Of a stretch of DNA of 64,000 bases, positions 1 to 64,000 are shown in pieces. The notes under the pieces were generated by a model that made no database searches, had not been told where the DNA came from, and saw only the letters and a list, made by a program, of their open reading frames with translations. Every line of letters begins with the position of its first letter. Position 1 is the first letter of the stretch. The stretch is taken from NCBI GenBank assembly GCA_024998755.1, contig JACEUU010000003.1, positions 310,001 to 374,000 on the forward strand. The letters run 5' to 3'. Both the position numbers and the translations under genes were made by a program. This DNA is from Vampirovibrio sp. GTDB lineage: Bacteria > Cyanobacteriota > Vampirovibrionia > Vampirovibrionales > JAJTHC01.

Positions 1-846
1 ACAAGACACACGAACCTTCTTAAACACCGTCTTCCAACCCGCAAACACATGCTCCACTCTTGCCCTAATCTTAGAAACCAACCCATTAAACCGCTTCTGC
101 GAAGCCGTCAACTCAGGCGTTGGTTCATGCTGCTTACCCCGAACACGACGCTTAATAATCCTCGGCTGTATCCCCAACGCCTTCAAATCCTTCTCCTTAC
201 CCACATACCCACTATCCGCACCAACAGTCTGCTCATCGCCCACCAGTACAGGCAGTAAACTCTGACTGTCATGCACATTGGCACCAGTAACAACCACCTT
301 GCGAATCAACTTGCTTTTAGCATCCACATTAACCGTGGCACTGTAACCAAAGCCTTTGTAGCCATAAGTGGCATCAGGGTCGCTCTGGTCTTCAGGCTTT
401 TTTCTCTGTTTGCTATTGGCTTTAATAAAGGTGGCATCTACCAAGTTGCCTTCTTTAAGAATGAGGTTGTTCTCTTGGAAGAAGGTGTCTAAGGCTAAGA
501 AAAGGGCTTCTTGGGCTGGGGTGTTTTGCAGTTCGTGTTGGAAGTTTTCGAGTGTCGTGGCTTCAGGGATGGGGGATTCTAAGGAGAAGCCGAGAAACTT
601 TCGGAAGGAGAGTCTGTCGTGGCATTGAAATTCGGTTTGTTCATAGGAGAGATTGAACCATATTTTGAGGAGGTTCATTTTGAGCAGTAGTAGGCGTTTG
701 TAGGGTGGTCTGCCGTTGGGTTTGTGGTGGATGTGTGTTTTGAGGATGGTTTCAAATAGTTGCCATGGTAGGGTTTGGTTCATTTCCTCTAGGAATTTGT
801 GAGTCGGTGTGGCTTGTTGAATTTGGATGTCGGCAAAGGTAGTCAT
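1..846 (-). mobile_element. IS5-like transposase, partial (C-terminus continues past window start); element right end near 917
   Basis: Reverse-strand open frame from ATG at 846: MTTFADIQIQQATPTHKFLEEMNQTLPWQLFETIL...GRPPYKRLLLLKMNLLKIWFNLSYEQTEFQ...LVDATFIKANSKQRK...GADSGYVGKEKDL; typical IS5-family N-terminal and DDE regions. The adjacent gene homology stops at about 917. Confidence 0.8.
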
Positions 847-917
847 GGGGGTGGGGTATCCTATGAGAGGTGGAATAATGTCCCTTCTATTTTACCTTGC
901 CCTTTTTCCGTAACTTC

Positions 918-2386
918 AGTAACCATTAGACAATTGATGCGGTGAACGGCGGCATTCAGTGCTAGTTTTAAACAATTTCCCCTGAGCGACTTGTTGAAAT
1001 AGTAGCTCGTCTTTTTTCGTAAGTAATTCAAAAGTTAATGTATATAATTCTTTCCAGCTAGTTATAGGATACGTTGTGCCGAAAATCTCAACTGTTTTTA
1101 CCTTGCTTCCTGTTACATCACTATATTCATATTCGTCGGACAAACAGATTAACAGACCTGTTGGTTCTTGCTCTTTTTGTTCATCTGCTATTGGTATGTT
1201 TGAAGGATATGCCCAAATTTCAAGTGCTAATTCTGCTAGCTCTTCTGCTCTGTTTTTAATGGCAGACTCAGTCCAGTATTGTTTGTTTTTAACGGATTGA
1301 TTTAACCGAAGCCTGCTTTCGTTAAACCCTTTAGACATCGTTAATTTTTCTTGAAAAGGCATATTGCTATATTTACTGTTATAGCCTGTGTAGGTTAAAT
1401 TACCTAAAGTATGCAAGTATTGCTCTTTAATACGTTTCCAATCAGACCCCAATTCTTCGATCCATTGTGATGACAATTTTTGAGGCATAATGTGTTCTAT
1501 TGTGCATTGTTCTAAATCTACAGGTTCTTTATGATCGTAATGTTCTAATTTTCTCAATAAATACTCACAAACTCTTTTCTGACCATTATAAATTTCTTTT
1601 GTTAATAATAAAGACTTGAACTCTCCATCATAAGGCAACCTACAATTACTTTCATTTGCTAGTAAATAAGCTAACTTATCAGTATAACTCATGCTTAAAC
1701 GACTATTTTTTATTTTATTTGCTAAACCAGCTAAAAATTTAGTCAAAGCATTACTGGGCAATCCAAGGATAGAACGCCTAAAAATCAACGTTTCCATTAT
1801 TTTAAAACATTTCAAAGTCTCTTCTTCGTCAAGCTCTTCCATAGAATAATGCTTATTTAATACTTCCAGTAAAAATGGATAACAAACAGTTACACCAAGA
1901 CCATTGAGATCTTCAATAGCACTATCTAATTGCTTCCAGCCAGATTTACCATTCAATAACCAACCATAATATTGTGATAAATTTTTCAATTCTTTCGCTA
2001 CCGTTTCTAAAGTTTCGGTTTCTAAAGTCTTATCAATCCAACACTTAAATTCTTCATAAATTCTATTTTTATTAGGGACTTTGCCTTTTTTATAACTTAA
2101 AGCGTGCCTAATAAACTCACTGGTTTGGTAATTAGTGTTTACTTCTATTGGATGCCAATAAAGCTTATAAAGCTTTTCTTGTTCAGTAGCAGGTTGGTTC
2201 ATTAAAATATAATTACGAATAAGATCAGATTCTTCTAACTTTTTTCCAGAATAATTTAAACTTTCAAAAATTAACTGTGGATTGTCTTCAGAGGAGGCTA
2301 ACTCAATATCTACTATCATTAGCCTGTCTAAACCACTATAAAATTCATCTACTTTACTTGGTGATTCATATTTAAATTTTAAGAGT
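918..2386 (-). pseudogene. GmrSD-like (DUF262/DUF1524) protein, truncated at both ends by IS elements
   Basis: Closely matches the intact protein at 7562-9652 over about 480 aa; has IEHIMPQ and GNLTYTGYNSKYSN (DUF1524). N-terminal DUF262 part is missing beyond 2386 and the C-terminus stops at NGY by 917. Confidence 0.85.
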
Positions 2387-3115
2387 TTTAACCAATTAGC
2401 TATATCTTAAATTAACTCGGTGAAAGTAAATGGCTATGGCATGAATCAAATCACCCAAACACCGAGAGACGACTTTACCTCGTCGTTTAAACCGAGCAAA
2501 CCAATGTCGCAAATCGCTCCAAGTCTGTTCTGCTGTATACGTTTCAGCCTTGCTTTGAACCAATTTTCCACTAGCAACACGGCATTGTAGGCTTTCCAAT
2601 GGTCAGCACAATAAACTTCAACCTTGAATAACTGAAGCCGTTTCCATAATTTTTTCAAGGTTTTAATGCCACGACAACCCACTTCCCAGTCCAAGATTCG
2701 CCTTGTTTCTCGACAAACAGCCACCCATACCCAGATTTTACGTTTTTTTCGGTAAGAAACGTGCAGAGTTCATCGAGCTCAACAACAGTGGTTTGCTGTG
2801 GTTCTAACCGACAAGCAGTGGTGTCTATTTTACGAATTTGTTTGAGTACAGCAGGCGTTGAGACCCCAATTAAATTACCAATTTTTCGAAGGGAAAGCCC
2901 TGAAGCGTATAGCTGGGTTGGCTAGCTTCCATGTGATGGGTGCAAGCCCTTTCGGGGTTGAAGGTGTATATTTACAGGCACACTTTTTGCATTGATACCG
3001 TTGCTTTTCTCCAATGAACCCTGCTTTAACTTTATCTAAACTACCACATTTTGGACACTGCATTTTAAATACTCCTTAATAGACTTAAGGATATTATAAT
3101 GGCTAATTAGTTAAA
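2387..3115 (-). mobile_element. Degenerate IS1-like element with frameshifted InsA/InsB-type transposase
   Basis: Zinc-ribbon start MQCPKCGSLDKVKAGFIGEKQRYQCKKC; frame breaks give ...YASGLSLRKIGNLIGVSTPAVLKQIRK and ...VELDELCTF...GYGWLFV. Terminal inverted repeats TTTAACCAATTAGC (2387-2400) and GGCTAATTAGTTAAA (3101-3115). Confidence 0.75.
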
Positions 3116-3139
3116 TGTCTCACTTATTTAATTGGCCCG

Positions 3140-3811
3140 ATGAACGGGACGACGTGGCAGAAATATCGGTTAACATTGCCCAGCCAAAATCCACCGTTTT
3201 TTCTAGATAATTACCACAAGCCTTGGTATCACAGTCAATTTGAAGCGGCTGGTTTTGAGCCAATCGCCAATTATTCATCGACTAAAATAATGGTTGCAGA
3301 TAAACCTTATAGCCGTTTAAAGGCGTTTGAAGCGGATGCTAGCCAAGCTATTACAATTCGTCCTTTTAATATGGCACAGTTTGAAGCGGATTTGAACGCC
3401 ATCTGCGCGGTTAGCGTTGCTAGTTTTCAAGAAAATTTCTTGTATACGCCTCTTTCATTTGAAGCCTTTTTAACACAATATCTGCCAGTTAAAGCTTTAA
3501 TGAATCCTCAGTTCGTGCTGATTGCCGAAGATGCCCACGCTCAGCCCGTGGGCTTCGTGTTTGCGGTAGATAATTTATTCGATAAAACCGAAAAAACCCT
3601 TGTTGCTAAGACCATTGCGGTTTTACCTAGTCTTAGAAGTAACGGGTTGGGGACGGTTCTGTTGGAAAAAATTCATCAAACTGCTTGGAAGGAAGAGTAT
3701 ACCGCCGTTTTTCATGCCTTAATGGTTGAAGCTAACGTGTCATCCAAAATTCTAGCGGAAGGGTCTGAACTATACCAAACGTATCAGCTAATGGGGATGC
3801 CCTTATTATGA
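3140..3811 (+). CDS. GNAT-family N-acetyltransferase, probably 5'-truncated by the adjacent IS
   Basis: VAKTIAVLPSLRSNGLGTVLLEKIHQ acetyl-CoA-binding-like motif; the frame continues upstream as LIGPMNG up to the IS end. Confidence 0.6.
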   Translation: MNGTTWQKYRLTLPSQNPPFFLDNYHKPWYHSQFEAAGFEPIANYSSTKIMVADKPYSRLKAFEADASQAITIRPFNMAQFEADLNAICAVSVASFQENFLYTPLSFEAFLTQYLPVKALMNPQFVLIAEDAHAQPVGFVFAVDNLFDKTEKTLVAKTIAVLPSLRSNGLGTVLLEKIHQTAWKEEYTAVFHALMVEANVSSKILAEGSELYQTYQLMGMPLL

Positions 3812-5370
3812 TGACCACCGCAATGCCTATCACCAATATTGCTCAATTATTGATTGATAACGCCACCCGTTTTGGCGAAAAACCCGCCATTATTCATAAA
3901 AATCAGTCGATTTCTTATCAAGCCTTAGCTGAAGATGTTCAAGCGATGGTGGGTTATTTTACCGAACAAGGCTTAAAAGCGGGCGATAAATTTTTGATAT
4001 TCGTGCCCATGTCGATTGATTTATACAAGGTGCTACTGGCGGTTTTCCACTTGGGGGCTACTGCGGTTTTTTTAGATGCGTGGTCGACCCAAAACCGCTT
4101 AGAAAAAGCCTTAAGCATTGTGCCATGCCAAGCCTTTATTGGTATACCGAAGGCTCATTTATTGCGGGTTACTTCTAAGGCTATACGTCATATTCCTCTG
4201 CATTTTATGATGAGCTTTTTAGCTTTTAAACCTAAAAACCCCAACTTTATACCGCCACACCACCCTGAACTAGATGCTGCAGCACTGATTACCTTCACAA
4301 CGGGTAGCACAGGGTTGCCCAAAGCCGCCAAGCGGACGCATCAATTTTTGTTAGAACAACACGTTATTCTAACCCACCATTTAAAACCACTCGTGGCAGA
4401 TGTTGATTTATCGACCTTACCCATTTTCGTATTGCATAATTTAGCCGTGGGTATGACCAGCGTGATTCCTGATTTTGACCCTCGGCATCCTGAAGCCATT
4501 AACCCTCAAACAATGCTCGCAGAATTGAACAAATACCGTATTACCAGCACGGTGGGGTCGCCTGTTTTTTATGAAAAATTGGCGAATTATTGTCTGGCTA
4601 ATGCCGTGAAACCGCAAATGCTGGAGCGGATTTTCTTGGGTGGGGCACCCGTCTTTCCTCGGTTGGCAAAGAAGTTGGTGCAAGCCTTTCCCGAAACGGC
4701 GGTTGAAATTGTTTATGGTTCAACCGAAGCCGAACCTATTAGCAGTATATTAGCTCAAGATTTATTAAAAACAGAAACCAGCAATGGTCTGTTGGTCGGT
4801 ACGCCTTCTGAATCGATTGTGTTACGCATTGTTCAGCCAACCGAAGGGGCGATTCCTGCTTGTATCACCCCAAAAGCGTTTGAACCGCTCTGTTTACCTT
4901 TAGGGGAAGTGGGTGAAATTTGTGTTTCGGGCAAGCACGTTTTAACCCATTATTTCAATAGCGAAGAAGCCCAAAAGCTGAATAAAATTGAGGTGGCTGG
5001 CACTATTTGGCATCGTACCGGTGATGCGGGGTATTTAGATGCCCAAGGGCAACTGTTTTTAATGGGAAGACTTAAACAAAAATTGGTTGTAGCAGGGGTA
5101 GATTATTACCTGTTTCCCGTTGAAAATAGCCTGCTAGAATTGCCACTAATAGAGCTAGGTACGTTGCTCCAAATAGAGGAAAGCGTAGTTTTGGTTGTTG
5201 AATTGAAAAAAGGGATGAGCCTAAATCAAGCAACATTAAAGCAAGCCATCAATGAACAAATCAATCTGCCCAAGTATGAGCTAAGAATAATACCCAAAAT
5301 ACCGAGAGACCCACGCCATCATTCAAAAATTGATTATGACAAACTGAAAAACTTAATCAATCTTGGATAA
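3808..5370 (+). CDS. AMP-dependent synthetase/ligase family protein
   Basis: Adenylate-forming motifs ITFTTGSTGLPKAAKRTH, YGSTEAEPIS, HRTGDAGYLDAQGQLFLMGR; overlaps the upstream gene. Confidence 0.85.
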   Translation: MMTTAMPITNIAQLLIDNATRFGEKPAIIHKNQSISYQALAEDVQAMVGYFTEQGLKAGDKFLIFVPMSIDLYKVLLAVFHLGATAVFLDAWSTQNRLEKALSIVPCQAFIGIPKAHLLRVTSKAIRHIPLHFMMSFLAFKPKNPNFIPPHHPELDAAALITFTTGSTGLPKAAKRTHQFLLEQHVILTHHLKPLVADVDLSTLPIFVLHNLAVGMTSVIPDFDPRHPEAINPQTMLAELNKYRITSTVGSPVFYEKLANYCLANAVKPQMLERIFLGGAPVFPRLAKKLVQAFPETAVEIVYGSTEAEPISSILAQDLLKTETSNGLLVGTPSESIVLRIVQPTEGAIPACITPKAFEPLCLPLGEVGEICVSGKHVLTHYFNSEEAQKLNKIEVAGTIWHRTGDAGYLDAQGQLFLMGRLKQKLVVAGVDYYLFPVENSLLELPLIELGTLLQIEESVVLVVELKKGMSLNQATLKQAINEQINLPKYELRIIPKIPRDPRHHSKIDYDKLKNLINLG

Positions 5371-5709
5371 ATCTACCAGTTTAACGTGCGGATGTTTAAT
5401 GACGGTTTGCAGTTTGGCAAACGTACTGGGAAATGTTAAGTTCACGCCAAATTGGTTTACGCCGCCAACAGAATTTTCAGTCAGCAAGGTCTCAATTTCG
5501 GTAGCTCCTGCTTCAGAAGTGGCTTCTAAGGTAATGCCCAAGCGTTTAAATTGAATCGCCTCTAAATCATGGCGATAATCCATAAACACGCCCCACGCCT
5601 TGTGCGTGAATCGGGCAGTGGATTGGCTCAACGCATCGACGGAAAATGGTGGTTCTGGTTTGGCTACCGCAACAGGGGGTGTGGTGGTTGTTTCAGCGTT
5701 CATCATCAT
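5353..5709 (-). CDS. Hypothetical protein (118 aa)
   Basis: Intact ORF in a convergent gap; no recognised motif. Confidence 0.45.
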   Translation of the reverse strand: MMMNAETTTTPPVAVAKPEPPFSVDALSQSTARFTHKAWGVFMDYRHDLEAIQFKRLGITLEATSEAGATEIETLLTENSVGGVNQFGVNLTFPSTFAKLQTVIKHPHVKLVDLSKID

Positions 5710-5855
5710 GGCTGGGTATCGCCTTTCTCATCAAAAAGAGGGGTTATTAAAAATAGATAAAATTTGAATTAGTTTCATTATACATCAATCAAACGTAACA
5801 GACTCCTTCCTATGCTAAAATAAAAAGAACAACCCGCTCTTTGCAATCTTCAGAA

Positions 5856-7478
5856 ATGAACCGTTCCTTCATGCTAGCTAAAGCCAAAACCCAATATCGG
5901 TGTACGAATTGTGATTATATCGCCACCGCCCATCTCGGCAAATGCCCCGAATGTGGTAGCTGGAACACCCTCAAAGAAGAATCTAACGGCGGTAGTGCCA
6001 GCCAAAGCCTCCAAAAATCCACCAATAAACAAGCACATTATGACAACATCCTGATGAGTGCCGCTGCCGTTTCAACCCCCATGACACCCGCCATTTTCAA
6101 CGGAGACTTCACCGCCGAAGAACTAGCCGAAGGCGGAGGGTGCGATGCTCTTTCCATGCTTAAAATTGAAGGCTTACAAGCAGGGGCTTCCGTGGGCGTA
6201 ACCCTTAACGAAATTGACTTGGAGCAAACCGTCCGATTTTCCAGCGGATTGACGGAGCTTGACCGCGTTTTGGGCGGTGGCTTTTTAGCAGGAGCCTATT
6301 GCCTCGTGGGCGGAGACCCTGGGATTGGGAAATCCACCCTCATGTTGCAATCGGCTCAATTTGTCGCCAGTCAATTAGGCAAGCGAGTGTTGTACATTAG
6401 CGGAGAAGAAAGCCTCAGCCAAATTCGCCACAGGGCGGAACGCTTGGTTTGTTTTGATGCCACCGAAACAGAAACGCAACCGCTCAAAATTTTAGCCGAA
6501 ACCAAGCTCCCCCAAGTCATTCAAGCGATTGTGAGCTATCGCCCTGATTTTATCGTGGTGGATAGTGTGCAGGCGTTGTACGACCCTGCCCAAAATGGCC
6601 CTCCTGGTTCTACAGGGCAAGTAAAATTGTGTGCCAATGCCTTTATGCAGGTGGCGAAAACCCTCAACATCACGACGATTTTAATCGGGCACGTTACCAA
6701 AGATGGCAATTTGGGTGGCCCGAAAATGTTGGAACACTTGGTAGATACCGTCCTTTATTTTGAGGGCGAAAAATATCAAGATTTACGCCTCCTCCGCTCC
6801 CATAAAAACCGATTCGGTAGCACGCAAGAACTGGGCGTGTTTGAAATGGCGGAACAAGGGCTGAAAGATGTCGCCAACCCCAGCCAGTTGTTTTTGGGCG
6901 TGTTGGGGTCTCAACAACCGATACCGGGGTGCGTTACGGTTTGTACGTTGGAAGGGTCTCGACCGTTGTTGGTGGAATTGCAGGCGTTGGCGGGGCAATC
7001 CACCTATGCTAGCCCACGGCGGGTGGTGAATGGGGTTGAGACGAACCGATTGCATCAAATTGTGGCGGTGTTGGAACGGCGTGTGGGCTTGAGTTTTGCT
7101 AATTTAGATTTATACATTAACGTGGTGGGTGGGTTGAAAATTGAAGAACCCGCGGCGGATTTAGGCATTGCCTTGGCGTTGGTTACCAGTTTGCGGAATT
7201 TGAGTTTGAAGCCGAAAACCGTGGTGATGGGGGAAATTGGCTTGACGGGGGAAATTCGGCCAGTGCGACGGTGGCGAGAACGGGTGATGGAATGTGCGAA
7301 GATTGGCTTTCGGCGGATTGTGTTGCCTAGCCCTGCTATTCGGCAGAATGAGGGTGAAGAAAAAACAACGGATGCGGATGTGAAAGACTTGTTGCCTGAC
7401 TTGCCTGAAGGCGTAGAGGTTTTCTTTATCCAACACGTGCGGGATGCCATCGTCCATGCGTTAGAGCCTTCGGATTAG
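5856..7478 (+). CDS. radA: DNA repair protein RadA
   Basis: Zinc finger YRCTNCDYIATAHLGKCPECGSW, Walker A GGDPGIGKST, KNRFGS motif, Lon-like C-terminal domain. Confidence 0.95.
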   Translation: MNRSFMLAKAKTQYRCTNCDYIATAHLGKCPECGSWNTLKEESNGGSASQSLQKSTNKQAHYDNILMSAAAVSTPMTPAIFNGDFTAEELAEGGGCDALSMLKIEGLQAGASVGVTLNEIDLEQTVRFSSGLTELDRVLGGGFLAGAYCLVGGDPGIGKSTLMLQSAQFVASQLGKRVLYISGEESLSQIRHRAERLVCFDATETETQPLKILAETKLPQVIQAIVSYRPDFIVVDSVQALYDPAQNGPPGSTGQVKLCANAFMQVAKTLNITTILIGHVTKDGNLGGPKMLEHLVDTVLYFEGEKYQDLRLLRSHKNRFGSTQELGVFEMAEQGLKDVANPSQLFLGVLGSQQPIPGCVTVCTLEGSRPLLVELQALAGQSTYASPRRVVNGVETNRLHQIVAVLERRVGLSFANLDLYINVVGGLKIEEPAADLGIALALVTSLRNLSLKPKTVVMGEIGLTGEIRPVRRWRERVMECAKIGFRRIVLPSPAIRQNEGEEKTTDADVKDLLPDLPEGVEVFFIQHVRDAIVHALEPSD

Positions 7479-7561
7479 GGGTTTAGCCACATTTTTAATT
7501 TTATGTTAGCATAATGATTTATGGGTAAAGCTAAAGGGTTTAGTAGAGGATTGCTGTAATA

Positions 7562-9652
7562 ATGAAGGCAAATCAAAAATCATTCTTACGATACATGGAC
7601 GGAACTGATAAGCAATTTATCATCCCTGTTTACCAAAGGAATTATGACTGGCAACGCAAACATTGTGTAAAACTACTAGAAGATATTGACTTAATTATTG
7701 AAAAAGATTTACAACAATATTTTTTAGGTTCTATTGTCTCTACGCATTCGACTGAAGGTAATTCTGAATTTTCAGAACATCTTGTTATTGATGGGCAACA
7801 ACGTCTCACCACAGTTACGTTGATTTTATTAGCACTTTATAAATTACTAAAAAATGATAGTATTCAGTCTAATTCTAAAACCTTAAAAGATAAAATTTAC
7901 ACTTCGTACCTCGTTAATCAGCATTCTTGTGATGAGGCAAAACGCATTCGTTTGAAGCCTATAGATAAGGACAATAATGCTTTCCTAAGCATTTTTGAAG
8001 ATGATTTTACGCCTTCAAATGACATAGAAGCACAAAATATCAACATTATTGCAAATTACCTTTATATAGAAAAAGAATTAAAAACAAAGTTTCAATATGC
8101 AGATCCAAGTAGCATAGATGCTTTTTATACAGGACTCTCAAGGCTAATGATTGTAGACATTGAGTTAAGTGCCGAAGATAATCCACAGCTGATTTTTGAA
8201 AGTTTAAACCATGCAGGGAAAAAATTAGAAGAATCTGATCTTATTCGTAATTACATTTTAATGAACCTATCTGCTAAAGAACAAGAAAAATTTTATAAGT
8301 ATTATTGGCATCCTATTGAAGTAAACACTAATTATCAAACCAGTGAGTTTATTCGGCATGCTTTAAGTTATAAAAAAGGCGAAGTCCCTAATAAAAATAG
8401 AGTTTATGAAGAATTTAAGCGTTATATTGATGACGTTTTAAAAAAAGATACCTTAGAAGCAGTATTAAAAGAATTGAAAACTCTATCACAATATTATGGT
8501 TATTTATTGAAAAGCAATTCTGGTTGGAAACAATTAGATACAGCCATTGAAAGCCTCAATGATCTTGGTGTAACGGTTTGTTATCCATTTTTACTGGATG
8601 TATTAACTAAGTATTATTCTATGGGAGAGCTTAACGAAGACGAGACTTTGAAGTGTTTTAAGATAATGGAGACGTTCATTTTTAGGCGTTCTATCGTTGG
8701 ACTGCCTAGTAATGCTTTGAATAAATTCCTAGTCGGTTTAGCAAAAAAAATAAAAAATAGTGGTTCAAACATAAGTTATACTCATAAGTTAGCTTACGTA
8801 CTAGCAAAGGAAAATAATTGTAGGTTGCCTTCGGATGAAGAGTTCAAGTATTCATTATTAACAAAAGAAATTTATAATGGTCAGAAAAGAGTTTGTGAGT
8901 ATTTATTGGGGAAATTAGAACATTATGATCATAAAGAACCTGTAGATTTAGAACAATGCACAATAGAACACATTATGCCTCAAACATTGTCCTCACAATG
9001 GCATGCAGAACTTGGTTCTGATTCGGAACGTATTCATAAGCAATACTTGCATACTTTAGGTAATTTAACCTACACAGGCTATAACAGCAAATATAGCAAT
9101 TCGCCTTTTAAAGCAAAATTAGAGATGGATAAAGGGTTGAACGAAAGTAGGCTTCGGTTAAATCAATCCGTTAAAAATAAACAATACTGGACTGAATCTG
9201 CTATTAAATCTAGGGGGGAAGAGCTGGCAGAGTTAGCACTTAGAATTTGGGCATATCCTTCAAACATACCAATAGCAGATGAACAAAAAGAACAAGAACC
9301 AACAGGTCTGTTAATCTATTTGTCCGACGAATATGAGGATGGTGATGTAACAGGAAACAAGGTAAAAACAGTTACGATTTTCGGCACAACCTATCCTATA
9401 ACTAGCTGGAAAGAATTATATACATTAACTTTTGAATTACTTGCGAAAAAAGACGAGTTACTATTTAAACAAGTCGCTCAGGGGAAATTGTTCAAAACTA
9501 GCACTGAATGCCGCCGTTCACCGCATCAATTACCTAATGGTTACTGGATAGAAACGGGTTGGAGTGCTATCACTATTTTAAATTATGTTATGAAAGCACT
9601 CAAAGGTTTCCAAGCCTCTGATGAGGATTTTATTTTACAAGTAGATCAATAA
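7562..9652 (+). CDS. GmrSD-like DUF262/DUF1524 protein (putative type IV restriction or related nuclease)
   Basis: IPVYQRNYDW and VIDGQQRLTTVTLILLALYKLL (DUF262); CTIEHIMPQ...LGNLTYTGYNSKYSN (DUF1524, HNH-like). Confidence 0.85.
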   Translation: MKANQKSFLRYMDGTDKQFIIPVYQRNYDWQRKHCVKLLEDIDLIIEKDLQQYFLGSIVSTHSTEGNSEFSEHLVIDGQQRLTTVTLILLALYKLLKNDSIQSNSKTLKDKIYTSYLVNQHSCDEAKRIRLKPIDKDNNAFLSIFEDDFTPSNDIEAQNINIIANYLYIEKELKTKFQYADPSSIDAFYTGLSRLMIVDIELSAEDNPQLIFESLNHAGKKLEESDLIRNYILMNLSAKEQEKFYKYYWHPIEVNTNYQTSEFIRHALSYKKGEVPNKNRVYEEFKRYIDDVLKKDTLEAVLKELKTLSQYYGYLLKSNSGWKQLDTAIESLNDLGVTVCYPFLLDVLTKYYSMGELNEDETLKCFKIMETFIFRRSIVGLPSNALNKFLVGLAKKIKNSGSNISYTHKLAYVLAKENNCRLPSDEEFKYSLLTKEIYNGQKRVCEYLLGKLEHYDHKEPVDLEQCTIEHIMPQTLSSQWHAELGSDSERIHKQYLHTLGNLTYTGYNSKYSNSPFKAKLEMDKGLNESRLRLNQSVKNKQYWTESAIKSRGEELAELALRIWAYPSNIPIADEQKEQEPTGLLIYLSDEYEDGDVTGNKVKTVTIFGTTYPITSWKELYTLTFELLAKKDELLFKQVAQGKLFKTSTECRRSPHQLPNGYWIETGWSAITILNYVMKALKGFQASDEDFILQVDQ

Positions 9653-9796
9653 GCCTTACAACTAGTGCTAGTTTAATGTTGTAGTATCAGCCAGCCAAGC
9701 ACCATCAACCCCAAAACAGCCAAAGCCGTAGAAATCTTCCCCACCACAATCCACCCCGAAGGCGGTTTAGGCTTCGGGTTTTCCTGCAAGGCTTTA

Positions 9797-9829
9797 AATA
9801 CCTCTATTACTTAAAACAATAGAGGTATT
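9797..9829. terminator. Perfect 12-bp inverted repeat, candidate terminator
   Basis: AATACCTCTATT-N9-AATAGAGGTATT between the convergent genes DUF262/DUF1524 and gpmA. Confidence 0.5.
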
Positions 9830-9864
9830 ATAGCAATAATTTTGAAGGTTTTACCAAAAAACCA

Positions 9865-10626
9865 CTATACTACTGATTTTGCTTTACCTTGGTTAGCAAC
9901 CGCTGCCGCTGCGGCGGCAATGGCTTCTTGGTCGCCCAAATAGTAATGACGAATGGGGGCAAGCGTCGCTTCATCCAATTCATAAACCAACGGCACCCCT
10001 GTCGGAATATTCAACTGATTGATTTCATCAGGGGTCATCTTATCTAAATGCTTCACCAATGCCCGTAAACTATTACCATGAGCCACAATCAATACGTTTT
10101 TACCAGCCTTTACTTGCGGAGCAACGGTGGTTTGCCAATAATCCACCACACGGGTTACTGTGTCTGCCAAACTTTCGGTTACAGGCAATTGGGCATCCGT
10201 CAAGCCAGCATACCGAGGGTCATGCCCAGGGTAGCGTTCGTCTGATTTTTCTAATGGCGGAGGGCTAACATCGTAGCTTCTACGCCAAATAAATACTTGT
10301 TCATCGCCATATTGAGCGGCAATTTCGGCTTTATTCATGCCTTGTAACGCTCCGTAGTGGCGTTCGTTCAATTTCCAGCTTTTTTCAATTGGCAACCAAA
10401 GCTGTTCAGAAGCTTCCAGCAATAGGTTTTGCGTTTTAATGGCTCGCTTTTGAAGGGATGTATACCCAATATCAAACCGAAACCCTTCGGCTTTGAGTAG
10501 TTCGCCTGCTTGGGTCGCTTCATTGCACCCTTGTTCGGTTAGGGGCACGTCCATCCACCCTGTAAACCGATTTTCCAAATTCCATGCACTTTGCCCGTGG
10601 CGTACTAATACTAATTTATAAACCAT
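9865..10626 (-). CDS. gpmA: 2,3-bisphosphoglycerate-dependent phosphoglycerate mutase
   Basis: [45 protein letters not shown]. Confidence 0.95.
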
Positions 10627-10679
10627 GATGTTGTTTCCTTTATATTAACCGTAAAAAACAAGGGGAGTTAACTTATAAA

Positions 10680-11366
10680 CTATAGCAAAGACAAAGACGT
10701 TTGCGTTAAGGGAACTCTGAAAAACGTGGTTAATTGGTTTTGAACTTGTTGTGTAACTGCTGCCAATGGTTGGCTAGCATCAATCACCCGAAACCGATGC
10801 GGCTGGGCTTGCTGAATGGCTAAAAAGCCTTCCCGCACTTTGGTTTGAAAGCTTAAACCTTCTTGTTCTAGCCTATCTAACGCTCCTCTTGCCACCATTC
10901 GGCTAGCTAACACCTCAGGCGAAGCATCAAACAGCAAGGTGCAATCGGGCACAACCCCTTGGCAAGCAATTTCATTCAGCTGATGAATCATCTGCGTTGA
11001 AAGCCCCCTTGCTCCGCCTTGGTAGGCGACAGAAGAATCTATGAACCTATCACACAAAACCACTGCTCCTCGTTGCAGGGCGGGTATCACCACTTCCGCA
11101 ACGTGTTGGGCACGGTCTGCCATGTAAAGCAACAATTCCGTGGTTGGTGCCATGGGGGCAGTGCCTATTTCTGCTTCAGTGGGGGTCAATAATAACCGAC
11201 GCAACGTTTGCCCAAGCGGTGTACCACCGGGGTTTCTAGTTTGTACAACTTCCAAGGTAGGGTAAGTTTGTTGCAACCACGCCACCGCCTGTTGCCATTG
11301 CGTGGTTTTTCCGCTACTATCTACCCCTTCAAAGGTGATTAGTTTACCTTGATAAGCTTGTGGCAT
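10680..11366 (-). CDS. tmk: Thymidylate kinase
   Basis: ITFEGVDSSGKTTQ, DRFIDSSVAYQGGARGL. Confidence 0.93.
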   Translation of the reverse strand: MPQAYQGKLITFEGVDSSGKTTQWQQAVAWLQQTYPTLEVVQTRNPGGTPLGQTLRRLLLTPTEAEIGTAPMAPTTELLLYMADRAQHVAEVVIPALQRGAVVLCDRFIDSSVAYQGGARGLSTQMIHQLNEIACQGVVPDCTLLFDASPEVLASRMVARGALDRLEQEGLSFQTKVREGFLAIQQAQPHRFRVIDASQPLAAVTQQVQNQLTTFFRVPLTQTSLSLL

Positions 11367-11379
11367 GGCAATTTACTTC

Positions 11380-12450
11380 CTAAGTTTTTCTGGTTTGATT
11401 AAACGCTAAAAGCTGTTTTAGCACCACCTTGGCAGGATTTTCAGGCAATACTTCCAAGCTTTTTTCCGCTTGCTGTAGGTAGGTATCTGCCAAACGTAGA
11501 GTCTCTTCAACCGCATTGGCTTTGAGGAGACAAGTTTGAATTGCCAAACACAATTGCTCTTGCTCTGCTAATGCTGGCTTATTTTCACATCCGTTGACGG
11601 GGTTACACAGCTGAAACAACTGTTCAATAGCATTTTTTAATCCATCTCGTTCCACTTGGCTAAGGCTTTCAGATTCTAACGCCAACAGAATAGGGGCATT
11701 TGCCAAGCCCTGTTTTAAATCGCTTAAAGCAGGCTTACCCAAAGTTTCAGATGTTTGGGTATAATCTAACAAATCATCAATCAGCTGAAAGGCAATCCCA
11801 AAGGATTCCCCATACTGGCGTAAGGCTTGTATCACGGGTTCATCGCACCCATGTAACACCCCGACAGATTCCATGGTAGCCGCAAACAGGCTGGCGGTTT
11901 TGCCAAACGTTTTCCGATTATAGTAATCCCACGTGGTGGATTCTAACCGATAAGCCGCCTCGTTTTGCAGGGCTTCCCCATCACACAAATAAGCCAACAC
12001 ATCAGAAAAAATACGAACAATGCGTAAATACCCAATTTCCGCCAAGGTTTGTGAAGCTCTGGCGAGCAACCAATCGCCACTAAGAATAGACAGTTTATTA
12101 CCAAACTGAAACCGAGTAGTGGCTTGCCCTCGGCGTAAATCAGCGTCATCCAACACGTCATCATGCAACAAAGTGGCTAAATGAATCATTTCCGCTACGG
12201 CTGAAAGAGCAATCGCTTTTTCAGACAAACCCCCGTTTTGCGTTTCAGAAACACTGGTTTCCTGAAGGGCTTTAGCGGTTAATAACGCCATGGCGGGACG
12301 AATCATCTTACCAGAAACGCTTAAGCTATAGCCCACACTTTCCATTAACGGCTGGGTTTGAGCTGGCATTAAGTTGAGCAAATACTGACGGGTCGCCGCT
12401 AATTCAGGGGCAACCAGTGCTAATAAAGAGGTAATTGAAGGGTAAGGCAT
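11380..12450 (-). CDS. Polyprenyl synthetase family protein
   Basis: LLHDDVLDDADLRRGQATTRFQFGNKLSILSGDWLLARA and FQLIDDLLDYTQ; likely start at MPYPSITS rather than the longest ORF start. Confidence 0.9.
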   Translation of the reverse strand: MPYPSITSLLALVAPELAATRQYLLNLMPAQTQPLMESVGYSLSVSGKMIRPAMALLTAKALQETSVSETQNGGLSEKAIALSAVAEMIHLATLLHDDVLDDADLRRGQATTRFQFGNKLSILSGDWLLARASQTLAEIGYLRIVRIFSDVLAYLCDGEALQNEAAYRLESTTWDYYNRKTFGKTASLFAATMESVGVLHGCDEPVIQALRQYGESFGIAFQLIDDLLDYTQTSETLGKPALSDLKQGLANAPILLALESESLSQVERDGLKNAIEQLFQLCNPVNGCENKPALAEQEQLCLAIQTCLLKANAVEETLRLADTYLQQAEKSLEVLPENPAKVVLKQLLAFNQTRKT

Positions 12451-12590
12451 ATAGAAAACTAAAACAACATGAAAGTTTATAAAAAGGTCTGTTACTATTA
12501 TGAATGGCTGATACACCGACGTCAAATGCTTGTTTGTTTTAAACTAACACTATGCTTATGCTACCACACCAAAAATGAGACGTACCCATT

Positions 12591-13547
12591 ATGCCCATTT
12601 TAACCCCTAACGCCCTTAACTTATATGTGATTGTAGGGTCTACTGCCACAGGAAAGACTGCTTTATCTATAGCCCTAGCCAAACACATTAATGCCGCATT
12701 CGTTCTTTCAGCGGATTCTCAGCAAGTTTATGAAGGCTTAAACATTGGCACTGCCAAACCTACGATAGAAGAACAAGCTGGCGTATTACATTATGGGTTA
12801 GATATTGTACCCCCAACCCAGCTTTTTAGCACCGTTCAATTTCAACACTATGCCCTACCCTTACTAACAGAGGCCTTTAGCCAAGGTCAATCTGTCGTTG
12901 TTTCAGGGGGAACTGGGTTTTATTTACAAGGGCTACTGCAACCCTCTCAATTACCCAGTGTTCCCCCAAACCCTATTTTTAGAGATTCCTTAGCCTCTGC
13001 GGATAGTTTACTATTACACGCCCAACTGCAAAAAAAAGACCCCGCTAGAGCCAGCCAACTAGAACCGCAAGATAAAAACAGGATTATTAGGGCATTAGAA
13101 ATAATTCATGCAACCAATGCCCCTGTACCCACCGAATGGCAACCTTCCTTGCTAGAACAACACTTACCCCCTTCTTTACAGCCTAACATCCACTGGATAG
13201 GCTTACAACCCGAAGACAAGTTGGCTCATTGGGCAAAAATGGAACAACGGGTTGCTGTTATGTTACAACAAGGCTGGTTAGCAGAAGTGGCAAGTGTTGC
13301 AAAAAAATACGGTGCTACTTGTCCCGCTCTTCAAGTAGCTATTGGTTACCCTGAACTGTTGGGCGTACTAGAACAAAAACAAAGCCTTGAAGAAGCCCAA
13401 CTACAAATTAATATTAACGTAAGGCAATACGCCAGAAGACAACGCACCTGGTTTAAAAGAAACACGGCAATAAACTGGCTTTCAGCCGATTGCTTAACCA
13501 CAGATACGCAACAATTAATGCACCTATTTATTAAAAAAACACAGTAG
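12591..13547 (+). CDS. miaA: tRNA dimethylallyltransferase
   Basis: IVGSTATGKTALSIALA, LSADSQQVYEGLNIGTAKP, QYARRQRTWFK. Confidence 0.95.
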   Translation: MPILTPNALNLYVIVGSTATGKTALSIALAKHINAAFVLSADSQQVYEGLNIGTAKPTIEEQAGVLHYGLDIVPPTQLFSTVQFQHYALPLLTEAFSQGQSVVVSGGTGFYLQGLLQPSQLPSVPPNPIFRDSLASADSLLLHAQLQKKDPARASQLEPQDKNRIIRALEIIHATNAPVPTEWQPSLLEQHLPPSLQPNIHWIGLQPEDKLAHWAKMEQRVAVMLQQGWLAEVASVAKKYGATCPALQVAIGYPELLGVLEQKQSLEEAQLQININVRQYARRQRTWFKRNTAINWLSADCLTTDTQQLMHLFIKKTQ

Positions 13548-13851
13548 TTTGACTTTTGTGTGAAAAAACTGCTTGCCAAAACACTTTTTCGTTGTAAAGT
13601 AATAAAGGGTTAAGAGATGCTAGTGCGTTTTCGTCAGCATCATATGCTTAGCTTGTTGTGAAAACAAGATAGTTTCGTTATTGATGCTATTTTGTACTCA
13701 CTTCCAACCTACAGAAAAGTCAAAGCTCCCAAGTAAAGTTTTCTTTACGAAGGGGCCTTTTTTTATAGTTCACTTATTCAACCATAACCCATACTACTTT
13801 GCAAGCACTTATTTAACAGATAATTTAAAACTGTATAAAAATCTTTGCTCT

Positions 13852-14115
13852 TTATCGCTTAAACGGCTGTACGTCAATAATAATAACTTCTTTTTTCATG
13901 TTTTCTACCAAATACATAACCATCCCAACCGTCGTTCTATAACGATAAGCATCATGCTTCCCACGTTTTGATAAAAACGTAATTTCTGACCGTTTTTCTG
14001 TTGGGCCTACAGCAAGTTCGCCCAAAGCGTTGGTGAACAACACTTTCTCGTTGACCCTCACTTTTCTTAAGGCTATCTTGGCCTGGGGCGTTATAACCAC
14101 CATGAAATTTGGCAT
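13852..14115 (-). CDS. Hypothetical protein, weakly RelE/ParE-like
   Basis: ITPQAKIALRKVRV...DAYRYRTTVGMVMYLVENMKKEVIIIDVQPFKR resembles a RelE-fold strand pattern; no antitoxin seen. Confidence 0.35.
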   Translation of the reverse strand: MPNFMVVITPQAKIALRKVRVNEKVLFTNALGELAVGPTEKRSEITFLSKRGKHDAYRYRTTVGMVMYLVENMKKEVIIIDVQPFKR

Positions 14116-14290
14116 TTAACTTATATACTCAGAACCATTGATGAAATTCTTCCATCTAACAGAAAGGCATTCAATTCTTATTGTAATGAGATACTCCACA
14201 TAAAGGAAGTATCCTTCAGAAGCGGTTAAACTATCCGATCTTAATATTATACCAGCTTTAGACCTATAGTATATAAAGGACTTTTAAACC

Positions 14291-15112
14291 GTGCTAGAAC
14301 AAATTTTTATTGCACCTAAACAAAATACACTAGAAGATAGTATTGCTTTTGCCCAAAAGCACCAATTAGGCTTAGAATTACCCAATTTTATGTACCCTAA
14401 TGTACTCATGAACCGACATGAAGAGATTAAAAAATATCAGCAAGCCTTATCTAGCTTTAAGCTACCGGTTACCATGCACGGGCCTGTTTTTGATGTCAAT
14501 GCCGTCAGCTTAGACCCTGAAATAGGCGAACTTTCACGCCAACGCTATGAACAAGCCATTGAATGTGCCTTAGCATTGAATGCTCGGTTTTTAGTATTCC
14601 ATACCCAATGGACGCCTATCTATCAAGTGGCTGATTGCTATCAGCCTTGGCTGGAAGGTACTATTAGCTTTTTTCAAAGTATGATTCAACGCTATGTGCA
14701 GGATACCTCATTAACCTTAGTATTAGAAAATTTTCTAGACCCTGCCCCTAATATTTTGAACGATTTAGTTTCAGGGGTTAATTCTCCGCATTTACAAGCT
14801 TGCTTAGATATTGGGCACGTTAATTTATTTTCAAAAATTGCCCCGACCGATTGGCTTGATAGCCTAGGTAGCAATTTAGCCTATATTCACGCTCACAACA
14901 ACTGGGGAAGGCTAGACGAGCATTTCCCGTTACAAGAAGGCAACTTGGATATGGAAGGCTTTTTAATGCACGCTAGCCTTTCGCCACACCGCTTACAATT
15001 GGTAGTAGAAGTATTGACTTTAGAAGGTATTAGCCAAAGCTTACCTGTACTTGAACCATACTTACAACAACGCCAAACCGTGTTAAGCACCGCAGGGCAC
15101 TATTTATTGTAA
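14291..15112 (+). CDS. Sugar phosphate isomerase/epimerase-like TIM barrel (GTG start)
   Basis: VTMHGPVFDV, LVLENF, ACLDIGHVNLF, YIHAHNNWG. Confidence 0.75.
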   Translation: MLEQIFIAPKQNTLEDSIAFAQKHQLGLELPNFMYPNVLMNRHEEIKKYQQALSSFKLPVTMHGPVFDVNAVSLDPEIGELSRQRYEQAIECALALNARFLVFHTQWTPIYQVADCYQPWLEGTISFFQSMIQRYVQDTSLTLVLENFLDPAPNILNDLVSGVNSPHLQACLDIGHVNLFSKIAPTDWLDSLGSNLAYIHAHNNWGRLDEHFPLQEGNLDMEGFLMHASLSPHRLQLVVEVLTLEGISQSLPVLEPYLQQRQTVLSTAGHYLL

Positions 15113-15200
15113 GAAACCTCCATAAAAGCGTAAAACATCAGAGGGAAAAATGCTATTCATCTTTCCCTCTGATTTAATAAAACCAATTTGTTTTCACCAA

Positions 15201-16745
15201 CTAACCGATGGTGGATAACCGCAAGCTGTTAGTAAACCCAACCAAGTTGGTGTTTCCTGAACAAATAACCACTTTATCGCCCACTTGGCAATAGCCTTTG
15301 GCTTGAAGCACTTGCTTAATTAACGCAAAGGTTTCATCGGTAGAAGCAGGTGCATCAAACAACACAGGCTGAACACCGGAAACCACACAAAGATGGTTAA
15401 ACACGCTTTGATTAGGCGTTAGAGCAACAACGGGTACTGAAGGACGATACTTAGCAATACGGCTTGCCATGGCACCCGTAAAACTAAGCACTACAATGGC
15501 TTTCACATTGGCTTGTTTGGCAGATTCCACCGTAGCTTTGGCAATCGTTTCAGGGAAGCTGTGAACGGCAACTGCATTAGCCAGTGTTTGTTCAAACTGA
15601 GATTCATTTAACCGAGAACAAGCACCTAAGTGGGTTTCGCTTTCCAACGCAACCCGCACCATCATGTTAACGGCTTTTTCAGGGTAAGCTCCCGAAGCCG
15701 TTTCAGCTGAAAGCATGACAGCATCCGTCCCATCAAAAATGGCATTGGCAATATCTGAAACTTCCGCACGGGTTGGTACTGGGTTTTTAATCATGCTTTC
15801 CAACATTTGCGTAGCGGTAATAACAGGCTTACCTGCTAAACGGGCTTTCAAAATCATGTTTTTTTGAGCAAATGGTACTTGTTCAGGCTTTAATTCTACG
15901 CCCAAATCACCCCGAGCAACCATTAACCCATCGGTTTCAACCAAAATGGCATCCAACGCTTCTAATGCTTGAGGTTTTTCGATTTTAGAAATAATTTTGG
16001 GCATATTTGCCCCACCAAACCCATTGTCAATCATAAACTGACGCAACTCAACCACATCAGCCGCCCGTTGCACAAAGGAAAGGGCGACAAAATCTGTCCC
16101 CAATTTCATGGCAAACAAACAATCATGCTTATCTTTTTCAGACATGGCAGGTACAGGAATACTGATAGTAGGCACGTTTACGCCTTTACGTTCTTTTAAA
16201 ATACCGCTGTTTTGCACTTCGCAAACCACTTCTTCAGGGCTAATACGTTCTGTAACAATTAATTCAATATTCCCGTCGTCTAACAGAATAGGACTACCAA
16301 TTTCCAACGCACCCACTAATTCTTTCACATTACATTTAATTAAATTGTTATTGCCTTTATCCGTACCATAAACAAAATGGACTAATTGTCCTTTAGACAA
16401 AGGAATGGATTCTCCCCCTTCAAAAAAGCCGACTCTGAATTTAGGACCTTGTAAATCGCTCAAAATAGCAACAGGCATACCCAATTCAGCACTAATTCTA
16501 CGCACATCAGCATAAGCTTTGGTTAGTTCGTCATATTCAGCGTGAGAATAGTTAAACCGAAACACATTGGCACCGGCTCTAATTAATGATTCTATCCCTT
16601 GCGGATGGCGGCTAGCAGGCCCTAAGGTAGAAACAATTTTGGTTTTACGCAAACTATCCATGCTAGCACTTAAGGTACAGGCACTCGCCATGGAAGGAGA
16701 ATCAACGGTACAGGTAGAAGGAGAAGAAGACATCATCATCATCAT
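15201..16745 (-). CDS. pyk: Pyruvate kinase
   Basis: KTKIVSTLGPASRHPQGIESLIRAGANVFRFNYSHA, VARGDLGVEL, TATQMLESMI. Start within a run of five ATG codons is uncertain. Confidence 0.95.
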   Translation of the reverse strand: MMMMMSSSPSTCTVDSPSMASACTLSASMDSLRKTKIVSTLGPASRHPQGIESLIRAGANVFRFNYSHAEYDELTKAYADVRRISAELGMPVAILSDLQGPKFRVGFFEGGESIPLSKGQLVHFVYGTDKGNNNLIKCNVKELVGALEIGSPILLDDGNIELIVTERISPEEVVCEVQNSGILKERKGVNVPTISIPVPAMSEKDKHDCLFAMKLGTDFVALSFVQRAADVVELRQFMIDNGFGGANMPKIISKIEKPQALEALDAILVETDGLMVARGDLGVELKPEQVPFAQKNMILKARLAGKPVITATQMLESMIKNPVPTRAEVSDIANAIFDGTDAVMLSAETASGAYPEKAVNMMVRVALESETHLGACSRLNESQFEQTLANAVAVHSFPETIAKATVESAKQANVKAIVVLSFTGAMASRIAKYRPSVPVVALTPNQSVFNHLCVVSGVQPVLFDAPASTDETFALIKQVLQAKGYCQVGDKVVICSGNTNLVGFTNSLRLSTIG

Positions 16746-16947
16746 AAGGGGGAGAAATCCTTTTTCAGGCGGGTTAAACAAAAAAATGAAAGAACAATTA
16801 TTAGTGGCAGAAGATAACACTTAAAATTTAAAAAATTTAAAGATTATCGTTCGGGAATTATCGTACACAAAGCATAACAATAGTGCAAACAATTCAACTG
16901 AAAATAGACCGCTTGCTTCAGAAACTTCGTCTTGATAAGGTAGCAGT

Positions 16948-17727
16948 ATGATGACGACTAAAAGAATACGGCTAGACCATGCCTTACTGGCTTTAAACTT
17001 AGCAACCACCCCCCAAAAAGCAACAGGCTTAATTATGGCAGGGCAAATATTGGTTAATAATCAACGCATCACGCAAACGGGGCATAGCGTGAATTTATCA
17101 ACCGATGTCATTCGGTTAAAAGCAGACTATTGCCATTACGTTAGCCGCGGCGGGCTAAAACTAGCCCATGCCCTTACTACGTTTCAACTTTCCCCCGAAA
17201 ATGCCACCTGCCTAGATGTTGGGGCTTCTACAGGGGGATTTACGGATTGCCTTTTGCAAAATGGGGGGAAGTTCGTTTATGCGGTAGACGTAGGCGAAGG
17301 CTTGCTAGACCCAAAATTACTTCAAAACGAAAAAGTTCGTGCGATGGAAAACTGTAACGCTCGGTTTTTAACGGCAGATTTATTTGCGGAAAACCCGCCT
17401 TCGGTTGGCGTTACAGATGTTTCATTTATTTCGCTGAAACAAATTTTACCGCCGTTGTTGGCTTGTTTAACCCCAACAGAAACCAGTTGGTGTGTGGCGT
17501 TGTTGAAACCACAATTTGAATGTTTAGATTATTATTCCTCGCAAGAAGCCCATGCCTTTGATGGCGTTATTACCGATGAGGCGTTGCGAGAACGAGTCAA
17601 ACAATCTACCTTGGCGGATTTAGCCAAAATCGTGCCTTCCCCTTGGCACTTAGTGACGGTTGAACCTTCCCCCATTCAAGGAGCAAAAGGCAACATTGAA
17701 TTTTTAACCCTTTGGCAATGCCGTTAA
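16948..17727 (+). CDS. tlyA: TlyA family rRNA methyltransferase/hemolysin
   Basis: S4 domain RIRLDHALLALNLATTPQKATGLIMAGQILVN; FtsJ-like CLDVGASTGGFTDCLLQNG. Confidence 0.9.
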   Translation: MMTTKRIRLDHALLALNLATTPQKATGLIMAGQILVNNQRITQTGHSVNLSTDVIRLKADYCHYVSRGGLKLAHALTTFQLSPENATCLDVGASTGGFTDCLLQNGGKFVYAVDVGEGLLDPKLLQNEKVRAMENCNARFLTADLFAENPPSVGVTDVSFISLKQILPPLLACLTPTETSWCVALLKPQFECLDYYSSQEAHAFDGVITDEALRERVKQSTLADLAKIVPSPWHLVTVEPSPIQGAKGNIEFLTLWQCR

Positions 17728-17832
17728 TTTTTCCATCAATCAACCGACCTATTTCCTAGTTACGACAAAGCATGATAAAATAAAGCCTACGTTCATTCAC
17801 TCTGTTGTTACCATAGAAAGCCTGACTGCAAA

Positions 17833-18501
17833 ATGTTGAATTTTGATTTATTGTCCTTCACCCTCCTCAACGATTGGCCTATTTTACTACCGATTGTTGG
17901 TAGCTCCATCGTACTAGTCATGGTTGCCCTCAATCGCTTTAGCTATTATAAAGACAACCAACGAGACCTTGAAACCTTCGTACAACGCTGGCAACGGGAA
18001 CTATACCGTGCCAACTGGGATACGGCTCAGCAACTAAGCCAACAACTGGGCGGATTAGTGGGTAGTGTGGCTCAAGAAGGGTTGCAACTATTACAAACCA
18101 ATCGGGCGGGCTTTGATAAAGCGTTTGATATTACCATCAACTTGGCGGTACGTCGGTTAGAAAAAGGGCTAAATATTTTAGGAACAATTGGCACGATTGC
18201 CCCTTATTTAGGGCTTTTTGGCACGGTTGTTCGTATTTTAATTACTTTTGGCGAAATGTCTAAAGCTCAAACCGCAGGGTCAGGCGAAATCATGTTCGGG
18301 ATTGGTTCAGCGTTAATTGCCACCGCCTTCGGTTTGGCTATTGCTATTACCGCCGTTGTTGCCAACAACTGGTTTAGAGACAAAGTGGAACTGTTTGAAA
18401 ATGACTTCCAACTACTGAAGTTAGTTTTGCTTAGCGTGGCTGAAAGTACGCCCATTTCCCCTGCTGCTGCTACGGTTCAAAAATCCGTTGCCACCGTTTA
18501 G
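17833..18501 (+). CDS. exbB: MotA/TolQ/ExbB proton channel family protein
   Basis: IGTIAPYLGLFGTVVRILITFGEM, AEPIPNMI-type ALIATAFGLAIAITAVVANN. Confidence 0.9.
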   Translation: MLNFDLLSFTLLNDWPILLPIVGSSIVLVMVALNRFSYYKDNQRDLETFVQRWQRELYRANWDTAQQLSQQLGGLVGSVAQEGLQLLQTNRAGFDKAFDITINLAVRRLEKGLNILGTIGTIAPYLGLFGTVVRILITFGEMSKAQTAGSGEIMFGIGSALIATAFGLAIAITAVVANNWFRDKVELFENDFQLLKLVLLSVAESTPISPAAATVQKSVATV

Positions 18502-18516
18502 GCAGGAAGTTGCTTT

Positions 18517-18987
18517 ATGATGGCAAAAAGCGTCGCTACGTTTTCAGATATTAACATTACCCCGCTGACGGATATTTTCTTGGTGTTGTTGGTTATCATG
18601 ATGGTGGTTGCTCCTAATCTCAATCCGCAAAATCAGCCTGTTACGTTACCTAAACTACAGGCGGGCGATGCCATTAACCCGAATTTGCTAACCGTTGAAG
18701 TAACCAAAGCCAACCAGTATTATGTGCAAGGCAAACAAACAGCGGAAGCAGGATTAAGTAACGCCATTAAAGCCTTTTCAGACAAACTACCCGAAAAGAA
18801 AATTGTCATTCGGGCAGATGAAACCGTCAAAAGTGGGGCGGTTTTAACCATTATGGAAGCAGCAGCCAACAGTGGCTTTGAAAAACTGGTGGTTGCGGGC
18901 GAAGCCCTTTCGGGCAAACGGGCAGAAGTGCTTGAAAAGCCCAGCGAAAAACCGTTCGATAGTAATGCCTTAGCTCCCATTCAATAA
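18517..18987 (+). CDS. exbD: ExbD/TolR family protein
   Basis: FSDINITPLTDIFLVLLVIMMVVAP. Confidence 0.9.
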   Translation: MMAKSVATFSDINITPLTDIFLVLLVIMMVVAPNLNPQNQPVTLPKLQAGDAINPNLLTVEVTKANQYYVQGKQTAEAGLSNAIKAFSDKLPEKKIVIRADETVKSGAVLTIMEAAANSGFEKLVVAGEALSGKRAEVLEKPSEKPFDSNALAPIQ

Positions 18988-19006
18988 TCGGAAAGTATTT
19001 TTCACC

Positions 19007-19417
19007 ATGGCATCTAACAACCGAGTTAAACAATTTTCCGAAATTAACATTACGCCATTGACGGATATTTTCTTGGTGTTGCTCATTATCATCATGGTGG
19101 TAGCCCCCATGTTGGAAACCAAGGGCTTACCGTTGGCGTTACACAAAATATCCACGCAACAAACGGCTACGCCACCACCAACCGAAGACCAACAATTGGT
19201 TTTAACCTTACAAGCCGATGGGGCGTTATTGTTAGATGGCAACCCGTTAGCTGCTGATGCGATGGTTTCCACCTTGAAAAGCCTTGCCCCTAGCAAACCT
19301 GATGGGGTTCAGTTGCAGGTGCATCCGCAGGCGTCTCATCAAAAATTTGCGGGTGTGTTGGATGCTATTACCCAAGCGGGGGCTTCCCCCCTTTCCGTCG
19401 TCCGCATGGCGGAGTAG
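19007..19417 (+). CDS. exbD: ExbD/TolR family protein, second copy
   Basis: FSEINITPLTDIFLVLLIIIMVVAP. Confidence 0.9.
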   Translation: MASNNRVKQFSEINITPLTDIFLVLLIIIMVVAPMLETKGLPLALHKISTQQTATPPPTEDQQLVLTLQADGALLLDGNPLAADAMVSTLKSLAPSKPDGVQLQVHPQASHQKFAGVLDAITQAGASPLSVVRMAE

Positions 19418-19429
19418 GCAATTTTTACA

Positions 19430-20842
19430 TCATTTAGGTCTTTTGTAAGAATCAAATGATCCTTTAACCGCAAGCCAAGCATCTTCTGTATGTTGGAACG
19501 TACGACCATCATGTAAAAGTTGATTTCTAACCACTTTTTTAGGTTTGATTACGCTAAAATCACACAATGGTATATCTAAATAAAATTTTATATCCTTTTC
19601 TATAAGGTCAACAAAAAGATTGAAAAAATTTTTCCCGAATCTCGCTTTATCCGCTAAAGAATAAACCTCTGTTTCCATACCTTTGGTTTCCAATCCTTTA
19701 AAGTGAAGTACTGAAGGATAGATATAGCTTTCCTCATTTCCTGTCAAGGGATTTATAATTGAGAAACCGACACCGTGCTGAAAACCACTCTCTACGCTAC
19801 CGAAACGCACTAGATTTTTTTGCTCACATAAAGAATGTAACATTTCGGGTGTTTTTATAGCAGGATCTTGTAATAACTTATTGTACAAGGCGGTAGCAAC
19901 AGGTATTTCATGATATTCCATATCGGGCTTAGCAAAGAACGTAGCAAATGCTTCTTGAACACTACCCTTAGCTTTTGTTATCAGGTCATCTGCCATCTTC
20001 TCTGCTTCTTCCGTTGATAGCATTTTTGTTACAGACGAAGACCCGCTCGCTTTCAACCTTTCAACTATTTGTTGTAATTCAGCATTTTTGTTTTCTAACT
20101 CTTGTACTTCTACCTCTAATCCAGTTTTTTCGCCCTGTAAAGCTACAAGCTCTACATTTTGTGGATGTGTTGATTGTCCCTGTTGTGTTAATGCCTGTAT
20201 TTGAGCCTCTAAGTTACCAATAGCCTCCGTTTTTTGAGTAAGTTGCCCATCCAACCGTTGCTTTTCCGCTTCAGAAGTTTCTAGCTTTTGTGTCAATTCA
20301 GCTACTTGGACTTGGCTAGCTAAACCCGCATCTTCTCCAGATTTATTAACTTGTTCTGCTAAAGTCTGTTTTTCTAGTAATACTTTTTCAAGTGTGGGTA
20401 AAAACTGTGCTTCCGTCTCCGTTCCACTCAACCCTAACGCCTTAGCAGCTTTCTCTAGCGTTTCTGTCGCTGTTTTATCCACTATCGGTTGGGCTTGTTG
20501 TACTACTTCAAACCATTTAAAATGCTTACCAGCAAAAAATGTAGCTAAGCCCCCAACCCCTATCAATACAATTGCTCCTAAACCCGCTTCCCACAAGGGA
20601 ATACCTTCAGACTTTGACGGAGCCGTTTGAGCAGGACTAGCGGTCTTTTTAGCCTCAAAGGAATCTGTTTTGGCAGAGGAGAGCTTAGGTTGTTTTTTGG
20701 TTACATTACTAGCAGACTGTTTGGCTTTTTCAATAGCCGATGATGTTTTCGACGTAGTCGTTAACGGATAATCTTTATCATAACTGGTTGTTGAAATGAA
20801 CTGTTGCCTCATTGTTAAAATTCCTTTGTAAATCTCAAGCAA
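19430..20842 (-). CDS. Hypothetical single-TM coiled-coil protein (470 aa)
   Basis: Low-complexity K/S/T-rich N-terminus, TM LWEAGLGAIVLIGVGGLATFFAG, then a long EAEKQRLDGQLTQKTEAIGNLEAQ heptad region. Confidence 0.6.
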   Translation of the reverse strand: MLEIYKGILTMRQQFISTTSYDKDYPLTTTSKTSSAIEKAKQSASNVTKKQPKLSSAKTDSFEAKKTASPAQTAPSKSEGIPLWEAGLGAIVLIGVGGLATFFAGKHFKWFEVVQQAQPIVDKTATETLEKAAKALGLSGTETEAQFLPTLEKVLLEKQTLAEQVNKSGEDAGLASQVQVAELTQKLETSEAEKQRLDGQLTQKTEAIGNLEAQIQALTQQGQSTHPQNVELVALQGEKTGLEVEVQELENKNAELQQIVERLKASGSSSVTKMLSTEEAEKMADDLITKAKGSVQEAFATFFAKPDMEYHEIPVATALYNKLLQDPAIKTPEMLHSLCEQKNLVRFGSVESGFQHGVGFSIINPLTGNEESYIYPSVLHFKGLETKGMETEVYSLADKARFGKNFFNLFVDLIEKDIKFYLDIPLCDFSVIKPKKVVRNQLLHDGRTFQHTEDAWLAVKGSFDSYKRPK

Positions 20843-20912
20843 AAAAAGAGAGAGGTGTTAAAAGGATAAAAACAAGGAACCATTTTTTAATGCTAGTATC
20901 TCGTTATATAGC

Positions 20913-21072
20913 AGACCTGTTGCATGACTCAATATCTGGGGCATCCGCAGGGCGAGAAAACGAGAACGTTTTACTGTGTCATTTGCAGTATTTTCTGCTA
21001 GAAGCAGAGTGATTCCAAAGAAATCAACATTCCTAGAATCTGCACCCACCTCTCGAACCATGCAAGAGGTCT
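20913..21072. repeat. Hairpin-array MITE-like element, copy A
   Basis: Termini AGACCTGTTGCATGACTC / CATGCAAGAGGTCT; internal AAAACG-AGAA-CGTTTT and TCTGCT-AGA-AGCAGA hairpins. Confidence 0.75.
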
Positions 21073-21158
21073 GTTTAATAACAACGGGAACATAGCACTA
21101 CAAGAATACGCCTATTTCAAGGCTTTTACAAGGACACAAAACCAACGTTTCGCTATCA

Positions 21159-21875
21159 GTGTTTGTTTTAGGTAGAATAATGGGAATCGACTCCCCCCAC
21201 CCTAAGAAAACAAGAATGAGGACACCTGAGACCATGGCATTATTCGGCATCGGTGTGGCTAATAGCATTTCATTTTTCCGTATTGGGCTTGCATTTGCCA
21301 CCCTCGCCCTGCTCTTTCGAACCACGGCTACCGCCTATTGGTGGGCGTTTTTTCTAACAATTATCGTCATTTGGCTAGATGGGCTGGATGGCTACCTCGC
21401 CCGAAAACTCGGTGAAACCTCCCGTATTGGTAGCGTCATTGATATTTTGTCTGATCGCAATGTGGAACAACTGTATTGGGTAACTTACGCCGTACTGGGA
21501 TGGGTACCCCTGTGGGTACCACTAGTCATCATCACCCGCGGCATTTGGGTTGATGGACTTCGGGCTTTAGCCTTTGAACAAGGCTTTACCGCTTTTGGCA
21601 CAACTTCTATGATGAAGCACCCGCTAGGCATTCTGCTGGTCAGTTCCCGCTTTAGCCGATGGACTTACGCTGTTTGCAAAGCAGCAGTTTTTGCCTTTTT
21701 GATTTTAGTGCATTTACCTAGCAAGGCTGGTCATTATCCGTTTATGGATGGCATTCCCTACACCAACGCTCTGATGTGGATTACCGTCTTCTTCTGCATT
21801 GTACGGGGGCTTCCCGTGCTCATTGAAAGCAAACGCTTCCTAACAATGCCCGAAAAACCAACAGCAGAGGGGTAA
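21159..21875 (+). CDS. CDP-alcohol phosphatidyltransferase family (PgsA-like)
   Basis: DGLDGYLARKLGETSRIGSVIDILSDRNVE fits D-G-x2-A-R-x8-G-x3-D-x3-D closely. Start may be downstream of the longest ORF start. Confidence 0.8.
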   Translation: MFVLGRIMGIDSPHPKKTRMRTPETMALFGIGVANSISFFRIGLAFATLALLFRTTATAYWWAFFLTIIVIWLDGLDGYLARKLGETSRIGSVIDILSDRNVEQLYWVTYAVLGWVPLWVPLVIITRGIWVDGLRALAFEQGFTAFGTTSMMKHPLGILLVSSRFSRWTYAVCKAAVFAFLILVHLPSKAGHYPFMDGIPYTNALMWITVFFCIVRGLPVLIESKRFLTMPEKPTAEG

Positions 21876-21881
21876 TTCGTT

Positions 21882-24461
21882 TTGTTAAGCCTTTCCCCCC
21901 TACAAGCTGGTTCGTTATTTGGTGTTTATTTCGTCATCGTAGCCATTATTTCCTATGTTTTAGGCAAAAAAATCCATACCCTACGAGATTTTTTCTTAGC
22001 TAACCAAAAACTGGGCGTACTACCGATTGCTTTTTCATTTGCTGCCGCTTGGTTCGGGGCATACGCCACCAAAGGAGCAATGGATGCATACTACACCCAA
22101 GGCTTAAGCGGGCTATGGTTTGTCGCCATACCCGGCATGGCTTCGCTTTATTTGGTGTCTCGGTTTTTATCGCAACGCATTGCCCAAACCCAAAGCTTGT
22201 CGATGCCTCAATCTGTGGAACAATCGTACGGCAAACTAGGGCGATGGTTCTTAAGCTGGACAATTTTGGTTGCCAGCACCACCACGTTAGCTTCTCAACT
22301 GGTAGCCACCAAAGGAGTTTTAGCGGCAGCTTTAGGGGTAGATGAAACCATCCCCATTATTGCCTTGCTAGGCGGAGTGGTTTTTTATTGCCTGTTTGGC
22401 GGATTTTTCGCTGTGGCGTTGACGGATATTTTGCAGTTTTTCGTCTTGCTTTTGGGGCTTTTAATTCTCGTCATTTTCTGCGGAGGCAACGCCCTGTTGC
22501 ACCCTGAAACCATCACCGCTTTTTGGGCAAAGCAATCAGCAGGCTACTGGCACTTCCTCCCCAACCCGTGGGAAACCTTAACACTGACACTAATTTTCAC
22601 GCTAGCTTGGGGCATCGCTCCTGAAATGTGGCAACGAATGATAGCGTCTCAAAATGCGGAAAAAGCCAAGAAAGCCTCTGTTTTAGCCACGACGTTTCTA
22701 TTAGGATTAAACGGATTCGTCGTAATTATTGGCTTGTTGGCAGGCGGGGTGTTAGGCGTAAACCACTGGGGAACAACGCCAGAAGTGTTGGTACGCCTAG
22801 CGGAAGCCTTGCCTTCGCCCATTCTTAGCTGGACGGTGATTATTGGCTTTTTAGCCGCCGTTACTTCCACCATGGATTCCGTCCTCAATGTGGGAAGCCT
22901 CACCTTTACGCATGATTTATATGCCAGATTTTTTCGCCCCAATGCTAAAATGCCTGAACTGCTTTGGGTTTCAAGGTTTGCCACGCTCATTGTCCCCATC
23001 CCCGCCTTGTGGATTGCTCTAACCCGTAGCGATTTAATCGGCGTACTTTGGCTTTCGGCCGATGTTTACGCCTGTACGATGTTAGTGCCGATTATCGGGT
23101 TGCTGTTTGCGAAAACCCCGAACAGATTAGGCGGTCAACTAGCGATGGCACTAGGCGGGAGCATTGCTTTAGGCACGATTTTGAACCAATACCACGCCGT
23201 TAATTGGTCTTGGTGGACACCGAGTCCTTACGCTACATTGGTAGGCATCGGGGCGAGTGCCTTTGGCTATTTACTGGGTGGCTGGATTCACGCCCTCAAC
23301 ACCCCTAAATTTCAGCAGGATTTAGTAAACTTTCACTATAATCAACCCTGCAAAAACGCCGTTTGGTATAGCCTCTTCTTAACGCCTCTTTCTTGGGGTT
23401 ACAGGCTGATTGTCGGCATTCGTAACGCCCTCTATCAAGCAAAAATACTACCTATTACCCACTGTAGCGTGCCTGTTATCAGCATTGGCAACATCACCAC
23501 GGGCGGAACGGGAAAAACGCCGATGACGCTGGCAATTGCCCAACAACTGATTGCCGAAAGGCAAAAAGTGGTCATTTTATCCCGAGGGTACGGGGCAAAA
23601 ACCCCTCAAACTTACGCCCGAGCAATTTCTCCAGATTTTGGCGATGAAGCATTTTTCCTGCAACAGGCGTTGCCTGAAGCCGTGGTGATTGTCGGCAAAA
23701 ATCGGGCAAAAAACGCCCTCAAAGCGATTGCGGATTATGCCCCCACCGTTATTTTGTTGGATGATGGCTTTCAGTACCAAGCCCTCCACAGGGATGTGAA
23801 CCTTGTGTTGGTAGATGCTACCCGCTTGGTGGGCAATGGGAAGCTACTACCATTGGGTGCGTTGAGAGAACCGCTTTCAGCACTCCCGAAAAGAGCGACG
23901 CACGTTTGTTTCACTCGATTTGAAGCCACGCAATCGATTGATGAATTGATTACCGCTTTAAAGTTGCCTAGCACGTTGCCTGTTAGCACGGCGGGTTTGC
24001 AAGCGGTTGGTTGGAAGCCGTTAATTAACGATGCTACCACCCAGCCGTTGGAGCTATTGGCGTTGAGTGGGAAATCCGCCTTGGTGGTTTCGGGTATTGC
24101 AAACCCTGCTCAATTTGAAATGATGGTAGAAGATTTAGGTGTGAAGGTACTTCACCACTGGCAACAGGCAGACCATACGGTGCTTTCAGCCCATGAAATA
24201 GCTCAACTGTTATTAACGTGGGAACGCTTGGGACAACCCCTGCTAATTACCACGGAAAAAGATGCCCCTAAGTGGCGTGAAGCCTTAGAACAAGCGGAAC
24301 GTGAAGCGACAGACGAGGCTTTAAAGCAGGCTATTCAGCACCTCCTCAGCCAATTTTGGGTGCTACAAGTTGCCTTCACCGTGCCTGATTCATTTTGGTA
24401 TATTACTTCTTCAACCATAGAAAACGGACGGATGCAATCCGCCCCTACAAAGGCTAACTGA
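21882..24461 (+). CDS. lpxK: Fusion: sodium:solute symporter (N-terminal) + tetraacyldisaccharide 4'-kinase LpxK (C-terminal)
   Basis: SSS-like N-terminus (LRDFFLANQKLGVLPIAFSFAAAWFGAYATKGAMDAYYTQGLSGLW) for about 480 aa, then LpxK motifs VPVISIGNITTGGTGKTPMTLAIAQQL, VVILSRGYGAKTP, LLDDGFQYQALHRDVNLVLVDA in the same frame with no stop. Confidence 0.85.
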   Translation: MLSLSPLQAGSLFGVYFVIVAIISYVLGKKIHTLRDFFLANQKLGVLPIAFSFAAAWFGAYATKGAMDAYYTQGLSGLWFVAIPGMASLYLVSRFLSQRIAQTQSLSMPQSVEQSYGKLGRWFLSWTILVASTTTLASQLVATKGVLAAALGVDETIPIIALLGGVVFYCLFGGFFAVALTDILQFFVLLLGLLILVIFCGGNALLHPETITAFWAKQSAGYWHFLPNPWETLTLTLIFTLAWGIAPEMWQRMIASQNAEKAKKASVLATTFLLGLNGFVVIIGLLAGGVLGVNHWGTTPEVLVRLAEALPSPILSWTVIIGFLAAVTSTMDSVLNVGSLTFTHDLYARFFRPNAKMPELLWVSRFATLIVPIPALWIALTRSDLIGVLWLSADVYACTMLVPIIGLLFAKTPNRLGGQLAMALGGSIALGTILNQYHAVNWSWWTPSPYATLVGIGASAFGYLLGGWIHALNTPKFQQDLVNFHYNQPCKNAVWYSLFLTPLSWGYRLIVGIRNALYQAKILPITHCSVPVISIGNITTGGTGKTPMTLAIAQQLIAERQKVVILSRGYGAKTPQTYARAISPDFGDEAFFLQQALPEAVVIVGKNRAKNALKAIADYAPTVILLDDGFQYQALHRDVNLVLVDATRLVGNGKLLPLGALREPLSALPKRATHVCFTRFEATQSIDELITALKLPSTLPVSTAGLQAVGWKPLINDATTQPLELLALSGKSALVVSGIANPAQFEMMVEDLGVKVLHHWQQADHTVLSAHEIAQLLLTWERLGQPLLITTEKDAPKWREALEQAEREATDEALKQAIQHLLSQFWVLQVAFTVPDSFWYITSSTIENGRMQSAPTKAN

Positions 24462-25582
24462 TGTTAACGTCTTTACCCCCCCCCCAACGTATTGTGGTGC
24501 TTCGCTACCGATTCATTGGCGATACCGTGCTGATGCTACCCTTCTTGGAAGCACTCCGAAAGCAATACCCACAGGCGGTTATTGACGTGGTCGTCTCCCC
24601 AAACTCCGGCGAAATTCTCACCCATTGCCCGTGGATAAATAGCCTCATCTTCTACTGCAAAAAATCCGAAAACGCCCCTGAAAAATCGACTAAAAATACC
24701 GTTTACATTAAAGGCTTTCAAGCTCTGGTCAAACACCTGAAAATCCAACACTACGATTGGGCATTTGTGCTGAAACGCTCGCTTTCTTCCGCCGTCATTC
24801 CCTTCTTAGCAGGTATTCCCGTTCGCATAGGCTTTAACACGGAATATCGGTCGGTGTTGCTAACCCACCCCCTACCCTATCCTGAACGAGGGCATGAAGT
24901 TGAGGCTTTTTTATCGGTACTCTCAGGGGTGGGCATTCCCACACCCCAAACGCCCAAGCTTTCCGCATGGATTGACGATTTAACCGACTGCACGGTTACC
25001 AACCGATTCGCTCCCTATGCCGAAGGGGCTATTCATATTGGGTTGCACGCCGTGGCTTCTAACCCTGCAAAATCATGGGTAACCCATCGATGGCAGAAAT
25101 TATTAGGGTTACTGATTGAACGATTTGAGGCTCAAGGGGTTGCCCCTGAAACGGTATTTTTTCATGCCTTTGGTACAAAATCGGATGGGTCGGCTTATGT
25201 GCCAATGCTGGAAAGCTTACCTCCTCATTGGCAACGGCAATGGGTGGATTGGTGTGGACAAACCGATTTATTGGAAACACAGGCGTTATTAAAGCGGATG
25301 ATCCTTTTGGTGGGTGTGGATTCTGGGTTGTTGCATTTGGCTACGGCTATAGGCACACCAATAGTGGGGCTTTATGGGGCTTTATCTGTAGAACGCTGGG
25401 GTGTTTGGAAACACACCCACGCTACGCATGAACTTGTAGACCATCAGTTATTGTATTTGGGGTTGGGGTGTCAGCCTTGTGAATTAAAAAAGCCTTGCCA
25501 TAACAGCTTCCAGTGCCTTGGTTCATTATCGGAACACTTAGTTTTAGCGGCTATCCAACGCATTGTATGTGTAAATGCTTGA
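24461..25582 (+). CDS. Glycosyltransferase family 9 (LPS heptosyltransferase-like)
   Basis: RIVVLRYRFIGDTVLMLPFLEALRKQYPQAVIDVVVSPNSGE; LVGVDSGLLHLATAIGTPIVGLYGA. Confidence 0.88.
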   Translation: MLTSLPPPQRIVVLRYRFIGDTVLMLPFLEALRKQYPQAVIDVVVSPNSGEILTHCPWINSLIFYCKKSENAPEKSTKNTVYIKGFQALVKHLKIQHYDWAFVLKRSLSSAVIPFLAGIPVRIGFNTEYRSVLLTHPLPYPERGHEVEAFLSVLSGVGIPTPQTPKLSAWIDDLTDCTVTNRFAPYAEGAIHIGLHAVASNPAKSWVTHRWQKLLGLLIERFEAQGVAPETVFFHAFGTKSDGSAYVPMLESLPPHWQRQWVDWCGQTDLLETQALLKRMILLVGVDSGLLHLATAIGTPIVGLYGALSVERWGVWKHTHATHELVDHQLLYLGLGCQPCELKKPCHNSFQCLGSLSEHLVLAAIQRIVCVNA

Positions 25583-25633
25583 TGAAGGCTTAGAAAATAG
25601 TGATAAGTTAATAGTGGTGTTACGTTTTTATTG

Positions 25634-25818
25634 ATATAGTATTTTAAATCATTTATGGTTTTTTATTCGTAGGGGTGCGATTAACTAGCCCTAGCGGTCT
25701 ATGCAGGGCAACGCATCCGTTTGAGGATTGAGGTGCGGACTGATGCAACGCATAGACCGCTAGGGCTAGTTAATCACGCCCCTACAAAAACACGCCATTT
25801 AATCTTTTAATTGGTATA
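25634..25818. repeat. Composite palindromic element E1
   Basis: 36-nt arms GTAGGGGTGCGATTAACTAGCCCTAGCGGTCTATGC (25669-25704) and its near-perfect reverse complement (25750-25785), framed by GCCATTTAATCTTTTAATTGGTAT on the right. Confidence 0.8.
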
Positions 25819-25852
25819 AGTCTGTTGGTGTTTGAAAATAGAAAGAGTCGCT

Positions 25853-26036
25853 AACCCTTCAGTTCCACAATCGTCTTGCCATCGCCAGCCAAGTGGGCTT
25901 GTTCAGGGTAAGCCGTGCGTACAAACGACGATGTGCCTTCAAGTATTCCCGAACCACCTTCTTCAGCACCCCCGTAACCTGCCCGTGGATTATACCCACC
26001 GTATCAAACCCCATCTTGTGGGCATTATCTAAAAAA
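25853..26036 (-). pseudogene. Partial copy of mutS2 3' end (Smr domain)
   Basis: About 185 nt closely matching 26950-27135 on the same strand, with small frame-disrupting indels. Confidence 0.85.
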
Positions 26037-26073
26037 ATACCTGCTAAAAATAAACAGAAATTTAAATTCCCTA

Positions 26074-26832
26074 TTACCGAAAACGTTTAGTAAATTCTAT
26101 AATCAATCCTAAATTTTGACCACCTTGTAAGCCATTATCCCCACCGTTGGGAATTTTAACACCCACAAACAAAATATCTCGTTTACTTAATTGTATTTGA
26201 ATAGCAGGAATTAATGCACCTAAAGCGTGTTGCCCACTATACCAATCAACAACAAAACCAACCCGCTTGGTTATAGGCTGTTCAATAGCCCCCATAAAAG
26301 CAACGGTATCCCTACCAAACAATTGCCTAGTACCCGCACTAACACCAGCCGTAAACCTTGTTTGCGTTTTAGGTAACCTTGCACTAACACTGCCAAAAGT
26401 CCAGCTGCCCAAGCCGTCTCCGTGTAATGAAGCTGGGATTACTTGTCCTCCTATTACTCTAATATCATGCTTAGGAAACTGTTTACTTAATAATGGATGC
26501 CATGTTTTAAAACCTACACCAATACTGCCATTGTTGGTTGTAGGTAAGGCTAAAGAATTTAAACTAACAGCCACTTCTGTATGGTCTGTAACCCCATAAG
26601 TTGCAAACGAAAACGAGTTATAACTATCATTACGCTTCCAAGGGCTCAACTGACTTTCATGTGTTAGTTCAATGCTACCTTCATGCGTTGTATCTGCACT
26701 TGGAATGCCAACTACCAAGGAAACAGCTTGTGCGGAAGGTTCGATAACGATTAATCCAAGGCAACACAACCAAAAAATGACACGTTTGCGTACGCTATTT
26801 AATGAACCATAAACCTTAATCATTGTCCTCAT
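26074..26832 (-). CDS. Hypothetical exported protein, possibly outer-membrane beta-barrel
   Basis: N-terminal signal-like VIFWLCCLGLIVIEPSAQA and alternating hydrophobic strands. Confidence 0.5.
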   Translation of the reverse strand: MRTMIKVYGSLNSVRKRVIFWLCCLGLIVIEPSAQAVSLVVGIPSADTTHEGSIELTHESQLSPWKRNDSYNSFSFATYGVTDHTEVAVSLNSLALPTTNNGSIGVGFKTWHPLLSKQFPKHDIRVIGGQVIPASLHGDGLGSWTFGSVSARLPKTQTRFTAGVSAGTRQLFGRDTVAFMGAIEQPITKRVGFVVDWYSGQHALGALIPAIQIQLSKRDILFVGVKIPNGGDNGLQGGQNLGLIIEFTKRFR

Positions 26833-26946
26833 TACCCTTTTACATTAGGCTGGAGTAAACTTCTTTTAAAGTCTATAATACTTTCAAGTAATACCGTTTC
26901 CTAGGAAAATAAAGATTAACTTTTGTTTATAAAAAAGTTAAGTTTC

Positions 26947-29607
26947 CTAACCCTTTAGTTCCACGATTGTCTTCCCATCGCCCCCCAAATGGGCTTGTTC
27001 AGGGTAAGCCGTGCGTACAAACGGCGATGCTTTCAAGTATTCTCGCACCACTTTTTTGAGTACCCCCGTACCCTGCCCATGAATAATACCCACCGTATCA
27101 AACCCCATACGATGAGCATTATCTAAAAACGCTTCAATCGCCTCTTTCGCTTCTTCCACCCGCATACCCCGCACATCACAATCAGTCTGATACCGCCCCG
27201 AAGGCAATAAATGAGCCGAAGCCTTATTGTGCATAGCCGTTTCAGCAATGCGTTTAATAATGGTTTTATGTTCCGCCTTCTTCAACGCCTGCACCGCACT
27301 TTGGGTTAAAGAAGCTTCAGGCGTGCATTCACTGGGTTTCGCAGTTAGTTTTAAATGCCCTACTTTGAGCGTGAATTTTTTACCATCAGCAGAAATGGCT
27401 TCAATGGTGGCTTTTCCTTCGATTTTCGTGCATTTTACTAGCATACCCACTTCAAAAACAGGTTTCGCTTCTTGATGCAAGGCTTCCGCTGCGGTTTCAA
27501 TTTCATCCGTCAGTGGGGCTAGAATACCCCCAATCGTTTCGGCTGCTTGGCTGGCTAGATGTTTGAGTTGAGTCGGCAAATACCGAGCCTGTTCAGGCTG
27601 TTGCTCCGCTTTTTGGAGCTGTTTTTTCAAGCGTTTGGCTTGGTCTTCCAACCCTCGAATTCTCGCCTTAAACTGTAGATGGTAATTTTCCACCAACTGC
27701 TTTTTCCGTTCCCGAAATGCCTGCTGTTCCTGCTTGGTTTCAATCAGCCGTTTTTCCAATTCTTGTTGGATGGTTTTCACCGCCTCGTGGGCTTCTGTGG
27801 CTTGAACGGTACGGGTTTCAAGTTCCGTCAGCAAGCTAGAAGAATCTCGAGCGACTGATTCCAACAACCCCCGAGCCTCATTGACAATCGACGAGTTTAA
27901 GCCTAAACGTTCCGCAATGTTGAGGGCATTACTCGCCCCTGGTACACCCATGATTAGCCGATAGGTGGACTGTAAGTTGTCTAAATCAAACGCCACGCTA
28001 GCATTTACATAGCCCGCTTGGGCATGAGCTTCGTTTTTAAGAACCCCAAGGTGCGTAGTAACCACCGTAAACGCCCCTTGCTCATGGAGGGTTTTCAAAA
28101 TAGCCCGAGCCAACGCTGCCCCTTCCAAGGGGTCTGTACCAGCGGTTATTTCATCAATGAGTAGCAGGCTGTTTTGTAAGATTTCAGACCCCGCATCTAC
28201 AAAGCGGGCTAGGCGTTTCATTTGCCCTGAAAACGTGGAAAGATTTTGAGAAAGGCTTTGTCCATCGCCAATATCTGCCAAAACTGGTGCGATGACGTGG
28301 CACTGCGATTGTTCCGCCACGCAAGGGTGCAACCCCGCTTGCACCATTAAAATACTGAGTCCTAAAGCTTTGAGTAAGACGGTTTTACCCCCTGTGTTAG
28401 GTCCTGTAATAATAAGCGTTTGGGTAACGCTTTTTTCCAGTTGAAGCGGGTTAGCAATGACGTTTTTACTGCCTAATTGCTGAACCAACAACGGGTGTTT
28501 GCAGGCTTTGAAATCTACCATTTGCTGACGGGGGATGGCGGTATGCTCATCCATTAACACATGAACGGGGTTGCCTTCTAGCTGTTTGGAAAGTAGGGCG
28601 GTGGCAAAGGTTCTATCACACCAAGCACCTGTTTCTACAAAGGTAATAAGGGTAGGTGCTTCAGGTTCAAGGGCTATAGACAAAGTGCGAAGAATTTGGG
28701 CAATTTCTGCTTCAATTTCGTATTGTGTGCTTTGGATTTTGTTCGATAGTTCCACAATCGGTTTCGGTTCAATAAATAGGGTGCTTCCAGATGAGGAAAC
28801 ATCCTGCACAATACCGGGAACGCTGGTTTTGTAGAAGACGTTTACAGGCAATACATATCGCCCGTTGCGTTGGGTGAAGGTGGGTTCTTGCAGGGCTTTG
28901 AGAATAGTCGGGGTTTTGAGGAGTCGTTGGAGGGTGGTTTGTAGCGTAGCTTCTTGGTTTTTGAGCTTTTTGGTGAGTTCTGCCAAGGTAGGGCTGGCTT
29001 GTTCCCGAATCGTACCTTCTGGCGTTACTACGTTGATCAGGATCTGTAGTGGTAGGATGCAATCTTCTGTTTCAGTCAGCCATTCAAAGGGCGGGGAAGC
29101 CCCAAAGGGTTGTGGACGAAGGGTAAATTGAACATCTTCCAAGGTGGGTTTGAGGTATTTTAAGGCGTGTTGATGCAGGTGGCGAAAGGCTTGTAGCCCT
29201 ATTAGAAGGAGGGTGGCATCCGCTAATGAGAGGTGTCCCCCTTTGGCGAGGCGTTGCAGAATGGGGAGGATGGATTGTTTATGTAAAGTGGAACAGATAA
29301 CCGCCCCAAACCGTTGGATGAGGCTTTTGAAGACTTCTGCTTCAAATTGAGCGGTTTGCATGGCGAAAGGCGTGGTTAGAAAGGGCGTGGCTTCAATGCT
29401 GGCTTGCCCTTCGGGGGAAAGGGCGTGCTTGTGCCAAAAACGATGCAACTCATGCCATTCAAGCAGGTGGAGCGTCGCTAAGGCATCGGCTTGCAAAGGA
29501 GCTGGAAGGCCATTATATCCGTAAGCGTGGGCAGATGTTGAGGGGAGGAGGATATGAGAATTCATTACTCTATTATGCGTAAAACAAGGCTGTGAGGGAA
29601 GGATCAT
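26947..29607 (-). CDS. mutS2: Endonuclease MutS2
   Basis: TLIITGPNTGGKTVLLKALGL, LLIDEITAGTDPLEGAALARAIL, C-terminal Smr domain DVRGMRVEEAKEAIEAFLDNAHRMGFDTVGIIHGQGTGVLKKVV. Confidence 0.93.
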   Translation of the reverse strand: MILPSQPCFTHNRVMNSHILLPSTSAHAYGYNGLPAPLQADALATLHLLEWHELHRFWHKHALSPEGQASIEATPFLTTPFAMQTAQFEAEVFKSLIQRFGAVICSTLHKQSILPILQRLAKGGHLSLADATLLLIGLQAFRHLHQHALKYLKPTLEDVQFTLRPQPFGASPPFEWLTETEDCILPLQILINVVTPEGTIREQASPTLAELTKKLKNQEATLQTTLQRLLKTPTILKALQEPTFTQRNGRYVLPVNVFYKTSVPGIVQDVSSSGSTLFIEPKPIVELSNKIQSTQYEIEAEIAQILRTLSIALEPEAPTLITFVETGAWCDRTFATALLSKQLEGNPVHVLMDEHTAIPRQQMVDFKACKHPLLVQQLGSKNVIANPLQLEKSVTQTLIITGPNTGGKTVLLKALGLSILMVQAGLHPCVAEQSQCHVIAPVLADIGDGQSLSQNLSTFSGQMKRLARFVDAGSEILQNSLLLIDEITAGTDPLEGAALARAILKTLHEQGAFTVVTTHLGVLKNEAHAQAGYVNASVAFDLDNLQSTYRLIMGVPGASNALNIAERLGLNSSIVNEARGLLESVARDSSSLLTELETRTVQATEAHEAVKTIQQELEKRLIETKQEQQAFRERKKQLVENYHLQFKARIRGLEDQAKRLKKQLQKAEQQPEQARYLPTQLKHLASQAAETIGGILAPLTDEIETAAEALHQEAKPVFEVGMLVKCTKIEGKATIEAISADGKKFTLKVGHLKLTAKPSECTPEASLTQSAVQALKKAEHKTIIKRIAETAMHNKASAHLLPSGRYQTDCDVRGMRVEEAKEAIEAFLDNAHRMGFDTVGIIHGQGTGVLKKVVREYLKASPFVRTAYPEQAHLGGDGKTIVELKG

Positions 29608-29698
29608 TAGGGTTTGAGAAGAGGTGTTGAAAAATTTTCATGGGTACTATCTACACCAATAGACGTTTATCGCCCCTCTGTTATGATTTTAGTATAAT

Positions 29699-29792
29699 AG
29701 ACCTCTTGCATGACGCTAATATTGGGGGCATCCGTACGGCAATTAAGATTCCTAGAATCTATACGCACCTGTCGAGTCATATAAAGAGGTCT
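29699..29792. repeat. Hairpin-array MITE-like element, copy B (short form)
   Basis: AGACCTCTTGCATGAC / GTCATATAAAGAGGTCT ends; shares GGGGCATCCG and GATTCCTAGAATC with copies A and C. Confidence 0.7.
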
Positions 29793-30019
29793 AATGATGT
29801 AACTTCTAATAGCGTAAGTTATTGCAAGAATGGGGCGAAGTTGATCGACATTAAATTCCCTCTTATTGTCTTTTCTAACTAACCAAAGAACAGATAAGGA
29901 CGAACTGTTACAGTAGTCTTTATTTTAGTGTGTTTTTATAAAAGTGTTTAGACGCTCTAACGCCCTGTTATAGTTGGTTTTTGATTGGTAGCTAGGGGTA
30001 AAATACTATAAAAAGAGGT

Positions 30020-30117
30020 GCGGGAATACTTGAAGGCATCGTCGTTTGTACGCACGGCTTACCCTGAACACGCCCACTTGGGCGGCGATGGCAAAACCAT
30101 TGTGGAACTGAAGTAGC
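30020..30117 (+). pseudogene. Partial copy of mutS2 3' end, inverted relative to mutS2
   Basis: GTGCGGGAATACTTGAAGGCATCGTCGTTTGTACGCACGGCTTACCCTGAACACGCCCACTTGGGCGGCGATGGCAAAACCATTGTGGAACTGAAGTAG encodes VREYLKASSFVRTAYPEHAHLGGDGKTIVELK*. Confidence 0.88.
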
Positions 30118-30124
30118 AAAGGTT

Positions 30125-30889
30125 CTAACTGCTATCTTTACCTACCAATACACTTAAATTTACAAAAGCAGGGACAAGGTGTTTAGGCATTTCAGGATTT
30201 ATTACACAATAAGTAATTTCTAGGGTTGTAAAAAAAGCTACGGGAGAAAAGGTTGCCATTAATATTCGGTTATTATTAACTACATCCACCAACTTATCAT
30301 CTTGTACTCTCATATTATTACTTTGCCATTGCCATGTTTGTCCTTCGGGTATGGCACTACCTGTTAAGGTACAAACCATTTGTTTTTTAAACTCTTCGCT
30401 GAACGTAGGTTTAGGGAAATGAACTTTTAAAAAAGATTTTTGGTCTTTGCTGAATACAATATTGAGTTGGCGTGTTAAAGAAAAGCCTGCTTCTTCTAAA
30501 TAAACTCTATTTGCCTGAAAAGGTAACCATTTAGTATATTCTTCTGCTATAAAAGATTTTTCACAGCCTTGAGTGTGGAATTGCGAGGTACCTAGAAATT
30601 CAAAGGTAATTTTAAATAAAGGTAATGGGTTGATTTTTTGTTTGGTAGGGTAATTGAAAATACCGAACTTTACACCAAATAGCCCTTTGTCTCTAACAAT
30701 AACCAACAAATTATAGTCTTGATTGAGTAATGCTTGCAGTTCTGGATTATTGTGGAGAATTTCTGAGTACGTCCGTTTAAGCGTGCTATCAGTGACTTTG
30801 TACCCTAGCCAAACTAAAAAAAAGAAAAACCCTATGCTTAATATTAAGAACAAAATTAAAATATAAGGTAATTGTTGTTCGATGGTCAT
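30125..30889 (-). CDS. Hypothetical membrane-anchored protein, paralog 1 of 3
   Basis: N-terminal TM; shares TYSEILHNNPELQALLNQDYNLLVIVRDKGLFGVKFGIFNYP...LPLFKITFEF and NPEMPKHLVPAFVNLS with the two following genes. Confidence 0.7.
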   Translation of the reverse strand: MTIEQQLPYILILFLILSIGFFFFLVWLGYKVTDSTLKRTYSEILHNNPELQALLNQDYNLLVIVRDKGLFGVKFGIFNYPTKQKINPLPLFKITFEFLGTSQFHTQGCEKSFIAEEYTKWLPFQANRVYLEEAGFSLTRQLNIVFSKDQKSFLKVHFPKPTFSEEFKKQMVCTLTGSAIPEGQTWQWQSNNMRVQDDKLVDVVNNNRILMATFSPVAFFTTLEITYCVINPEMPKHLVPAFVNLSVLVGKDSS

Positions 30890-31029
30890 CTTTTCAACAC
30901 TCCTGTATAAAACCATTGAACCCTGTTCAAAACACTAACAATACTGTCGACATCCAAACCGCCAGTGTACACAAAAACAGTCTACATCAGCTATCTACAG
31001 TAGTTTTCAAACCAATGATAACCCCTACC

Positions 31030-31062
31030 TAGCGATTGTAAAACCATTGTGGAACTAAAAAG
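31030..31062 (+). pseudogene. Short relic resembling mutS2 3' end
   Basis: GCGATTGTAAAACCATTGTGGAACTAAAAAGCTAA resembles GGCGATGGCAAAACCATTGTGGAACTGAAG. Confidence 0.55.
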
Positions 31063-31821
31063 CTAACTACTACTGCTACGGCTTCTTAATAACGATAAAT
31101 GCACAAACGGGGCTACCAATGCCTTAGGCATTTCAGGATGCACCACCATATAATTCACTTCTGAAACACCCCCGCCAGAAGGCAACGTGGCAATTAAAAC
31201 ACGGTTATGGATGGTATCAATCAATTGGTCGTCTTCTACTGCCCAATTATTGCTTTGCCATTGCCACGTTTGCCCTTCGGGAATGAGGTTACTTTCTATT
31301 TCACAAAACGTTTTTGTTTTGAGGGCGTTTTTCAGAATAGGCTTAGGGAAAGTGGCTAACAGGAAGGTTTCATGCCCTTTATTGAAATGGATTTTCAGCC
31401 TTGTGTAAAGACCGTCATTCGCTAATTCTCTAACGCCTTTCATGGGCAACTGTTCAACGAACGTTGAACCGCCAGTGGCACACCCCGTGGTGTGAATCAA
31501 CGATGGCGTGGCGAATTCAAAATCAATTTTAAAAAGGGGTAGACCATTAACCGCTTGCCGATTGGGGTAATCAAACACATCAAACTTCGCCCCAAACCAT
31601 CCTTTTTGCCGAACAATGGCTAATAGCGTGTACCCTTGGTTTAAATAGGGTTGTAACTTGGGCGTTTTAGCCAACACGTCGGAATAGGTGCGTTTCGCCA
31701 CCTTTTCGGTAATGGCTTGTTGCACTAATACGAATGCAAAGGGCAGCATAATAACACCCAAAACAAACCCAATGGCTATAACACTGGCAATGGCATCTGG
31801 CACACCTTCAATAAACGTCAT
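31063..31821 (-). CDS. Hypothetical membrane-anchored protein, paralog 2 of 3
   Basis: TYSDVLAKTPKLQPYLNQGYTLLAIVRQKGWFGAKFDVFDYP...HPEMPKALVAPFVHLS. Confidence 0.7.
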   Translation of the reverse strand: MTFIEGVPDAIASVIAIGFVLGVIMLPFAFVLVQQAITEKVAKRTYSDVLAKTPKLQPYLNQGYTLLAIVRQKGWFGAKFDVFDYPNRQAVNGLPLFKIDFEFATPSLIHTTGCATGGSTFVEQLPMKGVRELANDGLYTRLKIHFNKGHETFLLATFPKPILKNALKTKTFCEIESNLIPEGQTWQWQSNNWAVEDDQLIDTIHNRVLIATLPSGGGVSEVNYMVVHPEMPKALVAPFVHLSLLRSRSSSS

Positions 31822-31848
31822 TTTAAGGTATTACTCCTATTGTTTCAG

Positions 31849-32679
31849 CTAATCGCTTGAATTACTGCGTTTGCGTCTAGCTTGAAGACCCAATTCCACA
31901 AACACAGGCACTAACGCCTTAGGCATTTCAGGGTGTACCAACAAATAACTAAGAGAAGTCGTCATTTTAGCAAACGACATACAGGCTGGTAGCATAGCCA
32001 ATAATACCCTATTGCTGTTTGTTTCTAGTAATCGATAGTGATTTGTTTGTTGTTTTGTACAATCCCATTGCCATTGTTGCGATTCAGGTATATGACTGCA
32101 CGTTATCTTATAAGCATCCTCTAGCGAAACACCTTTTAACGAAATAGAGGGTAAGCTCATTTGTAAGAAAAGTTCATCATCCTTTTTTACACCAAATGTA
32201 AAATCTGGTGAAAGAAGCCCTTTTTCAAAACTAATATCAGTAGCAGCAGTTAAGGGCAACTGTTGGGTATAGTCTGATATAATTGAAGAACACCCTCTAT
32301 TATGCATTTCTGTTTGAAATACCCCTTTTAAAGTAAAACTTTTGGTCTCTGGCTTCGGGTTGGTGTGTTCAACAAAAAACAAGGCTAATGCATTAATCTG
32401 ACTTTTACTAGGATAATCAAAGACCCCTGTCGTAAAGGTATAACCATCAGTACTATCTTGAGGAATAATGGTTAGAAGCTGATACCCTTGGTCTAAATAT
32501 TTCCGTAATTCAGGCGTATTGGCAACAACATCATTATAGGATTGAACTTGTTTTAAGATTTTTTTATACCCAATGGCTTGCATCACTATCATAGAAACTA
32601 CAAAAATAAAAAAACTAACAATCCCAATAACTGCCACTGTCGTTATAATTTCAGAATATGGGGCAGATAATTTATCCAC
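31849..32679 (-). CDS. Hypothetical membrane-anchored protein, paralog 3 of 3 (GTG start)
   Basis: SYNDVVANTPELRKYLDQGYQLLTII...HPEMPKALVPVFVELG. Confidence 0.7.
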   Translation of the reverse strand: MDKLSAPYSEIITTVAVIGIVSFFIFVVSMIVMQAIGYKKILKQVQSYNDVVANTPELRKYLDQGYQLLTIIPQDSTDGYTFTTGVFDYPSKSQINALALFFVEHTNPKPETKSFTLKGVFQTEMHNRGCSSIISDYTQQLPLTAATDISFEKGLLSPDFTFGVKKDDELFLQMSLPSISLKGVSLEDAYKITCSHIPESQQWQWDCTKQQTNHYRLLETNSNRVLLAMLPACMSFAKMTTSLSYLLVHPEMPKALVPVFVELGLQARRKRSNSSD

Positions 32680-32808
32680 AATTGAACACTCCTGTATAAA
32701 ACTGTTGAACCTTGTTCAAAACACTAGCACTACTGTCGACATCCAAACCGCCAGTGCACACAAAAACAGGCTAAATCAGCTATCTACAGTAGCTTACAAG
32801 GCGAACAT

Positions 32809-32910
32809 AAAAAAAACCTCCTCTCGCACAGGGGCTGAAAGGAGGAACTATTTCTTAAAATTGGGAGTGAGGGAAATAGTTTAAAACAAGAGAAAACATT
32901 GCATCAGAAC
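32809..32910 (-). ncRNA. Candidate sRNA or leader 2 with intrinsic terminator
   Basis: Reverse strand GGGGTTGTAT-N16-TATTCT promoter-like, then CCTCCT...AGGAGG + T8 terminator. Confidence 0.4.
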
Positions 32911-33140
32911 AAGTTTAGAATACATTAAACAGTGTTTTATACAACCCCCTGTAGAGAAATAACTTTAAATTGTTACAAAACTTTACAATACTACGCTTGA
33001 CTCCCGCCCGTTTTGCATGCAACCCACCTATATCCAGTAAATTTCATACAAGTGCTTTAATTGGTCTAAAATCTCAAAAAAATACCGTGCAAATAGGGGC
33101 TTTACAGGTCTGTTTTTTTTATCTACAATGGGGGCTTAAT

Positions 33141-33256
33141 AAAAAAAACCTTCGCTGAACGATAAAATTCAGCAAAGGCGGTATCCATTTCTTAAGTTAA
33201 AACTTTTATGCAATTAACAGAATTTGGCTTTGTTCTGTCTTTATGCGTTCGTCGGG
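33141..33256 (-). ncRNA. Candidate sRNA 1 with intrinsic terminator
   Basis: Reverse strand GGGGTTGTAC-N16-TAATCT promoter-like, ACAGAA/TTCTGT hairpin, then CCTTTGCTGAA...TTCAGCGAAGG + T8 terminator. Confidence 0.45.
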
Positions 33257-33374
33257 AATAATAGATTACCTCTTTATAAAAAATGTACAACCCCTTTCTC
33301 TTTGTTTTGTTACAATTCGTTACAATTAAGCACGCTTATTCTTCTACACTTATAGAAAAAGATACCCTTCCCGT

Positions 33375-34604
33375 ATGGCATTTCCCCTACAATCTATCCA
33401 CATCACCCTAGCCGTTGGGGGTGGCATTGCCGCTTACAAAGCGTGTGATTTTATCCGTGAAGCACAACGCCACGGCATTGCAAGCATTCACCCCATTTTA
33501 ACGCCAGATTCCCAACAGTTTATCACCCCACTTACATTGGCTAGCCTTGCCATGCAACCCGCCACCATAGATTCCTTCGCCTTAGATGAGCGCGGCGTAC
33601 CGCTCCATATTGCCTTGGCTCAAAAAACGGATGCATTGGTTATTTTACCAGCCACCGCCAACTTACTAGCCAAGCTAGCCAATGGTTTTGGCGATAATTT
33701 GGTTACCACAACTGCCTTAACGTTCACTAATAAGCCTATTATTATTGTGCCTGCTATGAATACCCGTATGTGGGAAAACCCTTTTGTGCAGGAAAACCTT
33801 CGCAAGCTGGAAGCCCAGCCTAATATTACTTGCGTTATGCCCAGTGCGGGCTTGCTGGCTTGTGGCGAAACAGGGGCGGGGCATTTAGCACCGTATACGC
33901 TTATTTTTGAAGCTTTATATAAAGTAACGCACCCTCATGCCAACTTGTTTAAAGGGGTGAAAACCCTTGTTACGGCTGGTGGAACGATTGAACCGCTGGA
34001 TGTTGCCAGAGTGCTAACCAACCGCAGTAGTGGCAAAATGGGTGTTGCTTTGGCAGATGAATTACACGCAATGGGAGCAATGGTTACCTTGGTTACCGCC
34101 CAATCAGAGCCTCCTGTTCGCTCTTATAGGGTTATTCAGGCACAAACAGCGGAAAAAATGAAAACCGCCGTGCTAGGGCTTGCTGATGAGCAGGATTGGA
34201 TTTTGAAAGCCGCTGCGGTTTCTGATTTTAAATTACAGGATAGTAACCCGCACCAAAAGCTGAAAAAACAGCCCAATCAAACCAGTTATAGCTTAACGTT
34301 TGATTTAAACCCCGATATTTTGGCGTTATTAGGGCAGAAAAAACGCCCAAACCAAGTATTGGTGGGCTTCGCGGCGGAAACAGAAACGGCGGAAATTGCC
34401 CCTCTGCTGGAAAAGCTGAACCGCAAAAATGCTTCGGTGTTATTGGTTAATAACGTTGCTACCACTGGGTTAGGGTTCGGTAGCGATGAAAACCAGCTGA
34501 AACTACTCTACCCAGATGGGACAACGGAAGAAACCCCCATTTTGCCCAAACCCTTGTTAGCTAGGCACGTTTTACTAGCGTTAGCCCATCGGTTTTTGAA
34601 GTAA
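33375..34604 (+). CDS. coaBC: Bifunctional phosphopantothenoylcysteine decarboxylase/phosphopantothenate--cysteine ligase
   Basis: ITLAVGGGIAAYKACDFIREAQRHG, PAMNTRMWENP, LVTAGGTIEPLDVARVLTNRSSGKMG. Confidence 0.95.
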   Translation: MAFPLQSIHITLAVGGGIAAYKACDFIREAQRHGIASIHPILTPDSQQFITPLTLASLAMQPATIDSFALDERGVPLHIALAQKTDALVILPATANLLAKLANGFGDNLVTTTALTFTNKPIIIVPAMNTRMWENPFVQENLRKLEAQPNITCVMPSAGLLACGETGAGHLAPYTLIFEALYKVTHPHANLFKGVKTLVTAGGTIEPLDVARVLTNRSSGKMGVALADELHAMGAMVTLVTAQSEPPVRSYRVIQAQTAEKMKTAVLGLADEQDWILKAAAVSDFKLQDSNPHQKLKKQPNQTSYSLTFDLNPDILALLGQKKRPNQVLVGFAAETETAEIAPLLEKLNRKNASVLLVNNVATTGLGFGSDENQLKLLYPDGTTEETPILPKPLLARHVLLALAHRFLK

Positions 34605-34605
34605 G

Positions 34606-34665
34606 CACTTGATTGTTTGGCATGAATTCAAGTGCCGCTTGAAAAAAAGGCAAACAGTCAAGTTG
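34606..34665. repeat. CTTGATTGTTTG-family repeat, short unit (locus 1)
   Basis: CTTGATTGTTTGGCATGAATTCAAGTGCCGCTTGAAAAAAAGGCAAACAGTCAAGTT; nested palindrome. Confidence 0.8.
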
Positions 34666-34749
34666 CAACCTATTTTCTTCATTGTGAAACGCTAAAACCT
34701 TTGAATAAAAAGGGTTTCAAGCTTTCAGGGAACCCCTATTGTAGGGTTA

Positions 34750-34838
34750 AACTTGATTGTTTGGCACGAATTCAAGTGCTGCTTGATTTTAAGGAATTCT
34801 TTCAAGACGCACTTGAAAAACTGGCAAACAATCAAGTT
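34750..34838. repeat. CTTGATTGTTTG-family repeat, long unit (locus 1)
   Basis: AACTTGATTGTTTG ... CAAACAATCAAGTT outer stem with internal TTCAAGTGCTGCTTGA and TTCAAGACGCACTTGAA hairpins. Confidence 0.85.
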
Positions 34839-34866
34839 CAGCCAAAGTATAGTAGTTTAAATCATT

Positions 34867-35106
34867 AGACCTCTTGCATGACTCGATAGGTGGGTGCAGA
34901 TTCTAGGAATGTTGTTTGCCCTGCAAACAGGTTGCTTTAGCAACCAAGAACGCAGAATTTGAGGTGTACACGGAAGTACATAAGAATTCGTTGATTCCTC
35001 TGGAATCATTCTACCGAAGGTAGAAAATACCGCAAATGACAACGTAAAACGTTCTACGTTTTCTCGCTCTGCGGATGCCCCAGATATCGAGTCATGCAAG
35101 AGGTCT
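34867..35106. repeat. Hairpin-array MITE-like element, copy C (long form, inverted relative to A)
   Basis: AGACCTCTTGCATGACTCGATA terminal inverted repeats flanked by TA; at least seven consecutive short hairpins inside. Confidence 0.85.
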
Positions 35107-35193
35107 ATTAGTGAACTTGTAGGGACGGATACAATCCGCCCTCTAAAATAAAATAGAGTCAGAAAATTTTTAAAAGACTATCACTGGATTGGT

Positions 35194-35508
35194 CTACTTT
35201 TGAAGCATTTCAACAGCGAGAATAAAATCGACGTCTTGTTGGGTAACGCCCCCAGCATCGTGGGTGGAAAGGGTTGCCCACACTTGGTTGTAGCAATTTT
35301 GCCAATCAGGATGATGATTTTGGCTTTCAGCAATGCTTGCCACTTGTTGCATAAAAGCAAAGGCCTGTTGAAAATCAGCAAATTGCCAGTGTTTGGTCAG
35401 GCTAGAGGGGGTTTTTTCGGTTGCGGGGTGGTACGCCCAGCCGTGTAGAGTTTCGTCTAGCGTGGCTTGAAGGTCGGCTAGGGTTAGCAGGGTGGTGTTG
35501 ATTTGCAT
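35194..35508 (-). CDS. phhB: 4a-hydroxytetrahydrobiopterin dehydratase
   Basis: W.F.DF..AF.FM..VA.IAE...HHPDW..CYN.V pattern (SIAESQNHHPDWQNCYNQVWATLSTHDAGGVTQQD). Confidence 0.9.
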   Translation of the reverse strand: MQINTTLLTLADLQATLDETLHGWAYHPATEKTPSSLTKHWQFADFQQAFAFMQQVASIAESQNHHPDWQNCYNQVWATLSTHDAGGVTQQDVDFILAVEMLQK

Positions 35509-35766
35509 GGGTTAACGCTCCTAGCGATGCTGATTTTTTCATACGCCTTATGAACCAAAGCTGATTGTAGCATGCCCCCTTGGCTCTTTCGCCTTAATAA
35601 ATTGTTAGGATGCTGAAAGACTCTTTACCCCTTAGAATCACGAAACTTTAAATTTTTGACATTTATTTGACAAGCTAAATTAAACCATGGTATCAATGGC
35701 TCGTTAATGGGTTGGGTTTCAATGAAGCAACCCAAATTGTGGACTGCTTTTTTTGAGGATGATGCT

Positions 35767-35916
35767 ATGTTGTGGACTATTTTTACCATTTTATTGGTGC
35801 TGTGGTTGTTAGGTGTTGTTACTGGCTACACCATTAACGGGTTTATTCATATTTTGTTAGTGGTTGCTATTGCGGTTGTTTTAATTAGAGTCATTCAAGG
35901 TAGAAAGCCCTTATAA
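35767..35916 (+). CDS. lmo0937-family small membrane protein (49 aa)
   Basis: MLWTIFTILLVLWLLGVVTGYTINGFIHILLVVAIAVVLIRVIQGRKPL; start placed by comparison with the second copy at 39481-39630. Confidence 0.8.
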   Translation: MLWTIFTILLVLWLLGVVTGYTINGFIHILLVVAIAVVLIRVIQGRKPL

Positions 35917-35943
35917 CAAGGCGAAACCACTGCCCACTGCTTA

Positions 35944-36067
35944 GACCAGTTCAAAGACTGAATAGCGTGTTTTGTCATTCTGAACGAACGTGAAGAATCC
36001 CCTTAGACAAACACAGGAGATGTTTCGCATCCGCTCAACATGACGCTATTCAATCTTTGAATTGGTT
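35944..36067. repeat. Composite palindromic element E2
   Basis: Outer CCAGTTCAAAGACTGAATAGCGTG / CGCTATTCAATCTTTGAATTGG; inner GTCATTCTGAACGAACGTGAAGAATC ... CTCAACATGAC. Confidence 0.8.
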
Positions 36068-36307
36068 TGAGGTTTCACCATATTACGTAAGTCCGTAAAA
36101 TGGAGATTTGACGAACCTTTGGGGCATTTTAAACCTCGTGTTTGATGGATTCAAACAGCGTTTCCCCAAACAGGGATAGGCTATTTTCAGGGGTATAAGG
36201 GGTTGTCCTTAACGTTTAGTAAGCAACAATGAGTTGTACTTCTGTATTTCTTCAGCTTAGTCTATAATCAATATAGCTTTGAAACCATTATTTTAAGGAA
36301 TACTAGC

Positions 36308-37144
36308 TTGCAACCCCCGTATATAAACCCTCATCCCGATCTTGATTTCTTTACTTGTAGTCATTGTAAACAGATCAGTGAACCTAAACGTTTTATATTA
36401 CAAACTTTAACCGGTGAAGATCCTTCTGAATTTTTATCTAAGGCTTCAGCTAAAGAGTTTCAATTTGAATTTTGCAAAGAATCATCACCTGTAACTTTTG
36501 ATGTAGGTTCGCCCTATAATGATAATTCTTTTGATCCTTCCGATTTTCTGAACCCCTTATTAAATCGCTTAATGGCTCTGAAATGTAACATATGCAAACG
36601 TATACATTTATTTGCGGATAATACCCCCGCGAAAAACCTTGAAGCTGAAGCTGAACGTTATAAAGATCCTTCTTACGGATATCATGATGATGAACCACGA
36701 CCAACCTATCAATTATTGTACCCCATTTTATTTGAAGCACCCTTACCATCAGAAGAGATGCCCATAACTGTTAAAAAAATCTATAATGAAGCCCGATCGG
36801 TATTACCACACTCAACAAGTGCTAGTTGTTTGTTACTAAGAAGAGCATTAGAAACTTTATTGTGTCTAACGTTAAAAAAAGAAAAAGGCGAACTAAAAGA
36901 TTTAATACCAGCTTTCTTTAAAAAGCACAATCACTTAGAAGAGGCATTACAGGCTTCTTTCGAAGTAGTTCGCCTATACGGTAATACGGCTTGCCATAAC
37001 AACCCTAACGAACTACATTTAATGGATGATGAAGATAATGCACTTATGTTATGTGACTGTATAAACTTGATTGTCGATTCTGTCATTACTTACCAAAAAA
37101 GAGTAGAAGCATTATTAGCTCAACATCCCAAAGGTAACAAATAA
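36308..37144 (+). CDS. DUF4145-like protein (TTG start)
   Basis: C-terminal YNEARSVLPHSTSASCLLLRRALETLL...VVRLYGNTACHNNP resembles DUF4145/HEPN-like domains; N-terminal CSHCK and CNICK zinc-ribbon-like cysteines. Confidence 0.6.
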   Translation: MQPPYINPHPDLDFFTCSHCKQISEPKRFILQTLTGEDPSEFLSKASAKEFQFEFCKESSPVTFDVGSPYNDNSFDPSDFLNPLLNRLMALKCNICKRIHLFADNTPAKNLEAEAERYKDPSYGYHDDEPRPTYQLLYPILFEAPLPSEEMPITVKKIYNEARSVLPHSTSASCLLLRRALETLLCLTLKKEKGELKDLIPAFFKKHNHLEEALQASFEVVRLYGNTACHNNPNELHLMDDEDNALMLCDCINLIVDSVITYQKRVEALLAQHPKGNK

Positions 37145-37356
37145 CTAAACTGCTTTTAGACAAACCCCGCCCATAATAACCGACCCGACGCTGCAACGCT
37201 ACCAAACGCTTCTACCGCTAAGGGTTGATAAGGTTTCTTGCACGTTGAAAAGAAGCTTGACCGAAAGCCAATGGGCTTCCTAATCGGTCTGCTTCACTAC
37301 GTTTCGTATCAGCCCCTCTTTCCAACTGGATAAGGTTTGAAAGAGGGGCATCTTAA

Positions 37357-37513
37357 ACCAATTAAACGATTAAATGGCGTGTTTAGTTTTACATCATCGT
37401 CGGGCGACCACAAGGGTTCGCCCCTACAGCAATCTCTTAATTCTCCTTCGTAGGGGAGACCCTCGTGGTCTCCCGCTCCAAGATTTTATGCCATTTAATC
37501 GTTCCATTGGTAT
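37357..37513. repeat. Composite palindromic element E3
   Basis: Outer ACCAATTAAACGATTAAATGGCGTG / GCCATTTAATCGTTCCATTGGTAT; inner GGGCGACCACAAGGGTTCGCCCCTAC / GTAGGGGAGACCCTCGTGGTCTCCC. Confidence 0.85.
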
Positions 37514-37536
37514 TAAAAGGCATTCAATACCAATTT

Positions 37537-39402
37537 TTAATCAGCAGCATCTTGCGAAAGAATCACGATTGAATAAGCACCTAAACTAACATTGGCACTC
37601 CAAGCATGGTCATCCTTTTCAGCGTCATAAGCTTCAGTATCAACGCTTTTAAAATCTTCTATTGAAGGGTCATATAGTTTTGAACTACTATTAAAACGAA
37701 CCTTCCAAATACCTGGTTTTGGCATACCAATATGGTAATTTTCAAAAGGATTATTGGAAAAATTAGCCACAATCACCACATCATCCCCTGTTTCGCCACT
37801 ATCCCAACGATGATAAGCAATCACCTTTTGCTCGTTGTTAACGTGGGTCACTTCACAATGATGCCCCTGTAAACCCTTGGTCGTATTATTAATATTACGA
37901 CGCAAATGAATTAAATCTCGATAAGCATCAATAATGCCTTTATACTTTTTAGCCAAAAACCAATCTAACGGTTCACTGTCTTCAAACCAAAGATTTTCCA
38001 ACATTTCTTGCCCTTGAAATATCATTGGAATACCTGGGCTTGTTAGCACAACACCAGCACCTAAAATGGATCGTTTTTTACTGAATATGCTCCGTTCATC
38101 GCCTTCATGGTTGTCAATTTCATAAGTAACCCGTGCTTTACCATTGGCTACATCATCATGAGATTCTGAATAAATAACGCGTTGAAAGGCATCTTCGCCA
38201 TACCGTTTTTCAATAACCGACTTTAATGCTTCCATATCTCTATCAGCGTCATGCATAGCAATAATTTGTGCCCGAATTTGATGCACAAATTCGGTATCCC
38301 ACTGGGCATCAAAGCCAGCCCCACCTTCGCCCGTTGTTTTTACAACCCACGGTTCTGAACCGACATCTTCTGCAATCATAATTTTCCAAGGGCATCGCTC
38401 ATTTTTGGCATCATTTATCCATTGCAATAAACTATACCCATCGGGCAAATCTTCCCCACTGGCCATATGGTCTACTTTACGAATATAAACAGTGGCGTCA
38501 AATCTTGCCCCATCTAATCTAAATTCTTCTAACCACATCATGGCATTATCATGTAAAAAAGTACGCACTTCATTCCGTCCATAATCAAACCGAGTATGCC
38601 CCCACGGGGTGCTAGCCCGATGATCTTCATAAAAATACTGACCACCGCCATCATTTCGAGAGGTGCCATCAAACTGCCAAATATCTAAATCACTGGGTCC
38701 AGCGTGGTTGTAAACCAAATCTAAAATCACAGCAATCCCTGCTTGATGACACGCATCAATAAACGCCTTAAACTGTTCAGATCCGCCATAAACGCTTTCT
38801 ACAGCATAGAAATCAACGGGGTTATACCCCCAAGAATAGTCACCAGGGAATGAGCAAATAGGCATAACTGAAACAGCATTTACGCCTAGCTTTTGCAAAT
38901 AAGGTATTTTTTTCATGCAATCAGCAAACGTTGAAGGTTTATCTGCTTCTTGCTTGGCATTAAACGTACCAACGTGCATTTCATACAGCACTAATTCATG
39001 CCAAGCAGGCATATTAAAATTTTGACATTGCCAATCGTAATGAGAATCTACAATAACCGAACTACGATAATCGTCGGAATTTTTTTTACCGCAAGGGTCT
39101 CTATGGGTTAACAGTGTCCCTTCTTTAGTTTCAATTTGATAGCGGTATTGGCTGCCAATTTGGCACCCTTCAACCACTGTTTTCCAAACACCAAAGGGGT
39201 CACGCTCTAATTCAATGGCTTTATCTTTAAACCCTAACTCATTAAAATCACCAGTTAAATATACAGTCTTAGCGTCAGGAGCCCACACAACAAATTCATA
39301 AATCTCTTTACCTGCTTGGTTGCTAACTAAGTTAACACCGTACGTGCTTTTATAAGCGGTTTGTTGGTTTTCAACACCTGATTCTGCAAGTTGGGTTGGC
39401 AT
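37537..39402 (-). CDS. GH13 alpha-glucan branching enzyme-like protein
   Basis: CBM48-like VVWAPDAKTVYLTGDFNEL, ILDLVYNHAGPSD, FRLDGARFDATVYI, YSESHDD. Confidence 0.85.
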   Translation of the reverse strand: MPTQLAESGVENQQTAYKSTYGVNLVSNQAGKEIYEFVVWAPDAKTVYLTGDFNELGFKDKAIELERDPFGVWKTVVEGCQIGSQYRYQIETKEGTLLTHRDPCGKKNSDDYRSSVIVDSHYDWQCQNFNMPAWHELVLYEMHVGTFNAKQEADKPSTFADCMKKIPYLQKLGVNAVSVMPICSFPGDYSWGYNPVDFYAVESVYGGSEQFKAFIDACHQAGIAVILDLVYNHAGPSDLDIWQFDGTSRNDGGGQYFYEDHRASTPWGHTRFDYGRNEVRTFLHDNAMMWLEEFRLDGARFDATVYIRKVDHMASGEDLPDGYSLLQWINDAKNERCPWKIMIAEDVGSEPWVVKTTGEGGAGFDAQWDTEFVHQIRAQIIAMHDADRDMEALKSVIEKRYGEDAFQRVIYSESHDDVANGKARVTYEIDNHEGDERSIFSKKRSILGAGVVLTSPGIPMIFQGQEMLENLWFEDSEPLDWFLAKKYKGIIDAYRDLIHLRRNINNTTKGLQGHHCEVTHVNNEQKVIAYHRWDSGETGDDVVIVANFSNNPFENYHIGMPKPGIWKVRFNSSSKLYDPSIEDFKSVDTEAYDAEKDDHAWSANVSLGAYSIVILSQDAAD

Positions 39403-39480
39403 TACTTGTATTCCTTAATAAAAATTAATGAGTAATTAAAACGGTTTATACCTCATACATAGATAAAAAGTCTACACTTG

Positions 39481-39630
39481 TTATAATGGCGTTCTACCTT
39501 GGATAACTCTGATTAACACAACGGCAATAGCAACCACTAATAAAATATGGATAAATCCATTAATGGTATAGCCACTAACAACACCGAACAACCACAACAC
39601 CATTAAAATGGTAAAAATAGTCCACAACAT
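39481..39630 (-). CDS. lmo0937-family small membrane protein, second copy (49 aa; below ORF-track cutoff)
   Basis: Reverse strand MLWTIFTILMVLWLFGVVSGYTINGFIHILLVVAIAVVLIRVIQGRTPL*. Confidence 0.85.
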   Translation of the reverse strand: MLWTIFTILMVLWLFGVVSGYTINGFIHILLVVAIAVVLIRVIQGRTPL

Positions 39631-39880
39631 ATTAAAATCCTCAAAAAACGTCCTAAAATAATAAGTTTAGGTTACTTCATTGAAACCTAAAAAAGCAACC
39701 AACCATTAGTAACATTATTTAATTTATGCTGTCAAATAAATGACAATAACTTAAAGTTTCATTTATAATTTTTTGGATTTATTAAAAAAGGCTTATATTT
39801 TTAGCAACTAGCGAATACCCCTCATTTTTGCTAGGATAAAAGGCATCGTTAAGCCCACCGTACTGGAAAAACCACCCACC

Positions 39881-42682
39881 ATGAGCCTATCCTCCACCGC
39901 AACAACCGACCCCACACTCCAACGCTACCAAACCCTATCATCTGCTGAAGCCTTCGCCCAACACGGCACGCAAACCCACCGCTTCACCCCCATGATGCAA
40001 CAATTTTTAGAAGCAAAACAAGCCTACCCCGATACCCTCCTCTTCTACCGCATGGGGGATTTCTACGAAACCTTCCTAGAAGACGCCCTAATAGCAGCCA
40101 AAGCTCTAGAAATAACGCTGACAGGCAGAGACGCCGGTATCCTCGGGAAAATTCCCATGGCTGGCGTACCCGTGCGTTCCGTTGACCACTACCTCACCCG
40201 ACTCCTGGCCCAACACAACAAAATCGCCATTTGCGAACAACTTGAAGACCCCGCCCTAACCAAAGGCTTAGTCAAACGAGGCGTAGTTCGCGTACTCAGT
40301 GCAGGCACCGTGGTAGATGCCCAACACCTGCAACCAGACCAAGCCAACTATCTGGCTAGCATAACGCAACCCACCCAAGCAGGACTTTTCGGGCTAGCTT
40401 ATTGTGATTTAGCCACGGGGGCGTTCCAAACCACCACGTTGGGCTTGACCGATTTAACGGCGGAATTGGCTAGGCTTGCCCCTTCGGAAGTGCTAGTCGT
40501 TGGGCAAAAAATAGCTTCGCCCATTGCTGGGTTGCCCGCCAAATTCACCCCCAATTTACCGACGGATTTAACCGCCACCCCCTTCAACTGGACACCTCTG
40601 CCCAAAGAAGCGTTTAACACCGGCGTAACCGACCCCCTCTTGAAGCAACTGTTGAACGTCAAAAGCCTAGAAGGCTACGGCTTGGGTGAAGAACCGCTCT
40701 GCCACAGTGCGTGCGGAGCAATCGCCCACTATTTGCGGTACAGCTTTTTAGACCAAATTCCGCAACTCGATGGCATCAAATTGGTGCGAATGACCCACAC
40801 CGTCGCCATGACGGCATCCGCCCGAAAAAATTTAGAACTGCTTGAACCCGCCAAAACAGGCGATAAACAGGGCAGTCTGCTAGGCATCCTCAATCACACC
40901 GTAACGCCCATGGGAAGCCGATTGTTACGGGATTGGGTGGGGCTTCCTCTTCGGCATTTACCCGAAATTGAAAGCCGATTGGAAACGGTCGAAACGTTGG
41001 TCAATCGCCCCGATGTTCGCACGGATATTCGCCACGCTTTGGCTAGCGTCTACGATGTGGAGCGATTGGTTACCAAATTGGCGAATTTAACCGCCACCCC
41101 TCGAGATTTGTCCGCCTTACGGCAATCGTTGGAGCAATTGCCTGCCCTTAGCCATGCCGTGCAAGCGTGCGATGCGTTTTATCTGTTGCGGTTACAGGGG
41201 TTTCCGCCTGAAATGGGGCAAGTGGTGCAGTTATTGGGGCAAGCGATTCTACCTGAACCCGCCATCGGGCTGAAAGAAGGCGGTATTTTCAATGCAGGCT
41301 ACGATGCGGAACTCGACCGATTGCGGGCGTTTCAAACTAATCAAGCCGATTGGCTTTCCGCTTACGAGCAACAAGAACGCGATGCGACAGGGCTGAAAAA
41401 TCTGAAAGTCAATTATAACGGGGCGTTTGGGTTTTTTATTGAACTGCCCAAGGTGCAAGCCCTGCAAGCCCCCACCCGCTACACTCGGAAACAAACGCTC
41501 ACCAACGCCGAACGCTTCACCACGCCTGAATTGAAGGCGTACGAAACCGAAACTCTGCAAGCGGAAGGTAAGCGGTTTGAGCTAGAATACACCCTATTTG
41601 TGGCGTTACGGCAAACCCTGTTACCGTTTGTACCAACGCTCAAGGAAATTGCCCACAGGCTAGCGTGTGTGGATGTGTTGCAAAGCTTGGCAACGGTGGC
41701 GAATCAGCAAGGGTATGTTCGCCCCAAATTCACGACTGATGGGACGATTAGGCTCACCAATGCACGGCATCCTGTTGTGGAAAAACGCTTACCTAGCGGT
41801 CGATTTGTGGCTAATAGCACCTACCTGCAAACGGGGCTGCCTGTTTCTTCCGTGATGCCCGAGGTTGCGGAAAGAGGTTTAGTGGGATGGGATAATGAGG
41901 CACGAGGAACGGAATTAGGGCGTTTACACCTAGTAAATAACCGACATGAGTACCACAGTAACGAAATTAGCACGCCCAATAGACCTTTTTCCGCAATCTC
42001 GCCCCAAATCCAGATTGTTACGGGGCCGAATATGGCGGGGAAATCTACTTATATGCGGCAAGTGGCTCTTGTGGTACTGATGGCTCAAATGGGCAGTTTT
42101 GTGCCTGCTGATGAGGCAATTATTTCCCCGATTGATGCGTTATACACTCGGATTGGGGCGACGGATGACTTGGCTTCGGGGCAATCGACTTTCATGGTGG
42201 AGATGGTCGAGGTGGCTCATATTTTGAACACGGCGACGGCGAATTCGCTCGTATTGTTGGATGAAGTCGGTCGGGGGACTTCTACTTATGATGGCGTGGC
42301 GATTGCGTGGAGCGTGTTGGAATACTTGGTGCAGGCGGTGGGGTGTAAAACCGTTTTTGCCACGCATTACCATGAATTGACGGTACTCGAGGGGGTTTAT
42401 CCGCAGGCGGTGCAGAATGTTCGGGTGGTGGTGAGTGAAACGCAGGTGGGGGGCGTGGCGTTTTTGCACAGGGTTGAGGCGGGGGCGGCTCAGAAGAGTT
42501 ATGGGGTGCAGGTGGCGAAGATGGCGGGGTTGCCCGCGGTGGTTTGCCAGCAGGCGGAACAGCAGTTGAATGAGATGAATAAGGTGGCGAACCAACAGCT
42601 CCGCACTCGGGGTGTTTCGTTGGTGGGTAGCCGTTCCGTCGATGTCGGTCATCAGCTCCAATTGTTCGGGGATGAAGGTTGA
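39881..42682 (+). CDS. mutS: DNA mismatch repair protein MutS
   Basis: TPMMQQFLEAKQAYPDTLLFYRMGDFYETF, VTGPNMAGKSTYMRQVALVVLMAQMGSFVPA, LLDEVGRGTSTYDGVAIAWSVLEYL. Confidence 0.97.
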   Translation: MSLSSTATTDPTLQRYQTLSSAEAFAQHGTQTHRFTPMMQQFLEAKQAYPDTLLFYRMGDFYETFLEDALIAAKALEITLTGRDAGILGKIPMAGVPVRSVDHYLTRLLAQHNKIAICEQLEDPALTKGLVKRGVVRVLSAGTVVDAQHLQPDQANYLASITQPTQAGLFGLAYCDLATGAFQTTTLGLTDLTAELARLAPSEVLVVGQKIASPIAGLPAKFTPNLPTDLTATPFNWTPLPKEAFNTGVTDPLLKQLLNVKSLEGYGLGEEPLCHSACGAIAHYLRYSFLDQIPQLDGIKLVRMTHTVAMTASARKNLELLEPAKTGDKQGSLLGILNHTVTPMGSRLLRDWVGLPLRHLPEIESRLETVETLVNRPDVRTDIRHALASVYDVERLVTKLANLTATPRDLSALRQSLEQLPALSHAVQACDAFYLLRLQGFPPEMGQVVQLLGQAILPEPAIGLKEGGIFNAGYDAELDRLRAFQTNQADWLSAYEQQERDATGLKNLKVNYNGAFGFFIELPKVQALQAPTRYTRKQTLTNAERFTTPELKAYETETLQAEGKRFELEYTLFVALRQTLLPFVPTLKEIAHRLACVDVLQSLATVANQQGYVRPKFTTDGTIRLTNARHPVVEKRLPSGRFVANSTYLQTGLPVSSVMPEVAERGLVGWDNEARGTELGRLHLVNNRHEYHSNEISTPNRPFSAISPQIQIVTGPNMAGKSTYMRQVALVVLMAQMGSFVPADEAIISPIDALYTRIGATDDLASGQSTFMVEMVEVAHILNTATANSLVLLDEVGRGTSTYDGVAIAWSVLEYLVQAVGCKTVFATHYHELTVLEGVYPQAVQNVRVVVSETQVGGVAFLHRVEAGAAQKSYGVQVAKMAGLPAVVCQQAEQQLNEMNKVANQQLRTRGVSLVGSRSVDVGHQLQLFGDEG

Positions 42683-42810
42683 TAAGATTTCTTGAGCTAA
42701 TGAATTAAACTTCCAGACAACACGCTATTACAACCGATGTTTTTAAGCTAAAATAGGGGATAATTTAATAATGTAGGGCAACGTTTAATGGTTGAAAGGT
42801 ATTTAAGGGC

Positions 42811-44337
42811 ATGAAAAAACGACTTGTAGGCACTATTTTAACCAGTGTATTAGTGCTATTAGTGGGCATAATCACCCTAGTATTACCTGTAACCAACGCC
42901 AAAACACCGAACCCACAAACGACCGAAAACATACAAAAATCATTAGATAAATTAACCGAAAAAGAACTATTACCGCTAGCACAAGCAGGCAACGTAGAAG
43001 CCCAATTTTATTTAGGGCTAGTTTATTACGAAGGGAAAGGGATACCACACGAGTTCGTAAAAGCTCTTTATTGGTTTGGAAAATCCGCAGAACAAGGCAA
43101 TGCAAATGCTCAATGTTATTTAGGAGCGATGTATGAAAATAGTGTAGGTGTATCTCAAGATTATCAAAAAGCAGTATACTGGTATCAAAAATCTGCTGAA
43201 CAGGGTTTTGCAAATGCTTCGTATCAATTAGGCCAGATTTATCGCAACGGTGAAGGCGTACAAAAGGATTATCAAAAAGCTGTTTATTGGTTTGAAAAAT
43301 GGGCAGAACAAGGCGATGCAGAAGCTCAATTTAGACTAGGATATATGTACGCTGAAGGACAAGGTGTACCGCAAGATTATCAAAAAGCAGTATACTGGTA
43401 TCAAAAATCTGCTGAGCAAGGTTACCCATCGGCTCAATCTTTCTTAAGAAATATATACGAGGAAGGCAAGGGTGTACCGAAGGATTTAGAAAAAGCACTC
43501 TATTGGACTCAAAAATTAGCTGAACAAGGCGATAAATTCTCTCAATACTTGTTAGGGGATATGTATGAAGAAGGAAAAAGCGTACCACAAGATTACCAAA
43601 AAGCGGTTTATTGGTATCAGAAATCGGCGGAACAAGGTAGTGCAAATGCTCAATGTCTTTTAGGGATAATGTACGCTCAAGGGCAAGGTGTACCGCAAGA
43701 TTATCAAAAAGCCGTTTACTGGTGGCAAAAATCAGCAGAACAAGGGGATGTACTACCTGCAATAGCTCAACGTTTTTTAGGGATAATGTACACTAAAGGG
43801 CAAGGTGTTTCGCAGGATTATCAAAAAGCCGTTTACTGGTGGCAAAAAGCAGCAGAAAAAGGGGATGCAAAAGCTCAATGTCTTTTAGGAATGAGATACG
43901 CTGAAGGGCAAGGTGTTCCGCAGGATTATCAAAAAGCCCGTTACTGGTTTCAAAAAGCAGCAGAAAAAGGAGATAGAACAGCTCAATATAATCTAGGGGT
44001 GACATACTATGAAGCTCAAGTGGTACCGCAAGATTATCAAAAAGCGGTTTATTGGTATCAAAAAGCTGCTGAACAAGGGGATGCGTTAGCTCAATTGAAT
44101 TTAGGGTTAATGTACGCTAAAGGAAAAGGTGTACCGCAAGATTATCAACAGGCTTATGTATGGTTTAGCCTAGCATCTGCACAGGGATATGAAAATTCTT
44201 CTGAACTGAGGGATCTTCTTGCTAAAGAACTGCCCCCTGAACAATTAGCCGAAGCTCAAGAATGGGCTAGGGGTTGGAACGAAAAAATCCAAGCCAAAAC
44301 AACCCAAACTTCTGAACAACGCCAAAAAGGCTTATAA
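42811..44337 (+). CDS. Sel1-repeat protein with signal peptide (about 11 repeats)
   Basis: 36-aa repeats AQxxLGxMYxxGxGVPQDYQKAVYWYQKSAEQGDA after a signal/TM segment. Confidence 0.92.
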   Translation: MKKRLVGTILTSVLVLLVGIITLVLPVTNAKTPNPQTTENIQKSLDKLTEKELLPLAQAGNVEAQFYLGLVYYEGKGIPHEFVKALYWFGKSAEQGNANAQCYLGAMYENSVGVSQDYQKAVYWYQKSAEQGFANASYQLGQIYRNGEGVQKDYQKAVYWFEKWAEQGDAEAQFRLGYMYAEGQGVPQDYQKAVYWYQKSAEQGYPSAQSFLRNIYEEGKGVPKDLEKALYWTQKLAEQGDKFSQYLLGDMYEEGKSVPQDYQKAVYWYQKSAEQGSANAQCLLGIMYAQGQGVPQDYQKAVYWWQKSAEQGDVLPAIAQRFLGIMYTKGQGVSQDYQKAVYWWQKAAEKGDAKAQCLLGMRYAEGQGVPQDYQKARYWFQKAAEKGDRTAQYNLGVTYYEAQVVPQDYQKAVYWYQKAAEQGDALAQLNLGLMYAKGKGVPQDYQQAYVWFSLASAQGYENSSELRDLLAKELPPEQLAEAQEWARGWNEKIQAKTTQTSEQRQKGL

Positions 44338-44340
44338 CCC

Positions 44341-45096
44341 ATGAACCCAACCACACCGCTCACCCTCAGCATCAACGACCGATTAATTGTTGCATTAGAC
44401 CTACCCACCGTAGCGGAAAACCTAGCACTGGTGCAAGGTTTGCTACCACACGGGCTAACCCATGTAAAAGTAGGCATGTCGCTGTTTTACGAGGCAGGAC
44501 CTAGCATTATTAAACACCTCAAAACTCTTGGTTTGGCGGTATTTGTAGACCTAAAACTGCACGATATTCCCAATACGGTGGCTAGAACCGTAGAGGTTCT
44601 AATCCGCAATGGGGCTACTTTGTTGAATGTACACGCCCAAGGGGGCTTTGAAATGATGCAACAAGCCCAAGCCAAAAGCCTTGCTATGGCTGAAGAATTG
44701 GGGAATCCGCCTGCTAGTATTATTGCCGTTACCTTGCTGACGAGTTTTACCGCCGAAGCCCTGAAAACCGATTTACAACAGACCCAGTTAAGCCCTCAAC
44801 AGTATGTAGAGCATTTGGCGAAACGCACGCAGGAAGCGGGTTTGGCGGGTGTCGTCTGTTCCGCACAAGAAGCAGGGTTGATTGAAAAAGCCTGCGGGGC
44901 GGATTTTCTAAAAATAACCCCCGGTATTCGGTTAGCGGATGATACCGAACGCCAAGATGACCAAGCCCGTGTATTGACGCCTGTTTCGGCGTTACGGCAA
45001 GGGGCAACCCACTTGGTGGTGGGGCGTCCGATTTATGGGAGTGCATCACCAGCCGAAGCATTTGAACGCGTATTAGCCGAAATGAAAACCGCCTAA
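44341..45096 (+). CDS. pyrF: Orotidine 5'-phosphate decarboxylase
   Basis: LIVALDLPTV, VFVDLKLHDIPNTVARTV, LKITPGIRL, LVVGRPIYGS. Confidence 0.95.
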   Translation: MNPTTPLTLSINDRLIVALDLPTVAENLALVQGLLPHGLTHVKVGMSLFYEAGPSIIKHLKTLGLAVFVDLKLHDIPNTVARTVEVLIRNGATLLNVHAQGGFEMMQQAQAKSLAMAEELGNPPASIIAVTLLTSFTAEALKTDLQQTQLSPQQYVEHLAKRTQEAGLAGVVCSAQEAGLIEKACGADFLKITPGIRLADDTERQDDQARVLTPVSALRQGATHLVVGRPIYGSASPAEAFERVLAEMKTA

Positions 45097-45154
45097 AGTT
45101 GATTGTTTGCCAGTTATTCAAGTGCCACTTGAAATAAAGGTAAGCATTCAAGTT
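45096..45154. repeat. CTTGATTGTTTG-family repeat, short unit (locus 2)
   Basis: GTTGATTGTTTGCCAGTTATTCAAGTGCCACTTGAAATAAAGGTAAGCATTCAAGTT. Confidence 0.8.
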
Positions 45155-45242
45155 TGACAGATTGTAGCTAGATAGCGAAGTGGTGTAAAGGCTTTATTTT
45201 AGGTGGTTTACAGGGGTTTTATTGCCGTTTTTTAACGATGTA

Positions 45243-45331
45243 AACTTGATTGTTTACCAGTTATTCAAGTACCACTTGATTTTAAGGAATTCTTTCAAGT
45301 AACACTTGAAAAACGGGCAGAAATTCAAGTT
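45243..45331. repeat. CTTGATTGTTTG-family repeat, long unit (locus 2)
   Basis: AACTTGATTGTTTACCAGTTATTCAAGTACCACTTGATTTTAAGGAATTCTTTCAAGTAACACTTGAAAAACGGGCAGAAATTCAAGTT. Confidence 0.85.
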
Positions 45332-45456
45332 CAAACCCCATTTTTTGAGAGAACTACTAATTGTTAATAAATAGTTAGAATACTATTATTTTTAGATAGT
45401 TATGTTAAAATAAGCACATAGCTTTTTTCAAAGCTTGTTCTTTGAAAACCTCATTT

Positions 45457-45697
45457 ACCCCGTGATTTTAAGCGTTAGCAATAACGTTTCGCTGTTCTTC
45501 TAGCCCTACCCTAAGACTTCTAAGTCATATAGGAAGGTCAGAGGTTCTGGGAAGCCCCAAAGCATACTAAGGATGCTTATGGTATCTTTTGAATCCTAGA
45601 TGATAAGTTGTACCAAAATTATAAAAAACACAAAATTTTATATTTTCTAAGAGTCGGAAATCTATTAAAAACTTACGAGACGAAAAGACTTACGGGG
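45457..45697 (+). ncRNA. Candidate retron msr-msd ncRNA
   Basis: Possible a1/a2 pairing CCCCGTGATTTT (45458-45469) with AAAAGACTTACGGGG (45683-45697); AGC branch context after a1; stem-loops CGTTA-GCAA-TAACG, CCTA..GACTT-CT-AAGTC..TAGG, AAGCAT-N7-ATGCTT; AT-rich hairpin 45615-45646; RT gene downstream. Confidence 0.5.
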
Positions 45698-45745
45698 AAT
45701 TGGCTTCTTTTTTTACTCTAACAAGGGAAGAAAAGAAGCCGATTG
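45698..45745 (+). other. Strong hairpin between candidate msr-msd and the small ORF (could alternatively be the msd stem)
   Basis: AATTGGCTTCTTTT ... AAAAGAAGCCGATT, 14-bp stem with one G-T pair. Confidence 0.6.
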
Positions 45746-45787
45746 GTCGATTCGGTTGATACAAACTTTTAGAAAGCATTTCCAATT

Positions 45788-45991
45788 ATGGTTTTATTTT
45801 TAAAAAGTCTATCTAGAAAGCTGTGTAAGTCCTTTTCTCTAGCAAAACTGTATTTCTTAAAAGGATGGTCAAACGTCCCCAAAGAAGTAAAGATCCGCAT
45901 CTTCATTAAGATTGTTGATTTAGTAGGCGAGTTAGCAGCAAAACATATAGATTTCCCCTTCTCTTATTTTAATAGAACAAGAATAGCCTGA
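45788..45991 (+). CDS. Small ORF (67 aa) overlapping the RT start; candidate retron accessory/effector
   Basis: MVLFLKSLSRKLCKSFSLAKLYFLKGWSNVPKEVKIRIFIKIVDLVGELAAKHIDFPFSYFNRTRIA; stop and RT start overlap as TGATG. Confidence 0.55.
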   Translation: MVLFLKSLSRKLCKSFSLAKLYFLKGWSNVPKEVKIRIFIKIVDLVGELAAKHIDFPFSYFNRTRIA

Positions 45992-46851
45992 TGAAACTAC
46001 TAAACAGAAAATCTAAACATTTTTTATCTGATTGGATGGGTAGTAAGGTGTGGGACATACACCCAAATGCACCCTGTTTTTATAAGCCAATTCAACTAGG
46101 GAAAAGACCTATTGTAATAGTCAATTACCCTTATCTGAAGAATTGTCAAAAAAACATTTTAAAAGTTTTGCAAAATGAATTTCCGCCAGATTATTTGCAT
46201 TCCCCAGCAAAAGGCAAAAGCAACATAACCAACGCTACTGTACATAGGTTTAGCAAAGATCTTTGGACGCTTGATATCAGTTCATTCTTTTCAAATGTTA
46301 CAGAAACTAAAGTCTTTGGATTTTTCTATAATTATTTTAAGCTATCACCCGAAATAGCTACTGCACTTACTAATCTTACAACTTACCCTTGCTTTAAAGC
46401 AAAACAGACCGAAAAAGTTCTTCCGCAAGGTACTTGTACTTCTCCATATTTAGCATTTTGGTGTAATAAGCAAATGTTCGATTTTATTGATACGCTTTGT
46501 AAAGAACAAAACTGTATTTTTACTTTATATGTGGATGATATAACCATTTCAGGCGAAAAAGTACCTAAAACGTTAATTCATAAAATCAGATCAATACTTA
46601 ATAAAAATGGGTATAGGTTAGGTGAACGCAAAGATAAAAATGGTGAAGAAATAGGATTAAGAAAAATCAGACGCTACGGACAAGATAAAGATAAATCCGT
46701 TACAGGTGTCATTATCAAAAAAAATGGTGAAATGATTGCAATTCCTAAAGTTTATCAAAAACTTAAAAAATCAAAAAAAGAGGGTGAAATAAATAGAGTA
46801 AAAGGGACTCGAAATTATTTGAGCCAAATTAATAAAGCGGTGAGCCGTTAA
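45991..46851 (+). CDS. Retron-type reverse transcriptase
   Basis: NATVH (region X NAxxH), WTLDISSFFSNV, LPQGTCTSPYLA, LYVDDITISG catalytic box, VTGVIIKKNG (region Y VTG). Confidence 0.88.
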   Translation: MKLLNRKSKHFLSDWMGSKVWDIHPNAPCFYKPIQLGKRPIVIVNYPYLKNCQKNILKVLQNEFPPDYLHSPAKGKSNITNATVHRFSKDLWTLDISSFFSNVTETKVFGFFYNYFKLSPEIATALTNLTTYPCFKAKQTEKVLPQGTCTSPYLAFWCNKQMFDFIDTLCKEQNCIFTLYVDDITISGEKVPKTLIHKIRSILNKNGYRLGERKDKNGEEIGLRKIRRYGQDKDKSVTGVIIKKNGEMIAIPKVYQKLKKSKKEGEINRVKGTRNYLSQINKAVSR

Positions 46852-46895
46852 AGCGAGTCCGCCCAGCCCCGAGGGGGAGGGGAGGGGATGTGTGA

Positions 46896-47250
46896 GAATG
46901 GGGGGCTCACGAGCCCGCCTGAAAGGCGAGCGAGCCCCCCCGCCGTTGCCAGATGCGAAGCATCGGCAACGGCAAGCCATAGCAGGGAATCGGGGATTGG
47001 TAGGGTACGTCCCAACCAAGATTTTAAACCCAACCTAAAATGGCTAGCTTCAAACCATACCCAGTTGGCAATAGGCTGGTGCGAGCGTAGCGAAGCAGAG
47101 CAATTAGGGAGCCTCTAGCTTCCGCTCAAGCCTATTGCCAACGTGAGTAGGAACAAATCAACCCTTGAGAGGGGTTTTTTAAGGGGGCGTGGAGCCCCCT
47201 TGAATTTGCGGGGGGTGTCGGGGGGCTGCCAAACAGCAGTCCCCTGACAA
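46896..47250. repeat. Hairpin-rich, GC-rich intergenic region downstream of the RT
   Basis: GGGGGGCTC...GAGCCCCCC enclosing CGCCT-GAA-AGGCG; GCCGTTGCC-a-GATGC-GAA-GCATC-GGCAACGGC; GTTGGCAATAGGCT (47064-47077)/AGCCTATTGCCAAC (47129-47142); AAGGGGGC-GTGGA-GCCCCCTT. Confidence 0.75.
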
Positions 47251-47363
47251 ACCAGCCATCTAAAGCGAGGAACGACAATCGATTTGAGCCCCAAGCAACC
47301 ATCTTTCAGAGTACCCCCTGCGTTAGTTGCCCCACCCGAAGGGCGAAAACCCGCCGAAAGAAA

Positions 47364-47402
47364 CCCTCACCCCAACCCTCTCCCTAAAAGGGAGAGGGGG
47401 CA
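47364..47402. repeat. CCCTCTCCCTAAAAGGGAGAGGG palindromic repeat
   Basis: ACCCTCACCCCAACCCTCTCCCTAAAAGGGAGAGGGGGC; a motif seen widely in bacterial genomes. Confidence 0.65.
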
Positions 47403-47494
47403 ACCATGCTAAAAAGGCGGGGTTGAGTGCAAAGCATGGGGGCAACGACGGGGTGCATTGCCCTGCAATACCACCCCGTAACGCCCAAAAAAAG

Positions 47495-48664
47495 TTATTG
47501 CGAAAAATAGCCCGAAAGCCCATCCACCAGCTGTTGAAGCTCCGCTTTTGTATGGTTAGCACAAACCGAAACCCGTAACCGAGCCGTACCCACCGGCACC
47601 GTAGGCGGGCGTATAGCCGAAAGCCAAAGCCCAAAACGCTCCATTAAAAACCCCGAAGCCTCCACCACCAAGGCGTTTTCACCCAACGTAATCGGAATAA
47701 TTTGACTTTCACTTTTCGGCACAAGATAAGGAACTAATCGCCCATCTAACAGCGTCTGCAATTGATTTTTCAACCAAGCCACATTTTGCCATAAAGCTTC
47801 TCTATGATTGGGTTCTGAGCGAACCACCTCAATCGCCGCCAAATTCGCCGCCACCACACTGGGAGGCATAGCCGTGGTGTAAATAAACCCCCGAGCCTTA
47901 TTGGTCAACCAATCCACCAACGCTTGAGACCCCGCCACATAGCCCCCAAACGACCCCAACCCCTTGCTAAACGTGCCCATTTGCACCGCAATGTGTTGCG
48001 AAACCCCAAAGTGTTCCGCCAAGCCACTGGCACGTTCCGCCCCAAACAACCCTGAGGCATGAGCCTCATCTAAAATAATTTCCGCCCCGTAGCGGTGTGC
48101 CAAGCCAACAAGAGCAGGTAAATCCACCCAATCGCCATCCATGGAAAAAAGGCTATCAGTTACAATCCATTTTGTGCCAGAAACCTTGCCATCCAAGGCT
48201 TTGAGGCGGGCTTCCAAGTGATTCATATCCGCATGACGGTAGCGAATAGTGGTTGCTTCCGCCAATCGGCACCCATCGACGAGGCTGGCGTGATTCCATT
48301 TATCCGCCAAAATGACATCGTCTTTTTGGCAGAGGGCTTGAAGGAGGGACACATTCGCCTGATAGCCCGAACTAAAAACGAGTGCAGATTCCGTGTTTTT
48401 ATAGCTAGCCACGGCGGATTCTAAGGCGAGATGGAGTTTTTTCGTGCCTGAAACCAATCGGGAAGATTGCCCGCCTGTGCCGAATTGGTCAATGGCTTCG
48501 ATGGATGCTTGTTTGAGTTTGGGGTGTTGGGAAAGCCCGAGGTAATCGTTACTAGAAAAATTGATGAAGGGTTTTTCATCAAATGCTCGAAGCATTCGGC
48601 GGGCGTGGGTGGTTTCCAGCGTCGCAAGGGCTTGGAGGAGTCGAGATTCCAACGATTGACCCAT
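47495..48664 (-). CDS. bioF: 8-amino-7-oxononanoate synthase / alpha-oxoamine synthase family
   Basis: NFSSNDYLGLSQHPKLKQASIEAIDQFGTGGQSSRLVSGT, ILDEAHASGLFG, GTFSKGLGSFGGYVAGS. Confidence 0.9.
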   Translation of the reverse strand: MGQSLESRLLQALATLETTHARRMLRAFDEKPFINFSSNDYLGLSQHPKLKQASIEAIDQFGTGGQSSRLVSGTKKLHLALESAVASYKNTESALVFSSGYQANVSLLQALCQKDDVILADKWNHASLVDGCRLAEATTIRYRHADMNHLEARLKALDGKVSGTKWIVTDSLFSMDGDWVDLPALVGLAHRYGAEIILDEAHASGLFGAERASGLAEHFGVSQHIAVQMGTFSKGLGSFGGYVAGSQALVDWLTNKARGFIYTTAMPPSVVAANLAAIEVVRSEPNHREALWQNVAWLKNQLQTLLDGRLVPYLVPKSESQIIPITLGENALVVEASGFLMERFGLWLSAIRPPTVPVGTARLRVSVCANHTKAELQQLVDGLSGYFSQ

Positions 48665-48677
48665 CTTTCACCTACTT

Positions 48678-49961
48678 CTATTCAACCCAACCGAAACGTT
48701 CGAGTGGCCAAAAACGAACCCAAGCACGCCCAATCACACGATCTTTCGGTAAAAAGCCCCAAAATCGGCTATCCAAGCTATGGTTTCGGTTATCACCCAT
48801 CATAAAATACCTATCCTTCGGTACCAGCACTTCCCCACAAAACAACGCCTGATAATTCAAATTCGGATCCATCTTCGTACAAGAAGCCGCCACTTCCGCC
48901 GTGTAAGGCTCATTCAACCGCTCACCATTAATATAAACCCCATCATTAGGCTTCACGTTAATCGTATCACCCGGTAAACCAATCAACCGTTTAATATAAG
49001 CCACATCAACATTCGCCTCTTTCGGGTAAAAACCAGAAAAGCCAGTCGCCCGAAGATACAAGCTCCACGGGTCATATTTCAGAACCGTTACAGGTTCAGG
49101 CGGGTAAAAAACCAACACATCGCCCCGCTGATAAGGACGAACCCAATGGCTCATTTTCTCAATAGCAATACGGTCTTGTACCTGCAACCCCGGCAGCATA
49201 CTTTCAGAGGGTATCAACCGAGGTTCAAAAAAGCCTTGGCGTAAAATAATCAACGCCAAGCTAACCGTAATAACAAACTGAACCGTTTCCTTCACCAAAA
49301 AGCCCGTCATTCTTAGAAGGTGTGTACCATTGACAACAGCCTTCGCTTTAGCAATATTAGGAGAGGTTAAATTAACCGCATCAAACAACGGTCGCCATTG
49401 GGGGTCATCGATATGTTGCATAGCAGCCAACCAATCTTCCCATTCAATATGCGTCGCTTGACGTTGATGCGCAATATAATTGGCATTCAACCACAATTTA
49501 GACTGAGGCTGAAAAGACTCTAACGTATCACGGTCTGACGGAAAATCTAAGAAAAGCAACGATAAACCAAATCGTCCCAGCCAATTAGGCAATAACTTAA
49601 CCCACCGACCTAAAGACGATTGAAAGCCTGTTTGGTAAGCAGGCAATAACTGCTGTTTAAACTGATTAGCTAAAACTATCTGCCGAGGTTTAGAAAGCCC
49701 CAACTGTTGCCACCAGCAGCTTAACGTTGAAAACGGGTCTGCCCCGAGCAATGAGCCTAAAATCCAAGCCGTATCAGACAGAGGCAAGCCAACATCTACG
49801 CACCATTGGGTCGCCTTTAGCAACGCAATTTCCAACGCTTCACACAACGGTAAGTGGGGCATGGCCACTGAAGGCTGAGACGGTCCGCCTGATTGAAAAG
49901 CATCCAACGGTGGGAAGGTTGCCATTGAGGCATTATGGCTAGGGAGTGTGGTATTTGGCAT
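48678..49961 (-). CDS. lepB: Signal peptidase I with long N-terminal extension
   Basis: PSESMLPGLQVQDRIAIEKM, YIKRLIGLPGDTI, MGDNRNHSLDSRFWGFLPKDRVIGRA. Confidence 0.92.
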   Translation of the reverse strand: MPNTTLPSHNASMATFPPLDAFQSGGPSQPSVAMPHLPLCEALEIALLKATQWCVDVGLPLSDTAWILGSLLGADPFSTLSCWWQQLGLSKPRQIVLANQFKQQLLPAYQTGFQSSLGRWVKLLPNWLGRFGLSLLFLDFPSDRDTLESFQPQSKLWLNANYIAHQRQATHIEWEDWLAAMQHIDDPQWRPLFDAVNLTSPNIAKAKAVVNGTHLLRMTGFLVKETVQFVITVSLALIILRQGFFEPRLIPSESMLPGLQVQDRIAIEKMSHWVRPYQRGDVLVFYPPEPVTVLKYDPWSLYLRATGFSGFYPKEANVDVAYIKRLIGLPGDTINVKPNDGVYINGERLNEPYTAEVAASCTKMDPNLNYQALFCGEVLVPKDRYFMMGDNRNHSLDSRFWGFLPKDRVIGRAWVRFWPLERFGWVE

Positions 49962-50054
49962 TCAGGCGTTCAATCATTTCCAACAAGTAAGAAGTTGTCT
50001 AAAAAACTATAGTGATTTTATTTTACTGTAAGCACGGCAAACTAGCAAAGTATT

Positions 50055-51305
50055 CTAAATGTTAGGGAGTGTATTTGTTTGAGTCAATAAGCCCATGCTA
50101 TAAAGCAACTGCAACGTCTTCAAGTTGAAATCCACTTTGGCATCTAACTGCTTTACATGGGCTTGAGCTAGTTGTAATTGTGCCTGCAATACCTCTTTAT
50201 TACTAGCAAAACCCGCCCTAGCAGAAACCTGACGTTGCTGGGCATAATGCTTCGCTAAGTTCAATTGCGTTTCCCCTAAAACCAACTGGGTTTTAGCCAA
50301 CTGAAACGCCCGAAACGCCTGTGTAACCTCCCATTCCAACTGTTGGCGTAAGACTTGAGCCTTCAATTCCAACTGCTTCAACGCAGAAACCAACAACGCA
50401 CCCTGTTGTTTATTAAAATCATAAGCCGCCGCTTTAATCAAACTCCGGCTAGACGCCATGCGGTATTCCGCTTCCTGCACATCCGCCCGATGTTCATGAG
50501 CCAACCGCAAGACATCTGCTTCCAACCAAACAGGGTTCACCCAAGTTAATAGCTTTAAATCCGGCACGGTTTGAAGGGCATCCACTGTTTTTTCTAACGG
50601 CGAAACAGAAACAGGCACAACATCTGCCGGTTTCCAAAAGTTACTAACCGTTGAAGGGTGCCGCATCCAACTAGAAATAGTCTGATTAGCCAACGCCACT
50701 TGCTGATTGGACGCCAAATACTGCTGATACCGAGTAATTAGCTCGTTTTCCGTTTCAAGCCCATCAAAACTCGTCCCTTCACCAATTTGAAATTGTCCTT
50801 GGTTGACCTTTAACTGCAACAAGCCCTGTTGAATGGTTTGAAAATAAATAAACCGAGCCAAATAAGCCTTCGCCAATTGATAGTAATTTTCGCCCGCCTG
50901 CAATAACACTTGGTTTTGAGCCTGCAGAAATTGAGCCTCATTCGCCTGCACATCTTGCTGAGCTGAACTTTCCAGATAACTGGCATTCAAGTATTTAAAG
51001 AAAAAGAGTAATCGTTTAGACGCTACATTATGAAAGCGAATGCTACTTTCATTAATTTTTTCTTTCTTCAATTGTAGTTCGGGTGATTGTGCCAACACCG
51101 ATTCAAACAACGTAGATAACGACAACGATTGTGCCGTAGCCAAAGACGGTAGTTTTAACGGCTTAATTTCAGCTTCTAACAAGCTTTGCACCTTGGTAGC
51201 AACAGCTAGTTTTGGTTTTTGAACAGGGGCTTGTGCAAAAGCCGAAGGCAATAAGCCCAGCAATAAACTACTGGTTAATAAAACGCTTAAACACTTGTTT
51301 TTCAT
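50055..51305 (-). CDS. TolC-family outer membrane efflux protein
   Basis: Signal peptide; repeated helical SLSTLFESVLAQSPELQLKKEKI and AGFASNKEVLQAQLQLAQAHV patterns. Confidence 0.82.
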   Translation of the reverse strand: MKNKCLSVLLTSSLLLGLLPSAFAQAPVQKPKLAVATKVQSLLEAEIKPLKLPSLATAQSLSLSTLFESVLAQSPELQLKKEKINESSIRFHNVASKRLLFFFKYLNASYLESSAQQDVQANEAQFLQAQNQVLLQAGENYYQLAKAYLARFIYFQTIQQGLLQLKVNQGQFQIGEGTSFDGLETENELITRYQQYLASNQQVALANQTISSWMRHPSTVSNFWKPADVVPVSVSPLEKTVDALQTVPDLKLLTWVNPVWLEADVLRLAHEHRADVQEAEYRMASSRSLIKAAAYDFNKQQGALLVSALKQLELKAQVLRQQLEWEVTQAFRAFQLAKTQLVLGETQLNLAKHYAQQRQVSARAGFASNKEVLQAQLQLAQAHVKQLDAKVDFNLKTLQLLYSMGLLTQTNTLPNI

Positions 51306-51321
51306 TCGACTTACCTTTTCT

Positions 51322-52470
51322 TTAAGCGACTTGTTTACGGAAGCGAAGAATGCTGAGGGTCATCAGCACAAGGGTACTAATAGCTAACAAGCCAAACGGT
51401 TGCCACAGTTCTATAAAACCACTACCCTTAATCACCACACCCCGAATAATTTCAAGGTAATAAGTCAGCGGTAACAAATAACTAATCACCTTAATAAACC
51501 ACGGCATCGGTTCTAAGGGAAACACAAAACCCGAAAGCAATAAGCTTGGCAACAGTAAGCCCATGGTCATTTGAACGGACTGCACTTGGGTTCGGCTACA
51601 AGTAGAAATCAACAAGCCCAAGCCTAACGAGGTTAAAATAAACACGGTAGAGGCAATACACAAAAACCCAAATCCGCCCGAAATAGGAATGCTGAAAAAG
51701 CCCACCATCACGCCTAAGGTAAGTATCATATCTAACAACCCAATCAACGCATAAGGCAGAATTTTACCCAGCATCAAATCAGTCACCAACAAAGGGGTTA
51801 CCATTAACTGTTCCAACGTGCCCGTTTCCCGTTCCCGCACAATGCTGGAACTGGTAAACAGTACCGTCATCAAGTGCATAATCACGCCCAAAATACCGGG
51901 AATCAGAAAGATTGAAGGCGATAAATCTGGATTATTAATGACCTTGGTTTGCAGAATAATGGGTCTCCCACGCCCTGCCGAACCTAGCCCGCCTTGCAGG
52001 CTGTTTTGCCGAGAAACTTCCAAGGCGTGGTTGGACAAAATCGCTTGAGCGGCGTCTAAAATGCTTTTAGAAATATTGGCATTCGTACCATCTAACACTA
52101 AATTGACTTGCGAGGCACTTTGCCCGCTCAACAAATTTTTGGAATAATCAGGCGGGATAATCAGCCCGAGGCGATACTGTCCTGTTTTCACGGTGCGAAT
52201 GAGGGCTTCATCCGTTTGGACGGCAGCGAGGGTTTTAATATCAAAGTAGGAGCTTTGCTCAAAGGCTTTAAGTAGTTCGTAAGAAGCGTAATGCTTGTCT
52301 CTGTTAAGCACCAAGGTCGGGATGTGTTTCATATCTCGTTGGATGGCAAGCCCTGTAACCAGCAGTTGAGCGATAGGCAGGGCGATAATAAAGCCCACCA
52401 AGTAGCGGTCTCTCAATAGTTGAATGAGTTCTTTTTTGAAGATGCTGGCAACGCCCGCTTGGGTAAACAT
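51322..52470 (-). CDS. ABC-2 type transporter permease
   Basis: SSSIVRERETGTLEQLMVTPLLVTDLMLGKILPYALIG motif. Confidence 0.9.
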   Translation of the reverse strand: MFTQAGVASIFKKELIQLLRDRYLVGFIIALPIAQLLVTGLAIQRDMKHIPTLVLNRDKHYASYELLKAFEQSSYFDIKTLAAVQTDEALIRTVKTGQYRLGLIIPPDYSKNLLSGQSASQVNLVLDGTNANISKSILDAAQAILSNHALEVSRQNSLQGGLGSAGRGRPIILQTKVINNPDLSPSIFLIPGILGVIMHLMTVLFTSSSIVRERETGTLEQLMVTPLLVTDLMLGKILPYALIGLLDMILTLGVMVGFFSIPISGGFGFLCIASTVFILTSLGLGLLISTCSRTQVQSVQMTMGLLLPSLLLSGFVFPLEPMPWFIKVISYLLPLTYYLEIIRGVVIKGSGFIELWQPFGLLAISTLVLMTLSILRFRKQVA

Positions 52471-52637
52471 GGAACAATAGAGCTTTCAACTGGAGGCTAA
52501 CATCGCTTGCCAAAATAGCATCGTACTAAAAAAGCGGGGGATAATCTACCCATGGCAAAATAGCACAAAAATCAAAAACAGTGGTTTTATGCTAAATATA
52601 AATGGTGTACCATAAAACAACATGGGGAGTTTAAACA

Positions 52638-53831
52638 ATGACAGCTATACATGGAGGGTCTCAACCCCAACCGAATCAAAGAGACATAGATAGGTCGGCG
52701 AGATACGAACACTATGTGAGAGCTTGCTATGAGAAAAACCATGAACACCCTACCATGCCCATTAAGCTTTCACCTAAAAACGGTGTGCCGACAGGGGAAA
52801 TGCTAGATACCTTTCATAGAACCACTAATCAGTTAGGTGTTGATGTCCATGTTTTTGAGCAACCAAACCAACCATTACCCACAATAAATTCTAATGCGTA
52901 TAAGCAACTGTTAAACACCATTGCCAGTATCGTACATGATCCTTTAGGTTTCATGAAAGGTATCACGACTATTGCTTTATTCCCATCTTGGTTTGTCAAC
53001 GCTGGTATGACCTATAATAACATTTTAGTGTATGAGTCTCCCTTCACCCATTCCGGGGCTAGTATACTAGACGATATGCAAGAAGTAGTATTAAAAGAAT
53101 TAGCACAAAAGTCGTTAAGCAACCAAGCAACCATCGCTGAACACGAAGGCATCCATAATTTTCTTAGAAACACAGCTAGGCACTTAATGGGGTTGAATCC
53201 TAAAATCATGAGCTTCGATGATAAACTAGCAGTTAAGGACTTAAATGACACTGTATTGCAAAACTACATCGATAAATTAAGTTTCAAAAATACGCCATTA
53301 ATGGCAGAGGCTCCAAGCATATTAACAGATTATTATAAAAACCAAGGAGGGAGGGATTATAATACTTCAGAAGAATTTTTTACGACATTGTTTGAAGCGT
53401 ATGCTTCAGAAGTAGCCAGTAGAACACCCATCACAGAAGAAATGGCTTATGCAGTAGGCAGTACCGTAGACAACCTTGAAGCGAGAAAACAAGCCCTGTT
53501 ACCTACCGTTTCAGAAAGCCAAAGAACAATTTTGAAAGACCTATTATCTTTAATCAGAGACACCCCTTTGGATCTTGAAGACTGGGTATTGTATAATCAT
53601 ATTGATGTAGATATGCAATATCATCTATTGTCGCAATTATCTCCTAACTTCCCCCTTTTAGAAGCTGAAAAATTATTAAAGAATTTTTACCCTTTTGATA
53701 AAAAGAAACTCCTACAAAAAAGCTTGGCTGTATTAAGAATTCCCTTAGATGTACCCCAACAATTTATCCACTTGCTGGATTCGATCGATGAAAAAGAGTT
53801 GATGATAACCATGTTGCACAGGCTTGTGTAG
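52638..53831 (+). CDS. Hypothetical protein with HExxH motif (putative metallopeptidase)
   Basis: IAEHEGIHNFLRNTARHLMG, later EEFFTTLFEAYASE. Confidence 0.55.
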   Translation: MTAIHGGSQPQPNQRDIDRSARYEHYVRACYEKNHEHPTMPIKLSPKNGVPTGEMLDTFHRTTNQLGVDVHVFEQPNQPLPTINSNAYKQLLNTIASIVHDPLGFMKGITTIALFPSWFVNAGMTYNNILVYESPFTHSGASILDDMQEVVLKELAQKSLSNQATIAEHEGIHNFLRNTARHLMGLNPKIMSFDDKLAVKDLNDTVLQNYIDKLSFKNTPLMAEAPSILTDYYKNQGGRDYNTSEEFFTTLFEAYASEVASRTPITEEMAYAVGSTVDNLEARKQALLPTVSESQRTILKDLLSLIRDTPLDLEDWVLYNHIDVDMQYHLLSQLSPNFPLLEAEKLLKNFYPFDKKKLLQKSLAVLRIPLDVPQQFIHLLDSIDEKELMITMLHRLV

Positions 53832-53950
53832 ACAATTTGATTAGTATCATTTTTCGTTCGTCCACCTCCCTCCTGTTTTAGCTTTGTTTTGGGTACAATA
53901 AAAAACACAAGGACAAAAAACACCCACCCAACAGGAGGCATTCTTTCAAC

Positions 53951-55465
53951 ATGAACACCACCCCACTGACTCTAAAAATTGAAAATGAACCCACTGGGCT
54001 ACACGAAAAATGCGGGGTGTTTGGTATTATCGCACCCAAAACACTCGCACTCGGGCATTTGTTGTACTTCGGGCTATACGCCCTACAACACCGAGGGCAA
54101 GAAAGCTGCGGCATGGCCGTCTTCAACAACGACCAACTGCTCCTCCACAAAAACACCGGCTTAGTCAATCAAGTTTTCGACGAAACCATCCTCTCCACCC
54201 TCAGCGGACAAATTGGCATCGGGCATACCCGCTACACCACCGCTGGCGATAGTTCCATTGAAAACGCCCAACCCGTGGTTTCACGTTCACGACTAGGAAG
54301 CGTCGTGCTAGCCCATAACGGTAACCTCATCGAACTTGAAACCCTCCGCGACGCCTTCCACCTAGAAGCAGGCGATAGCTTTGGGGCTAATAGCGATAGC
54401 CATGTCATGGCACGTTGCATTGCCCAAGCCCTCACTCCAGCGGAAGGCAACTTAGCAAACGCCGCCAAAGCCGTTTTTGAACAATGCGAAGGGGCGTTTT
54501 CAGTCGTGGTAGCCACAGGCGATTGCCTCATTGCCGCCAGAGATAGAAACGGCATCCGCCCTTTAAGCCTAGGCAAAACTGAACAAGGCTACTGGGTGGT
54601 GGCTTCTGAAACCTGTGCGTTAGACATTGTAGGGGCTACCTTTGTTCGGGATATTTTACCAGGGGAAGTGCTAACCATTCACCTTAACGGCACGATGGAA
54701 TCCGTCTTTTTAGACGGCAAACGAAGCGAAAATTTCTGCATTTTTGAATACGTCTATTTCGCTCGCCCAGATAGCCGCTTTCACGGACAAACCATCTACG
54801 AAAGCCGTCTGAAAATGGGAGCATTGCTCGCCAAAACCCATCCTGTAGAAGCAGATTTTGTCATTCCCGTGCCAGATTCTGGCGGCCCTGCAGCTATTGG
54901 CTACAGCAGAGCTTCGGGCATTCCCTACGCCGAAGGACTCATTAAAAACCGTTATGTGGGCAGAACGTTCATTCACCCCACGCCTGAACTAAGAACGCAA
55001 GGCATTCGGCTAAAATTGAACCCCCTGCCTTCCGTGTTAGAAGGCAAACGAGTGGTGATTATCGATGATTCCATTGTGCGGGGAAACACCAGCCAACGCA
55101 TTGTAAAAATGCTAAAAGATTGCGGAGCGAAAGAAGTTCATTTTCGGGTGTCTTCCGCCCCTGTGAAACATCCGTGTTTTTACGGGATTGATATGTCTAC
55201 CGAAGAAGAATTGATTGCCAACCAAATGAGCCTTGAAGACCTCAAAACCCATTTAGGCGTGGATAGCCTTGCGTACTTGAGTATAGACGATATGAAGCAA
55301 GCCGTTGTGCCAGATGCTACATCCCCCGAGCGGGAAGCGTTTATTAACCCGTGCATGGCGTGTTTCAACAACAGCTACCCTGCAGGCAAACCCAAAAGCC
55401 ACGCCAAAAGCACTACGCCTTCTGAAAATACGCTAACGGAAGCCCTATTGAGACGAGGGAAATAG
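53951..55465 (+). CDS. purF: Amidophosphoribosyltransferase
   Basis: CGVFGIIAP, GLYALQHRGQESCGMAVF, VVIIDDSIVRGNTSQRIVKMLKDCGAKEVHFRVSSAP. Confidence 0.96.
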   Translation: MNTTPLTLKIENEPTGLHEKCGVFGIIAPKTLALGHLLYFGLYALQHRGQESCGMAVFNNDQLLLHKNTGLVNQVFDETILSTLSGQIGIGHTRYTTAGDSSIENAQPVVSRSRLGSVVLAHNGNLIELETLRDAFHLEAGDSFGANSDSHVMARCIAQALTPAEGNLANAAKAVFEQCEGAFSVVVATGDCLIAARDRNGIRPLSLGKTEQGYWVVASETCALDIVGATFVRDILPGEVLTIHLNGTMESVFLDGKRSENFCIFEYVYFARPDSRFHGQTIYESRLKMGALLAKTHPVEADFVIPVPDSGGPAAIGYSRASGIPYAEGLIKNRYVGRTFIHPTPELRTQGIRLKLNPLPSVLEGKRVVIIDDSIVRGNTSQRIVKMLKDCGAKEVHFRVSSAPVKHPCFYGIDMSTEEELIANQMSLEDLKTHLGVDSLAYLSIDDMKQAVVPDATSPEREAFINPCMACFNNSYPAGKPKSHAKSTTPSENTLTEALLRRGK

Positions 55466-55471
55466 GGAGTC

Positions 55472-56248
55472 ATGCCTGATGAAAAATCCATCGTAGGCAA
55501 ACGCTTGTTGATGCTTCGCCCAGAAGGGGTGTGTTCCAAGCTGGAAGCCCAACTACAAGCATGGGGAGCGATTGTAGAACCGCTCCATTTAACGAAAATT
55601 GTACCGCTAGAGGAGCAAACTATCCAGCAACAGCTAGGGGCTTTCGATTTATCGGCGGTGGATTGGGTGGTGTTTACGAGCCACCAAGGGGTTTACCACG
55701 GTTGGCAATGGGTGGAAGCATCCACCAAACAAGCGAAAATAGCCGTGGTAGGGCAAGCCACACAACACGCCGTGGAGGCGATGGGGGGAACGGTCAGCTT
55801 TTGTGCGAAACGGGCTTCGGGTAAAGGGTTGGCGGAAGGATTATTAGGCTTGTGGACAACGGAAGGCATCACCGCTTCGCCAAGCGTGTTGTGGGTGGGT
55901 AGTGCGTTAGCTAGCGATGATTTTTCTGCTCCGCTAGAAGCGAGAGGGCATAGGGTTTTGAAAGTGCCTGTTTACACCACGCAGGCGATGGCGTTTTCGG
56001 CGGAAGCACTGGTCAGCTTACAACAGCAGGTGGATGCGTTTCAGCCTTGGGCGATAGTCGTTACCAGTGGGTCTGGGGTTAAGGCGTTGGCAGCAGCGGA
56101 TATTCAAGTGGGGGTGGGGTGTACCTTGGTTAGTTTAGGAGAAAACACCACCAATGCCATTCTAGGTTTTGAATGGGGATGCGGTTTTGTAGAAGCCCAA
56201 AGCCCTACCGCAGAAGGCGTGTTAGCGGTTTTAGCAACGCTAGGGTAA
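55472..56248 (+). CDS. hemD: Uroporphyrinogen-III synthase-like protein
   Basis: VDWVVFTSHQGVYHGWQWV, IAVVGQATQHAVEAMGG, AIVVTSGSGVKAL. Confidence 0.8.
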   Translation: MPDEKSIVGKRLLMLRPEGVCSKLEAQLQAWGAIVEPLHLTKIVPLEEQTIQQQLGAFDLSAVDWVVFTSHQGVYHGWQWVEASTKQAKIAVVGQATQHAVEAMGGTVSFCAKRASGKGLAEGLLGLWTTEGITASPSVLWVGSALASDDFSAPLEARGHRVLKVPVYTTQAMAFSAEALVSLQQQVDAFQPWAIVVTSGSGVKALAAADIQVGVGCTLVSLGENTTNAILGFEWGCGFVEAQSPTAEGVLAVLATLG

Positions 56249-56361
56249 TAAACGGTAACAGAACTAGCACAAAACCGGTTTTTCAGGGGTTTTATGCTAC
56301 TAAGTTTTAATCTAATTTTATAAAATTTAACCCTTTACGCTAGAAGGACAATAAAATAACC

Positions 56362-58704
56362 ATGATGACGATTCAAGGTAATTTAGCGGGTTCGTATCCG
56401 CAAAACAACGTAACACCCATACACCCAAGAAAAATGATGCCGACAGGGGATACTACGAACGCCCAGCCCACACTACCAGATGCTGAGCTGATAATAGGCA
56501 ATGAAGGCGATAGCTTTACGCCGAGTGGTACAGGCAGTGCAGACCTAAACAATACCCCAGCCGTTGCGGATGCGGGCGATACCGTTGCTATTGTGAAGCA
56601 TAAGAAGAAAACGCACAAAGCCAAGAAAACTTCAAAATACAAGAAGCCAGAGAAGAAGAAGGGCTTTGCGGGGTTGCCGTGGTATGGGAAAACGGCTGTG
56701 GTGGTTGGCGGAACAATTGTTGCCACACCCTTTTTAGCCCTAGGTGCCGCCCACATTTGGGCAAGAATGCCATCGAAAAAGTTTGTAACTGCTGAGGAAA
56801 TTAACAAGCTTAGTAGTGAAATTGTGAATACAGCCGATATGTCTCCTACAGCACTGGTTGATTTATTGGAAGGCGTACACGCTAAAATAAAAATGGGGGT
56901 AGCTAAGCCACCGCCCGATAGAGATGCCAACATGTTTCAACAAATTACATGGGGGCTAGGGCAAGGTATTGGCATATTGAACAATTTGCCTCAAGATAAC
57001 CGACTTCAACTAGTCAACTACGTTTCTTGGCAAATGTGGGGCGATATGTTCAACAAGAGCAAAGGCTCGAGAGAAGTACTTAAAAATATTGTAGGGGCTT
57101 GTGGTGTTCCAGCTAAAAAGCTGTTTCAAGACATTGGTAACATATTCTCGAAAAGATCTGACCAAGAAGTTAAAGACATGGTCAATGAATTCCCCGTTCA
57201 CAAATTTTTTCGAATGATTGCTGAAGGGGCGATATTTGCCGGTATTGATATGAAAGATAGAGCACCTACACCTAAATTTTCAACCATACAAAAAGAAATG
57301 ATTGAAACCCTTGAAAAATTGAACGCCTCTTTACCAGAAAATAATCAGTACGATATATCTTCATTCATTGATGGCAACCCTAAAGAATTAGGATCAGCTT
57401 CAGTAGGCTGGGTATTTGAATTACCCCAAAAGCAACCTGATGGAACGGTTAAAAAAACAATTGTAAAATATTTAACAGCTAACGACAAACAAATACCTGA
57501 ATATTTAAATTTGTTTTACGATATCCACAGACGTGAAACATATATAAATTACACTAATGAGTTAAAACGTTACAAAAAACACTATGAACCCGATGGGTTA
57601 TCTATCGCTGAAGTAAAAAGTAGCTCTATTTCTACGTTGAAAGAAGTAACAGAAATTGCCCAAATTTTAAAGCAAAAAAACAGTAGCCTTTCTGAAGAAA
57701 AAGCAACCACCAAAGCCATTGAAATGATTAGTTTAAAGCACGCCCTTAAAAGTGCCAGAACCCTAGAACAAGAACTAAATACAACGGTTGAAACCGCTAA
57801 TGCAGATGCTATGAGTGCTGCTTATGAAGCAGCAAGGCATAACCACAGCTTTGCAGAATCAACATTTGATGGGGCTAAATTTGGGAATAAACGCTTATTA
57901 GGGCTAGTTATGGCAGAAGGAGTGAAAGTTAACTCTGACGAGTTTACAGCTTTGCCACCCGAAGAAAAGCTTAAAGCTTGGTGTCAGTTTGTTAAGTTAC
58001 AAACCATTTATGGAGCAACACATAACGATTTACACGGTGGTAATATGTTCGCTAAATGCGATGGTAAGCTTTTCAAAAACTTTAGCATTTTTGATTCAGG
58101 CAGAGTTGGTATGTTTTCTAGTGAAGGAACAAAAGCTCTCAATGGTCTACAGTTAATGATGCTTGCCGAGGATCCTTCTATCATTGTTAGCAAAGCTACA
58201 GCTAACACTCCCTCTTTATATAGCACAGAATGTGAAGCGTTTAGAAAAGAGTTGTTTAATGCAGATTCTGGGCTACAAACAAGGATTATTAATAAGGATG
58301 AACCTTGGTTTCGTTATCATAACCCACTTACCCTCTCCTTTGATGCTTCAGGTGAAATAAAATTAGGAAAACCCAAGCAAATTTGGAATTCCGCTGAAGT
58401 TGAGGAAGGTTATGATAAATGGAGAACCACTTGTAAGTACGATAGAGGTGCTAAGGTAAGCGAAGCAAAATACAAAGCAACAGTCTTTGAGCCTAACGAA
58501 AAAACAGTACTCCGTAAAGAAGCTGAGGAACTTATCAAAGAATTGGAAACATCATCAGAAATTAGCTTAGAGGCAGACGTGAAAGAAAAAGCGACGCAAC
58601 GAGCCATGCATTACTTACTTGATATTATTGAACCTACATTAAACAAAGAGGATGCTCGGTATCAATCAGCCATGGGACAATGGTTCGATATTGAAAATTT
58701 CTAG
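56362..58704 (+). CDS. ABC1/AarF/UbiB-like kinase with N-terminal TM anchor (780 aa)
   Basis: ELGSASVGWVFELP (nucleotide loop), TIVKYL (Lys), THNDLHGGNMF (catalytic loop), SIFDSGRVG (DFG-like); TM GKTAVVVGGTIVATPFLALGAAHIW. Confidence 0.7.
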   Translation: MMTIQGNLAGSYPQNNVTPIHPRKMMPTGDTTNAQPTLPDAELIIGNEGDSFTPSGTGSADLNNTPAVADAGDTVAIVKHKKKTHKAKKTSKYKKPEKKKGFAGLPWYGKTAVVVGGTIVATPFLALGAAHIWARMPSKKFVTAEEINKLSSEIVNTADMSPTALVDLLEGVHAKIKMGVAKPPPDRDANMFQQITWGLGQGIGILNNLPQDNRLQLVNYVSWQMWGDMFNKSKGSREVLKNIVGACGVPAKKLFQDIGNIFSKRSDQEVKDMVNEFPVHKFFRMIAEGAIFAGIDMKDRAPTPKFSTIQKEMIETLEKLNASLPENNQYDISSFIDGNPKELGSASVGWVFELPQKQPDGTVKKTIVKYLTANDKQIPEYLNLFYDIHRRETYINYTNELKRYKKHYEPDGLSIAEVKSSSISTLKEVTEIAQILKQKNSSLSEEKATTKAIEMISLKHALKSARTLEQELNTTVETANADAMSAAYEAARHNHSFAESTFDGAKFGNKRLLGLVMAEGVKVNSDEFTALPPEEKLKAWCQFVKLQTIYGATHNDLHGGNMFAKCDGKLFKNFSIFDSGRVGMFSSEGTKALNGLQLMMLAEDPSIIVSKATANTPSLYSTECEAFRKELFNADSGLQTRIINKDEPWFRYHNPLTLSFDASGEIKLGKPKQIWNSAEVEEGYDKWRTTCKYDRGAKVSEAKYKATVFEPNEKTVLRKEAEELIKELETSSEISLEADVKEKATQRAMHYLLDIIEPTLNKEDARYQSAMGQWFDIENF

Positions 58705-58714
58705 TTTTAGCCTA

Positions 58715-60094
58715 CTAAAGCCCGCAGGGGGACTGCGGGTTTTTATGGGCAGCTAAGCGGTCAAGGTCATAAAACAACCACGCCATCGGCTTACGTTCGC
58801 CCGCTTCCGCATGAAAAATATCCGATGTGGTCAAATGCCCTTCCGGCCAACGGTAATGAGCCAAATCCACATGGTCTACATCATAAAAAACCCGAGCAAA
58901 ACACCCATCATAATTGCTTTCAAACCCACCCAAAGGCTCGTTATAAGGCGTATTACGTTCCGGCAAATAAAGCGTACTTGAAAGCGGAATAACCCCATCA
59001 TTAAACCGATACAAATGCTGTAAACCCGCCCACTGAGCTTTGGGCGTATAAGTAGGAATATTAGCAATCTGCCAATTCATATAATTCATAGCCCCATGCA
59101 CCGTATACCCATAAACCGGCAACACCGTACCCAATAAATTCGCCGGTACATGAATTAACCCATCCGAAGTGGTGGCTAAAAAAGGCTTCCGCTTTTTGCG
59201 AGTTTTCGTATAAGCATTTTCAATATAACTGGTATAAATAACCAATTTTTTCTTAAATGCCAGTACATGGGCATCCGTACTACGATATTTAGGCTCGGGT
59301 AAATAAATAGGCGATTGCGTCTGTGTACTACCGTCTTTGGCTGACTTATGCCAAAACTTGGTAACTTTGATGTTAGGAATAGACCCATCAAAATTCCGCC
59401 AGCCCATATCCTGCACCAAATTATCCCGCCCAAACATAAACGCCTGATAAGCCATTTTATCGCTCAAATTCCGAAGCGGAGACGGGTTTTTAAAAAATTT
59501 ATCAAACCAAGACTTATCAAACAACAATGACCCATGATAAGGCACCGCCATACCAAAAATAGTCTGTGTTTTTTCCAACAACGCAGGGTTTTCAATCAGC
59601 GTGTCTCTCGCAACCAACCCGCCCAAACTATAAGAAAAAATAACCATCTTCGGACTATTTTCAGGCAAATGCTTCGTGAAATAATCCAATTCCTGCCCAA
59701 ATTCAGGCGATAAAACAGACAATGGTTCAGTGGAATCATACAAAAAGAGATAAAATTTATACTGCTTTTGAATGCTGGGCTGTTTTTCAATCGCCCTAGC
59801 CAACTTCTTCCACCACGGGTTTCCCTGCCCTTCCTGAGACCGCCCCGGTAAGACAATCAGCGGTTGACGCCCCGCCAACGGCGTTTGGTCAAACTGGTAA
59901 AGATGATTTAAATGCTGCATTTTTCTAGCAAACAACCACGGTACAACGGGTTCAATAGGTGGTTTTTCAGCAATGAGTTGAGGCAGAATAGCAGGTGCTG
60001 GCTGGGCTAACGGTGTTTCCCCAAAAGCAACGAGGGTATTAGCCATAAAAATTAAAGATAAAATGGTCATCAACATAGGACGAAATGGCAGCAT
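58715..60094 (-). CDS. Alpha/beta-hydrolase (lipase-like) exported protein
   Basis: N-terminal signal; PLIVLPGRSQEG, VIFSYSLGGLVARDTL (GxSxG-like). Confidence 0.72.
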   Translation of the reverse strand: MLPFRPMLMTILSLIFMANTLVAFGETPLAQPAPAILPQLIAEKPPIEPVVPWLFARKMQHLNHLYQFDQTPLAGRQPLIVLPGRSQEGQGNPWWKKLARAIEKQPSIQKQYKFYLFLYDSTEPLSVLSPEFGQELDYFTKHLPENSPKMVIFSYSLGGLVARDTLIENPALLEKTQTIFGMAVPYHGSLLFDKSWFDKFFKNPSPLRNLSDKMAYQAFMFGRDNLVQDMGWRNFDGSIPNIKVTKFWHKSAKDGSTQTQSPIYLPEPKYRSTDAHVLAFKKKLVIYTSYIENAYTKTRKKRKPFLATTSDGLIHVPANLLGTVLPVYGYTVHGAMNYMNWQIANIPTYTPKAQWAGLQHLYRFNDGVIPLSSTLYLPERNTPYNEPLGGFESNYDGCFARVFYDVDHVDLAHYRWPEGHLTTSDIFHAEAGERKPMAWLFYDLDRLAAHKNPQSPCGL

Positions 60095-60214
60095 AAAATT
60101 TAAAAACCTTATAAAAATGCAACAACAGGTAGTGTCTATTTTTGTTATGATGTCATCATACCTAACATAACCTGCCCTGTCATACTTATTTTTTAAAAAA
60201 GGACTTTCACACCC

Positions 60215-60727
60215 ATGAGCACCACTGAAACCCTCTACCCAATTGCTGACTTACTAAAAACCCCTAAAACCTTGGAACAATGGGAAGCCTTACTCCCCCA
60301 AGCCCCTACCCCCGTAGGTTCTTACGTTCCCTGTAAAACGCTAGGCAACACCGTGTTTACATCAGGCACGCTACCGATGAAAGAAGGCAAACTAGCCTAT
60401 GTAGGCCGTATTGGCGAAGGCGGTAATTTAACTATTGAAGCTGGGCAAGAAGCCGCTAGGCTTTGTATTTTAAACGCATTAAGCATTCTAAAAGCGGAGC
60501 TAGGGAGTTTGAGCCGGATAAAATCTGTCGTAAAATTGGTTGGATTTGTGATGGGAACTGCCGATTTTTACGCCCAACCCGCTGTTATTAACGGGGCTTC
60601 TGATTTATTGGTAGCCATTTTGGGTGAAACAGTCGGTCGGCACGCTCGTTCTGCTGTTGGGGTGGCGAATTTGCCATTAGAAGCCCCAGTTGAATTGGAA
60701 CTGATTGTTGAAGTTCATCCACTCTAA
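60215..60727 (+). CDS. RidA family protein
   Basis: PVGSYVPCKTLGNTVFTSGTLPMKEGKLAYVGRIG, GRHARSAVGVANLPLEAPVELELIVEV. Confidence 0.88.
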   Translation: MSTTETLYPIADLLKTPKTLEQWEALLPQAPTPVGSYVPCKTLGNTVFTSGTLPMKEGKLAYVGRIGEGGNLTIEAGQEAARLCILNALSILKAELGSLSRIKSVVKLVGFVMGTADFYAQPAVINGASDLLVAILGETVGRHARSAVGVANLPLEAPVELELIVEVHPL

Positions 60728-60814
60728 GGTTGTAAGTGCAACCTAATTGCGTTAAGATAAGGGCATCTTTTTTGAAACCTCTTATTTTTAACAATAGGCT
60801 AACTTCCACTGTTT

Positions 60815-61663
60815 ATGTTTTCAATGCTGCCTTTTTTAATTGCGTCGCCCACCACAGGGATTATTTCGCTATGGAGTGCGTTTTCATTAGGCGTGTTGCA
60901 TGGGTTTGAACCAGGGCATGGTAAAGGGATTGTTTCTGCCTATGTAGCAGGCAAAAAGCCCAACGTATTAGAATTATTAGGGTTGTGCGGTATTTTAACC
61001 CTTTCCCATAGTATTGGAGCATTTTCGCTGGTACTACTAGGCTTAGCTTTTGGGGGGTCGCTCAACCAGTTAGACCCTGCCTTTATCCAGAGCGTTCATA
61101 TTTTAGCCGCTAGTTTTGTGGTGGTACTGGGTATTCATCTACTTTGGCAACAAAAGTCGTTAATTAAAGCCCTCATATCCCCCACTTCAACCACAGAAAA
61201 AGAAACAGATGCAGAAAGCATCGCACTTGAAGCAGACCATCAGCACGCTGATAATGCTTGCTGTATGCCGACACCCGCCATGCCCAGCACCAGAGACCGA
61301 GCGTCTATCTACAAAGAAATTTGGTTATTAGGACTTTCAAGCGGGATAAAACCCTGCCCCATGTCGCTTATTTTAGTGGCTTCTAGTTTACAAATTGGGC
61401 AGTGGTACGGTTGGACTCAAGGCATTTTTACCATTCTTTCTTTTTCATCTGGTATGGGGGTTTTCTTGTGTTCCGTTGGGTTAACCGTGCTTTTTGTTAC
61501 CCGAAAAATTGAAGGCAAAGCCCAAACCGTAAAACAACACCCTTGGTATGCCTTAATTAAACAATATTTACCCCTAGTTTCAGCCCTAGTTATTCTGCTT
61601 TCAGGCTTATTTTTCGTTTGGTTAGCCATGAGCACCCCACCAGAAACTACCCTTAAACCGTAA
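60815..61663 (+). CDS. NicO/RcnA-type nickel/cobalt transporter-like membrane protein
   Basis: GVLHGFEPGHGKGIVSAYVAG; His/Cys-rich cytoplasmic loop ADHQHADNACCM; second conserved segment LGLSSGIKPCPMSLILV. Confidence 0.85.
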   Translation: MFSMLPFLIASPTTGIISLWSAFSLGVLHGFEPGHGKGIVSAYVAGKKPNVLELLGLCGILTLSHSIGAFSLVLLGLAFGGSLNQLDPAFIQSVHILAASFVVVLGIHLLWQQKSLIKALISPTSTTEKETDAESIALEADHQHADNACCMPTPAMPSTRDRASIYKEIWLLGLSSGIKPCPMSLILVASSLQIGQWYGWTQGIFTILSFSSGMGVFLCSVGLTVLFVTRKIEGKAQTVKQHPWYALIKQYLPLVSALVILLSGLFFVWLAMSTPPETTLKP

Positions 61664-61682
61664 AATTCGCTTATAATAATCA

Positions 61683-62789
61683 TTGTTCATTATCAGCAGG
61701 TACGGAAAGACGCTATTAACGTTGATTGCCATTCAAAAAAAACAAAAACAGTGGTGGCAAACCAATGCCTTTTGGTTTTTAGCCACGCTTTATAGCGTTG
61801 TTGCCTTTTCAGGGGTTATAGCCCCGTACCACCCTAATACAGCCTATACCAAACTAGCCTATTTACCCCCTTCGCCCATTTATTGGGTAAACCCTGAAAC
61901 TGGCTGGTTAACCACACCCTATGTATTGGAACGAGAAAAAACCTTCAACCCCAAAACTTACGAATTTCAAGTTTACCCCAAGCTCGGCAAAACCTATCCA
62001 CTCCAATTTTTTGTAAACCAAGGAGAATCCTACGAGCTTTTCGGGCTAATTAAAACAAATTTTCATTTATTCGGCGTGGCAGAACCAGCCCACCTTAACC
62101 TGCTAGGCACCGATGAAAGCGGTCGAGACGTTTTTTCACGCCTACTGTGGGGCGGGCAAGTTTCGTTGACCATTGGGTTTGTTAGTTTGTTAATTGCCTT
62201 CCCACTGGGGTTATTAGTAGGCGGTATTGCAGGCTACAAAGGCGGATGGTTGGATACCGTACTAATGCGGTCTACCGAAATTTTAATGTCAATACCCCAC
62301 CTGTTTATTTTAGTAAGCCTAGCTTCCATTATGCCCCCTGCACTTACCAGCGTGCAACGCTTTTTGTTGGTATCAGCCTTTATGGCATTACTAGGGTGGA
62401 CAGGGTTAGCACGGATTATCCGCAATTTAATTTTATCCATTAAGCAACAAGAATTTATTGAAGCAGCCACCGCCATGGGGGCTTCCACCAGTCGTATTTT
62501 ATGGCGACACCTATTACCGCAAACCACCTCGTTTTTAATTGTAGCGGCAACGTTGGGCATACCAGGGTATATTTTAGCAGAATCTGGGTTGAGTTTTTTG
62601 GGATTAGGCATTCAACAACCTGATGCCAGCTGGGGGAATTTGCTGAAAGAAGCCCAAGAACTTTCAAACCTCATTGAACGCCCATGGCTAATGACGCCGG
62701 GATTGTTGATTTTTGGGGTAGTGTTGGCTTACAACCATCTGGGGGAATCGCTCCGCAACCGGTTAGACCCAGCTATGCGAAAACAGTAG
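61683..62789 (+). CDS. ABC transporter permease (DppC/OppC type)
   Basis: LLGTDESGRDVFSRLLWGGQVSLTIGF; EFIEAATAMGASTSRILWRHLLPQTT permease signature. Confidence 0.92.
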   Translation: MFIISRYGKTLLTLIAIQKKQKQWWQTNAFWFLATLYSVVAFSGVIAPYHPNTAYTKLAYLPPSPIYWVNPETGWLTTPYVLEREKTFNPKTYEFQVYPKLGKTYPLQFFVNQGESYELFGLIKTNFHLFGVAEPAHLNLLGTDESGRDVFSRLLWGGQVSLTIGFVSLLIAFPLGLLVGGIAGYKGGWLDTVLMRSTEILMSIPHLFILVSLASIMPPALTSVQRFLLVSAFMALLGWTGLARIIRNLILSIKQQEFIEAATAMGASTSRILWRHLLPQTTSFLIVAATLGIPGYILAESGLSFLGLGIQQPDASWGNLLKEAQELSNLIERPWLMTPGLLIFGVVLAYNHLGESLRNRLDPAMRKQ

Positions 62790-62869
62790 AGTTTACCTTG
62801 ATGTAACAACATCTTAACGGTAAACTAGCAGATAATAATAAACCCTCAAATAAGAAATACTTTCTAAAA

Positions 62870-64000
62870 ATGTTAAAAACGTGGATTGCCGTCACAACTG
62901 GAAAACTCGCCGCATGGGCTTCTAAAACGCTCACCAAGGGTGCTGGCACTAGCTTACCTGGGGTTGTGGCACTGAAAGTTTTCCCTCAAGTACTAAAATC
63001 CCTAGCCCATCAAGTGCCAAAACAAGGCATTATCGGCATCACAGGCACTAATGGAAAAACCACCAGTGCAGGGCTGATTGCCGCCTTCCTAGAAGCCAAA
63101 CCCACCCAAGTCATTCATAACCAACTAGGGGCAAATATGCTTTCAGGCATTACCAGTGCCTTACTGCTACAAACCGACTCTACCGCCCACCTCAAAGCAG
63201 ACCACTTGGTACTGGAAATTGATGAAGCCTCGCTAACCAAAGTAACCGCTCAAGCCCCCTTGCACACACTAGCCGTTACCAATTTATTCAGAGACCAACT
63301 GGACCGCTACGGCGAACTAGATACCACCGCCCAGTTTATCACCAACGCCTTCCCCAACGTTTCAGGGGCAATTATTCTCAATGCAGATGAGCCTTTGGTT
63401 GCCAGCATGGGTAAGCATCTACCCGAAGGCGTAAAACCTCTATTTTTCGGGATTCAAAACCTACCCTTCGGGCAGAGCGATTCCGATAGTAGCGTGCAAG
63501 CTGATGGGGGTGTCCCCTTTCCGTTAGAAGTATGTAGTTGCCCCAGTTGTGGAACAGACTTAAGCTATACCCACCGATTTTATGCCCAAGTGGGGCATTA
63601 TCACTGCGAAAATTGTGGGTATCAACGACCAACGCCGTCGGTTTTAGGTACGGTGCTGAAACAATCGCCCGCAGAAGCCGTTTTACAGATAGAAGCCCCT
63701 ACTTTAGGGAAAATAGAACCCTTTGAACTAAAAACCAGTTTAGTCGGCACGTTCAACCTATATAACCTACTATTAGCCGTTACTGTGGGCTTGCTACACG
63801 GTGTTTCTCCGCAAGCCATGCAGTTGGCACTGAACGAGTACGAAGGCGTATTTGGTCGGGCTGAACGCCGAACGGTTCAAGGCAAAGCCGTGCAAGTGCT
63901 ACTGATTAAAAACCCTGCGGGGGCAACAGAAGTATTGAAACTGGTAGAACAAGACCCCAACGCTAGGCTATTAATTGCCATTAACGACGATTACGCCGAT
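62870..64000 (+). CDS. murT: MurT-like Mur ligase (DUF1727-type), 3' end outside window
   Basis: IGITGTNGKTTSAGLIAAFL, LAVTNLFRDQLDRYGELDTTAQFI, CPSCGTDLSY...YHCENCGYQRP zinc ribbon, IAINDDYAD. Confidence 0.85.
   Translation, partial: MLKTWIAVTTGKLAAWASKTLTKGAGTSLPGVVALKVFPQVLKSLAHQVPKQGIIGITGTNGKTTSAGLIAAFLEAKPTQVIHNQLGANMLSGITSALLLQTDSTAHLKADHLVLEIDEASLTKVTAQAPLHTLAVTNLFRDQLDRYGELDTTAQFITNAFPNVSGAIILNADEPLVASMGKHLPEGVKPLFFGIQNLPFGQSDSDSSVQADGGVPFPLEVCSCPSCGTDLSYTHRFYAQVGHYHCENCGYQRPTPSVLGTVLKQSPAEAVLQIEAPTLGKIEPFELKTSLVGTFNLYNLLLAVTVGLLHGVSPQAMQLALNEYEGVFGRAERRTVQGKAVQVLLIKNPAGATEVLKLVEQDPNARLLIAINDDYAD

What the first reader, a model, noticed from the sequence alone, without database searches (positions are those of the whole stretch)
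45360..46851. Compact retron: structured RNA, 67-aa ORF and NAxxH/VTG reverse transcriptase
Seen: a 286-aa RT with NATVH, DISSFFSNV, LPQGTCTSP, YVDDITISG and VTGVII; a 67-aa ORF whose stop overlaps the RT start (TGATG); and about 400 nt of structured noncoding DNA upstream. Established: region X NAxxH and region Y VTG are retron RT hallmarks. No large effector (nuclease, HTH, TM or TIR protein) is adjacent: pyrF lies upstream and bioF downstream. If it is functional, the defence/effector part would be the 67-aa ORF or another unlinked gene, which would not match an effector arrangement I can name. YVDD replaces the more common YADD.
Basis: partly seen in the sequence, partly recalled or inferred. 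Interest (0 to 1): 0.88.

Follow-up and report, generated by a model that had tools for sequence, protein, structure and literature searches.

The report
Stripped-down type VI-like retron
A small bacterial anti-phage-type element (a retron) that consists only of a folded RNA, a 67-residue peptide gene and a reverse transcriptase; it is a far-off, slimmed-down relative of the poorly understood type VI retrons that lacks their DNA-binding regulator, and so is a handy natural test of which part does the work.

Summary
The window holds an intact 286-aa retron RT (45991-46851), a probably coding 67-aa ORF whose stop overlaps the RT start, and about 400 nt of unusually structured upstream RNA (z about -3 to -3.5; lower than all 40 control pieces). 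PADLOC assigns the RT to type VI (205.7 bits; next type 112), and a tree puts it with type VI RTs, away from II-A, XI and XIII (100/99), on a very long branch. Nearly every type VI locus fetched has ncRNA - 37-80-aa basic/hydrophobic peptide - HTH_VI - RT. The 67-aa ORF sits where that peptide would be if HTH_VI were removed, but is not detectably homologous to it. HTH_VI is absent here, and so is a 17-nt palindrome (GTTCGCTnnnAGCGAAC) found upstream in most HTH-bearing loci. A similar HTH-less layout occurs in phage contigs (L190) and in L087. A covariance model of the type VI msr does not hit the window; a manual architecture match is suggestive (p about 0.01-0.02, post hoc). Best reading: a divergent HTH-less type VI-like retron whose small peptide is the likely effector (inferred). 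New variant of a known kind.

The parts
45361..45389 (+). promoter-like site TTGTTA-17-TATTAT, which would start a transcript near 45396
   Evidence: consensus scan; 9 of 12 matches, and the number of sites found is near the shuffled mean, so weak on its own
45390..45775 (+). putative retron ncRNA (msr-msd)
   Evidence: fold z -3.48, 0/100 shuffles; z -2.98, sense stronger than antisense, below all 40 control pieces. End-to-end closing helix 45389-45401 with 45764-45775 has pair probability up to 0.6 but is no better than shuffles (948/3000). No Rfam match at gathering threshold, only chance-level ones below it
45412..45448 (+). candidate msr double hairpin (45412-45424 and 45425-45448), followed by CATTTACCCCG
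   Evidence: hand comparison with type VI msr. An 11/14 match after a hairpin of at least 7 bp: 22/1000 shuffles. The type VI covariance model does not hit here, and a stricter matrix scan picks another site
45458..45464 (+). CCCCGTG, predicted to pair with 45691-45697 (TACGGGG)
   Evidence: pair probability above 0.8; duplex -13.8 kcal/mol, 19/2000 shuffles as low; the same pairing next to a long hairpin is seen in type VI loci
45698..45744 (+). 21-bp hairpin, candidate msd stem
   Evidence: inverted repeat I2; helix of 21 pairs at probability above 0.8; z -3.72 for 45690-45790
45788..45991 (+). 67-aa basic, helical small ORF; positional counterpart of the type VI small peptide; candidate effector
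   Evidence: no family match of note; no significant similarity to the type VI small-peptide or HTH profiles; single-sequence AlphaFold2 model all-helical at low confidence, pLDDT 66
45991..46851 (+). retron reverse transcriptase, 286 aa, nearest to RT_VI
   Evidence: PADLOC RT_VI 2e-61; tree; Foldseek

Best explanation
A chromosomal, divergent retron nearest to type VI that has no HTH_VI gene. A promoter at about 45361-45389 drives one transcript. Its first ~380 nt fold as the msr-msd, which the RT copies in part into msDNA (the 21-bp hairpin at 45698-45744 is the likely msd stem). The rest encodes a 67-aa basic helical peptide and, translationally coupled to it, the RT. By analogy with other retrons, the RT-msDNA-RNA complex holds the peptide inactive, and phage infection that disturbs the complex frees it to stop the cell. 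Shown by computation: intact RT, its place near type VI, structured RNA, probable coding of the small ORF, absence of HTH_VI and of its presumed operator. Inferred: msDNA synthesis, the peptide being the effector, and any phage defence.
For: RT_VI 205.7 bits against 112 for the next type. Clade with type VI RTs against II-A, XI and XIII, 100/99. In the type VI loci fetched, a 37-80-aa basic/hydrophobic ORF lies upstream in 93 of 97 with enough upstream sequence (the ORFs were partly chosen for these traits), and 92 of 97 have HTH_VI between it and the RT. HTH-less relatives with a type VI msr and a small ORF directly before the RT exist: L188-L191 and L015, of which L190 has neither HTH nor TIR but an integrase downstream, and L087. 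46 of 92 HTH-bearing loci carry GTTCGCTnnnAGCGAAC within 2 mismatches upstream, against 0 of 97 shuffles; the window, L015 and L087 do not. Window RNA z about -3 to -3.5. CCCC-stem plus long-hairpin architecture as in type VI. The 67-aa ORF (+9 net charge, 19% K/R, 52% hydrophobic) lies inside the range of type VI small peptides.
Against: The 67-aa ORF has no significant sequence similarity to the type VI small peptides (1.4 bits; 459 of 1989 shuffles as high). The type VI msr model does not hit the window. The RT branch is very long (1.89) and its exact place is unsure (83/80). No homologue of the 67-aa ORF exists to test selection, and the locus is known from one genome. In the phage HTH-less group the small ORF varies relatively more by amino acid than the RT does (3 synonymous and 12 non-synonymous codons, against 66 and 28), so strong constraint on the peptide is not shown.
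Confidence: 0.5

Rival explanations
1. A decaying retron: it lost HTH_VI (and perhaps its true small peptide) and now only keeps an RT and an ncRNA, with no working effector.
For: Single genome, absent from the same-genus genome G001 and from other near relatives. HTH_VI and operator not there. Flanked by two genome-wide dispersed repeats. The 67-aa ORF is not recognisably homologous to anything.
Against: RT frame and all catalytic motifs intact and the model confident. The small ORF has coding-like codon usage and overlaps the RT start. HTH-less relatives are kept in at least two other lineages, one with 66 synonymous against 28 non-synonymous RT codon changes.
Confidence: 0.2
2. The 67-aa protein is an accessory of the RT (an RNA- or DNA-binding cofactor, or an RT subunit), and the effector is a gene elsewhere in the genome.
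For: Basic and predicted helical; translationally coupled to the RT. Some type VI relatives carry extra TIR genes next to the RT, so effectors can be added or swapped.
Against: No candidate partner was found near the locus; the nearest defence-like hit, PD-T7-4, is 9 kb away. L190 keeps the small ORF and RT without a TIR.
Confidence: 0.2
3. The RT belongs to a separate retron type of its own (neither type VI nor a variant of it), with an unrelated ncRNA and an unrelated small effector.
For: Very long branch. The type VI msr model is negative. The small ORF is not homologous.
Against: RT_VI leads by 94 bits. Same gene order minus HTH_VI. Similar ncRNA architecture.
Confidence: 0.1

Closest known systems
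Type VI retrons (Mestre et al. 2020 scheme; PADLOC RT_VI PDLC02952 and HTH_VI PDLC02926), e.g. phages P2_2H1, MuM16-1 and KS5
   Same: RT family (205.7 bits), compact operon, structured RNA upstream, small basic/hydrophobic ORF upstream, overlapping stop and start, no large effector as a rule
   Different: no HTH_VI; no GTTCGCTnnnAGCGAAC palindrome; type VI msr model negative; 67-aa ORF not detectably homologous; RT about 30% identical with two internal insertions
HTH-less type VI relatives L015 and L188-L191 (phage/prophage contigs) and L087 (gammaproteobacterial MAG)
   Same: small ORF directly before the RT, no HTH_VI; no palindrome (tested for L015 and L087)
   Different: their msr matches the type VI model (34-40 bits for L188-L191); some carry a TIR gene downstream; phage-borne in part; RT only distantly related
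gut-relative RT_VI-like retrons (L004, L027, L028, L031, L035)
   Same: best match RT_VI, same bacterial class, no HTH_VI
   Different: no comparable small ORF abutting the RT; several have an excisionase-like gene upstream and some an integrase-like gene downstream; separate clade

Membership tests
Retron (any type) | retron-clade RT with NAxxH and VTG motifs | tested here: met
Retron (any type) | structured ncRNA (msr-msd) directly upstream of the operon | tested here: inconclusive
   structure clearly above chance; a1/a2 helix not above shuffles; no Rfam match
Retron (any type) | production of msDNA | not testable with these tools
   needs nucleic-acid gel or sequencing
Type VI retron | RT assigned to RT_VI and in the type VI clade | tested here: met
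   2e-61; 100/99 against other types; exact place unsure
Type VI retron | HTH_VI gene directly upstream of the RT | tested here: not met
   no PADLOC HTH_VI match for the ORF; no hit near the locus in the own-genome search, only HTH hits elsewhere
Type VI retron | small auxiliary ORF upstream | tested here: inconclusive
   present by position and composition; no sequence homology
Type VI retron | type VI msr (double hairpin GGA..UCU; model R1 derived here) | tested here: inconclusive
   R1 negative, but also without a relevant hit in gut type VI loci that do have HTH_VI, such as L003 and L021-L025; architecture match p about 0.01
Group II intron, DGR, DRT and other RTs | closer to those RTs than to retron RTs | tested here: not met

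The most novel reading that the evidence does not exclude
A minimal retron in which a single 67-aa peptide, not related by sequence to any known effector, is the only effector, held by RT-msDNA without the HTH_VI regulator; by extension, the small peptide rather than HTH_VI is the effector of type VI retrons in general.
Probability: 0.35. Interest if true: 0.75.

Novelty: new variant of a known kind. Interest (0 to 1): 0.5.

Why it matters
Which component of type VI retrons acts as effector appears to be unreported: the open library searched here yielded no experimental study of a type VI retron (most subscription papers are not in it). Loci that lack HTH_VI, and with it the promoter palindrome, but keep small ORF and RT separate the two candidates by nature's own deletion: they suggest that HTH_VI is a regulator and the small peptide the output. 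That can be tested with a locus of about 1.5 kb. It would also be one of the smallest retrons, of interest for genome editing if it makes msDNA.

Tried and rejected
Rfam scans of the window: nothing. 67-aa ORF as a truncated HTH_VI (its C-terminus looked similar by eye): profile score -0.6, no better than shuffles. 67-aa ORF as a sequence homologue of the type VI small peptide: 1.4 bits, not significant. Type VI msr in the window by covariance model: negative; by motif plus hairpin: 22/1000 shuffles; by weight matrix plus double hairpin: a different site, 63/3000 shuffles and 15/286 control pieces as good; so kinship of the RNA is called suggestive only. a1/a2 flanking helix: no better than shuffles. 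The TTCAAGTnnCACTTGAA palindromes upstream as a retron operator: rejected, they belong to a dispersed repeat found all over the genome. Empty site in G001: pyrF has other neighbours there, so no clean comparison. Close homologues in viral contigs: none.

Full report
Observation. The window contains, on the + strand, a 67-aa ORF (45788-45991) whose TGA overlaps the ATG of a 286-aa RT (45991-46851). pyrF and a bioF-like aminotransferase flank the unit. It is predicted to fold with good confidence (mean pLDDT 83.6), and its nearest solved structures are retron RTs. The small ORF is probably coding: only 34 of 2000 shuffles give an ATG ORF that long, and codon usage favours its frame. The upstream 400 nt fold better than shuffles (z -3.48; -2.98), better on the sense than on the antisense strand, and better than each of 40 control pieces of the window; known type VI upstream regions measured in the same way gave -1.6 to -5.2.

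What the RT is. PADLOC gives RT_VI at 2e-61 (205.7 bits), with 112 bits for the next type; NCBIfam gives retron RTs below their cut-offs. A maximum-likelihood tree of 59 RTs separates type VI, a related group of gut RTs and the window RT from types II-A, XI and XIII with support 100/99. The window RT is on a long branch (1.89) and its place inside the clade is not firm (83/80). The RT is found only in its own genome: 382 genomes of its class gave only far relatives (39% identity at best), and the same-genus genome has none. Named relatives in what appears to be the same phylum are Cyanobacteriota such as Pseudanabaena and Nostoc; that the class is the non-photosynthetic Vampirovibrionia is my inference.

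Type VI anatomy. I collected type VI loci from phages, plasmids, genomes and viral contigs. PADLOC confirms HTH_VI in those tested. The order is constant: structured RNA, an ORF of mostly 45-80 aa with a basic N-terminal half and a hydrophobic or amphipathic C-terminal half, HTH_VI of about 103 aa, RT. A published note on phage MuM16-1 describes type VI in the same terms, RT with a DNA-binding gene and small auxiliary proteins (PMC8541194). The small peptides tested matched no Pfam or PADLOC family. Of 97 distinct loci with enough upstream sequence, 92 have HTH_VI.

Type VI RNA. About 120-280 nt upstream of the small ORF lies a double hairpin, hp1 - GUG - GGAAGG..CCUUCUAAC. In 49 sequences 89% of cells pair, 11 of 13 pairs show changes on both sides, and sliding the partners by one column destroys much of the pairing. 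The hairpins were picked by a pairing rule, so these counts lean towards the structure; the independent test is a covariance model built from them, which finds type VI loci left out of it (L077, L072, L013, L091, L049, L095, L128, L121; E 1e-10 to 3e-4) and loci fetched later (L188-L194). The segment after hp2 pairs with the segment just 5' of a long hairpin more strongly in matched than in permuted combinations (mean -12.1 against -9.5; the lowest of 200 permutations -10.4).

Type VI promoter. 46 of 92 HTH-bearing loci have GTTCGCTnnnAGCGAAC within two mismatches, mostly 280-380 nt before the small ORF; 0 of 97 shuffled upstream regions do. I take it to be the operator of HTH_VI; this is inference.

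The window compared. It lacks HTH_VI and the palindrome. The model R1 does not hit its RNA, but it also finds nothing relevant in gut type VI loci with HTH_VI, so a miss is not strong evidence. By hand, the window shows hairpins 45412-45424 and 45425-45448, then CATTTACCCCG as in P2-type phages, whose CCCCGTG pairs with the bases just before the 21-bp hairpin 45698-45744, as in type VI (-13.8 kcal/mol; 19/2000 shuffles as low). These tests were made after seeing the resemblance, and two other tests were not convincing; I call the ncRNA kinship suggestive. The 67-aa ORF matches the type VI small peptides in place, size, charge and composition, but not in sequence.

HTH-less relatives. Absence of HTH_VI is not unique. 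The L015/L188-L191 phage group has msr, a 75-aa ORF and RT; in L015 and L189 an intact TIR gene follows, in L188 it is broken up, and in L190, with an RT 91% identical, an integrase-like gene follows instead. L087 has a 60-aa ORF directly before the RT. L015 and L087 were tested for the palindrome and do not have it. So the unit 'RNA + small ORF + RT' recurs without HTH_VI.

Mechanism. Studied retrons hold an effector by the RT-msDNA complex and release it when a phage disturbs the complex (general knowledge; abstracts). With no other gene in the unit, the 67-aa peptide is the most economical effector. The steps msDNA synthesis, sequestration, trigger and toxicity are all inferred. Rivals are a decaying element, an RT cofactor with the effector in trans, and a separate retron type.

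Verdict. A real, probably functional, divergent retron nearest to type VI but failing one defining feature (HTH_VI); filed as a new variant of a known kind and not as a full type VI member. The interest lies in its use as a natural minimal case for the open question of the type VI effector.

Noticed in passing
window 45095-45331: A ~237-nt dispersed repeat with TTCAAGTnnCACTTGAA palindromes, 15 or more near full-length copies and over 50 matches in all in the genome; it ends about 60 nt before the retron RNA.
   Followed up: partly
window 47045-47250: Core of another dispersed repeat, about 40 copies in the genome, between the RT and bioF.
   Followed up: partly
window 36308-37141: 278-aa ORF (TTG start) matching the PADLOC anti-phage family PD-T7-4 (2e-28), about 9 kb upstream of the retron.
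   Followed up: no
window 42811-44337: 508-aa Sel1-repeat protein with internally repetitive DNA.
   Followed up: no
L009, L010 (Pseudosulfitobacter and Microvirga plasmids): Type VI retrons with a TIR gene directly downstream; the L009 TIR matches Thoeris ThsB at 5e-133. Possible added effector.
   Followed up: partly
L004, L028, L031, L035, L164: RT_VI-like retrons in gut relatives; L004, L028, L035 and L164 have an excisionase-like HTH gene upstream, L004 and L031 integrase-like genes downstream, suggesting retrons riding on integrative elements.
   Followed up: partly
type VI promoters, e.g. L010, L067, L069, L085, L092, L101: Perfect 17-nt palindrome GTTCGCTnnnAGCGAAC about 230-385 nt upstream of the small ORF in bacteria of different phyla; likely HTH_VI operator.
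   Followed up: yes
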